Assembly: GCF_037975245.1 (NCBI RefSeq)
Contig: NC_092575.1
Location: 759,001-823,000 of the forward strand
Direction of reading: 5' to 3'
Origin: Apostichopus japonicus
Taxonomy: Eukaryota > Echinodermata > Holothuroidea > Aspidochirotida > Stichopodidae
Length of the DNA stretch: 64,000 nt
The translations under genes and the position numbers were made by a program. Position 1 is the first letter of the stretch. The number at the start of each line of letters is the position of its first letter. Below the pieces are notes generated by a model. That model made no database searches. It was not told where the DNA came from and saw nothing but the letters and a program-made list of their open reading frames with translations. This document shows positions 1 through 64,000 of the stretch, in pieces.

Positions 1-247
1 AAGATAATTCAAAGAAATCTTCAGTTATATTTCTGGAGTGATGAGGAAAAATGAATATGTTGGAATAATAGTTCTGACACGTACATTAGTAAACGCCCAC
101 AGGGGGAACATCAAAAACCGATCACTCGCTTCCTGTTTAATAGGCACGACAATCATTTGCTATGGAAGCATCAAAATTATCTGTCATTGTAAGCTGTGAT
201 ACTAACTCCATGACGTGACATACATGCTATTCACGTACCCAGTAATC

Positions 248-466
248 AGGAATCACCACGGGGATGACTATTAAAGTGACATACGGGAGCCTCACTCCTT
301 CAGGAATCAGCAAGGAGATGACTATTAAAGTAACATAAGAGAGCCTCACTTCTTCAGGAATCAGCAAGGGGATGATGATATTACAGTAACATAAGAGGGC
401 CTCACTTCTTCAGGAATCACCAAGGAGATGAATTTTAAGTGACATACGGGAGGCTCACTAATCCAG
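248..466. repeat. Minisatellite, about 54-56 bp x 4
   Basis: Four imperfect copies of a unit starting AGGAATCA begin at 248, 302, 356 and 412. Each runs through a GGAGATGA-like core and ends near a GCCTCACT-like motif. The copies differ by small substitutions and indels. No coding potential is seen. Confidence 0.85.
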
Positions 467-502
467 AGAACCGATATCCGTTTGCCATTTACTTGTATTA
501 AC

Positions 503-1887
<1,385 letters not shown>

Positions 1888-4800
1888 TTTAATATAGCCT
1901 AGGCTGCATTGTCTTAATATAGCCTAAGCTGCATTGTCTATGGAGGAGGTTCTCGAGCAGAATTTCACTTTAAACTCGAGAGAAATGTGTTTCTGGATCC
2001 TGTTTAACCTTTATTAACACCCAGACTGAAATATGAGAAAGTTGATTTTTCGTCCAATTTTGATCATTTTGTAAGGTTTTTTCCTTATGATTTTTTCCCT
2101 TATGATTTTTTCAAATTTCGGCCCTTATGATTTTTTCCCTTATGATTTTTTCAAATTTCGGCCAAAATCACGACATTTGAAAATCTTCTCAAACCAATGC
2201 GGTTAACTGATGGCGGCCTTCTGAGTGAACTCAGACCCTTGCAGTGTGAAGGTAGGTCCCTATTCTTTAAGAAAAGCATATTAATGTCAATATGAAATCT
2301 TGATATCATCATTTAATATAGCCTAGGCTGCATTGTCTTTGGAGGCGAAGTCTCGAGCAGAATTTCACTTTTAATTCAGGAGAATTTTACTTCTGGATCC
2401 TGTAAAACCTTTATTAACACCCAGACTGAAATATGAGAAAGTTGATTTTTCGTCCAATTTTGATCATTTTGTAAGGCTATACCCTTATGATTTTTTTCAA
2501 ATTTCGGCCAAAATCACGACTTTTGAAAATCTTCTCAAACCAATGCGGTTAACTGATGGCGCCCTTCTGAATTCTCTCAGACCCTTGCAGTGTGAAGGTA
2601 GGTCCCTATTCTTTAAGAAAAGCACATTAATGTCAATATGAAATCTTGATATCATCATTTAATATAGCCTAGGCTGCATTGTCTTTGGAGGCGAAGTCTC
2701 GAGCAGAATTTCACTTTTAATTCAGGAGAATTTTACTTCTGGATCCTGTGAAACCTTTATTAACACCCAGACTGAAATATGAGAAAGTTGATTTTTCGTC
2801 CAATTTTGATCATTTTGTAAGGCTATACCCTTATGATTTTTTCAAATTTCGGCCAAAATCACGACTTTTCAAAATCTTCTCAAACCAATGCGGTTAACTG
2901 ATGGCGCCCTTCTGAGTGAACTCAGACCCTTGCAGTGTGAAGGTAGGTCCCTATTCTTTAAGAAAAGCATATTAATGTCAATATGAAATCTTGATATCAT
3001 CATTTAATATAGCCTAGGCTGCATTGTCTTTGGAGGCGAAGTCTCGAGCAGAATTTCACTTTTAATTCAGGAGAATTGTGCTTCTGGATCCTGGGAAACC
3101 TTTATTAACACCCAGACTGAAATATGAGAAAGTTGATTTTTCGTCCAATTTTGATCATTTTGTAAGGCTATACCCTTATGATTTTTTCAAATTTCGGCCA
3201 AAATCACGACTTTTCAAAATCTTCTCAAACCAATGCGGTTAACTGATGGCGGCCTTCTGAATTCTCTCAGACCCTTGCAGTGTGAAGGTAGGTCCCTATT
3301 CTTTAAGAAAAGCACATTAATGTCAATATGAAATCTTGATATCATCATTTAATATAGCCTAGGCTGCATTGTCTTTGGAGGCGAAGTCTCGAGCAGAATT
3401 TCACTTTTAATTCAGGAGAATTGTGTTTCTGGATCCTGTGAAACCTTTATTAACACCCAGACTGAAATATGAGAAAGTTGATTTTTCGTCCAATTTTGAT
3501 CATTTTGTAAGGCAATTTGGCCCTTATGATTTTTTCAAATTTCGGCCAAAATCACGACTTTTCAAAATCTTCTCAAACCAATGCGGTTAACTGATGGCGC
3601 CCTTCTGAGTGAACTCAGACCCTTGCAGTGTGAAGGTAGGTCACTATTTTTTAAGAAAAGCATATTAATGTCAATATGAAATCTTGATATCATCATTTAA
3701 TATAGCCTAGGCTGCATTGTCTTTGGAGGCGAAGTCTCGAGCAGAATTTCACTTTTAATTCAGGAGAATTGTGTTTCTGGATCCTGTGAAACCTTTATTA
3801 ACACCCAGACTGAAATATGAGAAAGTTGATTTTTCGTCCAATTTTGATCATTTTGTAAGGCTATACCCTTATGATTTTTTTCAAATTTCGGCCAAAATCA
3901 CGACTTTTCAAAATCTTCTCAAACCAATGCGGTTAACTGATGGCGGCCTTCTGAATTCTCTCAGACCCTTGCAGTGTGAAGGTAGGTCCCTATTCTTTAA
4001 GAAAAGCATATTAATGTCAATATGAAATCTTGATATCATCATTTAATATAGCCTAGGCTGCATTGTCTTTGGAGGCGAAGTCTCGAGCAGAATTTCACTT
4101 TTAATTCAGGAGAATTTTACTTCTGGATCCTGTAAAACCTTTATTAACACCCAGACTGAAATATGAGAAAGTTGATTTTTCGTCCAATTTTGATCATTTT
4201 GTAAGGCTATACCCTTATGATTTTTTTCAAATTTCGGCCAAAATCACGACTTTTGAAAATCTTCTCAAACCAATGCGGTTAACTGATGGCGCCCTTCTGA
4301 ATTCTCTCAGACCCTTGCAGTGTGAAGGTAGGTCCCTATTCTTTAAGAAAAGCACATTAATGTCAATATGAAATCTTGATATCATCATTTAATATAGCCT
4401 AGGCTGCATTGTCTTTGGAGGCGAAGTCTCGAGCAGAATTTCACTTTTAATTCAGGAGAATTTTACTTCTGGATCCTGTGAAACCTTTATTAACACCCAG
4501 ACTGAAATATGAGAAAGTTGATTTTTCGTCCAATTTTGATCATTTTGTAAGGCTATACCCTTATGATTTTTTCAAATTTCGGCCAAAATCACGACTTTTC
4601 AAAATCTTCTCAAACCAATGCGGTTAACTGATGGCGCCCTTCTGAGTGAACTCAGACCCTTGCAGTGTGAAGGTAGGTCCCTATTCTTTAAGAAAAGCAT
4701 ACTAATGTCAATATGAAATCTTGATATCATCATTTAATATAGCCTAGGCTGCATTGTCTTTGGAGGCGAAGTCTCGAGCAGAATTTCACTTTTAATTCAG

Positions 4801-7800
4801 GAGAATTGTGCTTCTGGATCCTGGGAAACCTTTATTAACACCCAGACTGAAATATGAGAAAGTTGATTTTTCGTCCAATTTTGATCATTTTGTAAGGCTA
4901 TACCCTTATGATTTTTTCAAATTTCGGCCAAAATCACGACTTTTCAAAATCTTCTCAAACCAATGCGGTTAACTGATGGCGGCCTTCTGAATTCTCTCAG
5001 ACCCTTGCAGTGTGAAGGTAGGTCCCTATTCTTTAAGAAAAGCACATTAATGTCAATATGAAATCTTGATATCATCATTTAATATAGCCTAGGCTGCATT
5101 GTCTTTGGAGGCGAAGTCTCGAGCAGAATTTCACTTTTAATTCAGGAGAATTGTGTTTCTGGATCCTGTGAAACCTTTATTAACACCCAGACTGAAATAT
5201 GAGAAAGTTGATTTTTCGTCCAATTTTGATCATTTTGTAAGGCTATACCCTTATGATTTTTTCAAATTTCGGCCAAAATCACGACTTTTGAAAATCTTCT
5301 CAAACCAATGCGGTTAACTGATGGCGCCCTTCTGAGTGAACTCAGACCCTTGCAGTGTGAAGGTAGGTCCCTATTCTTTAAGAAAAGCATATTAATGTCA
5401 ATATGAAATCTTGATATCATCATTTAATATAGCCTAGGCTGCATTGTCTTTGGAGGCGAAGTCTCGAGCAGAATTTCACTTTTAATTCAGGAGAATTGTG
5501 TTTCTGGATCCTGTGAAACCTTTATTAACACCCAGACTGAAATATGAGAAAGTTGATTTTTCGTCCAATTTTGATCATTTTGTAAGGCTATACCCTTATG
5601 ATTTTTTTCAAATTTCGGCCAAAATCACGACTTTTCAAAATCTTCTCAAACCAATGCGGTTAACTGATGGCGGCCTTCTGAATTCTCTCAGACCCTTGCA
5701 GTGTGAAGGTAGGTCCCTATTCTTTAAGAAAAGCACATTAATGTCAATATGAAATCTTGATATCATCATTTAATATAGCCTAGGCTGCATTGTCTTTGGA
5801 GGCGAAGTCTCGAGCAGAATTTCACTTTTAATTCAGGAGAATTGTGTTTCTGGATCCTGTGAAACCTTTATTAACACCCAGACTGAAATATGAGAAAGTT
5901 GATTTTTCGTCCAATTTTGATCATTTTGTAAGGCTATACCCTTATGATTTTTTCAAATTTCGGCCAAAATCACGACTTTTCAAAATCTTCTCAAACCAAT
6001 GCGGTTAACTGATGGCGCCCTTCTGAATTCACTCAGCCTTGCAGTGTGAAGGTAGGTCCCTATTCTTTAAGAAAAGCATATTAATGTCAGTATGAAATCT
6101 TGATATCATCATTTAATATAGCCTAGGCTGCATTGTCTTTGGAGGCGAAGTCTCGAGCAGAATTTCATGTTTAATTCAGGAGAATTGTGCTTCTGGATCC
6201 TGTGAAACCTTTATTAACACCCAGACTGAAATATGAGAAAGTTGATTTTTCGTCCAATTTTGATCATTTTGTAAGGCTATACCCTTATGATTTTTTCAAA
6301 TTTCGGCCAAAATCACGACTTTTCAAAATCTTCTCAAACCAATGCGGTTAACTGATGGCGCCCTTCTGAGTGAACTCAGACCCTTGCAGTGTGAAGGTAG
6401 GTCCCTATTCTTTAAGAAAAGCATATTAATGTCAATATGAAATCTTGATATCATCATTTAATATAGCCTAGGCTGCATTGTCTTTGGAGGCGAAGTCTCG
6501 AGCAGAATTTCACTTTTAATTCAGGAGAATTGTGTTTCTGGATCCTGTGAAACCTTTATTAACACCCAGACTGAAATATGAGAAAGTTGATTTTTCGTCC
6601 AATTTTGATCATTTTGTAAGGCTATACCCTTATGATTTTTTCAAATTTCGGCCAAAATCACGACTTTTGAAAATCTTCTCAAACCAATGCGGTTAACTGA
6701 TGGCGCCCTTCTGAGTGAACTCAGACCCTTGCAGTGTGAAGGTAGGTCCCTATTCTTTAAGAAAAGCACATTAATGTCAATATGAAATCTTGATATCATC
6801 ATTTAATACAGCCTAGGCTGCATTGTCTTTGGAGGCGAAGTCTCGAGCAGAATTTCACTTTTAATTCAGGAGAATTGTGCTTCTGGATCCTGTGAAACCT
6901 TTATTAACACCCAGACTGAAATATGAGAAAGTTGATTTTTCGTCCAATTTTGATCATTTTGTAAGGCTATACCCTTATGATTTTTTCAAATTTCGGCCAA
7001 AATCACGACTTTTCAAAATCTTCTCAAACCAATGCGGTTAACTGATGGCGCCCTTCTGAGTGAACTCAGACCCTTGCAGTGTGAAGGTAGGTCCCTATTC
7101 TTTAAGAAAAGCACATTAATGTCAATATGAAATCTTGATATCATCATTTAATACAGCCTAGGCTGCATTGTCTTTGGAGGCGAAGTCTCGAGCAGAATTT
7201 CACTTTTAATTCAGGAGAATTGTGTTTCTGGATCCTGTGAAACCTTTATTAACACCCAGACTGAAATATGAGAAAGTTGATTTTTCGTCCAATTTTGATC
7301 ATTTTGTAAGGCTATACCCTTATGATTTTTTCAAATTTCGGCCAAAATCACGACTTTTCAAAATCTTCTCAAACCAATGCGGTTAACTGATGGCGGCCTT
7401 CTGAATTCTCTCAGACCCTTGCAGTGTGAAGGTAGGTCCCTATTCTTTAAGAAAAGCACATTAATGTCAATATGAAATCTTGATATCATCATTTAATATA
7501 GCCTAGGCTGCATTGTCTTTGGAGGCGAAGTCTCGAGCAGAATTTCACTTTTAATTCAGGAGAATTGTGTTTCTGGATCCTGTGAAACCTTTATTAACAC
7601 CCAGACTGAAATATGAGAAAGTTGATTTTTCGTCCAATTTTGATCATTTTGTAAGGCTATACCCTTATGATTTTTTCAAATTTCGGCCAAAATCACGACT
7701 TTTGAAAATCTTCTCAAACCAATGCAGTTAACTGATGGCGGCCTTCTGAATTCTCTCAGACCCTTGCAGTGTGAAGGTAGGTCCCTATTCTTTAAGAAAA

Positions 7801-9269
7801 GCACATTAATGTCAATATGAAATCTTGATATCATCATTTAATATAGCCTAGGCTGCATTGTCTTTGGAGGCGAAGTCTCGAGCAGAATTTCACTTTTAAT
7901 TCAGGAGAATTGTGCTTCTGGATCCTGTGAAACCTTTATTAACACCCAGACTGAAATATGAGAAAGTTGATTTTTCGTCCAATTTTGATCATTTTGTAAG
8001 GCTATATACCCTTATGATTTTTTCAAATTTCGGCCAAAATCACGACTTTTGAAAATCTTCTCAAACCAATGCGGTTAACTGATGGCGCCCTTCTGAGTGA
8101 ACTCAGACCCTTGCAGTGTGAAGGTAGGTCCCTATTCTTTAAGAAAAGCACATTAATGTCAATATGAAATCTTGATATCATCATTTAATATAGCCTAGAC
8201 TGCATTGTCTTTGGCGGCGAAGTCTCGAGCAGAATTTCACTTTTAATTCAGGAGAATTGTGTTTCTGGATCCTGTGAAACCTTTATTAACACCCAGACTG
8301 AAATATGAGAAAGTTGATTTTTCGTCCAATTTTGATCATTTTGTAAGGCTATACCCTTATGATTTTTTCAAATTTCGGCCAAAATCACGACTTTTCAAAA
8401 TCTTCTCAAACCAATGCGGTTAACTGATGGCGCCCTTCTGAATTCACTCAGCCTTGCAGTGTGAAGGTAGGTCCCTATTCTTTAAGAAAAGCACATTAAT
8501 GTCAATATGAAATCTTGATATCATCATTTAATATAGCCTAGGCTGCATTGTCTTTGGAGGCGAAGTCTCGAGCAGAATTTCATGTTTAATTCAGGAGAAT
8601 TGTGTTTCTGGATCCTGTGAAACCTTTATTAACACCCAGACTGAAATATGAGAAAGTTGATTTTTCGTCCAATTTTGATCATTTTGTAAGGCTATACCCT
8701 TATGATTTTTTCAAATTTCGGCCAAAATCACGACTTTTGAAAATCTTCTCAAACCAATGCGGTTAACTGATGGCGGCCTTCTGAATTCACTCAGCCTTGC
8801 AGTGTGAAGGTAGGTCCCTATTCTTTAAGAAAAGCACATTAATGTCAATATGAAATCTTGATATCATCATTTAATATAGCCTAGGCTGCATTGTCTTTGG
8901 AGGCGAAGTCTCGAGCAGAATTTCACTTTTAATTCAGGAGAATTGTGTTTCTGGATCCTGTGAAACCTTTATTAACACCCAGACTGAAATATGAGAAAGT
9001 TGATTTTTCGTCCAATTTTGATCATTTTGTAAGGCTATACCCTTATGATTTATTTCAAATTTCGGCCAAAATCACGACTTTTAAAATCTTCTCAAACCAA
9101 TGCAGTTAACTGATGGCGCCCTACTGTTTTCACTCAGACCCTTGCAGTGTAAAGGTTGGTCCCTATTCTTAAAGAAAAGCACTTTAATGAAATCTTTATG
9201 TAATAATTTAATATAGCCTAGGCTGCATTGTCTTTGGAGGCGAAGTCTCGGGCGGAATTTCACTTTTAA
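1888..9269. repeat. Satellite array, ~345-bp monomer, about 21 copies
   Basis: Each monomer begins near TTTAATATAGCCTAGGCTGC. The GCCTAGG landmark lies at 2321, 2667, 3012, 3357, 3705, 4051, 4397, 4742, 5087, 5432, 5778, 6121, 6466, 6811, 7156, 7501, 7846, 8193 (as GCCTAGA), 8536, 8879 and 9216, so the period is 343-348 bp. Most monomers keep an XhoI core (CTCGAG) and a BamHI site (GGATCC). The first monomer (1888-2320) has two small internal duplications and both edge monomers are the most diverged, as expected where unequal exchange homogenises the middle. The array stops abruptly near 9269. Sporadic 84-codon ORFs inside monomers are not conserved from copy to copy and are not genes. A pericentromeric or dispersed origin cannot be told from this window. 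Confidence 0.97.
2321..5777. repeat. Higher-order repeat: five-monomer block duplicated in tandem
   Basis: The five monomers at 2321-4050 recur in the same order at 4051-5777. Diagnostic variants pair up at a spacing of about 1.73 kb: TGTAAAACC in the first monomers of each block, GTGCTTCTGG with GGGAAACC in the third, and an extra T in the poly-T in the fifth. The fourth monomers have diverged most (GGCAATTTGGCCC versus GGCTATACCC). Confidence 0.85.
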
Positions 9270-10811
9270 CTATACCCATTTTTTTGTCAACTAATCTATG
9301 ACCTTATTCTTGGTTCTTTATATATCCCTTCCCTTACTATCATTAATAGAATAACACTGCCGTCCAAACCTCTTCATTCCCGAAACCCCATCTTCCAAAT
9401 ATTTTCTTCCATGTTACATCAGCAGATTTCTTCCTTTGTTTGGACCATTAAGTAGAACAAAAAAATTAATTGAACAAGCATTTCGCTTACATTATCTTGA
9501 ACAGGAATTTCCAAAAACTTTGACGCCAAAAATAAACACCAAAAACACCCTGACAAGACATTCTGTAACTTCAAATTGCTTTCATTTTATTTGACTATTA
9601 TAATGTACAATACATATCCAACATCTTGATTCATACAAGTCAAAAAATTCTTCCCAAAAGAACAAGAAGTTCCTCATCTAAAATTGTGAACTGCGATTGC
9701 TCGTAAATGTTTTAGCTTAGTGTTACTTTTGTGTTAGGAGCAAATTTCCATGTGTGCCATTGACTATTTAAGAGTGCATCATGTTGGCTGTACTAATATT
9801 GTTGCACATACGTATGTTTATAAGTACAAGCAAACAACCTTAATTACGTTATCCACAAACGCTCAATGCATGTTTGTGATTACCCTTATTGTCATTACGA
9901 ATTTAAGAATCAGGGAGACAGTGTCAACGATTCTAAATCTTTTCGTGATGAAATAATTTCTTTGAGATCTTTCAAACACTGTAAAACCTGGAAGAAAAAT
10001 GGATTCATAATGTTACTTATCATTTACATAGTAACCCAAGAAACTTAACTGGGTTCGAATACAGTTGCTGAGGGGGGAGGCATTACTATGTGCATGCTGC
10101 AACACTCTTTTAGTGAAACCTACACTGTATAATTCTTACCACTTAATTCTTGTAAACCCATAATTACATTTCTACACTCTATATTACTCTAATCATGATT
10201 AATTTAGGAACCTGTGGAAGATTTAGCCAAACCTATTCATTTCTTTCTTAATTGTTAATTAAGCCTAACCCTTCAGAATACTTTAAGACAAACTACCAAG
10301 TATTATCAAATGATAATTATCTCTTCTTCAAGTTATAAAGCATTTATACATAAGTGATTTCATTAATAGTTTCAACATTTTAACATGTATTACCCCACTG
10401 TTCATGTCAATGCTTCTTGTTTATCAAACTGAGGTTTTTATCCGATCCTTATAAATACCATCTACTACACAAACTGCCCTATCATTAACATACATTTATA
10501 ATACTCTTCATTAACACCGCAACCTGATCATAAGTCATTAACAAATTCGTTTCTCCCGTGTCTGACTTTGCTTAGTGTGGGCCACAGACAAAACAAGCAG
10601 TGGTGTCATACTACTAAACAGAAAGACATATCACTACAAAACAAATAAATGGTTTTAAGTCTTCCAGTTCTCCTTAAAAGTAAACATTTCATTTACCAGT
10701 GTATTCTATTGCACTTCTAACAGGACTATAGACAAAAATAAGAAAACTTATGAAAGCTACAACTGGAAAGAATAAAGAACAATATCAACAAAATACAAAA
10801 TAGTGAGAGAA

Positions 10812-10925
10812 GAACATAGTCCTCCCATCTCACACCAGAACATTGTCCTCCCATCTCACACCAGAACATAGTCCTCCCATCTCACACCAGAACATTGTCC
10901 TCCCATCTCCCACCAGAACATAGTC
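10812..10925. repeat. 26-bp tandem repeat x ~4.4
   Basis: The unit is GAACATAGTCCTCCCATCTC plus six bases. It alternates ATAGT and ATTGT in successive copies, so the array is really a 52-bp dimer repeated twice. Confidence 0.92.
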
Positions 10926-12449
10926 CAACTGACAAAATACACAAAGCCTAGAGGCTTTGTATTTCTTTGCCATACAGTATTTCAAGCTCCAGCATTTCTT
11001 GAACATTACAGACACATCAGTAATACTCTCAGATGGACCCCGACCTACTAAACCACCTATTAGGATTGTGTGTTATGCCAAACTGTTCCAATATCCAGAA
11101 CAAAAAATATTTCTATGTGCTGTAAAGGCATGGATAAGCTAATGAATCAGTTCTGCTACCAACCACTGTAAACATTGTAATGAATGTTACATGGTTGAAT
11201 TTAATTCACTGTGCACTACGTTGTCTGACAAGGGCTGTGTGTATTTTAAATTCCCCAACAGAAGAACACAAACCTCTTTTACTGACGAAGCACTTCAGGG
11301 ATTATCTGGTGTCTACCGTACAGTACGCTAATATTAGCACAAACTGAACTGGACTTAAATATATCAAAGAAAACGGCTTCAACAAAGTATGAAACTCAGC
11401 AAAGGTGCAATTATTGAAATTAAGCCTACTCACATAGTACATAGAGTACCTACAATACAAGAGAGTCTATGATATGTGAGCGTTCTTCTCCTTACGGGAC
11501 TCTCAAACACTCAGCAAAGGTGCAGTTATTAAGTACTCACTAATTACTCAATACTCAATTATTGAGTACTCACATAGCACAATAGAATAACTACAATACA
11601 ACAGAGGTTATGATATGTGAGTATTACTTCTCCTTACAGGGACTCTCAAAACCAAAACACTTTCAAAGTACTCACTACAGAATTATGACACAATAAATCT
11701 ATCAGAGTATAACCACATTTCAACACTAAGTAGTGTCATGAGGACCCCTTCAGTAACCACTGAAGTGAAGATGATAATTTATATATTAATAAACCACTTT
11801 GCATTGTAACTGTGTATAAAATATGTCTTACTACAAACACAAGACAAAAGCAGAAACAGGAACAAACGAAAAAAGAAAATATGACTGGATCCTGAAAGAC
11901 CTTCACAAGCATTTAACATCCATCAGGTGAGAGGAACTTCAAACCTGGTGCATTTGTAAACTTTTCAACTTTCTTTCAATAATACTTCAGGGTTTCTATA
12001 GCATCTATTACAGTAACATGAATCCATCCTATAGCCTCTGTAGAGAACAGATCTGTTATCTTCAGTTGTAACAACATTACACCCCCCCCCCCCCCTCCAT
12101 TACAGTCTGTTAATCTAGTCCAAGTTATCTCTTTGTGCTCTTCAAACAGTGATGGAAATTTGAACATTGTTATCTACAAAGTGTTTACAAATTCTTTTTT
12201 CCTTTTAAATTAATCTGTACCATTTTATTTACATTAACTGACATATTCTCACAAGTAACTTAAGTAGTTATTCCACCATATCTGATATTCATGCATATTT
12301 GTATTTTTTGTTAAATATAATTCACTCAAATTCTACAAAAGTCCTAAACTTAACATACTGAATACAAAAATACATTTCAAGTTATTTTTCCTTTCTGAAT
12401 AAATACTGATTCAATACACACATCTTAGTTACAAACATCTACTCTTTGT

Positions 12450-12965
12450 CATACCCACAGTAATTAGAGGATACACTAAAGGCATCCTGGGGATAAAATC
12501 CCGATAGCAGGATCAATCTTCTGATCATCATAGAGGTAAATAGTCTTTGCTGATCAATGATATGTTCATAGCCCATACCCACAGTAATAAGAGGATACAC
12601 TAAAGGCATCCTGGGGATAAAATCCCGATAGCAGGATCAATCTTCTGATCATCATAGAGGTAAATAGTCTTTGCTGATCAATGATCTGTTCATAGCCCAT
12701 ACCCACAGTAATAAGAGGATACACTAAAGGCATCCTGGGGATAAAATCCCGATAGCAGGATCAATCTTCTGATCATCATAGAGGTAAATAGTCTTTGCTG
12801 ATCAATGATATGTTCATAGCCCATACCCACAGTAATAAGAGGATACACTAAAGGCATCCTGGGGATAAAATCCCGATAGCAGGATCAATCTTCTGATCAT
12901 CATAGAGGTAAATAGTCTTTGCTGATCAATGATCTGTTCATAGCCCATACCCACAGTAATTAGAG
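12450..12965. repeat. 124-bp tandem repeat x 4 (248-bp dimer)
   Basis: The landmark CATACCCACAG falls at 12450, 12574, 12698, 12822 and 12946, an exact 124-bp period. Alternate copies carry GATATGTTCATAG and GATCTGTTCATAG, which shows that the last amplification step duplicated a 248-bp dimer. Copies are otherwise almost identical. Confidence 0.96.
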
Positions 12966-14344
12966 GATACACCCAAGGCACAAGTATTTTCTTTGCCAGT
13001 AACAAACACTTGCTGGTATCCCTGCAAAACAAAATATGGATATCTAGCAGCATAACAGTTGTACTCAAATCTGGTCAAACATTTTCTTTTGAAAATTCAA
13101 GGATCGGAATACATCATGATTTGTGTCAAAACAACACCTTGGTTATACACTACACTAACATACAAACAGAATGAAAGTTTCAACCGCTCCATTGCACGCC
13201 TCTCCCTCCCCCACCAAAAAAAACCCCCAAAGTACTAAAGAGCAAGTTAATATCCTGTTGAGAATACTACGAACGTTTGTTAGTCCTATTACATTAACTA
13301 CCAACATGTTATGCAGTGTTCCAATTCATACATATTAACTACATTTAATCAACCAGAACATTTCCCTCCACATTTCCACATATTTGTTGATAGCAGACTA
13401 CCATCGAGTGCGCATCCTGACACCTGAAAACTTTCTGACCAAAGTAAAGATAGAATGTGATGTGACTGTAGCAATCCTTCCTTTAAAACATTTCACAATA
13501 CAAATATTATTATCAAAACATAGCCGATTGGAAATTCATCCGCTTTCTATAGCACAATTTTTCTGCATATATGATATGAATAAAAATATTTATGAAGTTT
13601 TAGCTGAAATGTGGTCAACATCAGTTGCTCTTACAAATTTTATAAACATTTCCACTTAATTTGCTTCTTTGTATGCAATGCATTCATTCAAAAGTGATTC
13701 GATTTAACCATCCAACTTTTGCCAGAGGCAAATAATGCGTGAGGTTATGAGCTTGAAGACTAAGGCCTTATAATTATTCACTACATCATGCTACTGTACT
13801 TCAAAGAGCTTTCATGTCTTTGTTTTGTAAGAGATTTGAATGGAAATCTTCACGTGTCTCACACGTTTGCTAGTTTATTAATATTCACAAAGATGATTCT
13901 TGATCCTCTTCTTTTCAAAAGATCAACTTTTAATGCTTGCTGCTACTTTGCCAAGGTTGATCATGTGATCGCATACCTGTCATTGCTTGCCTGAATTTAT
14001 GCAAAAACAATATTTGTATAATCTTTGATATATATATATATATATATATAGCCTCTAGACTAATTGGTATTGTCTTAGCTAATTAATATTAAGGTAGTAA
14101 CAAACTCTCATTTACACACAGGTAGAAGGGAACCTGAAAAGGTAGCAAAAAGAAAATTACCATTGGTTATAAAACAAAACTGTCTAGAAGTTAATAATTC
14201 TAATACTATAACCCTGAAATCTTTTCTGAAACGTGTTGCTTCAAAACTGACTTGTAGGAACACTATTTAGGACTAGCAGAACACTCATCAACAGATCCTC
14301 AGCCTAAGATATATTGCATTTCTATTAGAAGTCCTGTTATGACT

Positions 14345-14576
14345 CCATTGCATGGGACACCCATCTCCACTTACCAGGTTCAGGGATAACCACTCCCCCA
14401 TCAACCCTGTTGTATATGGGACACGTATCTCCCCTTAACAGGTTCAGGGATAACCACCCCCGCATCAACCCTGTTGTACATGGGACACGTATCTCCACTT
14501 AACAGGTTCAGGGGTAACCAACCCCGCATCAACCCTGTTGTACATGGGACATCTATCTCCTCTTAAAGACCAACTA
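14345..14576. repeat. 64-bp minisatellite, left part of a split array
   Basis: GTTGTA landmarks at 14409, 14473 and 14537 define a 64-bp unit containing CTTAACAGGTTCAGGG and CATCAACCCT. The array is interrupted at a TTAA and resumes at 16193. Confidence 0.93.
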
Positions 14577-14749
14577 TGGAGACTTTTCGATGAACATAAA
14601 ATCCCACCATTTTTCATGTATGTAATCCTTAACTGACTCCAATTACATTGCTGTAATTAACTTGACCAATTTCGGACGTTAAATAAGTGAAAATGGGACG
14701 AAAAGTCAGCTTCTATTTCAGACATTCCTGAAACATTCCTAAGACATCA

Positions 14750-14780
14750 GGTGACCATGTGACGTCAACGTTTGTATACC
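14750..14780. repeat. Subterminal inverted repeat, left arm
   Basis: It pairs with 15957-15987 at 28 of 31 positions. It holds the palindrome TGACGTCA and ends in GTTTGTATACC. It is probably a transposase-binding or structural element of the TTAA transposon. Confidence 0.8.
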
Positions 14781-14864
14781 TCACTCACAACTATACTTTT
14801 AGTGTGTAAAGTCGTATACTTGAGCTGCCAAAAACATCAACGATATCACTCCTTTTTCCTCAAA

Positions 14865-15110
14865 ATGTCACAATTCTGTGTTGTTGGAGGTTGCAGTTAT
14901 ACCTCATCCAACAAAAGCATCAGCATTTTTAGAATTCCGAGTAAAAGAACCGACGTAAAACGCCGCAGACTTTGGATCAATTTTTTGAGATCCACGCGGA
15001 AAGATTTTTCAGCACCCGGAGTATCTCATGCCCATGAGTCCACATGCATGACCCTGCTTCTGTGTATGCTGCAAATGTCTCATTCTGTGAAAATTATATA
15101 CTGTCGATAG
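14865..15110 (+). pseudogene. THAP-domain fragment inside the transposon
   Basis: The ORF from the ATG at 14865 begins MSQFCVVGGCSY and continues with FRIP, a basic stretch, LWINFLR and KDF. This fits the first half of the C2CH THAP zinc finger: an N-terminal C-x4-C pair, an F-x-x-P motif and a conserved Trp. The second zinc pair, normally near a VCSxHF motif, is missing; the frame continues with SAPGVSHAHESTC and soon ends. I read it as a truncated or mutated N-terminus of a transposase, or an exon whose partner is lost. An upstream in-frame Met at 14772 gives the longest ORF, but similarity begins at 14865. Confidence 0.6.
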
Positions 15111-15956
15111 CTGTGTCGGACCATGGTCGGACATAGCTAATGTGAAATTGACCGTAAACACGCCCTGGACGTCCTTACATGTAACATTATATCACGCAAT
15201 TGACAGTAATATATTTACTGTAAGAGATGACCGTATATATATACCGTGCCAAGGGTATAGCATTGTTAGTACATGTACGGTAGTTAGTTACAACTCTCGC
15301 CGGCGTTGGCTCACAGCATGTGTAAATAGCCATGTTAGGATTTATCTATTTCATTTGTTGTATTCCAGTATCGTGAGTTCGTGATACATGTGTAATATTG
15401 TCCGTTCTGTTTATTCCGACATCTGCATGGTCCAAGGAGTTGAATAAAAACAGTAGTATGTAGCGATCGGACGTTTTATTTCGTTAGTGACTGTCCTGTG
15501 ATTGTGGGATGTTAGTACTGGTCAAGGCCTGTTTCAACTAGACCTAACTCTATGGAATTACACAGACTCACGGTAGTTTTTCGCCCAGGTTTGAACAAGA
15601 AACGTGGATTAGGATGTTCACTGCTAAATTTGTTTATTGACAGGATACCTTTTCTGTGTTTGTATACTTTTGGATATTAAAACGAGTAAGTACTATGTAA
15701 GTATATTGTACCGTATACGGACCTATTGACGCTACGCTATGTAAAAGATGCCTCCATTTGAGTGGAAATTTTGCTAATAAAATAAGCAATTTAACTAAAC
15801 TTTCTGCTTATAATTGTCTTAAAACTTGTTGTTAACCTTCATGTGTTCTTGTTTTAAGCTAACAGCTTTTCAAACGCTCGAAATTGGAAGTCAAAAACAG
15901 TACAATTGTTCGCTATCTGTGTACAAACGGTGCCTATATCAGCGTTTGATTTTCGC

Positions 15957-15987
15957 GGTATACAAACTTTGACGTCACACGGTGACC
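15957..15987. repeat. Subterminal inverted repeat, right arm
   Basis: Inverted partner of 14750-14780, with GGTATACAAAC at its start, TGACGTCA in the middle and GGTGACC at its end. Confidence 0.8.
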
Positions 15988-16192
15988 AGAGGCTCCTTTG
16001 GGTCAATCTCTGTTTTCAGACATTCCAGAGGTTCATGTCACGTGACTACCCAAAATGTCCATTTTCGTGGTCGTTTTTGATGGGTTATAGTAGGTTTTCG
16101 AAGATTATTTTTTACACATGTTGATTATGGGTATGTAAACTCCTAAATTAATGGAAAATCTCAACAACAAAAATTGCCTCCATATTTGGTCT

Positions 16193-16425
16193 TTAACAGG
16201 TTCAGGGATAATGACCCCCACATCAACCCTTTTGTACATGGGACATCTATCTCCTCTTAACAGGTTCAGGGATAACCAACCCCGCATCAACCCTGTTGTA
16301 CATGGGACATCTATCTCCTCTTAACAGGTTCAGGGATAACAACCCCCACATCAACCCTGTTGTTCATGGGACATCTATCTCCTCTTACTAGGTAAACGAC
16401 CACCCCCCCATCATCCCTGTTTTAA
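16193..16425. repeat. 64-bp minisatellite, right part of the split array
   Basis: Three further units and a decayed fourth continue the array interrupted by the transposon. They lie 190-420 bp downstream of the ZDHHC5/8-like stop codon and could fall in its 3' UTR. Confidence 0.93.
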
Positions 16426-16615
16426 CACGACTCTGGATGCAAGATGGAGGAGTACGACTCACAGACCTGATCATGAAGACAGAACAGCTGTAAACTTTGT
16501 CTAAATGTTGGCTGTGACACCAGACAAAGGATTCTCTCTTCTTCTCCAGGTTTAAAGATGTCATTCTTCACAGTACTTTAAGGTTCATCTGTCATCCTTG
16601 CATCTGCCATTTCTT

Positions 16616-17368
16616 TCAGACAGATACTTCGTATGTAGAGAATACAGTTCTATCATCAGTCTCATAGGAGACACCATGTTTAGTTTGCGGTGATTTGTGA
16701 TGAACGTAATGTCTGGCCCGGCCTGAATGGTTGTTGCTAGGGTGACCGCTAGGGTGACCACGATGTCCGTTATGTTCAATAATATCATCGGCTTCCTCTA
16801 TGTCCTCGTTTGCTTTCAATGCGGTTACAAATGAGATTGGTCTCCTTGTTCGAGCCGAATCTCCATTGCCCATCTGAGTGGGAGACTGGGGTAGGTGTCT
16901 CCCCGAGGGATAGGGCATGTGGTTAGGGCCGTGTCCATTACTCCTTTTGGAGTAATGGTTTCCCACCCCTGGTATCGGATGGTGACCAAGATGATTGCCT
17001 GTGGCCTGACTCTTTGCACTGCTCGACGAAGGAGTCGTACTGGAGGACTCCCAGTCCAGTTTACCTCTCCTGGACCTGGGACTACTCAAAATGTCTGAGC
17101 TACTGTGAGAGGGGCTGGTGGATTTGCTGTCATTACTAAAACTGGTATCTTTGCGGCTGTACCGTATGTGTTTGCTGCTGTGTGAAGACGGTGAGGCTCT
17201 GTTGGTCTGCTGGATCTGGTAGAGATGAACCTGGTTGACTGAAGATACCGGTGGTGGTGGGGGAGGGGGCTCTGCTTCGCAATCATTTCCCTGACTGGTT
17301 TCTCCTATGCTTCTCTGATCAGCGACAGGATAGGTGGCAGTATGATTATCATCCACCTGCACATGATT
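16616..17368 (-). CDS. ZDHHC5/8: ZDHHC5/8-like exon 8 (disordered tail and PDZ ligand)
   Basis: 250 codons plus stop (TGA at 16616-16618), following TTTTCAG. It starts NHVQVDDN, similar to the VKLSDN/VKIMDN motif in human ZDHHC8/5, then [10 protein letters not shown], a Ser-rich region, a His/Gly-rich region, [18 protein letters not shown] (480-497), and ends [13 protein letters not shown]. The last four residues, EVSV, keep the hydrophobic-x-hydrophobic pattern of a class II PDZ ligand. Upstream read-through to 17566 is intronic. Confidence 0.93.
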   Translation of the reverse strand, partial: NHVQVDDNHTATYPVADQRSIGETSQGNDCEAEPPPPPPPVSSVNQVHLYQIQQTNRASPSSHSSKHIRYSRKDTSFSNDSKSTSPSHSSSDILSSPRSRRGKLDWESSSTTPSSSSAKSQATGNHLGHHPIPGVGNHYSKRSNGHGPNHMPYPSGRHLPQSPTQMGNGDSARTRRPISFVTALKANEDIEEADDIIEHNGHRGHPSGHPSNNHSGRARHYVHHKSPQTKHGVSYETDDRTVFSTYEVSV

Positions 17369-20300
17369 CTGAAAATATAAACAAATCAACTTTATCAACT
17401 TAGAACATGTTTGTTTGTCAAGTACATACAGTAGTAGTTCCCCAAAGTTGACATTACCTGACACACACAACGTTTTCCCACGAAACCCGATGCTTTCCGA
17501 GGGTTTCACTTTTTCACTTCTGAAAATGCGTTGTATAATTCCCGACGATACTGACCGTCTATTCATGAACGGATTACCTTGAGTTTACTTCCCCTTAAAA
17601 GCGCCGAAAACCATCGTTAACCCTGACGGTTCATAAACTAATAGACTGGGGAAATAATAAGCTGAGTTAAAAGAGCTTTGAACACTAACTCAAAGATTGT
17701 ATAAGACTTCCCTCCTTTAAGACTCTATACAACGGCCAATAGTAATTCATGCATGATTTGATGAGACTTACAAATAAAATCAATTCATTTCATTTGTGTG
17801 TGTCTTCAGTGTTGATCTTCTTGACTCAAACCAGCATTTAATAATTCTTCCAAAAGATAAGTAAGCAAGAAGTTTTCGCAGGAACCGTAGCGGAAAACGA
17901 ACTTGTGTTAAAAAGAACCAAATGCAAAAAGCCTGCGTAGTTGTTTCTTTGTATCCCAATATAACTGCTGTCAGAGTTTGGGATTCCTTGCTTTTATCAG
18001 AATTGCATTTTTGTTCAATGGAAGTCACAAAGGTTCATGGTTATGGGGTAAACAGAGCCCCTTTGTGGACCATTAATTGATTGACTACAAATGTACACAG
18101 TCACTTTTTAGACTTCCTGTTTGTTATACGTACACGAAAGACAGAGATTTAGAAAATTCTGTATACTACAGTTGGTCTACTACCCCCTCCGACTTTTGAC
18201 CATACTTTCTCCAAGGCATCATCTACATGCTACCGAGGTTCTACCCTTTCAAAGGTAGTTTTCTGTTTATATATTTGGTGTAAAGTTTACAGAGTAGCCA
18301 CACGCTGCATCAAAGACTGCATACTTTTTGTACGCGCAGACTGCCAGGAATGTAACTTCTATTAACTACTACTGTATGATGCTGCATATTGTGCTATAAG
18401 GTGATTCATATTTACTACATTCATGGACAAGATCAACAGCTACAGAAACAAAAGCAGATCGTCACTGGCTTCACATCAAGAATTTCCGACACAAATTTGT
18501 TGCATTGTTTAATCTTAAAGGACACTACTAATTATCAAACTTGAAAATGTGCAAACCATGCAAATTTCTGTTCTCATTTTGTTACATCAGCATAAACCTA
18601 ATAAACAATAGTTTGCCTATAGATAGAATCCTGCTATGTGACAATAAAATTATAAGGTTATAGACTGAATGGCATATCAAGTGAACTAAATGATAACATA
18701 TGGATTTCTGGATGGAATCACCAAATTCTAGAACAAGACACTGCACATTACAACAAAAAGGAGCAAGCATTATATCTTCTTAACAGCTTTGCATTATAAG
18801 ATACCCAAACAGGAAATTCATTACTAGTTATGTGCCTAACGTATGATGAGCTTGCACTTTCGTATATTAAAGTTACTTAATGTGGTACACATTGTAACCA
18901 TTGAGGCAGTCAGTTCTTCATGTAGAAAACTAACGTCAGTTCTTTATGTAGAAAACTAACAAAGTATTCAGGAAGTTTTATGTCCTTGTTGCTGCTTTAT
19001 ATGTCTTACATTTACTTCAGGTATAAAACCAACTAAACATATCTTGTCAAATACATCAAAATTACACATCAGTTAGACTCAACATTTGTCTCCCACCTCA
19101 TCTTCCAAAACCTCCAACCCACTTTATACTGACCTCTTCATCAAGAAATCTCCCGTAGGCATTTTTGCCCAAAATACTAAATTAATTCAATCTCCATATG
19201 CTAGTCTGGTCTATACAAATTCCTTCTTCCTGCAAATCTTCCAAAAAACCCTGACACTCAATCCCCAGGGACTCCATCATTTAGAGTTGTTTGTCAACAA
19301 ATTTTCGCCAACAGCACTTATCATATATATTTAAAGGCTGCATATTACATGTACACAACTTAAGACCTCCATATGCTCCAAAGTTCCATCACATTAATTA
19401 AATTATTGGTGAAGTTCAGACAGACTACAAGACATGAATCTGGCTTCCCTATATTTAAGTCCACCTTTCAATTGGGCCTACTGTAAATTGTGAGTTTTGC
19501 AGCAGGTTTGAACCGCTTTGAGTAAACCTGGATATCTGCAATCATGAGGATATATATTATCCTTTACCTTGGAATTTGCATTCAGCTGGTTAATGTTGTT
19601 GACTTGTGCCGTCAGAGATACAGGGGTATTTGATATACCATTTGCACCGTGGCTAGAGGGTTGGTATTTAGCTGCTGTTGCCAATACTACTCTATCTTTG
19701 TGATGCACATATCTGAGAAAAGAAAAGTAAGGAAAATAGATTAAACAAAAAAGTACATTTCCAGCTGAAAAGGTGAAATAATCTGGAAAATGACAAACTC
19801 ACTTTTAGAGTGTCACAGTGGATGGTATTATAGAATCAGAGTGTTAAAACTCCTCCCAGATGTTGGGTTAAAATCTACCCAGGTTGGGTTAAAATCTTTA
19901 GAAATTACTTCAAATACTTATTAGAGTCACCTTCTTCCTACTACCAACACCAAACTAGAGGAAAAGGATGGATCAGTTTTCTGATAGAAAATCACAAATT
20001 AAAATCTCCTTAGCAAATATCCAGACTGCTTTGAACTACCAACCATGTCATTTAAATATAACCATCCTTTGGACAATCAAAATCAAACAAAGACTGGTAA
20101 TTTTATTTCTATCCACTTTGGGAATTTAGATTCGATGGGAGAAATTTTACTTCACACCAATTTGAAAGTTTATTCCAAATTAGACATGAACAATGATATG
20201 TATCTTCAAGGACTGACTACAAAGAAAACTGTAGTCATGGCAACAGAGATATTCTAGCAGCTCTAAATTAGCTGCATGACGAAGTCAACTATTGTTCTTT

Positions 20301-23300
20301 CTCATTGTAATTACAAGCCAAGGCCAGAGATTGACTGATTGCGACCAGTTACGGGTTTTAATGAAATCCAATACAGGCCATATTGACCTCTCAATGTGTA
20401 TTTTAATACATAATTGCGCTCATCAATGGTGAAAACATCCCATAATGTATCACAGTAGTCAAGTTGGGACTTGTCCTTTGAACTGAGTAGGTGAGAGACA
20501 GGAAAGTGCCAGAGAGACATCCTTCTGACTTCAAGAGGCAATTTACTGACACAAAAACCATGAATTTTACGATCGCTTTCTGGTCTCACCACTCTACAAC
20601 TGAATCCTCGGGAAACAGTACTGCACCCAATTATGCTTGGATGTCCCAAATTTGTTAGGACGTGGCTCTCGTTTAAATTTCGACAAGAAGTTTCACAATA
20701 TCCATCACTGAGATGTTCAATTATTTAATTTAAAGTCATTTAAATGTATTCCATGATGATTGCCCAACAATCTGTTTTGATACTACATTTTGGATTTTCC
20801 ACTCCCTCAAATCTCTACAAATGTCAATTAAGCATATTGCCATGATTGTGTGATTATCTAGTACATACTATGGACAAAAAAAAACTGTTAAGGTAGGTAT
20901 CGGTTTGACTATGTTTACAATGAAATGGAGGCTTCAACACTACTGAATGTCTGAAAATAATTTAGAGGATTTCTGAAACCTCACTGCAGAACTTTTAACA
21001 ATAACATACCAACTATTAATAATAACAACACCAACAGTTGGAGACAATACAGAGGAACATAACATGACAAATGGTTTGCTCTCATATTTAAAACAGCCAC
21101 AATCAACAAATATCCACTTTTTTGGGTTCCTTTCAAGAAAGTGCTTTGAGTCAGAGGGCTAATGCATCATGGTAGCACACACTTGAATAAAGCTAGCCAC
21201 TAGATATTTATGGTTTATTGAACTCTCAAAGCAGGATGACATATACAGATAATGTACTTATAGTGTGTTCAACTATCACAGGCACTTGGTCTTATTGACC
21301 AGCATTAAACCAGTAAATGACAAATTTCCGACCGATACTTGAGGTCCATTAGCAGGAGAGAATTCAAAACATTTTAATGTCTCAATATGCATTATATTAA
21401 TGAACATGAATAAACCGATCCCTAACTAACTCTACACCAAATTTTTGTTCTGTTTTGTACTTTTGTGTTGTTAAAATTCACACAATCATGACAAATGCAC
21501 TTTTTTTGCCAATAACACTGTCTCGTGTTTGTCAACAATACGGTCAGTTCAATCATAATGATCCGGTAAATTTGCGAGTAAATACATCGGCTGAATAAAT
21601 AATGTTGAAAGAAACTCAAACAATGTAGGCTACATAGTGAACTGTGTAATCAGTCACGGATCCAGCCGCCAGGGAAGAACTAATGACTTGTTTTGGAAAC
21701 GTTATTTCAGAGAGATGGAGAGAGCCAGACGTTACATGAGGCATACTATATAACACATATATAGTGAAGCATACAGCCTACTGTACAGGTATATACAGTG
21801 AGGTCAATACACCTCCCTGCGCATGTGTCCAACTAATGTTACGTAATGCCAACAGTGACGGTGCAAGGCATACTGTTTAACACATATAGTGAGGCATACA
21901 GCCTACTGGTATATACAGTTAGGTCCATACACTTCTCTGGGCATTTGTCCGACTAATGTTACATAATGCCACCAGTGATGGTGCAAGGCATACTGTATAA
22001 CACATATAGTGAAGCATACAGCCTACTGTACAGGTAGGTATGTACAGTAATACACCTCCCAGAGCATGTGTCCGACTAATGTTTTGGATTACTAGGCAAT
22101 CTCATTGCCTGAAGTTTCCATTCCTTCTAACTCTGCAAATGGGTCAAATATTCTGTCCAAAATTTACATCACCACATTTGTGTGATTGTCTAGGACACAA
22201 CAGTGTCAGAAAAAAGATTGTTTCAAAGGTTGAGATTGAATGCTTAATGAGGCCTTAACATAAACTAGCCAGGACAAGAGATATCTGTCACCAACACTCA
22301 ACATATATGTATGATATAATATGATAATATATGTATGATATAATATGATAATTTATATACATGATATTATATGATAATATATGTATTATAATATATGGTA
22401 ATATATATGACAATATGACAATATATATATGATTTTATATGATATGTGTATAATATGATAATATATGGATGATGTGATATGATAATATATGTATGATATT
22501 ATATGATAATATATATACATGATATTATGTGATAATATGTGTATTATAATATATGGTAATATATATGACAATATATAAATGATATTATATGATAATATGT
22601 GTATGATGTGATATGATAATGTATGTATGATATCATATGATAAAACATGTTTATTATATGATAATATATGTATGATATTAAGCACAGAGTTGTACCGTAC
22701 CTTGGTGGCAATGACGCACAGAATACTTGGACACAGTTCTGCAAACAGCCGTTATCGAATGGATTGTGACCACTACGAAACTTCCCGGTTACCTGCAAAA
22801 GAAAGAAAAGAAAAGATGGAAATAACAATTATAATTCGAAGAATCACCACCAACATCTACTCTGTAATTGTTAATTTACCTTTCCTTCAATATGTGAAGA
22901 AATTTTATGTAAATGGCACACACGAATTCAGATTTTTTAAATGGAATAAGAAGGGCAAATCATAATATAAGTTGGAACTTGAGTTTATGTAAATTGAAGC
23001 GTTTCTTGATAAAGCAACCTTTCCTTACAAATTAAGTTGAGATAACTTTATTGAAATGTCAATCTCACATTATAAAAGGAAACCTTTTTAAATTAGGTTG
23101 TCTTGATTCAACAGTAGTCTGTTCAATCAAAATCCAAGACATGGCAAATTAATTTTAATATGGTTAATACTGTTTCTCCAACACACCAAGAATGAGGTCA
23201 TTTTCAATGCAAACGGTCTGTACATTCCATCAAGTCAGAGTTTTAACGACATTTCAGATAATCTGGATTCACAATCGCCAAATTTTCAAACCTCAATCAG

Positions 23301-26300
23301 AGGCTCAAGTTATGTTGAATTCAGCGGAGCGTTGATGATGTGTTACAAGTTTCTCCGTCCTTTTTGGTCTAATTCGGTTTCTTATTCTTCCTTTGTCTGC
23401 GAAGCCCCGACACACTTGTTAGATAGAACATGGGTAAACTGAACATGGGTAAACTAAAGGCCTCTCCAGGAAGGAAAGAAAAATACACTAATTGGGAAAG
23501 CTTTCCTTCACATATTTGGCTCTTGTCTGAGATCTTGTGATGAGATTTGTAAATCAAATGTAATGTAATGTAAATCAAAAGTATGACACTACACAGCTGA
23601 GAGTTGGATACTATACTTGGATACAGGAGAGTTGGATACTATGCTTCGACAATTCTAAATCGCTCCTTTGAAAGCAGCTTGATAGGTTACCCCAAAACCT
23701 GGGAACCAAACATTCGTCTAGGAATAACAGGACACATGGATGGAGATATACAACTCATGATAAATTTGATGTGGTTTGATAATGATTTACCACATTTTGA
23801 AGGAGATGAAGAAACAAATTTTAAATCATAATATCAATTTTAACATGATATTTAAAAGTGTTCAGAGTTATTTTCAACTATTATATTGAACTATATTATT
23901 TATTTGATTGATTATTTTATTTTATTAAACTATATTATTATATTAAACTATATTATTTATATATTATTAAAGTATATTATATTTAACTATATTAAACAAT
24001 ATTCAGTTTATATCCACCATCAATCGTAACTTATTATCCATGATTGACAATAGGACAAAAAGCCACCATGCTGACACCTTCTCCTTGAATTTTAATTCTA
24101 ATAGACAATATAACTACACTGCTTACTAGTTGATAACCAAATGTAATGTAAATTGTGCAGTTGTTATTTCACTACAGCAGTCCAGACATGGACAGATCAG
24201 CATATATATACATATATGGCTTCTGGTAAAATGTAATTTTTTGTTGACATTCACACTACTCTCTTCACACTACATATCTTGGCTCGGCAAACCACTTGGC
24301 ATTCTCCAAGATCAATGGTATGAATAGATCTGAACCACTAATTTAATTTACTTGGCTTGGTATCTTGCCAAATGTTTGGTAAAATATTATCAAGGTTACC
24401 AAAAGGTCAAGGGAGGATTGTTAATCTTCTTATATGGCCATATTGAATTTGAATTTCCGGATAAAGTGACAGAAAAATAAAAAATAAAAATAAATCTCCT
24501 TCCAGATGCGGCAGATGGATCAAACAGATTTAAGCTGATTTTTTTTGGATTATTTAAACAAATCTTCATTTTAAACTAAGAACCAGAACATTCAAAAATT
24601 CAACTGCTATGTGTAAACATCTGTTTTTGTAAGCTTTCATGGTTAGTGTACTCCTTGAAGAGAATTTTTCATATCACTTTATTCTATTTTTCTTTCTTCT
24701 TTTTGAAGTTAAGGATGGGGTTGGAGCATGTCTGACCTGTCCAATGAGTGATGTACGATACTGCTGTTAAGTGTAGATTTTACATTCAACTAGTTTATTC
24801 AACATATTTATAACTTTCTTTAAACCTCCAGAATATTGATCATCTTCATTTTGATTCTTCCTCCCATTCTCACTCTAAATTAGTTTAACCCTCAGAGTTT
24901 AGGTGATGACACTACCATTGTCCTTGACAAGCTATCCCTGTCATCTCCCGCCCCGCTCCCCCCACCCCCCCTCCCTGTCGCTCTGTCTAATTTTACCTAT
25001 GTGATTATTTTTAAGGAAGTTAAACTGTCTCCTATCTCTAATGTTTTACTTTTACTGAACTATAAGGTTTGACCAAAGAGTACAGGCATGGCATATCTGT
25101 TAAAATGACTGATTTTTCATTTCATGTTACAATACATAATTCAAGGTATGAAGACCACATTCACCCCTGAAATTACTGAATACATCAATTGTTACACATC
25201 AAGGACCTTCAAACTAGCAATACTCCAATTGTTTTAAAAAAGTATTTACAATGTTAGCACCAAACAATTAAGTCCTTTTTCTGCAAACAAAACAATGCCA
25301 TCTGAATACATAAACTGCTTTCAATTTTGAATGACTTTCAGTTTCAAATAAATCTCTGATGACCCCGATTAATATCGAAAATGAAAGAATATATCTTCTG
25401 AGGGAAAGTGATGAGTTATCCTTGGAGATGAGTCATACAGTAAGCTAACCATGAGTGAACAAGTAATTAAAACCTTAATTAATTCCATGTTCTAATTTTC
25501 ACTATTCTTTGCTACCTTTCCCCAATATTCACAGTATCCGGCTTATTCAAAAAATGTCATTTGTGCACAAAGTTATTTATCAGAATCGAAAATGACAGAA
25601 TGAACATAAAATGTTCTGCTTTCATAGGGCATCATTAAGGGTTGAAAAGGGCCTGAAATAATGTCTACTATTGGCATAATGAGAGTGTTATCTACATTGT
25701 GCACTGTGTTGAGCTATAACTCTTAATATCGAACCTGCTTGACCAAAACATACAAACATCGGTCAAAAACTTCTAATTTGAAAAAAAAGGGGGGTGCAAG
25801 GAAGGAGAGTGGGAAGGGTAGAAGATAAGTGGGGGGGATTTAATTGATTTTTTATTAAATTGAAAATTTCCATTTGGCTGCCTCAATTGAAGATGGTTGT
25901 TGCTGATACCTGTTCATTTGTAGTACGTCCCCGTGATACGAGGGACATATGAAAGACTGCTAGAATCAGCACTGGGAAGAAAGCCAGGAAATCTATGGCC
26001 ATAACAAAAATACTGAAAGACAATAGTCAAGGTCAAAGCAACATACAACATCAAGTACTTACTGTGAAAGAACAAACTTACACACATAAAATAGCAAAGC
26101 AAAAACATATGAAAGTAATAGATAACAAAAAAAGTGAGATTCAGAAAACAAAAAAAAATTAAAAAGCTTCAATATTATTTTAAACCAAACAGGGGGAAAA
26201 AAAGGAAAACATTGATTGTGAATATTCCAAAGCTATTAGATTTAATGTGAGTTTTAATCTAGTATTGTAGAACAGTATGATAATAACTACAGTTGACCAA

Positions 26301-29300
26301 TTTCAAAAGTTTACTCACTGTACACTAGGCACTAACCAGAAAAAATCACTATAAAACACCACTTCCACAACAGGCTATACACACACATACCTAACACCAT
26401 CCACCACAAACCTGCAATTCTACTTTACTGAAGGGCAGTATGATAATCACTGCAGTTTGACCAACTTCAAAGTTTTTACTCACACCTATGTAGCACCATT
26501 GTACACTAGACCTGCAATTCTACGACATGTCACTAACTGAAATTGGGGAAACTCCTGGATACAATTGCTATCCCAAGAGTGGAACTGACATACGAACACA
26601 ACATAATAAATCATAACAATTTGCAAAGCCAAGCATTAATTATCAGTGTTGTAAATAATGCTGTGTCTTTCTACTCGCATCACTCCTATCCATTTTGATA
26701 TTTATTTACATATATACAGTGTATATATTACATTACAGCATTTGCATACAGTAGTTTTGTTTAGCCCATGATACCTAAAGTACACAACTGGCACAACTTA
26801 AATGATTTATGTGTAGTCTATGGTCAAGTTTCTGCAATAATACTGACATAGGCGCCAACATACTGAGTGAGGATTTCTTCCAAATTATTACATAATTTAT
26901 GGCATCGAGGACTGAAAACATCCGTTGACGAGGTTAAACGAGACTTAGGATGTAGTAGTAGCGTAGAATATTGAATCATACACAGAGTAACTAGTGTGTG
27001 CACTACTGTCTACAGAACTAGAACCATCTAATGAAGACAGCTCCTCCCTCCAGCAGAGAGACGAGATGGAGTTTCGAGAGTTAATCAATGTCTTGGAGCA
27101 GGGAGATGCGACAGAGTTTGATGTAAACTGTACAACTTGATCTAGAAGCCTCCCATAACAAGAATTGCTGTACAAGAGAGGCTTGATTCGATACGCATGG
27201 ATGTTTCATGCTCGAGATGTCTTGTGACGAAGAAGACGCTACCTCATATTGATGGCAGAAAAATATATTCTTGATATGCTGGGAGGCTTTAAGGGGAGGA
27301 TGGTCATTTATTGATCTTTGAAGAATTTTACTGGATCGGGCAATCAAACGAAGATGGATGTGTAGCTATGAAATCATAGTATGAATGTTAAAGGTCTCTG
27401 CCCACATACACTATACATACAGTACTAAGGCCACTGGAGATAGCAAAAACATTGTAAAATTTAGTATGTTAAGAGATTCCCTGCTTGGATGATGAGCATT
27501 TTAATAAATAAATTACATTAATGCTTATTATGATGTAGTTATGCTCATCACTACCACTTGGACTGTCATATGTCTTCATCTTATGATCAGGTGTCTCAAT
27601 ACATGTTCTCAAGTACAGAGAGAGGTGAGGGAGAGGTGAGATGAGGGAGAGATGAGGTGAGATGAGGGAGATGTGATTAACAAGGTGAAATCAACTTGCC
27701 ACAGTTGATCAATGTTTTATCATACTACATTCTCAACATTACAAACAGCAGCTGAAGATCATTGAGCTCATAGTATATCCTAGCATCTTTTCACACAACA
27801 CTTGAAAGAAAAAATAAGGAAGTTTTAAGACACAAGCAACAATTCATTTGTTGAAAAGCAAACCATGAATCTGTATATTTCCCAGGGTCATAGTAAGCTC
27901 CATCAAACCACTGATCTAATAAACTGCTACTCATGGCTTCTCATACATCATTGTACATGATGTACAGCACCAAGGCTTCAGCCATAGACCCAACCAACTA
28001 CTGTACCAATGTTACATGAACCACCGCCTCCCAGACACACCTGTTACTCTAGAGAGAGGGGGTGGGGGGATGGGGGTGGAGGAGATACAAACCAGACTTC
28101 ACAAGATAATGAGAGGAAATGAAATGCTTAAAACAGATGACATCATTCTATATATAATGCTGTCAATCACAGAAGATGTTTTCAGACTGTCTTCCCTGAT
28201 TGTGTATTGAACTTCTTCCTGTATAGTAGATCTTTGTTTGCTCAAGTCCCTGCAGTGCACAATATGCCAAATTAGCTATAAACCCCTGAATGATGCCAGT
28301 GCACAATATGCCAAATTAGCTATGAACCACTGCATGATGCTATATAGCTATGAACCCTTCAAAGCTTCCACCCACTATACTAATTGTGATATATTTTTAT
28401 TTATAGTACAGCAAAAGCAAATTGGGAATTAATGAGCCTGCTTACTATGCCAACCTGTTGCAAATATTTATCCCTCAAAGAAAGCTACAGTCTGTTAAGT
28501 TACGAGAGGCACAAGAGATCGTGACTTGCAATTATAGGGATAATAACAGCAGATAAGTCTAATTGAGTTTTTCAAGTTGTACGGAAAGCAATGGGGCTCT
28601 CATTTGAATTACCAATTCTTGAAGTGCAATACGGATTGGAAACCTGGTCACGTACAGTAAGGTCATATCAGACACAGTAACACATGTAGAAGGATAAAGG
28701 TACACACACACACAAGAAAAAAAGAAACAAAATAACCTTAAGACTGTGTAAGTATTAACAAGTGTCACCAAGGGAACATTACCACTAATTTACAGCAATG
28801 ACTGGTAAATTCAAGACATTCACAATAAATACATAAATAATCAGCAGTTATTTTTATGATGCTTAAGCGACCACAAAATGTAGGAGAAGCCCACAAGGGC
28901 TTATAGATTACAACTTAAACGTCGGGTGGCTTCCAATTAAACATTTTAAACCAAGTTTGGAATCTTATTCAATTTAGAAAGTCAATCACAATGGTGTGAA
29001 ATTTAGTAAAATAACCAAAGAATCTAACGTTAGGTAGATGTGGGACTTGTGAGAATTCTTCCGGGAAGAAAAATAATGAAAATGTTCAACAAAATCATTT
29101 CAAGGGCAGTCATTTGCATTGGTTGAAGATTTATGCCATCACAGGTCTGCTGTTTGTGTGTCTTGAATTTACTAAGGTCATTAACAAATATAATAACCTT
29201 TTGTAAGCATTTTTGTGTATGTTTAGCCATGTATGTTAATTTCTCAGGCATACAAGGAGAAAATGATGGCATGATAATGATTCTCCTAACATTTTAATCC

Positions 29301-32300
29301 TGTGAACATCCTGGGGATTTGTTTTTCAGGATAGTAAGCACTCATGAAAGAAAATTTGTCTACCTGTTTATATATATAATCTCTACCCCTGGAAAATTTG
29401 TAATGTGTTGCACCATCTAAGCACATCAAAGTTAGAGAAAACAGGAAGATTTACCTACAACATCAATGACACTCGATGACTAAACCACTCAAAAAGAAAA
29501 CCACCAGCAACAATATGAAACTTAACGCACAATGAGCATTAAATGAAAAAAAAAACACCAACAAATTTAGCAGGGGGCCATGTAACACAAATACACCAAA
29601 ACTGTACCTGTTCATAGGTAGTCCTCCCTCGGGAAGCAAGTGATACATGGAATGTAGTGAGACCAAAGACAGGAAGAAAGGTTAGTCCACAGACACACAA
29701 TATGACAATACTGACAGAAGATGGTGAAGGTCATTTATGAATAAATTAATCATGAAGAAAGATATGATGTGACTTTAGTGTAAACAGTTATTAAGTGGAT
29801 TAGAAGAGGCATTCCATGTTGATTTAGAGAATGTTTTGATACTGTACAAATGATAAAATCCAGTAAAAATGCAGTAAATAAGATTCGACAATGAACCATT
29901 ACATTATACTTGAAGGTAAAGCCCGAAATTTGGAAACTTGATATTTGCTGCATGTATACATACAGTACAACTGCCTAAACATTACATCTGTGACAACAGT
30001 TCAAGACGAAAAGGAACCATGAAGTACTAGCTAAAAAGCATTCATTTAGTGGGAAAAGAAAAAAGATTGACTAAATTTCATACATGTTTATCTTTATTTT
30101 GATAAATACTTTAGGCAGCTTGTTAAAATAGCTAACACTTGCCCAATAAAGTCAAACAACATATTTCTATACTGTACACATACTACGGTATACTACTGTA
30201 TACTAAAACTCCACATCCGCAGGAAAGGGTTATCAATTTCTAGTCTATCGTTAAGAGTATCATATGAAAGCTAGCTATGCACAACATCATACAAATTGAG
30301 CATGGAAGAAAGGTGTTCATTTCAAAATTACAGCTATGTAGCTATGAGTTGCCTTTTACACAAATAACATCATGTAGTTTGGGATTAAGGAAAGTTGTAG
30401 CTTACAGATCATACTTCGGAAAAATTCTCCCAAAATAATTACGAGACTAAGTTTTCTATGAATACTGTGCATGAATGTTTAAAATTCTTCGATATAGATG
30501 GAAAGTACATCACAAATAGCTATTCCAAGCCCAATTGCTTCAATAATCAGCACTGATATTTCATCACAAAATTCTTCTGACAATTACTTGACAGCACCTT
30601 AACTAACTTTGTCACCTCAATAACAAAATTAATGATATGCAAAGATATTTCTGGCAAATCCAATCGTATGAATACTACGCAAGTTGCAAAGCAGCGCTAC
30701 TGAATTGCTACTGAGGAGGTTAAACATTAATCTCTTTGAGCTCTCCTTGCTTTGGCAGTTCTGATGTCTCAAAGGGTCAACAGCACCAAACAGTTGAAAT
30801 GGATTGTAATTTGAGCAGAGACGAGAAAGAAGCTCATTCATGACAAACGCAACTCGATGCTAAAGCGAAAGCCCTTTTGAATAACTTGACGTATTTCTAT
30901 GAGATGAGTTGCGAGGATCAACATTATAAAGACGAGAGCAGACTGCTGGGAAACGCTGCCAGAGATGGAAAACAGAGCTATTGTGTGTTTGCCGAGCAGT
31001 AACTGAATATATCATAAACTAGATTATGGATGTACTTGGCATTTGCAGTCTATGATATTTATCCACACCCGGCTGTCCTACAGGAAAAATAGTAGTTAAT
31101 GACTTGGAATGATTTCTGTTTATTCAGAACTCATTAGATGGCATTTAATGAACTATTACCTCTAAGTCTGAGTTATCATGAAAACCACAAAAAATTAATT
31201 CACCTTCATTAAGTAAACTGTTCTCTTGATACATAGTTGGCAAACATGTCAGCCAAATATTTATTGTGGCTGATGTAATATTTAATCATTCGTAAGTTAA
31301 TTATTCACTGAATGAAATAATTGACTGAATTCTTCTAAGGAATGGGATAGTTTCGGAACAGATATTTCTCTATATGACCAAGTCACGTTGTGTGCGGAAG
31401 TCAACACTGTTCAACCACCATAAACTGTGTTAAAGACAGCTATAATGACATATTATTTAGTTAAAGTTACACTGCATGCATAGCAATACCCAGAGTTGTG
31501 ATAATACTGTAGCTAAGAGTTTAATTAAATATTTATGTAAACTAAATGTTTTGCACTTACAAAAGCTTCTACATTTACTTTTGAATCTTTAGCATTGCAA
31601 CAGACAGTCTTTTAGTACGTCATGCATTGTAGAACACTTCAATAAATTCATGCACTGTTAAAGTTTAAGACGCAAATATCTGACGCAATGTCGAGTTGGG
31701 GAGCCTGTGGGCATAATAAATTTTCTAGAGAAAAGATTGTAACGGAAATGAACGAAGTAGCTACTTACTGCCCACTGTTATGTCACAAAATTCTAGGAAA
31801 CTCAGATATTTGTTTTGTGCGCTTAATTGATTGGTATACTGTTTCATCACCAATTACAAATAACAACTATAGAGAAGTACTGAACATGTATCCAAACAAA
31901 CAGATTGGAAGTTAATGAAATATCATTTGCAGTTCGAATGAAAGTACTTTTATCGGCGACAAAATAATAGACTCGGCAATCATCAACAAAGCTGTCTGGC
32001 AAATTTGAAATACTAAAGGTCACTTGGGATGGAGTCAAAGTAATTGGAAAGAAATGAAAATCAATATGTTTACGCAAGGGATTTAATATCCATCAAAGGC
32101 TTCATTGTAACACAACTGAGGCTACAAATTAATGCCGGAGATAGATAAATATATATTGATGGATGGTCAAAGACTCACCTGGCTTTGTGGTTTATTTTTT
32201 TTGTCTAGTTATGGTTCCACTTTACAACTAATCCCTCTAAGGACAAGGAGAATGGTAGCATAAACAAAGCAAGTTCAGCACAAGAAATTAAAAATACCAA

Positions 32301-35300
32301 AGTGGTAAGAGGGGGGGAAGGATGGGGGGGAGGGGCAGTGAAGAAATGTGCAGAGAGGTCAAAGTAATTCTCTCTCAGTTACAGTAAAAGTATTTTCATT
32401 TTGTCTTTCTGATAATTTTCCTTTAGATGTGACATCTTAATCAACATTTGATCAGGGATAAATTGAATTTTCATTACATAAGACATGTTAATCACTGTCT
32501 ATGCTCTCCATGATCCACCTATATCAAAGTTCCAGCTTAATTCAGTAGGTACTCCTTTATTTAATAGTCTAGCTTTCACCTTTATCAAAGTTCCAGCTGA
32601 ATTCAGAAGGTACTCCTTCATTTAATAGTTAAGCTTTCACCTTTATCAAAGTTCTAGCTGAATTCAGTAGGTACTCCTTTATTTAATAGCTTTCAATGAA
32701 CAGGTTGTGTTGCTTTCTGAGTTCATTCAATTCATCGTTTGTTTATCAAGCACACGTCATCTTTCAATGCCATAACTGTAAATACTGTTTGAAAGCTGGA
32801 AATGTCAGAGGTAAATAAAAGTAAGAAAAACATTAAAATTCCAGACATATATCAGGCTTGTCGTGGCAGTTTGCACCCAATGTGTCAAGTGCTTCCCATC
32901 AAGAAGGCTACACAAAAAATGTAGGAATATAGGTTTTGCTGATCAATAGGTACCATATGTTTTGTTCACTTTAAAGGCTTACTGGTTAATTTTTTTTTTA
33001 TTGTTAAATATTTATATGAGGGATTGGTAGCCTATACAGTACAAACACCTTATACAGCAACTTAAGAAATGTTAATTGTACAGTACATCTACCCAATGAA
33101 GCATGGTAGTCTTTCAGTGTTAAACGTACAACACAATGTAAAGAAATATGTTTGGTGTTTGGTGATTCTTGGTTAACTCATATTGTTAATTTCTGTCCAG
33201 AATACAGTGTAAATATAATGAATTTTTACATCGGCCGCACAAAATGTAAATATCATATATAGTGCTAGCTTAACTGAATGTTCTCTAACTGTAAAAAGAT
33301 ATCTCGATGATATTCTGATTAAATGTGGGGCAACTCATTCTCAGAAGACAACTCCAGTACTTACAGGTACAATAAGGATTCCTCTTACAACTTTGCTTTG
33401 CTGTTCATTGTATCAGATCTTCTCGTCATGTCCTTGCAATGATATTAAATCTAGCAATCCCTACGCAGTGCTCTCCATCTCCTTCTGCCAACCATTACAT
33501 AAAGTCCATGTCCATTTACATTTTCAACTGTACTTTAAGCTACATCAAATTAAGCCTAACCCCCACCTGTCAAGCCTATGCTATCTTCCACATCAAAATC
33601 TATCCTACACAATACTGCTCAGAATGCTCTTAAGATAAAAGTAAATTTGGGTAATGCCAACCATCTCAACCATGAAAAACACACACACAGAGGCTCACTA
33701 AAGGTATGCTGAATTAAGCATTGACAGTATTCCCAGAAACGTAATTAAGTACCAACAACTTAGAGGGAGAATGTGTTTAGGAGTAGTCTGTCAGCGAGAC
33801 AAATCGTAAGAGTTTACAAGAATAAAATAACACAAGAGAGAGACACGGTCTTCTGTATGCACGCGATAAAATAACTTACAAATGCTAAAATATTACGACA
33901 GGATATCAACTGATGAATGAGGAACAGAAATCTAAGATACAACAAACAGCCATTTGACTGCTGCAGCACTATAGGATTCAATCTAGCCATCTCAAGTAAA
34001 CAAGTTCTGTTGTCATTTCTATTTAAATGGATACACTATTAACTATCACCGTATTCTTTGATAGACTTGTTAGCCAGCAGCTATTGTACTTCACAGAGAT
34101 TGGATCGGGATCGGGCACTACATGCATTCAATGAATACCACAAACTAGCAGTGAACAGATTGCGATACAAATACCGCTCTTTATAAACAGATTAAGTCTA
34201 AATGAACAGATATCTTAGCTTTTTTCAATTCTTTACAAGCATAAAAGTATGTAACAAAAGCAAAACTGACTAAGATATGATCACCAATTTTGAACTAGAA
34301 GGAATTCCTTGGCTAGTGTGGGATTCCAATCTGTGACCTCAACTATTTGTCATTCTTGTGCTCTATTAACTGGGCTATCCAGCTCTGGACATAAAATTTG
34401 ACAAATGTCTTAACTTTTAATTCTAGCTTGTCTAAAACCAGGGGGACTGCCCTCAACCCATTCTCCTATAAACAATTGAATTGAATAGCACAGACTAAGA
34501 CATACTTGAACAGAAAATATTGGATATGAAATCACAAATGACTATCCAAGTGTTAAGGTGGGTAAGGAACCTTAGACATCTATAGATATACCTTAAGGAA
34601 CCTTAGACATGAAGGAACATTAAGTAATCTTAGACATAGATAAACGACTTTCAAACAATCTCAAGTCTCAGATGAACTGTCATATTACATGTATTATCAT
34701 TGATACTCAAGAGTAAGAAGATATCTTTAGAGTGACCGAAGAAGAGTGTCAAATAACTAAAGAGGACAGATAATCAATCAAACTTGATGTAACTGGTGTA
34801 AAGGATACGTTATAATAGTTCGATGATCTCCCATTGATTTGTCTCTACCCTGCCAGAGCACATAGAGCAAGCAGAGCACAAACACCGATATCATGTGCAA
34901 TGTTAACGAAAGAAGGAAGATGAAGAAATAGCGGTAGTTTCGTCGACCAACACAGTTGTTGACCCAAGGGCAGTGATGGTCAAATTTCTGCAGGAGAGAG
35001 AAACGACAAAGAATTAGTAAACAATAGTCACGAACATGAACAAAATGAAATATAATGTATTTTATACATTGTATACGATATAAATGCATAATATACATTG
35101 TATACTATATATAACGATACCATACATTGTACTGTATACTACTGTATATAAATGTATACTATACTTTGCATATTATATATAATGTATACTATACATTGTA
35201 TGCCATATACAGTATAATGTATACTATACATTAGCTGATGACCCTTTCATTATAATGTTCCACTTCTGACTAGGTTGTATCAAGTTTCTTGAGCAACTTA

Positions 35301-38300
35301 CTGAACAAAATTCTTCCTTTTGAAGCCTAACATCTCACTTTAAACCAAAAGTTAGCAGCCTCAGTAATTAATGACAAGAAACCACAGCTTCAGAGCCAAA
35401 GTACTATAAGCTAATGCTATGATGGAGTAGGATCTAGGCTAAGTAATCATGTTTGGAATCTTGAGCAACAGAGCCAACAACATGCTGCACTACTGTACAT
35501 GTTACTACTAACTACTAAGGCTTACTGGATAGATCGATCAACATTGACATACCTCTATACACGTATTACACACACTACAATGTGAACATCTTGGCGGTCT
35601 GTAAAACCTGCAGGTTGAACACCATTTCATCCTGACTTGGATGCCTTTAATTTCTACTGTCTTGTAAAGAGGAGCACGGAAATCATCATCCCGATCCTCG
35701 TCGCCTTGGGCTGAAAAAATGACAAGGAGAACAAAGAGAAATATGAATAACCAAAAGGAATCTGTGTTTATTATCTACGGTACTGTACTATACATTTGTG
35801 ACTATGGTATTAGAGCACTGCTTCGTATTGTAGAATTCACGAGAGCGCTCAAGTTGTGGGAGACAGGTAAGCGAGGTACGAAGTAAAAAGTGTAGTACTG
35901 ATAAATCAGCATCAACCAAAAGCTTAATACAGTATATCTTTTGTGACCACTACCCAGCAATCTTACCAAACCTACCAAAAGTTACTCAAAAATAGTTCCA
36001 CAAATTTTCTTAACAAGTTGAAGGATAATAAGTGAAGATCTCATTCAATCATCCTTAAATTTTTGTTTCCCTGGTTTTCATATCATAACCATCTAAAAAA
36101 AAAAGGTTCTGCCTTCCTCTCTCAACGAGTCATTCCAGTGAACTACTTTGTTACTAGATGATTTTTTAAGGATCAAATATCCCTTGAAACATTCAACAAA
36201 ACGTAGATCTTGTTTAACGTGTGACAGCGTTTTCAATTCACTTTCTTAATACAGTATGACAAACTTTGTTCAACCATAAGGAGACTTATACAGTACTGTA
36301 CATAAATACATTCCTCCTCATTTATATTCAGACAGCTCAGCTAAGCTCATCATGCCTTTCCAATGTGATCAGACAGTTTTTCTTCTTTTTTGCGGAGCAA
36401 AAGGAAGTCTTGTGTAACAATAAACAGAACACCAGTTGTTTTCGTGTCTTCTTTGTAATTTATAGTTTTGGTTTGATAGTACAGTACTTAAAGTTTGATA
36501 ATGTGCAGTACATGGATAATAATGATGCAAGCTACAGTACAGTACAAGACAGTATCTTGTGCTGTACACTATTAACTATCAAGTATATTGGTCCAGCAGA
36601 CATAAGCACAGTATAGTCATACAGATTAATACACATCAGGTAACGGCTTACAGTATATGATAGTACCACAGGTCTGTTGATTTGTCTGCTGCGTTATTAA
36701 CATTACACAACTTCAGCATCATTCAAGTTACCTACATTCTGTTGTATTCTAATGCAAGCTACAGTACAAGACTTTATCTTGTGCTGTACACTGTAACTAT
36801 CAAAGTGTATTGGTCCAGCAGTCATAAGCACCGTATAGTAATACAGATTAATACACATCAGGAAACGGCTTATAATAGTACTGCAGGTCTGTTGTTTTGT
36901 CTGCTGTGTTATTAACAGTACACAAGTACAGCATCATTCAATCATTCAAGTTACCTACATTCTATTGTATTCTACTGAGTGACTAGTCGTTTTTCATATA
37001 TTGTACAACACTACAGTAATATTGCTACTTAAGGTAAAGGAGTGTCCTTTGTTGGTACAGTAATGTATACATTTTGGAATGTCAATCATGTGGCAAGTGG
37101 CTCCTCCCTTCTACAATACTGTAAGTGATATGAACAGAACTTGACAACCACTTCACCATCTATATACTTACATGCATAATCAATGAATTCATTAATAATT
37201 TACTCCAAAACTTCTTTTTTCGCCCACAAAGGTGATGTTGATAACTTTTGTTTGCAAGATGATACTGTACAGCACATGCCTAAGTTCCTCGTTCATGGAA
37301 CCAATTGCGTAGATTAACACGTAGTCAACGCATAATGTACCTACCAGGTACCATAAGTCCATAACTTGCCTAGATATTTCTTTATTTCAATGTAAACTTG
37401 GTGCAGTACAATCTGATTGAATGACATCCAATGGAAAATGAAACTGTTAAGAGTTCAAAAGAGATCAATGACTTTACAGTATCACTGTCATACATCAATT
37501 TGGCACAAGGCATGAAATAATTGACTTCATGAAGTACTGTGTAAAGAATGATGAGCAGTTTGCAAGTTCCAGTGAATGTCTGAAGCACTGTGGAAAGAAT
37601 GTAAATTTTGCCACTTCAGTTCTAAAGTACTTGCCCTCTGGTATACATACAGTACAGAGTACTCCCAGCGATAACAAATTCAGTTTGCTATAGTGTCTAC
37701 TGTCTTCACAAATTACTGTACCATCTACAGTACTTGTACAGTTCATTTAAAATAATTTAAAATATGTACAGGTGTCTTTAAATTCAATCATTTATCATTT
37801 CCCTAAATTACTGTACTATCTATAGTGCTTGTACAGTTCATTTAAAATAATTTAAAATATGTACAGGTGTCTTTAAATTCAATTATTTATCATTTCCCTA
37901 TACAATTTTGGATAGGAACTTAACAAATTATGTACTGTACATTTAAAGGCTGTAATATTACACTTAGCTCTTTTCAACAATTTAAATAAATTTTACTCTG
38001 TACACCACAGTATACTACAGTACTGTATGTTGTCCAAAGCACAGTGATTTTCAATTGACGAAAAGCTACAGTGAAAATGTACAGCCCAGGACACGAGTCT
38101 GAATATCTGCTAAAGATGAACTGCACTGTAAATAGACAGCCTTGTGATTCCATTCAATATTAATTTAGCATGTACTCTCCAATAACCCAGGAGCAATGTC
38201 CTTCGAACACTTATTAATTTGACATAATTTAAAGGTCTCTCTCTTCTAAGACATCTTGCTATGATATGGATATGCATGCATTATTTCTCAGCATTGGTCA

Positions 38301-41300
38301 AGTACCAATGGGTGTTGAGTGTACTGAAGCACTTGAAGGGTTCTATATGTACGTAATGTACTGTTCACAATACAGGCTGGTACAACACAGATATTGCTAT
38401 ACTTGTAGCTTTAGTTGCACACAAGCATGAGAACTCTAACTGTTTTTCATATCCTATTTATAAATATGTACTGTACTTTCATGTATTTATACTGGATTTT
38501 AATATTTAAACCTAAAACTTGAAAGTTTGAGGTTATTTTGAGAAGGAACTTTTTAAATTTGCTTTCAGGATAAGATAGACTATATACAGAGAATACAATA
38601 TTAAAATGCATATTGTGAATAAAAGGTACAGTACATGGAAATTATTTGAAACCAGCTAGAGAGATATGTGAGGATTAAAATAAATTTGTTTTAAATACAT
38701 ACAACCATGAAGTATTCCGTAGGGGATTAAGAGACGGTAAATTAGCACATGATGATTAGTCTCAGTACAATTAAAGATTTCCAGTACCATGCAAATATCT
38801 TCTGTACTACTGTATGTAGAAACATCCACATTGTGCATCCATAGTTAATCGGTTAATAAATGAATGAATGAATTAAGTCTCAACAGTTACTGGTTTAATT
38901 TCCAAACAATAGTAAAGCTGACAGGCAGCACATTAATTAGCACATGGTGCAATGCTAAAGTGAAAAACATTTTGCAGAGTGCATACTGTACTGTACATTG
39001 TATTCACATTGATCACTAAACATTCTAAACTGATTAAATGCACAGTCACTTCTCCTAAAAGTCAACATTATTTACACAATGATATTAAGTTTATTAACAT
39101 CAAGGAGCTTAAAGGTAAACTGCTCCCTGTTACCATGGAGATATTTACTATATCTGCATACATGTAACTGCACACAGTACCTACATTATAATGTTACATC
39201 ATTTACCACTAGAACTGTAGATGTTCGCGACAGATACAGCCACTGACATAATAATGTGCACAACTGGTGCATGCATACAGGATCTAACAGGCATGCATAC
39301 ATCTAGTCACACCTTGAGGCGCACTGGATCTGAAGATCATTCATTTACAGCACAGATCTCACGTTATGCTCATCCATTAGTACCTACCTTCTCACTGACA
39401 GGTCTACTGCAAATTTATAGAAGTTTCTCCCAGGTCAGCAATTATTATCTCACATTCTCAAGCATAATTAGAGCACATGCACCTTATGCGGTAATATACC
39501 GTACAGGGTACAATAGTAACAAATACATTGATAGCACGCAGAGAGAAAACTACTAGAACTCTAGAATTTAAAATGCTGGTGGCAGAATCATGTCAACTTA
39601 CTTTATGATAATAGAAGTATTAAGTTCAGAGGTACAATCAATCTGTGTGCTTACATAGAGGTATGTAGTACAGTACAATGTGTGAGAGAGGCACTTACAC
39701 TATAGTTGTAACCTACTATAAGCAACCTGGTGAAAGCTAATGTACATCCATTTCGTACACAATATCTTCAGGGTCTGAAAATCTTAAGGTGCTCCAATTT
39801 AAATTATAAAGTATTTTTCAATTTTATGTCTGAAGCAAACAGGTACAGTATGATGCACAGGAGATGCACATTAAAAATATGACTATTGTTTTTGTTTTTT
39901 TATCTCTGTTCATCACAATGCCAACATACTCTAGAAACATTTACTTGACTGTACATTCAGACTCTACAAAAGACGAAGAAGAATAAAAATCATAAAGAAA
40001 CTGGATCATTGCTTCAACTTTCATTTGGCTTTAACACTTAGTGCCATTATGTTCCAAGTGTTAAAGCAATTATCCATAACACAATAAAAAGACTACATTA
40101 TATAAAAAGAAAGTGAATCATCTACTTAGAGTTTCAAAATGTCAACATTTTTATATCCAGGACAAAACCTTGCCCCTGAACCAGAAGTCAGTTTAAAGTG
40201 CTATGGATTATATCTACAGTAGAAAAAATTAAATGCTTCCCTCATACTGTAGCTACTGTACATGCAGTGGTAATAAGCTTTTCAATTTTGGCTCAAATAT
40301 ATTTTATACTTGTAGATACAGTACTTTTGTAGTAATACATCACAGTTGCAGGCAAAGCTCTTAAAATCCAGTCTATTTAGTTGGCAGTTTTCATTGAAGC
40401 CTTCAGGTACTCTTGATGGTAAGTGGAAAATTATCCAGCACACAGTGTGAACCTGGCTAGAAATACTGTAGTGTGGAGTTCTATGCATATATACAGTAAT
40501 AAGTATGTATTGTAGGTACAGTAGATTAGATGTGTACAGAGTAAGTACTACAGAATTGAGTAATGTATGGCTATTTTGTACTAATACTGTATATCATTCC
40601 AAGAAAGCAGATTATAAGCCAATTTTTGATAAAACTTTCATAAATTTATATTTATATTTCTAAAAGAGAACTCTTCTGGCTTTCTTACCATATTATTCCC
40701 GTGTTTGTATTCAGTATGAATACCAAATGATTAAATATTTAAAAAAGTTTAAAAAAACAAAATATCAACGACATAGTTCAGGATAATGTATTGATGAATA
40801 CTGATTTCCAGGTTTTCCACAATTTGCGGAAAACTGGAGGTGCTTTGTGATTTGTGATTTCAAAATGATTACTGAAGTTATTTTTAAGTAATTGGAAACC
40901 AATTTTTAATTAAAGAGTTCATTATTTAGTAAACTTTGCTTTTGTGATTATATCGGTAAATTTTCGTGACTTTTTCCATTTAGGATTGAGTGCCATCATC
41001 ACAAATTTGTGACCAGAAATTTGCATCGCAAAACATGAGATGCATTCGTGAAGGTGGTAAGTAGCAATTGCTCCATTTTGCTTCGCATTTTGCGATGGGA
41101 TACCGGGGAAACGAGCCCTGCACATGTGAAGTGTGCATAGCAAGCAGGGTTATGCAATGTAACTTGTGACATGTTAGGCTACTATAATTTGTGTTAATAC
41201 ACCATGTCATGTACAGTAATCATGTCACGTACATTAATCCCAAAACAAGGTTAGGTAGAAGAGGAGAGTGCAGAAGTTGACTGGAGACAGGTGAGAGAGG

Positions 41301-44300
41301 AACAATGTAAATTGTAGAAACTATCAAAAGGTACTGTACCTTTCCTACAAATATGTTAAGCACTATTGACATTATCCTATAAATTAACTAATGACAGTAC
41401 ATAGCTACTGTACCGATGTACACTGTAATATAATATGCAATGTCACTTGTAAGTCACTTGAAATACATGTATGTTAATTAATTGCCACTGTACAGTAGGC
41501 TGTATTGTTCAACTCTCAAAAGAGAAATTATAATAAAGCACTCCACACTCCAATATATACTGTGTGCCAACATGTTTACAAGGCTTGTTTTCAATAGACT
41601 GTATTTGAGTACATCACTGAACAGCCTGAAGATTCCACAATTGAGTCTTTATCTTCAATGACACAGCAATTTCATGTGACTAAAGATATTAAATATTAAA
41701 CAATGGATAATTTTGAATTTGAACTGGAGGTACATATACAGTAACATTTGCTAAAACATGAACATGCATAATCTCAAGAACCTGTATTTTACATAATTTT
41801 TGTCATTAATTGAAATTTTTCCATCCGTTTTGATACTTGTAGAAGAATCAGATTTGGCTGATTCTTAATAGCAATGCACTGTTCACTACATGCAGGCTTA
41901 CAGACAAGTTTAATCTCTCTTAATCTGAAATGACCTCTGACCTGGGAGTCTTATACTCACTTAACCATTACTTTGGGAGTTAACACGTTACTTAAGTTTT
42001 CAGACTGACCTCAATTGACCTCATGTGACCTTTGACCTCTACATATACCAACAGGGCTCTTGTACTGACTATGTTGGATCAATATGCCACATTTGAGTAC
42101 AATGAATATTTAGTAGCTGGTAATTGTGCAGCATAAATAGAATAAAAGACGTCAGACTGTACATCTTTCAAGGTTTTTTTACGGAGAAAAAAATTAAATT
42201 ACAGTACTTAGAACAACTGCTGCTGGCATGATTCTAATGTGAGAATTTAAATTCTGACCTCAAAATTCAAACCAATCCAAAACTCAAAACAGAAAGACTG
42301 TACATAAATTGTAGAGAACGTTTCAGTTACTATGTGACTTCTGTATCTCAGGCCTCAAAATTCGGGCTATTTACTGGCTACAATAAATGCCAGTGAATTT
42401 TGCCATTGACCATAAAAAAAAATTAAAATGTTAAAAAATGGTAGTTGGAATTTTCTGCCAGTTGACAATAAAGTACATAAACACATGGTACGTCAGTTAG
42501 CAATCGTCAGGCAATGCAACCACATGATTGCTATTCATAACATAAGCTCTACATGACTGCTTATTATCACCAAATATTCTTTTCAAAAGCCTGTGCACAA
42601 TTAAACTCATCTGTGTTGCAATTCAGGAAAATGCCGGTGAGAACTTGATTTTAGTCAGTAGATTTTTTTGAGAGTGGCTAAAATTATGAAATTCTAAGAC
42701 TGGGTCATTATTATTGTACCATACTGTACTTGGAGGGACTTACACTTTGGAAAGATTCCTGGATCTCTAAAAGTGGCTAAAAGTAGATTGGCTATCACGA
42801 TGATGAATATGACCGCTTCATAGACTGCAATTCCAATATATGTGTCAGGATCATTCAACAAGAGCTCTTTTAATCTGAAAGGAAAGAAGATATGAAACTA
42901 ATTAATTCAAAACTGTCAAAGATTACTGGGGATGACACATATTTCATACAGCACAGGGAAACATCATCATATTACAGTACCTGTACTGTAAGAGATTACT
43001 GGACACATATATCATATGAACAGGGATACATTATGATATTAATGTAACTTAAAGACAAAACCGTACAGAACAGGGATACATTATGATATTAATGTAACTT
43101 AAAGACAAAACTGTAAAAGATTACTGAAGACGACACATATTTCATACAGTACAGGGAAACATCATTACTATATAGTCTAAGAATGTAAAGATTGAGGAAG
43201 GTATCCATTACATTTATGTCTATCACAAGAGACCAATAGTGATAATAATGTTTAGGTCTTCTGTTCAAATGTAAGAAAAGTGAATCACACACACTCTAGG
43301 TACTAGATATCAACAATTTAACTATTAAATTCAAGACATATCCATCCTACTGTGCAGTAGAGTATCTAGATTCCAACATTTTGCTGAGAAAACAAACAAA
43401 AAACAAATATTTCAATTGACTTAATTAACAACCAGTACCTACAGCATAATTCAATACAATATGCTTCTTTAATAAGTACTGATCACATGTAAAATGCAAT
43501 TTTTCTTTCTTTCAAAACTGATCAGTTTTGCATTGTTGAGACTACACTTGGCTGAGTATTGCAGTTAATACTGTAGCTTAGGCAGCATGTCAAAATTACG
43601 GACTCCAGGGAGGGTGGGGGGGGGGACTCCAGTTACCGACAGCCAGACTGCCCAGGACAAAGTTTATTACTTTCTACAGTTTCACACAATAGATACTGCA
43701 GAGATAATCCCTATTATTTGACATTGATTCAATCATTCATCCTACCTGAGAAGGATTTCACAGCTATCACAGCTTTTCTCTTTGGCACTGTGCCTCAATG
43801 AATTGTTTTGTTTAAAAGAAATGTTAGTTTTAAAATAGAATCAAAGTTACAACAGACAACATAAAAGATGGTTCTGGTATAATAGACTGCAAATCGGTTG
43901 TTGTGTAAAGTACAATACATGTAACCCACCCGTTTATTGTTTATAACTCACTCCCTGCATAGTAGACCTACAGTACTGTAGAAGCCACAGTACAGGGTGT
44001 GCAGAATACTTACATAGCATTCATATCAAATAATTAAACATGTGACTGAGTAAACAGTGTTCCTTGAAACATGGGTTATTGTTTGTAGAGAAGTAGTAAA
44101 TTATAATCAAAACTGACAATTGAGTGAAAGCTATGAGATTGAGATATTAAGTTACCAGTGAATTGCTTTTAGAGTCCAGACAGCTAATTTACTATGTAAG
44201 CTTGAATCTTGTAAACTACATATATACTGAAGATAATACAGTGCTGTTGCCAAATTTCATTGGTTACATATGAACTAGGTACTGCACAGTAAAGGTACTA

Positions 44301-47300
44301 TGGTAATAAACCTGTAAACATAAATCAACAAGATGTACATGGGGGCTTAGTGTTCTACTGCATACAAGAAGGAAATTATGTCTACTGCAACCAAAGCACA
44401 TAAAGTACCTTCATGCGAACAAATTGCTTTGATTATCCACAGAACGAGTACCAGAACTGTGTAGAAATGAGTATCCAAGTATCGAAGCAGCACTCAATTT
44501 TTTTTCATTATTTTTAGTTTTCAAGTTACATTTCCCAAAATCCACTTCCAATAAAATTGTTTTCCATGCACATCGACAACTGGGTGGAAAAAAATAATTA
44601 CATATAGTATGTCAACTTCTGAACGCAGTTGAAATGGGGAATGATTTTGAAGAATGGTAGCTCATCTGTGACTGTGGGACACTTTTATTTTGATGTATTG
44701 ATGTCTCATTTTGCAAGATAGGGCTAATTTAGTCTAGACCTAAACAGGAACACAAATCTGTGTGACCTTTGAAAACTAAAAGATGTAGCAATCCCAGCTT
44801 TAAAGACACACCGTAGCCTGGTGTTAGTGTTGCATGTACAACTGTACTCAAATTCACAAAGCTTCACAGAAATTAGGATTGTTGAGCACTGTCATTTAAA
44901 CATACACATGAAATGAACAATACATGTTTAAAGAAATCACATTTCTGCCAAACATTCAATCAGTCCTTTTACCTATGCACAGTAAATATCTGATATTTCT
45001 TGTAACTGTAGGAGAACCGCATGTACCGTAAGTTAAATACAATAAATTCCACAGTACATTTATTTGCCATTTTAGTACATGACCAATTGGCTGCTCTACT
45101 GCACATTGGTTGCTAGAGGGGAAAAGTTTAAGGACAGTGAAATTTTACGGTATCGCACACTTAAATGCAATGCAAATTCGGAAAATTGCTACACGTATGC
45201 AAAGATGTAGCATATATAGCAGTTTCTATACATTGAAGCATACTATAGACAGTATTTCATACCAAGTTTCATACTGTAAGCCGCAGCATTTGTCTTTGGT
45301 CACATATTGGAGAGATCTGTACAGTAGATGTACACAGTACAACTTGAACAGTATCCCAACATGTATACAACTGTACAGTATACAAGAACTACTCTGTACT
45401 GTACATAGTCTTTAGAAGGAACTAGCAAACCCATATTATTTCCTGAAGTTTTGAATATTTGAAAGCTTCGTGTTAAAATGAAAGGTTGTTTATTTGCACA
45501 AGAATTAATGCGGTCTTAAGCAGAACTACCAAACTGACATGCATGTACAGTAGGTCTTAACAAAGCATTACACATTACAGGACGTGTGTAGTAGCTTTAT
45601 GCAGTTTAGCGTGAAAAATGTCAGCATTCAATGCTCCACTCCCATTCTAATTTTTTGCAATGCATTGATCAAATTCTATCACCTTTTCTAACATATGTCT
45701 CAAAATGTAACTGTTGTGACTGTTGTATATCAGGAAGGTCCATTATGAAGTTAAGCGATAATGTGCCTAAAAGTTTGGATGAGAACAAGTAGCTATGTAA
45801 AATACATTGTATACAGAAACAGCAGATAAATAATTATAATAATAATAATAATCAGCAGTTATTTTAACGACGCTTTTAATGGACCACATAAGTGGGAAAA
45901 ACCCGCAAGGGCTTATGGATTACAACTCACACGTCAGGTGGCTTCCAATTCAACATTTCACTGTAACTCAAATTTGGAATCTTTTCAATTTTAGAAAGTC
46001 ATTTCAGATGGGAAAACCGTTGGGTGAAAAACCCACATTACTATGACCCGGCCGGGTATTGAACCCGGAACCTACCGATTGCTAAGCCTTATCGCCTAAA
46101 ATGCCACGGTCTTTATCCACTCGGCCACAGCACCAGTATAAAGACAATGGTTTAATACAACAAAATTGTAGCTCTTGTTGAAGCCTTCACAATTCTTACA
46201 AAATATTCCTATAGAATTAACAATGTATTTTAACTTTTAAATGTAAATTCATTTTGATGGGAAAACTGATGATTGGAGGTTGAATTTGAAGTGTGATATG
46301 GCACAGTACCTACCCTTGCATCTACCTCCAGGTGTTTGACAGTTTCTTAGTATAGGCCTTGTGCGTACTGTGCATGTGCCAATGTCACTTTTGTACATTG
46401 TTTTTCAGCACCCGACAATCGCTTAGTTGCTTTTACAGTGTGTAACCTCTTTAGGCCATGAAAAGGAGTTTTAGACTACTATGCTACCTGCATGTCACAA
46501 ACCCTAATTATTTTATGTACTGTGTGTATGATAGGCTACAGCACTTACAGTACTGTGTATGAGTAAAGTGGATATACAGTAAAGTCACCTTACAAAGCTT
46601 TCCAATGTCCAGAGCAAAGTGGCAATCAAACAACATAAATGAAAGGAAAGTATTCAATGAGTAGAGAACCAGAAAATTGTTTCCCATTAAATGCAAAATC
46701 CTGTGGCCTGCATAAATTATTAAATTTAAGTAGTGGTAGCTCGGTGGTTAACGCTGGTGCCTTTCAATCATAAGGTCCCGAGTTTGAGTCACTCCAAGAT
46801 TAATGTATGTCGTCCAGTTACAGAGTTGTTGACAACTCTGTCAGCTTGCGGCTTTGATAAGCCAATGATGGCTTCTTTGCGAGTTCCTGCTTGCAGGAGG
46901 ATCTACAATACATACATACATGCATACATGCATACACGCATACACGCATACACGCATACACGCATGCATACATACATACATACATACATACATACATACA
47001 TACATACATACATACATACATACATACATACATACATACATACATACATACATACATACATACATACATACATACATACATACATACATACATACATACA
47101 TACATACAAATGTTAAGGCTTATCTCTACTGTGGGTGTATCAAAGTTTCAATATAAGTTTAACCCACAAGGCCGGCAAGTGTGTCAAAACTCAAATATTT
47201 TAAATCAAAATTTTATGCCTAGGCTAAATGAGGGTGCCGTTATTCTCTGCACACAGTACAGTACTTCCCACTGGCACAAAACGGTGCTTTCCGCACACCA

Positions 47301-48658
47301 AATTTGTCAGCGGAAAACAACGTTTTTGTCAGCGGAAAATACTGTTTTGCTTGGAGGAGCAGAATGGCTTACTGAACTGATTAGGCACATTGAAATGATT
47401 TAGGAGGATGGAGAAGATAGAATTTGACTGTAGCAGGATAAAATTTAGCACCGAGACTAGATTATTATTAAGATAGCTTAGGTTCAGAAGAGGGATGACG
47501 ATTTAGTACAAGTGGCGGTGATAATTAATTGTTTAGTTAAACAGCACCACCTTATTTGGTTTACAAGTAGTTTTTGATTTGGCATCAAGGTGAAAAAAGG
47601 TGAGCTGCTGTAACAATTTATGTTCCATCGTTCCATCCTTTAGGGAGTATCTTTTGTGGTATTTTCTAATTAACCTGTTGTTTTCTTTTGATAAATGTTT
47701 GTGACGCTGACCGCCACCGCCTTGTACTACTTTACGTGATCCCCAATTACTTACACCCATGCCTCCAGTAAATTATAAGCAGCTTTACTTTCCTGACATA
47801 AACTCTAACCATCTAACCACCATCTAACCATCCTTATCGACTTTTTTAATACTTTCTTATGTTATTTTCATCATCCTGAATTTGGTATCCTAAAATTGAA
47901 GAAAAATATAGTGTACAGCTGAAAGTACTGTATGCGAAGAATAACTGAAACCACTGTATGATTGTCCCAATGAACATAACCTACAGAAGTCCTCTGCCTA
48001 TCTTTCATACCTTAGGTGGTTTCTGCCCAGAAAAAGCTACCTTCAGCCTTTAGGGAAACAACCAATTTTCTAGCCTAGGCCTAGACTTATTTATATTTCT
48101 TCCCAATTCACCAAGAGTAAGGAAATTCCTTTTATACACCCTCCCAACTTCAGAGCAAAACAGATACAAAAGTTCACAAACAACAGGAATAAACTAACAC
48201 TTTGGCCTGGTGTAGACCCAAGATTCTGAGCAATTGCAGAATAGCCTACCCCGCAATTCACACACACAGGTTTTTTTTAAGAATGACGATACATTTTACA
48301 GGGTTTCTTTTGCATGTAAGCACAGAATTCAGCTATCAGTTTCAAGTATATACATAGACTATGCCGTTGCGAGAGACGACTTTTCGGTCTTATTGAAACT
48401 GTCAACCAAGGTTAAGTCAGGAATAGGATAGCCGATGTTTGGGCCATATGTATAGGCTCACGTACAGTAATGTTAGCCTAGCAGTAACACTTACAAGTAA
48501 CAGCATAGCCTAGCTTAGTATTAATTTAGCCTAGCCAGTATTAATACTTACGGAAAGGCGAAAAATAAACCAGAGGCACCAATTACTAGTACGTAAGCAA
48601 TAGTTACAGGGATGTATCTTGTAGATAATCTACATTTACAGTTACGAACACATCCCAT
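16616..48658 (-). CDS. ZDHHC5/8: Palmitoyltransferase, ZDHHC5/ZDHHC8 ortholog, 8 exons, 555 aa
   Basis: Joined coding exons on the minus strand, in order: 48658-48552, 42874-42744, 35710-35553, 34987-34809, 26012-25910, 22792-22701, 19712-19568, 17368-16616. All have AG acceptors and GT donors, phases agree at every junction, and they total 1,668 nt. The product should be a four-pass membrane S-acyltransferase that moves palmitate from its own DHHC cysteine to substrate cysteines. Landmarks: TM1 about 15-35, TM2 about 51-72, cysteine-rich domain C110-C130, DHHC at 135-138 (catalytic C138), TM3 about 152-177, TM4 about 192-214, TTxE at 222-225, a post-TM4 NPF...NGC segment with C242/C246/C251, Pro7 at 339-345, and the C-terminus TYEVSV. 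Vertebrate ZDHHC5 and ZDHHC8 end in TYEISV, a class II PDZ ligand. At 555 residues it is shorter than the roughly 715-765 of the human proteins; the loss is in the disordered tail. The minus-strand gene spans 32 kb. Confidence 0.93.
17369..19567 (-). other. ZDHHC5/8-like intron 7
   Basis: 2.2 kb between GTAAAG and TTTTCAG. It is AT-rich, and I recognise no nested gene or transposon. Confidence 0.85.
19568..19712 (-). CDS. ZDHHC5/8: ZDHHC5/8-like exon 7 (start of cytosolic tail)
   Basis: It completes the Arg codon of exon 6 to give PPRYV, matching APRYV in the human proteins, then runs into a Ser/Asn-rich linker ending NANSK. The acceptor is TTCTCAG and the donor GTAAAG. Confidence 0.88.
21738..22083. 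repeat. ~120-127-bp tandem repeat x 2.8
   Basis: GGCATACT landmarks at about 21740, 21867 and 21987 are each followed by ACACATA, TAGTGA, CATACAGCCTACTG, a cluster of TATACAGT, and TGTCC(A/G)ACTAATGTT. Confidence 0.88.
22300..22680. repeat. AT-rich minisatellite (ATGATAATATATGT-like)
   Basis: Irregular repeats of ATGATATAATATGATAAT and variants, lying about 20-400 bp inside intron 6 from the exon 6 donor. Minus-strand translations give artefactual YYHI repeats. Confidence 0.93.
22701..22792 (-). CDS. ZDHHC5/8: ZDHHC5/8-like exon 6 (post-TM4 NPF/cysteine segment)
   Basis: It encodes [20 protein letters not shown] and a further stretch ending SLPPR. The VTGKFR..xNPF.NGC string closely matches human ZDHHC5/8. 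Cysteines 242, 246 and 251 sit where human ZDHHC5 has its regulatory palmitoylated cysteines, although the first pair is spaced rather than adjacent. The donor GTACGG is followed at once by an AT-rich minisatellite. Confidence 0.94.
22793..25909 (-). other. ZDHHC5/8-like intron 5
   Basis: 3.1 kb, AT-rich. It includes short direct repeats (GAACATGGGTAAACT twice near 23427-23456; GAGAGTTGGATACTAT twice near 23600-23643) and a C-rich tract near 24945-24975. No gene seen. Confidence 0.85.
25910..26012 (-). CDS. ZDHHC5/8: ZDHHC5/8-like exon 5 (TM4 and TTxE motif)
   Basis: It encodes a hydrophobic helix ([15 protein letters not shown] onward) followed by [13 protein letters not shown] is the TTxE motif that contacts the active site in DHHC enzymes. 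The exon is flanked by CTTTCAG and GTATCAG. Confidence 0.93.
27618..27675. repeat. Purine-rich imperfect repeat (GAGATGAGGG)
   Basis: GAGGTGAGGGAGAGGTGAGA and close variants repeat over about 55 bp, a simple-sequence polypurine tract. Confidence 0.8.
28250..28345. repeat. ~51-bp direct repeat x 2
   Basis: The core GTGCACAATATGCCAAATTA followed by GCTAT(A/G)AACC occurs twice, about 51 bp apart. Confidence 0.88.
28832..28995 (-). repeat. SINE fragment, family A (body without tRNA head)
   Basis: It aligns along its length with 45846-46015: AATCAGCAGTTATTTT, AAGGGCTTAT, ATTACAACT, GTGGCTTCCAATT and TTTGGAATCTT occur in the same order and orientation. The tRNA-like head present in the 46-kb copy is absent, so this copy is 5' truncated, as is common for retroposons. 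Confidence 0.82.
32518..32695. repeat. ~62-bp tandem repeat x ~3
   Basis: ATCAAAGTT landmarks at 32523, 32584 and 32646 are each followed by a GAATTCAG-like core, GGTACTCCTT and ATTTAATAG. Confidence 0.9.
34313..34388 (-). repeat. tRNA-Lys-like SINE head, fragment
   Basis: On the minus strand, CTGGATAGCCCAGTTAATAG starts a tRNA-like sequence. The A-box-like TAGCCCAGTTAATAGAG is at 34361-34377 and the B-box-like GATTGGAATCC at 34321-34331. The 5' part resembles animal tRNA-Lys, but the anticodon stem and acceptor stem do not pair, so it is not a functional tRNA. Confidence 0.6.
34809..34987 (-). CDS. ZDHHC5/8: ZDHHC5/8-like exon 4 (DHHC active site and TM3)
   Basis: It begins [20 protein letters not shown] and continues through TM3 to GDHRTII. 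D135-H136-H137-C138 is the catalytic tetrad, intact. The donor is GTATCC at 34808, slightly off consensus, but it is the only one that keeps phase with exon 5 and the family alignment. The open frame beyond it to 34778 is intron read-through. Confidence 0.95.
34988..35552 (-). other. ZDHHC5/8-like intron 3 with TATACATTGTATA cluster
   Basis: A 565-bp intron. From about 35035 to 35235 it is filled with palindromic TATACATTGTATA-type words and TACTGTATA variants, starting about 50 bp upstream of the exon 4 acceptor. Confidence 0.85.
35553..35710 (-). CDS. ZDHHC5/8: ZDHHC5/8-like exon 3 (cysteine-rich domain)
   Basis: It encodes an acidic linker, [17 protein letters not shown] and the zinc-binding CRD: C110, C113, C121, H123, C124, C127 and C130. 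The FRAPLYK...[11 protein letters not shown] block is characteristic of the ZDHHC5/8 branch rather than other DHHC families. The acceptor is at 35711-35713 and the donor GTATGT at 35552. Confidence 0.94.
36525..36974. repeat. 227-bp direct duplication
   Basis: ATGCAAGCTACAGTAC begins both copies (36525 and 36752). Both run through TTGGTCCAGCAG and ACAGATTAATACACATCAGG, and end CCTACATTCT(G/A)TTGTATTCTA. Divergence is modest, with several small indels. Confidence 0.93.
37711..37900. repeat. 95-bp direct duplication
   Basis: AATTACTGTAC at 37711 and 37806 starts two nearly identical copies containing TTTAAAATAATTTAAAATAT and ATTTATCATTTCCCTA. Confidence 0.94.
42744..42874 (-). CDS. ZDHHC5/8: ZDHHC5/8-like exon 2 (TM2 and DPG motif)
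   Basis: The acceptor TTTCAG precedes 42874 and the GTAAGT donor follows 42744. The translation, [15 protein letters not shown] then a hydrophobic helix ending [16 protein letters not shown], carries the D-P-G motif found after TM2 of DHHC enzymes. It enters with phase 2 and leaves with one base, matching both neighbours. Confidence 0.92.
42917..43170. repeat. Patchwork of short direct duplications
   Basis: CAGGGATACATTATGATATT occurs twice (about 43021 and 43072). The AGATTACTGG...GACACATATTTCATACAG...CAGGGAAACATCAT block occurs at about 42921 and again at about 43119. Confidence 0.85.
45835..46135 (-). mobile_element. tRNA-derived SINE, family A, near full length
   Basis: On the minus strand it starts TGGTGCTGTGGCCGAGTGGA. 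The pol III A box TGGCCGAGTGG is at 46117-46127 and the B box GGTTCAATACC at 46055-46065. A unique body of about 190 bp follows and the element ends in an (ATT)n tail (45835-45852), typical of SINE 3' ends. The head resembles a Ser/Leu-type tRNA but its acceptor arms do not pair. A truncated relative lies at 28832-28995. Sitting antisense to nothing and within intron 1, it is in the same orientation as the host gene. Confidence 0.85.
46731..46907 (+). mobile_element. tRNA-derived SINE, family B
   Basis: It starts TAGTGGTAGCTCGGTGGTTA. The A-box-like TAGCTCGGTGG is at 46737-46747 and the B-box-like GAGTTTGAGTC at 46780-46790. A body with GTTGTTGACAACTCTGTC follows and runs directly into a long (TACA)n tract that I take to be its expanded tail. 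Confidence 0.75.
46908..47107. repeat. (TACA)n tetranucleotide microsatellite
   Basis: About 200 bp of TACA units, with TGCATACA and CACGCATA variants in the first 60 bp. It is open in several frames on both strands, giving IHTY- or MYVC-type repeats that are not genes. Confidence 0.97.
48552..48658 (-). CDS. ZDHHC5/8: ZDHHC5/8-like exon 1 (N-terminus and TM1)
   Basis: It encodes [20 protein letters not shown] and the rest of TM1, ending with two bases of a Pro codon before a GTAAG donor at 48551. I chose the ATG at 48656-48658: it has A at -3 and G at +4, and it puts the RYIPVT motif at the distance from Met expected for this family. Upstream in-frame ATGs at 48739, 48673 and 48664 have poorer contexts; the 48739 one would add 27 residues. 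An in-frame TAA at 48761-48763 closes the frame. The MGC start with three cysteines in nine residues could be lipidated; that is inference. Confidence 0.88.
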
Positions 48659-48760
48659 TTTCATCCAATTCATGGAAACATTCTCCGACAAAAGTGTATT
48701 CCGAGGCGTTTTACTTGTTGTAGTCGTACTCTGTCGCATATGTATACCGAAATATGACAA

Positions 48761-49453
48761 TTAGTTCAATTTAGTACGTTCTGTCGCGGCCTTAGTACGT
48801 AAGAATCTTTGCATTAGATTTGAGTACTACTGTGTATACAATATAACTTGAGTTGTTGTGCCTCATTACTCTAAGTATCATTGGGTAGAAATAAAATAGT
48901 ACACAAAATTCATTTCCTTCTCTGTGAACAAATGTATGGGATGTGGTTTGCTCGGTAAGCGATGTTAATATTCAGTTATTTGCGATAGTGTATCCTAATA
49001 ATACTGACTTATTTTCTACATTAAGCTTTCTAATATTGCTTAAGTTACGTTTCCTACGCGGCCTTAATCTTTGAGGCAATACCCGCCCTACTTTTTTTCC
49101 ACAAAATCATTGGCTATAGAGAAAACGATTTGTAGTAAGTCTTCTGTTGACGCTCTTGTGTATGGGTAGACTTGTGGTGATTGTTCATGGAAATAAAACA
49201 TTTAATAGTTCACGAATGTTGTCAGTATTATAAATATGTATTATTTCACTCATGATGTCATGAAAACTGATTCTATCTACATGTGGTTAGATTTGCTCGT
49301 TTGAAATGGCGCAGAACGTTGGCTTATTAATTATTTACAATAAACCTCCATGTTTCCTTCACCACAGTAGTGCGCTTGAATATAAAAATAATTATATAGA
49401 AAGAAAAAGAAAAACACCGTACAGCAGAAAAATTGTTGAAGTAAATTCATATT
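48761..49453. other. Upstream region of the ZDHHC5/8-like gene
   Basis: The 5' flank contains a CGCGGCCTTA word twice (about 48785 and 49058) in otherwise AT-rich DNA. A promoter or 5' UTR is expected here, but no TATA box or initiator can be assigned. Confidence 0.4.
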
Positions 49454-49828
49454 CAGTGGCGTAGGAAGGTACTTTTGAGTGGGGGGGGGGGCTGAAGACT
49501 GATGGCCGGCCTGGGGGAGGGGTCTAAGGGGAGGGGGTGTCCCCCTCCCCTTTGGAATTTTTTTGCATTTCCAGGTGGCCTCAGATGCAATTTGGTGCAA
49601 TATAGCACACTTCAACACCCACTCCATTTTGTAAACTTAATTTTGTATTTTCACCTGGCCTTAGATGCAATTTGGTGCTCCAAATGAGATTTTTTTTTTC
49701 TCATTTGGAAATGCCATAGGGGTTTTCTGACTTGCGAAGCGGGGGGGGGGCGGAATGATACTTCCGCCCCTCCACATTTTTCACTGGGGGGGCTGTCGCC
49801 CCCCAGCCCCCCGGTTCCTACGCCCTTG
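49454..49828. mobile_element. hAT-like MITE, copy 1 (375 bp)
   Basis: The ends are CAGTGGCGTAGGAA and, reverse-complemented, CAAGGGCGTAGGAA. A perfect 8-bp target duplication TTCATATT lies at 49446-49453 and 49829-49836. Internal hairpins are CCAAATGAGA/TCTCATTTGG around a poly-T loop and GGGCGGAA/TTCCGCCC. It has long G- and C-tracts near both ends and no transposase. An 8-bp duplication with CA-G-rich TIRs points to the hAT superfamily (inference). Confidence 0.9.
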
Positions 49829-49836
49829 TTCATATT

Positions 49837-50164
49837 TAATCGAACAATATGATGCGAGAAAGTAAATAGTAGAAAACATTCTTTTATAGATTCTTAAACT
49901 TCGGCCAGGTTTCTTTATTTGCAGACTCGTGAACTTATACTGGCTGAACCATAAAGAAGTAAATTCGGACATTAGAGAGACATCATAGCTTTTGAAAGTA
50001 TAAAACCCCGTTGAGCGTCTCCTGTCGAAGCAAGTTAATCGAAAAAAGAGTCAACGAAAATCATTTGCAATATTCATTAAACTACTGTAGACTATCAGAA
50101 ACCCTTAGTATTAAAAATAAATGAAACATAAATAGTAACCCTTAGTATTAAAAATAAATGAAAC

Positions 50165-50203
<39 letters not shown>

Positions 50204-51951
50204 ATGGAGGAAAATATATTATGTACGATTTTCGATTTTCATTTGTATATATATATATATATATAGCGTCGGTGCCAATTCTAGTAGCGTCGATATATAC
50301 CAGGGTGGCCTGTAGTGTCGGTGCAGAGGCCTGTGGCGTCGGTACTAGGTGCCTTAGTGATGAGAATTCCTTCAAGTTTTTGTTTGTTTTAACACGGCGG
50401 ACCATTCTATCATATTTGGGGGCAGTGCGGCTCTGCTTTCACCCCCAGATCCGTAGAAAGACGGCGGCTCTGCTTTCAGCTACTGTGAAGGTAATCCGAT
50501 GATACTTATAATTATGACATGGCAAAATAGAAATGATTTTATGCTATGCTGCAGTGATATCATCTCAGTAACTATCAGACCTCTGCTTAACTAAAAAGAG
50601 GATTATGCTGTATTTGAAAATTCCCGTTTCGTCTGTCCATAAAGTTATGTCACTTTTACAGCAGAGCCATATGGTTCTGGTTTAAGTGATGGCGCTCTTA
50701 ACTAATCAGACATCAGAAATAAATAGAGGGCTGAATATTGAGAGAGATTACTTCTTGCTGACATACTGATATAAATCTCTAATATTCTACAGTAAAACTT
50801 GATGGAAACATCAAACATCGGTATTAATTGACACCACGGTAATACTGTGTACATGAATGTACACGTGTGGGCAGACATTTTCGACATCGAAGTTAACTGT
50901 TTGGGAGATTCAGGAAATGTGAGGTGGAGATGAGGAGGGAAAATGAACCCGTCTATGGATTAAAAAATACATCTAAGAAAATAAGTTGGACACGGCGAAC
51001 TGGGGTGGGGAGAGGGCATTGTATGTGTTAACCTCCTCCTATAAGTACCACTACATCGCTACATGCTATTCTAGACTACCATGATAATTTTAATGTAGAT
51101 GACTGCCCTGATCTTTCCAAAGGACGTTCGGGCGAGTGGGAAGGGGGGGGGGGGCAGCATAAGTACTGTATCCTTTATTTCATAATTTGATATCATTCGA
51201 ATTTTCATGCGTAAGCAGTTCTTTTTGCCTGCTTCAATGGCTATTAAGGCACGTTTTATGTTTCTATACATTCTAATTAACAAACAGAACTGAAGAGTTT
51301 GCGAAGCCTGGGCGCTCCTTTTCTCCATCTAAGTTTCCAAGATAGTCCTTTTAAAGATAGGTTAAATGTCTTAAATGCTACTTTATAACTGAATTATAGC
51401 GTCATGTCCACAGACATTCATTTAATAGTACATGGGAATTCATTGTTATCTCTTACACATTTTAAAGTATTATATTATCTTCTTTTAACAAACAGAGTAA
51501 TATGACCCCTCGAAAATATTGTGCCTTATAAAATTCGATAAACAATCGAGTCTGCAGAGAGAGAGAGTCGTGTATTCGTTTTGTTCACTCAAATCATAAC
51601 CGTATTGACAATATTGTTCAGCAGGGCGGAGGAGCGGTCGTAGGTTTTTTTTTTATTGAAACATCGAAACGCTGTTCCCGCAAATTTCGTAGTACAATAC
51701 AGCTTTAGTATTTTCTTTTAATTGTAGTACAAAATTCTATTTTTGTGATTCAAAAATGTCCTTTTGTTATTTAGAAGTGAACATGTCATGAGAAATTAAG
51801 AAAAATGTAAACAGAAAGTACAAACTGTCCTTAAGATTTCTTTAATTTATATTTGCCTTTTCATTGAAGAAACAAAAGTAAGCAGAGTTAAAGTAGAATT
51901 TGTGCTTACGGCGAATGCGCAGATGCCATTTAATCGTCGGGTTGGTTATGT
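49837..51951. other. Interval between the two MITEs
   Basis: It contains two short (TA)n runs (50168-50200 and 50246-50265), a CpG-richer patch listed separately, and a G-tract near 51144-51154. No coding exon is supported. Confidence 0.6.
50266..50490 (+). promoter_or_regulatory. CpG-richer patch, possible promoter or 5' exon of the zinc-finger gene
   Basis: CpG dinucleotides cluster here (GCGTCGG, CACGGCGG, GACGGCGGC) against an AT-rich, CpG-poor background. GCGGCTCTGCTTTCA and GGCGGCTCTGCTTTCA repeat within it, and CTGTGAAG|GTAATC at 50490 could be a splice donor. The plus-strand gene begins coding at 53693 and needs an upstream first exon; this is a candidate only. Confidence 0.3.
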
Positions 51952-51959
51952 GGTTTACC

Positions 51960-52330
51960 CAGTGGCGTAGGAAGGTACTTTTGAGTGGGGGGCTGAAGAC
52001 TGATGGCCGGCCTGGGGGAGGGGTTTAAGGGGAGGGGTGTCCCCCTCCCCTTTGGATTTTTTTGCATTTCCAGGTAGCCTCAGATGCAATTTGGTGCAAT
52101 ATAGCACACTTCAACACCCACTCCATTTTGTAAACTTAATTTTGTATTTTCACCAGGCCTTAGATGCAATTTGGTGCTCCAAATGAGATTTTTTTTCTCA
52201 TTTGGAAATGAAAAAGGGGTTTTCTGACTTGCGAAGCGGGGGGGGGGGGCGGAATGATACTTCCGCCCTCCACATTTTTCACTGGGGGGGGGGCTGGCGC
52301 CCCCCAGCCCCCCCGGTTCCTACGCCCTTG
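51960..52330. mobile_element. hAT-like MITE, copy 2 (371 bp)
   Basis: The same element as 49454-49828, in the same orientation and nearly identical apart from homopolymer lengths and a few substitutions. It is flanked by a different perfect 8-bp duplication, GGTTTACC (51952-51959 and 52331-52338), so it is an independent insertion and not a segmental duplication. Confidence 0.92.
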
Positions 52331-53692
52331 GGTTTACCACTTCAAATCAACCTCGCATGTACCCCTGCCCCCGAAATTTAAATTTGTTCCCCTCCCCTCA
52401 GACCCCTCCCCGGATTGAACCCACTTGCGACTCCTGTTTTGATAAATGTAGCAATCTATAGCAAGTTGCGAAATACGAGACTCTGTAAAAATGATATTTA
52501 GGTATTCATAGTTGACGCTGCAGTTTCGCATTTATGAATGAAGCCTTGCAAAGTTACATGTTAAACTTCGCACGGTACGGTAAGGTTAACCCTGGTTGAT
52601 ACACAGTAGGACTTGTGTGTCCTAGAACTTGTACCGAATCGCTGTTCTACATCTGTACTTAATACAAAAGAAAAATATATTACGTGAGAATTACTCTCTT
52701 ATACGTGGTCATGTAAGACTTCGGGCTGGAATAGGCGTTAACTTAGGGGCTCAGGACAGCAGGCCGAGTGTTTTTGCTTTTCTGCCAAATACGATATGTC
52801 ACGGAACTTGGTCCTAGGCGTAGCCTTTATTATTGTTGTTAGGACTAACGCTAGGCCTCCTACGGTAACTGTTATTATAAGTTACTGTTAATCATGTCTA
52901 AACTTCACTGCAGTGCCAGTCGAGTTAGGAATAGCAATTACTAAGTTGGGGAAATAGAAGTACTTCATTTATTTCATTTGCAATGGCTAAGCATAAATTA
53001 GGCCTACCTTAAATAAATGCTAAAGCCTAGCCTAATCCTGTGTAAGTTACAGAATACTTTTACATTTTAAGGGGTAAAATACAGTATGTCAGCATGGTCA
53101 GATTGGCATACCTGTTCAAGCTGTGCAAGGCACGGCTCCTGCAGGTAAATTGGAACTTCTATTTAAAATAATTTGGATGATGGAAAACAGACAATTGAGC
53201 AATTTAGAGTAACAGATTAGGTTGAAGACAAGCAGTACAAATATTTGGAAGCTTGAAGAGAGAAAGGAGCTCTACAGTATGTACGGTATTCAGAGCAACT
53301 TATAAATATAGTGCTGTCATCTTGGATCTAGCTGTGCAGATGGTGTTGCATTGTGTGATGTATAGGTAACAGACCAGTTTCCAAAGTAATCACTGTACAT
53401 GTGACATTATAATATAGGTAGGGCATGCAAACACAATGCTGTTAATATGAATGTGTGTCCTTTTGTTGGCTAGCCATTATACATTAAAAATGTCATATTT
53501 GGTTCTTAAAATCTTAATCTCCTTAATGAAGCTTATGCAATGACATCATTTTTCTTTCATTATTTTCAGAGATGGGAAATGTCTGCCATGTGATTAAAAG
53601 ATCCTACTTTAGTACTTGTGAGCTCATGACTGTTAAAACATGTGAAAACATGAGAACTGGTATTTCAATGTGGAAGAAGAATCCTCTGAAAA
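52331..53692. other. Upstream region of the zinc-finger gene
   Basis: No coding exon is seen. Possible 5' UTR exon ends are CCTGCAG|GTAAAT near 53144 and an acceptor TATTTTCAG at 53569, which would open the exon holding the start codon. Confidence 0.4.
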
Positions 53693-53700
53693 ATGCCTAA
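53572..53700 (+). other. Upstream ORF (42 codons) overlapping the zinc-finger start
   Basis: Begins ATGGGAAATG just after a possible acceptor and ends TAA at 53698-53700, in a different frame from the main ORF, whose ATG is at 53693. If this exon is transcribed as drawn, the two overlap by eight bases and the uORF would limit initiation downstream. Confidence 0.4.
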
Positions 53701-53710
53701 ACTCATGTTG
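53693..53710 (+). CDS. Zinc-finger gene, coding exon 1 (MPKLML)
   Basis: Six codons before a GTGAGC donor at 53711. The frame has a TGA at 53687-53689, so the ATG at 53693 (A at -3) is the first possible start; the next Met is at 53705. Joining to GCTCATCC at 54153 keeps phase 0. Confidence 0.6.
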
Positions 53711-56700
53711 GTGAGCTACAACACATTGATACTTTTGTAATGAATATCACTTTATAACATTTGGGAGAATTGTTTGAGTGATTCATGTCACATTAATGTT
53801 TGACAGCATTTTGCAACTGATATGGAAGATAACATGACATGTTCCTTTAGGGACTAGAAACATCCTATAAATTGGATTATTGGTCAAGCAATCTGTCATG
53901 AAGTAGAGCTGCAATACAATATAAACATAACCACAATGATACCAATCCTGCAAAAGTAAATCATCTTTCTTCAGAAATAATAGTAAACAAAACCACAATT
54001 ATGATGAGGAACCTATTTCACAAAATTGTTGACGTGTTCATAGCGATCAAGCAAATGAAAATGAAATGAACAGATTGGCTTTGAGATCTCTTTGAAACTA
54101 CTTAGGTACCATACTGCAGCAAGTCTTCAAAAGACACTTTTCTATTTTTCAGGCTCATCCTTCGATAAGGGTTAAAGGATTTGAGAATGTTTGGGAGCCA
54201 GTCATTTGCACTGACAGGGAGTGTGAATTCAGGGAAAAGAGTGACCACATGCACTGCCCTCTATGTCCGCTCAAGGTCTGCAGTCAAGATGAAGCTTACA
54301 TCAAGATGCATTTCCGTGTAAAGCACGTGGATGAAGGAGTGGATTGTGAAGAAGGTACATAAAGTCTTTCTTGAACTAAACAAAATAGCAGCTGTTTCTT
54401 CTTACCCACAAAAGTGTTGTTATTTTGTATTTAACTTCAACGTCCAATGGCAATACAATTCCTTTGCCCTGATCCTATCATTCAAACTTGATTTTTTTTT
54501 TGAGGGGGGGGGGAAGGTAACCACTCTCTCAAGATTATTAACAATTGATGTGACAAAGTGTAACCAACTAATAAAATTGTGTCTGTTCAAGTATGTTAAA
54601 GAAAGACAGAAGTTTACACTGGAAATGCATCCAGCTTTTTTGAGCTGATTTAATTAAGTCTGTTCTTACTGTTATGATTATTATTTTGATATCCTCTTCA
54701 GGCTTCTTTAATCTGAAGTGTTTCTCCCATTGCTGGGTGATCAGTTGTCAGAAGGAGAAGCAAGTAAGGACACCACATTGGCACTGTCATCGCTGCGGAA
54801 GTGTATCCACCAAAAAAAATGAGTTACAATCTCATTTTGACAGCCCAAAGAACAAAGGAAAGCATGACACAGTGACACAGATAGTGCAGGTGAGATACAG
54901 AAAGCATGTAATGGCACATAGATACACATAGTACAGGTAAGATACAGAAAGCATGTAATGGCACATAGATACACATAGTACAGGTGATATTAGGAAAGCA
55001 TGTAATGGCGCATAGATACACATAGTACAGGTAAGATACAGAAAGCATGTAATGGCACATAGATACACATAGTACAGGTGAGATGCAGAAAGCATGTAAT
55101 GGCACATAGATACACATAGTACAGGTGAGATGCAGAAAGCATGTAATGGCACATAGGTAGACATAGTGAAAGAGTTATCAAAACTTCTTTATTCAAGTGT
55201 TCTATCCCAATTGATAGCTATCAAGTTGTGAATAAATGTTTTCAGTTCAAAGTAAAGCTGCTTTATATATATTTTTGTTTAATTTGCTGGACAGAATATT
55301 GTGACTATTTCCCTTGCCTTGCCGTCAAGAATGTTGACATCTTTCCACACATGAGTAGAGATTTAAAGAATATACCCATTTAAATATGTACTGTAACTAA
55401 TGTTGACTATATTGCCGGCTGCTATCAGTAGATTTTTTCTAACCTATATTACATTTTCAGAATATTAATCAGGGTATGAATGATCTTAAAAGCAAACAAA
55501 AGGACAAGAACCTGCCATCAGCCCAAAGACCCTCAAACAAACATGGTATGTATATGTCATTAATATATTGTGTGTATGGAAGTACCGTCTACTGTATATT
55601 AAATGCAACACTTTTATGTTCCAACTCAACGATTGATGAAAAATTGTACAGCAGGTAAAAAGGTGAACCTTGCAGTAAACATGCTAACATTTGGTAAAAG
55701 AGCTGGTTGCATATCCATAGTAAACCAGTAAAAACTAATCCGCTAGCACCTGATTCAATGAGGTGAGGGAAGGCTTGCAAATCTAGCTGGGGGTGATAGT
55801 CTGGCAGAAAGTGTCTCATTATGCAGGTACATAAAGCCCTACGAATGTATGATAGCTAATCAGCAATACATAGGGGCATGTCTAGTAGGAACACTCTCAA
55901 GTATTTTGTTTTGCTGTGAATTTATGTAATGACAATTAAGAACCCATCTTGAATCCTATATGAATAATATAAATAATGCAAAACAAAATTAGAATTAAAT
56001 AAATGTTCTGGTCACATAGTTTGCTTTAGTTGCAATGACGGATGTCCATTTGTAACTAAATTTATGTCAATTTGTAACTAAATTTTATGAAAATTTTATA
56101 AATGATGCAAAATTTAAAAAACCAAATACTGCTTTAAGACTTTGAGGTATATATACATCTTCCTCTTCAGACGTAACCACTCAGACCCTTAGTGAGCCGG
56201 CCAGTGTGTTACTAAACAGGACTGTATCTACAATGACGGAGGGTAGACTGTGTCAGTCAAGCAAAGCAGAATGTCTGAACCGAAGAAGTCAGTTAGTAGA
56301 GAGAACGATTCACCTGGAAGAAAATATATTATCCTTGAAGAATGAAAAGAATACCTTGGAAGATACCAATAAACACCTGCAAAGGGAGGCTAAACGGTTT
56401 AAAGAGAAGGTAATTGTTATATATATATCTCGATTGGAAATAATAGTATTTAGATCTATAGATTAGGTGGACCTAAATGGTTTTGAAGGAATTGTAGTTA
56501 TCGGAAGCTAAACTAATATGTGGATCTAAATGGTTTCAATGAAAAGGTAGTTATGAAAATGAAAATAATTGTACATTCAAGAATGAATCAGCACAGATTA
56601 TGAAAAGGTAATTACTATGAATTTAAATGTTTGTTAATTTATTGAATAATGAATTCAATTAGTATAAAGAATAGGTACTTATGATAGGATTGTGGGGGGG

Positions 56701-59700
56701 GGTGGGCATGGCAGGAGGTTTGACACTCCAGTAGAAGTGTCATTTACTTTACTGTATTGGTTGCAGTTGAAAATTTTGATTATATACATTAAATGCTGGT
56801 TACCAACACAATTCACAGATTTCATGAAAGTTTTGTTCTGGTGTTTACTTATTTAATTTAAGTTAAACTTCCAGTAAACCAGCAATTTTGTGTGTTCTAA
56901 TGAAGGCTATTTGTTTTAGACAGTTAGTAAAACATTCAACAACCAGACGTAATATTGTCACTGGATTTTGGATAATTGTGAGCCCTGTTGTGAACAGATT
57001 CCTCGTTTATTATTAATGAAAGTACATATGGGACCTACGTATCAACAATATTATTGATCTGTGATAATACTATATGTAAATCGCATTAATAATGAAATTA
57101 CATTTAGGACCTATAGCACATGTCAACAATATTATTGATCTGTGATAATACTATGTAAATCGTTTCATTAATAATGAAATTACATTTAGGACCTATTGTA
57201 CATGTCAACGACATTATTGATCTGCGATAATACTATATATAAATCGATTCTCTCAAGCTTATACAACATCTTACAAATGTAAAAGTTTTCACACTGAAAG
57301 TTACCAATAAACCAATAATATCTGTAATGATATTAAGGAATTTAAAAGAAACAGTCATAAATCTCAAAACTGTTCACCCAAGAAGTGAGACTTCATGTAT
57401 TTCCCATCAGAAACTGCCATTTTAAGCATTAAACTGGTTCCCTGTTCAGACCACTTATCCAAGCATCTATGGGAAGAGTTTGTCAAAATATTTCCTGAAT
57501 CCTGTCTCCTATGTGCATTTCCTTTCTTTTTTTCAATTGTCAGCTCTTGAAGGCGACTCGTGACAACACAAAGCTGAGGCGTCAGCTGAAAATTGTGACA
57601 GCAATCATGCTCATCCCGGGAAGAAACAGGAATACCCAAGAGAGCTCACCACCATCTAATCAGCCGAAAGTGACAACAAAGAGCTCGCAGAATGGTCCTT
57701 CAGATGTGCCTGTACCTGAAACCAGCATCGATGTCTCCGTGGAGAATGATAAACCATCCAATAGTGCTCTTCCCAGTCCAGCACGTACATGTCAAAATAC
57801 CACCAGTGTAGTAACACTGCCTTCTGTGACAGTGAGCTTATCATCCCCATCATCTTTGTCAAGTTCCTCATCTTCGTCATCACTTGATACAGATAGCAGT
57901 AGTGATGCAACAGAGCAGCTTGGAGGAAGGAATACTGATGTAACCGTCACTGCCCCATCAGTTATATCGAGGAACGATCATTTACCTATTGAAAGCACCT
58001 CCTTGGTCACCAACTGCACTGCAAGTGTTAGGAATCAGTCATCACCATACCTATCTGGTGACTCCATCTCGCCTGCCTCTGTCACCACGAGTAAGGAAAC
58101 TAGCAGCAAACATCAATGTGATGAGAATTCCCTGATGATGAGAACCATCACTAGTTCTCAATCTCCTTGTAGCTCTTCATCATTCACCAATACTTCAAAC
58201 TCCCTGTGCCAATCCCAGTCCACCAGAGACACTGGTCCTTTAGTACTTAACAAACTTTCTTCTTTCTCATCACCAAATGAAAGGCTAGCAATTGTCGACA
58301 CGCCCCTGTCCTTGAACCAAACACAACGTTTACAAAGTGAAGCAGATAAATTACCAGGAATAATTCACCCTGCCTCTGTTTCTTCTGAAATGACTTCCAC
58401 AATGGTTCAATGCTATGTAAGGCTGCCAGAGGGAGACATTTCCCCTTGTTCTGCATCGGACATGGTAACACAACAGAGCACCTCTGCTGTACCCATTACT
58501 AATTCCTCTGAGAACACATTGGATTTTCTTCCTGTCAATGTTTCTGGTGGAACTCTGATTCAAGCTGAGCAAGAAGTTGTAAGTATGCCTCTCAGTAGAG
58601 ACGGAGATAATGTAAGTCATGAGGGATTAATTCAGGCAGATACTAAACTTCGATCAGGAACCGGAAAGACTTCGTCAGGTAGCGTGGTTAAAATTCCCGC
58701 AAGAAACAAGAAGAAACAACAGTCACCATCATCCTCTGTTAGAGCTCCTCTCGGTAAAAATATGAGCGGCACTCACCTCTCTGCGGAGAGCAGCTCAAGG
58801 CTACTGATGAGTTTAGCTACCAAAGTAATGGAGAGAGCTCTAACTAATGCAAGGAAACCAGAGGACACAAGAAAACATTCAGCAGGTTTGAGCAGCAAGA
58901 AAACCCTGAAGACAAATAGTAATACTAGAGGACCGTTACGGTTTGTATCAGGGGATCCAAACACTGTCGTGGGTAGAGGGAAGAGTGTGTCAGATACTGT
59001 GAAGAAGAAAACTGCTTCAACGTCAAAAGAGTCCAGTACAGCTGCAGGGGATGGTGATGTTGTACATAACGATGGCAGGATAAGTGTTTCCTCAATGTCA
59101 GAGATCTCCAGTACTGATAGAGGTGTGATAACTGTACCTGCTCTACCTCTAACTACAGCTTCTGATAAGAGACCAACTGATTCCATAGTTACCAGTACAA
59201 ATATCTCCGCAATTGAGAGACCTTCCTCGTTATTGACAGAGGATCTCGACAAGCTGTCGACCACATTATCCAACCAGATAAAGGACACGTTGGCAACGAT
59301 AAGTAGCGACTCGCCCTTGAATGTGTCACTTGAAGCAAGTGACAGTTTCCCAGGGCAGTCTACTATAGCTTGTTCTCAGAGCATGATGGCAGGGATTAAT
59401 CAACAAGAGCAAACCCGTACAGAAGGGCAACTATGTGACGATATAAGCTCAGTAAGAGACGAGCCCACCGTACAGGTGAACCAATCAAATGATTGCGTTG
59501 ACGCAATGAGCTTAGATGTAAACCAAAGAGAGTTTTCTAATTCAGCAATATCTAATTTGGGGCATAAGGAGCAATCTTCCTTCAATCTTCTCGATGCTGG
59601 CGATAAAAGTTCCAATCCAGTAAAACCTTGCGAGCCTGCCGATAGAAGAGTTAATAGTGAAATAAGCAATCAGGCACGTAAGAGAGCACTCACCAAAATA

Positions 59701-60624
59701 GTGGATACGGACTTTGAAGCTCTTAGTCCAGGTATCTCGTCGATGGTAGCATCAAGCTCCTCCTCCTCCACCTCCTCATGTAATGGGATTCCTACGCCAA
59801 TCGGTACGGGTACATCATTGTTCTCAAGTGATGGTACTATTGAGTCCTTACTGGATCTACGCGAATACGATCTGTCGTCTGTAGTAGATTCACTCTCTGC
59901 ATCAGATAATCATGAGAGGTCCGGTGCAGATGAGATTCCAGACACTGAGTCTCTCCTTGAACTCTTCGAAAGAACTTTCAGTGGCGGAGGACAGGACATG
60001 AGCGTTATTGACCAGTTGTCATACCCTTCCATTCTAGAAGAAAGAGAAGAAAGGAGCGATTTCCCCTCATATTCTTCACAGTTGTCTTCCATTTTCTTGG
60101 CCAACTCGGACAATGAGCAAAGTTTGCATGAAAGAGATAACGTTTTGATCGACATTGCCAACTTCTGTGATAATAACATCTCTCCATTGCTCACAAGTGC
60201 CAGCCCTTCTCACAGTTCAAATTTCTTGTCAATCCTACGAGAAATGGAGGACAACCAGACCAACATCGGTGAGTCTCTGTCTCAAGCAAGCTCTCATTTG
60301 AGAGACAGAGAAGATAACGAGACCGACAGAAGCCAGATATCAGCCAATCAACTCAACCAATCGGAAGCAGCAGCAGCCTCAAGGTTAACTGACGACAACA
60401 CTTTGGACAACCACAGAGGAGCCAGTGCTGCCTGTAGTCCAACCTTAGAGATCAACAACGTGAACAGTCTGCTGTCAGAATTGAGAGAGGGTGAAAAACA
60501 AGATTCTCGCAGAAGGAAACATGAAAAGCGGAAAGGTAAGAAACGATCGAGGAGTCGAGAAAGAAGTCGAAAACCAAAGAAAAAGAAACGGAAAAGGAAT
60601 GGCAATACTGAGTTACTTTCATGA
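53693..60624 (+). CDS. Zinc-finger/coiled-coil protein with RS-Lys tail, 6 coding exons, ~1,270 aa, family not recognised
   Basis: Join: 53693-53710, 54153-54354, 54702-54889, 55461-55545, 56171-56409, 57544-60624. All junctions are GT-AG and in phase. Order in the protein: a C2H2-like zinc region 25-64 (C41, C44, H59, H64, with C25/C30 before it); a second finger C102, C105, H118, H128; a linker; a coiled coil about 202-270 crossing the exon 5/6 junction; a Ser/Thr-rich region with a serine run about 340-365; an acidic, Leu/Ser-rich stretch in the last third; and a basic tail from about 1227 with KGKKRSRSRERSRKPKKKKR. The tail looks like a nuclear localisation or RNA-processing type sequence, so a nuclear protein is likely (inference). 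I cannot name an ortholog. The 1,026-codon last exon is mostly predicted disorder. Confidence 0.82.
54153..54354 (+). CDS. Zinc-finger gene, exon 2 (first zinc fingers)
   Basis: Acceptor TATTTTTCAG, donor GTACAT. It encodes AHPSIRVKGFENVWEPVICT onward, with CPLCPLKVC, then KMHFRVKH. The C-x2-C-x14-H-x4-H spacing suits a C2H2-type finger. Confidence 0.85.
54702..54889 (+). CDS. Zinc-finger gene, exon 3 (second finger)
   Basis: Acceptor CCTCTTCAG, donor GTGAGATAC. It encodes FFNLKCFSHC and HWHCHRCGSVSTKKNELQSH, then KGKH. The Cys/His-rich start (C80, H83, C84, C89) could add another zinc site. The donor lies in the first unit of the 47-bp array. Confidence 0.87.
54888..55169. repeat. 47-bp tandem repeat x 6 spanning a splice donor
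   Basis: Units start AGGT at 54888, 54935, 54982, 55029, 55076 and 55123, an exact 47-bp period. Each reads AG|GT(G/A)A..., followed by AAAGCATGTAATGGC and AGATACACATAGT. The first AG|GT is the exon 3 donor, so the array copies the exon-intron boundary. Confidence 0.96.
55461..55545 (+). CDS. Zinc-finger gene, exon 4 (Lys/Asn-rich linker)
   Basis: Acceptor CATTTTCAG, donor GTATGT. It encodes NINQGMNDLKSKQKDKNLPS and AQRPSNKH. It is a short, low-complexity linker; support is from phase and splice sites only. Confidence 0.75.
56171..56409 (+). CDS. Zinc-finger gene, exon 5 (coiled coil)
   Basis: Acceptor CCTCTTCAG, donor GTAATT. It encodes VTTQTLSEPASVLLNRTVST then a heptad-like stretch LVERTIHLEENILSLKNEKN to KRFKEK, with Leu/Ile at a and d positions, continuing as LLKATRDNTKLRRQL in exon 6. 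Confidence 0.85.
56410..57543 (+). other. Zinc-finger gene, intron 5
   Basis: It contains donor-like partial copies of the exon 5 end near 56472-56610 (see findings) and an 81-bp tandem repeat at 57008-57248. A G-tract lies near 56693-56703. Confidence 0.8.
57008..57248. repeat. ~81-bp tandem repeat x ~3
   Basis: CAACAATATTATTGATCTG-type landmarks at 57043, 57124 and 57206 (the last as CAACGACATTATTG), each with GATAATACTAT and GTAAATCG-like words and AATGAAA.TACAT. Confidence 0.9.
57544..60624 (+). CDS. Zinc-finger gene, exon 6 (1,026 codons, Ser-rich, basic tail)
   Basis: Acceptor TCAATTGTCAG; stop TGA at 60622-60624. After the end of the coiled coil the sequence is Ser/Thr/Asn-rich with no fold that I recognise. 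Short hydrophobic-acidic patches such as SLLDLREYDLSSVVDSLSAS and ESLLELFERTF could be interaction motifs. The tail is RS/Lys-rich. The length of the open frame in AT-rich DNA and the in-phase upstream exons make it real coding sequence. Confidence 0.92.
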   Translation, partial: LLKATRDNTKLRRQLKIVTAIMLIPGRNRNTQESSPPSNQPKVTTKSSQNGPSDVPVPETSIDVSVENDKPSNSALPSPARTCQNTTSVVTLPSVTVSLSSPSSLSSSSSSSSLDTDSSSDATEQLGGRNTDVTVTAPSVISRNDHLPIESTSLVTNCTASVRNQSSPYLSGDSISPASVTTSKETSSKHQCDENSLMMRTITSSQSPCSSSSFTNTSNSLCQSQSTRDTGPLVLNKLSSFSSPNERLAIVDTPLSLNQTQRLQSEADKLPGIIHPASVSSEMTSTMVQCYVRLPEGDISPCSASDMVTQQSTSAVPITNSSENTLDFLPVNVSGGTLIQAEQEVVSMPLSRDGDNVSHEGLIQADTKLRSGTGKTSSGSVVKIPARNKKKQQSPSSSVRAPLGKNMSGTHLSAESSSRLLMSLATKVMERALTNARKPEDTRKHSAGLSSKKTLKTNSNTRGPLRFVSGDPNTVVGRGKSVSDTVKKKTASTSKESSTAAGDGDVVHNDGRISVSSMSEISSTDRGVITVPALPLTTASDKRPTDSIVTSTNISAIERPSSLLTEDLDKLSTTLSNQIKDTLATISSDSPLNVSLEASDSFPGQSTIACSQSMMAGINQQEQTRTEGQLCDDISSVRDEPTVQVNQSNDCVDAMSLDVNQREFSNSAISNLGHKEQSSFNLLDAGDKSSNPVKPCEPADRRVNSEISNQARKRALTKIVDTDFEALSPGISSMVASSSSSSTSSCNGIPTPIGTGTSLFSSDGTIESLLDLREYDLSSVVDSLSASDNHERSGADEIPDTESLLELFERTFSGGGQDMSVIDQLSYPSILEEREERSDFPSYSSQLSSIFLANSDNEQSLHERDNVLIDIANFCDNNISPLLTSASPSHSSNFLSILREMEDNQTNIGESLSQASSHLRDREDNETDRSQISANQLNQSEAAAASRLTDDNTLDNHRGASAACSPTLEINNVNSLLSELREGEKQDSRRRKHEKRKGKKRSRSRERSRKPKKKKRKRNGNTELLS

Positions 60625-63190
60625 GCATGCAGGGTCTTATAAATCTATCGGTTTTTGTTTTTTTAAATTTATTAAAGCCTTCCTTTTTTTTTTAGTTTAA
60701 GAAACCTCGCCTGTCATGTTGGTATGTTTATCAAACATGTTAGGGTTATTTTTTCTCACACAGTGGGAATCAATTCCAAAGTATATAAATTTGTTTATTC
60801 TTTTGAAAATAATAGTTTCATCCATTTATCAACAATTGGCAAAAATATAAAATTTTTGCTTTATTACTTGAGGAAGATTACAGGAATGGTTAAATTATTG
60901 AGTTTCCAAAGAGATTATTGTGGTCAAAAGCAGAGTACAATTTATGGCCACATAAAATAGTTACACTTTATGCCTCAAAGGCATGTGCCTGATTTTTTTT
61001 TTTTTTTTCAAATTATTGATTTATTTTGTGTTAACAATCAAAACAACTTGATCCTTATGAATTAAATTTTACAACTTATCCATTTTTTCCATCTTCAGAG
61101 TTTAAGTCAGTCCTGTTTCAGAATTTAATTTAATTTTGTTTCTTTTATTTAAAAAAGTACAAACTCACACCACCTTGTCTACTTCAAATCATGGTTCGCT
61201 ATCAGTGATGATTTGAAATCTGCACAAAACCACATTTGTGACATGATGGGGTACTTCTTAAACAAGTAGTTGTGATTCAGAAGTTTGTGTGTGAAGATGG
61301 CTAATGTTTATTCATACTGTTAGATGGAGGAACTGTAGATACATGCTGAATTAGATTAGAACGGATTGCATATCGGAGAATGTTTCAAATTTTCAACAAA
61401 CAAATTGCTAAACGGTATAAAAATCTGAACAAAAAGGGCAATCTTCCTGTTCTAATCTTAAAAGAGTGGTCTCATTTATAGTGAAATATTGCCTCTCTTC
61501 AGTTTTGAAGAAGTGATAAGAAAAAGATAAGGTTAACAAGTTCACCTTTTCTTTCTTTTTTAAGTTTCAAATTTAACCAAAAAGACTTTTAAGCTGATTC
61601 TTGCTGTTGGATGTAATACACCATTGAGTTTACTATGTATTATACCAAAGAAAAAAAATATGACATGTTTGCCTTAGAATATACAACTTTGATAGGTTTA
61701 TGGTACTGTACATACTAGCATATTGCTAGTGATATTGAGTTATTCTACAAACCTTATGTTCTTAGTGACAAAGTAAACAATATTACGCTATAATTAGTGA
61801 TTGTTATTTATTTATTCCTGATATGTTTCATTGTAGTATTAAAAATACTTCAAATGAAACTGGAAAAAAGAATGTTATTTACTTTTGGCTGTAATTTCAT
61901 GTTTTGTTTTGAACTGAAATGTGTATAAAGCCTGTGCCCTACATTGTTATGGAATTTTTGTTTCAAACTAGAGTTGAAAGTTATAGAAAATCAACTCATT
62001 AACATTTATATTTTGTAATATACCACAGAAGAGAGGGTTTCCAGTGAGTACAAAATGTTCTTTTGTACAACCTTAAAGGTGGTCTGTGGAGGCCCCAAAT
62101 TATAACATGCTATAATTGCTAGAAGTTTTCAAAAAGTCCTTTTTTGGAGGTCATTACTTTCTAAATTGTTCTCAGACATTTTTAAGGAACACACAAGATG
62201 ACTGAATGTCCAAGTGAGGAAAAAAGGTGTGTATAACTAATATGCTGAAAATAAGGTAGATTAGATCAATTGTCATGAGCACTGTTGCATTTGACACAAG
62301 TCAGGATGTACTTCTGTGGGCTGCATTATGAGGAAAAACAGTCACTTTGAAAGGTCAACCCTTCTCTATTTATTGAAATGAATACAAATGTGTGAGTTGC
62401 AGGGGAGGGGGGGGGGGCTGGAGGGGGAGCAGAAAGGACAATTTGATTGTTGGGGAGGGGGAAATTTGACAGAATTGCTTTCCTATTTTATTGGATATAA
62501 AGTAAATAAGTTGTATGGGTGCATAGCTGGTGGAATTGTATTCCAGGTTTCAAGAAAGAGTCGTTTGCTCTTCTCAATCCAGTAAAATGTTGATGTTTTG
62601 GAAAAATTGAAGATTCGGTGCTGGCGATGTGTTTTTTTTAGACTACTGCCATTTTTCAAGTTCCGTTTATAGCAATTTTGAGCTGGTGCAGGTGGTTAAA
62701 GAAAAGAAAAGCAGTTAGTTTTTGTTTGTTTTGCATATGATGCTATGAGTAGAAAAGTTCTACTATTGAGTTAATTTGTCTCTCTAAAAATCATATTTTA
62801 TTTTTGTTACTCTTCTGACTCTCACTAAGTGGTTGCCTAAGCTGTTTGTTTCATCTCTCAACGCAATTAATTTATATCATATTCTTTAACACAATACTCG
62901 AGTGTATCTCCACCCTTGAACAGCTTCTAATCAAAAGTTTTATTTTTTTGTTACGATTCCAATACCCTTTCAAACTCTTATAATATCAAAGGAGATAAAT
63001 TATTTCATATTTATGAATGTAACCCTTTTATTTATTTATTTTGGTTATAATTGTATTTTCTTTTTGTAACTTTCATTGTACTCTCTCAGAGAGTTACATC
63101 AGACTAGGTAGTATCTAGACCCATCGCTATCAATATCAAATTAACCTCTTGTAAGATGTTTGATTGATTCAATAAAATTGAGTTCTGAAT
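60625..63190 (+). other. Probable 3' UTR of the zinc-finger gene
   Basis: About 2.5 kb without coding potential. The clearest AATAAA is at 63171-63176, followed by a GT/T-rich stretch; ATTAAA at about 60671 could support a short form. A G-rich patch lies at 62401-62460. Confidence 0.5.
63171..63176 (+). terminator. Candidate poly(A) signal AATAAA
   Basis: Canonical hexamer in GATTCAATAAAATTG, with TTTGAATTTTGG downstream. It is plausible as the end of the plus-strand gene, without transcript proof. Confidence 0.4.
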
Positions 63191-64000
63191 AGTTTGAATT
63201 TTGGACTTCATTTCCACCAGTGCAACTTGTTACTGCAGCAAAATATTCCAACCTGACAAAAGGAGGGAACAGTCTTCAACATGTGGTATTGCGTGCTGCT
63301 GGCTTCACTCTGGTTGATGGAGTGACATAGGCAACAAGGAAGCGCTTGAAATTATTCTAAGGAACAATGCAATTTCCCCAGACTGTTTTAGGTATGGAAG
63401 CCAGGAACCTTTATCGCAGGGCTCTAGGCAAAAACGTATTTCTTTCCTTGAATAAGAGGTGTGGCTGTGGGGTGTTTGAATGAGACTCCCATATATCAGG
63501 GTTGCCCCAAAGAAAAAAATCAAAGTATAGATGTTCAATGGTGCATTTCTAAGGCACATTTGGACTCAAAATTAGGTCTATAATTAGACTGAAACGCTAC
63601 CTTAAGGTTAAACAGCTCCCTCTGGACTTACGAATGGTAGAGGGCACGGCCTTTGTATATACTGGACCAGACTCTGTAACAGACCTGACTTTATCATACT
63701 TGACAGCTTGTTGAATAGTGACACACCCTTTTGGAGAAGGACAAAAGAAGTTGTGTCCCTCGTTAAATTGCTAAACTGTTTTGAAAATTGTTTGAATGTG
63801 TTTGAAAGAATGACTTTAGGCAGAATGTTAGTATTGATACGTTGTAGTAACCATTGCTTATAAACGCTCAAAAGGGAATTAACCAAAACATATTCTTTTA
63901 AAGTCATATTAACAACAGAACGCCTAAAAGTGTGATTTACATTGGTCAGTTTATTCCACACATCAAAGTATTTGTTTCATAAATACTACATTATATCATA
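63191..64000. other. Downstream region, no supported gene
   Basis: A minus-strand frame of 117 codons (63608-63961) begins MWNKLTNVNHTFRRS and has a later LFNKLSSMIK. This vaguely recalls the C-terminal W-N-x-L region of LINE reverse transcriptases but is too weak to call. Confidence 0.4.

Follow-up and report, generated by a model that had tools for sequence, protein, structure and literature searches.

A probable internally deleted, non-autonomous Kolobok-type transposon within a 64-bp minisatellite of Apostichopus japonicus

Introduction

The signature by which Kolobok transposons are told apart from piggyBac elements has been given as a TTAA target combined with 5'-RR and YY-3' termini (PMC9587614). 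In the ten full-length Kolobok copies (XKol) tabulated for Xenopus, which are 6.8–13.9 kb long, AG is found at both ends in all ten and TTAA at 19 of the 20 flanks, and Kolobok transposases are described in the same paper as usually carrying a THAP domain, whose features are given as C2CH, P-W-F and AVPTIF (PMC6004289). It may be, however, that THAP is not general in Kolobok, since the term has no occurrence in the main text of the Kolobok-lineage study, where other zinc fingers are described instead (PMC9587614). Two further groups are relevant here, namely the T2-MITEs of Xenopus, presumed to be non-autonomous Kolobok elements, which have TTAA and ends starting with AG (PMC6004289), and KolobokP of molluscs and other animals, which has Kolobok-type termini together with long direct repeats, of about 450 or 660 bp, at its ends, and for which non-autonomous members of 1.7–3.3 kb have been reported in oyster (PMC9587614). 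Outside Kolobok, P elements are well known to occur as non-autonomous copies with internal deletions, among them KP, which retains a THAP-encoding piece; the target duplications of P and P-like elements are 7–8 bp long (PMC7776569).

The element described here lies in a 64,000-nt stretch of the Apostichopus japonicus genome (contig NC_092575.1, positions 759,001 to 823,000; hereafter the window, with positions counted from its first letter). With XKol it shares a TTAA duplication, 5'-AG ends in an inverted repeat and the beginning of a THAP domain, but at 1.6 kb it is shorter than the tabulated copies, and unlike them it has neither a DDE core nor a complete C2CH, nor was any H2CH finger found. 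Its ends begin with AGACC, as against AGGRR in the T2-MITEs, and it has kept a coding relic. Identity with KolobokP was considered and rejected, as a repeat search over 14300–16450 revealed no long terminal direct repeats, the element having instead families of 16- and 15-nt direct repeats. Deleted P elements such as KP resemble it in retaining part of a THAP coding sequence, although the duplication here is TTAA; the eight bases to its left (CCTCTTAA) and right (TTAACAGG) do not constitute a 7–8 bp duplication of the P-element kind. In our view it is probable (roughly 80%) that this is an internally deleted, non-autonomous Kolobok-type DNA transposon, present as a single insertion and mobilised in trans.

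Boundaries, ends and subterminal repeats

The features of the locus are collected in Table 1. The element is a genuine feature, with ends, target duplication and a subterminal repeat; its G+C content is 38%, against 36% for the whole window. The two 15-bp terminal inverted repeats (TIRs) are identical at 14 of 15 positions, and the termini read AG...CT, i.e. 5'-RR and YY-3'. When the window was scanned for the combined pattern of target site duplication (TSD) and TIR, allowing up to three mismatches, only these two sites were recovered, with 0.07 expected by chance. There are 642 TTAA sites in the window, and among pairs of these lying 100–8000 bp apart the element is the only one with an inverted-end match of at least 13/15. 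Two further pairs score 12/15, which is unremarkable given that this is also reached in randomised windows: in 60 of these, a mean of 1.25 pairs scored at least 12, the best pair scored 13 (in seven windows), and none scored 14. Aligned locally with each other, the two terminal 260-bp segments of the element scored 48, a value that none of 500 randomised pairs equalled, the largest among these being 33. All random sequences used in this work (windows, end pairs and elements) were drawn from first-order dinucleotide frequencies.

Table 1 Features of the element and its flanks (positions in the window; "." indicates no strand).
Feature	Position	Strand	Basis
64-bp minisatellite left of element, including left TSD	14351-14566	.	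TRF, 3.4 copies
Left TTAA TSD	14563-14566	.	Read directly; script check
Whole element, 1626 bp	14567-16192	+	Ends, length and composition computed
Left TIR, AGACCAACTATGGAG	14567-14581	+	Repeat search, end comparison, pattern and TTAA-pair scans
Left copy of the 34-nt subterminal inverted repeat (88% complementarity between copies)	14747-14780	+	Repeat search and core pattern search
ORF of 81 aa from ATG: N-terminal half of THAP, then no family match to the stop	14865-15110	+	Pfam
Imperfect palindrome, 32 nt, arms 14/16, from the ORF stop codon	15108-15139	.	Repeat search
Right subterminal inverted repeat, 34 nt	15957-15990	-	Repeat search and core pattern search
Right TIR, AGACCAAATATGGAG	16178-16192	-	Repeat search, end comparison, pattern and TTAA-pair scans
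64-bp minisatellite right of element, including right TSD	16193-16387	.	TRF, 3.0 copies
Right TTAA TSD	16193-16196	.	Read directly; script check

Inside the two ends, beginning at 180 and 202 bp respectively, lies the subterminal pair. Its 31-bp core, searched for with up to three mismatches by means of a pattern derived from its own two copies, was found in the window only at 14750–14780 (+) and 15957–15987 (−), with a chance expectation of 0.00. In Galileo, the THAP domain binds several sites within the long ends of the element (PMC3688188), and by analogy the subterminal repeat is a plausible, if putative, binding site here.

The preliminary description of this DNA had proposed clear inverted ends, a TTAA duplication and a 31-bp subterminal repeat, all of which are borne out by these results, the last as part of a longer pair. 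Of the span it gave, 14573 to 16196, the right-hand limit stands as the final base of the TSD on that side, but the left-hand one does not, as the element starts at 14567 and its TSD at 14563.

The minisatellite target and its empty sites

The left and right flanks are units of one 64-bp array, so that the sequence obtained by joining them can be compared directly with other unit junctions of the same array. When the joined flanks are compared with each of the six remaining junctions over 84 bases, the number of identical positions is 80 for the junction that ends at 16324, 77 for 16260, 75 for 14438, 75 for 14502, 61 for 14374 and 54 for 16388, the last two junctions being the outermost. TTAA is retained in four of the six (CTCCHCTTAACAGG), and the two outermost have TTAC. 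The empty site that had been reported in neighbouring units is thus present, and since an intact unit junction matches the joined flanks at up to 80/84 positions, the proposed order of events, array first and insertion afterwards, is likewise supported, with the qualification that the array may since have been partly homogenised.

Variation among the units is consistent with this. The unit directly to the left of the element (14503–14566) is identical at 63 of 64 positions to one beyond it (16261–16324), and a variant, ACATCTATCTCCTC, is common to the former and to the three right-hand units, while the two full units further to the left have ACACGTATCTCC; the element therefore sits within a stretch of one unit variant, which fits its having landed in a pre-existing array. 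The two nearly identical units are separated by the element and by unit 16197–16260, which matches them at 58 (14503–14566) and 59 (16261–16324) of 64 positions, and their near-identity may hint at an alternating pattern of units.

Coding content

The only family match within the element is to positions 1–46 of the 87 of PF05485 (Pfam; E 5.8e-5; score 24.2 bits, cutoff 23.9). It falls in the 81-residue ORF, which becomes 112 residues long if started from an upstream TTG at 14772; when the THAP frame was read across the whole element with X at stop codons, the score was 21.6 bits, which is under the cutoff. The only match to a solved structure up to E 1 was a weak one, to THAP domain-containing protein 2 (2d8r_A; E 0.081, residues 4–52 of 81). 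The ORF contains one C-x4-C pair, starting at residue 5, and, as judged by eye, a proline and a tryptophan near the places expected for THAP, and a search of it for C-x2-H and AVP found neither. By Pfam, no second THAP half was present in any of the six frames of the element, although a domain half as short as this could escape the filters. The THAP finger is therefore as had been suggested, i.e. lacking its second zinc pair.

Pfam transposase models gave no match to the element in six frames up to E 1, and the Kolobok DDE core with C/DxxH and its zinc finger is absent by the same six-frame comparison. It follows that the element makes no transposase of its own, in agreement with the earlier suggestions that the transposase core is missing and that the element is non-autonomous. 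A deleted copy would be expected to be without the DDE core, so that its absence bars autonomy, while the descent of the element from such a parent is something that we infer.

The palindrome that begins at the ORF stop codon has arms matching at 14/16 positions, as compared with a best of 13/16 among 200 randomised elements, and might possibly be a rearrangement scar. As a deletion scar it was not retained, being above chance yet standing without any other support.

Searches for other copies

Neither the ends of the element nor its subterminal repeat occur elsewhere in the window. When the element was compared by BLAST with the remainder of the window, 22 matches of 23–28 nt were obtained, all at E 0.30, which are taken as chance; 21 of them involve a single 23-nt piece (element positions 124–146) matching successive units at 2039–9019, nearly all of which lie within a 345-bp satellite.

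In a collection of viral contigs, 98 stretches matched the 15-bp end pattern, but in none of the 98 was the end preceded by TTAA, and none was followed by a facing partner end in the stored sequence up to 10 kb away; 91 pattern matches to the THAP ORF yielded no confirmed relative, and nothing matched a 23-nt segment of the subterminal repeat. As these contigs are viral, absence from them says little. Among the main texts of open-licence papers, four 13-nt forms of the element ends occurred in four papers, none of them on transposons judging by title, and no text combined Kolobok, minisatellite and nonautonomous, which is no proof of an undescribed family.

Other features of the window

A tandem-repeat scan of the window returned 24 rows, some of them overlapping, at a score of at least 150. 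They include the satellite just mentioned (2137–9269), a highly uniform 7-kb array of 20.7 copies of a 345-bp unit with 97% matches, and a second minisatellite (12450–12980) of 4.3 copies of a 124-bp unit with 98% matches. To the right of the element an open frame on the minus strand (16616–17584) encodes 322 residues, including 51 serines and 25 prolines and ending in FSTYEVSV, and has no counterpart in Pfam at E values up to 1. Beyond its stop codon the near edge of the 64-bp minisatellite is 229 bp away and the element 424 bp away, distances at which both may possibly lie in or near a 3' untranslated region. A larger open frame (57499–60624; 1041 residues, with a lysine/arginine-rich end) probably belongs to a host gene, as one large coding exon; it has two Pfam matches only, both far under their cutoffs (E 0.22 and 0.7).

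Assignment and alternative explanations

In its TTAA duplication, its AG...CT termini and its partial THAP domain the element agrees with the published features of Kolobok, which is the basis for the present reading, and its ends differ from those of beetle piggyBac elements, which mostly begin with CCC. Since the DDE core is missing, membership of Kolobok rests on the ends, the target and a marginal half domain; THAP is also found in P elements and in host proteins. The target by itself does not discriminate among the superfamilies that use TTAA, and one might therefore suppose the element to be a non-autonomous member of another of these, piggyBac or Sola3, that has captured a THAP fragment. 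Sola3 prefers a TTAA target. Two open-licence papers that name Sola3 do not give its target in the passages concerned. For piggyBac, the beetle elements do mostly have TTAA duplications, as seen here, but five of their six 5'-end motifs start with CCC and the sixth is CACGTT (PMC12732532), whereas the present element starts with AGACC; moreover, THAP has been reported, in one paper, as usual for Kolobok transposases (PMC6004289). We regard such an origin as improbable, and the original suggestion that TTAA and THAP together point to Kolobok would seem, from the sequence, to hold, Kolobok being likelier than piggyBac.

Two other explanations, each compatible with assignment to Kolobok, concern what the half finger does. 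Some small P elements are able to code for a repressor, for example the 207-residue KP protein (PMC7776569), which still binds DNA (works cited in PMC7776569), and the ORF here begins with ATG and is open across the start of THAP, so that a truncated protein might conceivably be made and repress transposition by occupying the ends. However, the THAP match does not extend beyond position 46 of the 87 in the model, and the ORF is without the C-x2-H and AVP that are features of the complete domain (PMC6004289); neither folding nor DNA binding is likely for an 81-residue product of this sequence, and a role of this kind is very doubtful indeed. Equally doubtful is the idea that an overlooked second exon completes the finger and so gives a whole product: a weak candidate splice donor, GGA/GTATCT, with its GT at 15021, does lie a few bases beyond the point at which the THAP match ends, but 14981–15130 contains no GTRAG donor, and the six frames show no second THAP half (subject to the same filter effect noted above).

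For the internally deleted Kolobok-type element that is preferred here, the sequence of events would be as follows. A transposase produced elsewhere would bind the terminal and subterminal inverted repeats, excise the element and insert it at the TTAA of one 64-bp unit, duplicating the TTAA. The half THAP finger would be a relic of the transposase gene of a parent element, the remainder of that gene, including the DDE core, having been lost, probably by internal deletion like that of P elements. Assignment to Kolobok, mobilisation in trans and deletion are the parts of this reading that we infer; mobilisation in trans rests on one insertion, as no second copy was seen in the window, and the inner 1.1 kb could instead be, for example, captured DNA rather than what is left of a deleted parent.

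Implications

That the element might represent a previously undescribed Kolobok subfamily, defined by AGACCAA ends, the 31-bp subterminal repeat and deleted half-THAP copies that are stable and repeatedly mobilised, is a tentative suggestion, and on balance we doubt it. It appears to be an ordinary relative of Kolobok, non-autonomous, and it leaves the understanding of how such elements work unchanged. Its ends and subterminal repeat do, however, provide a handle for finding an autonomous relative, and the insertion, with its empty target preserved alongside, is a clean natural record of a single TTAA insertion.
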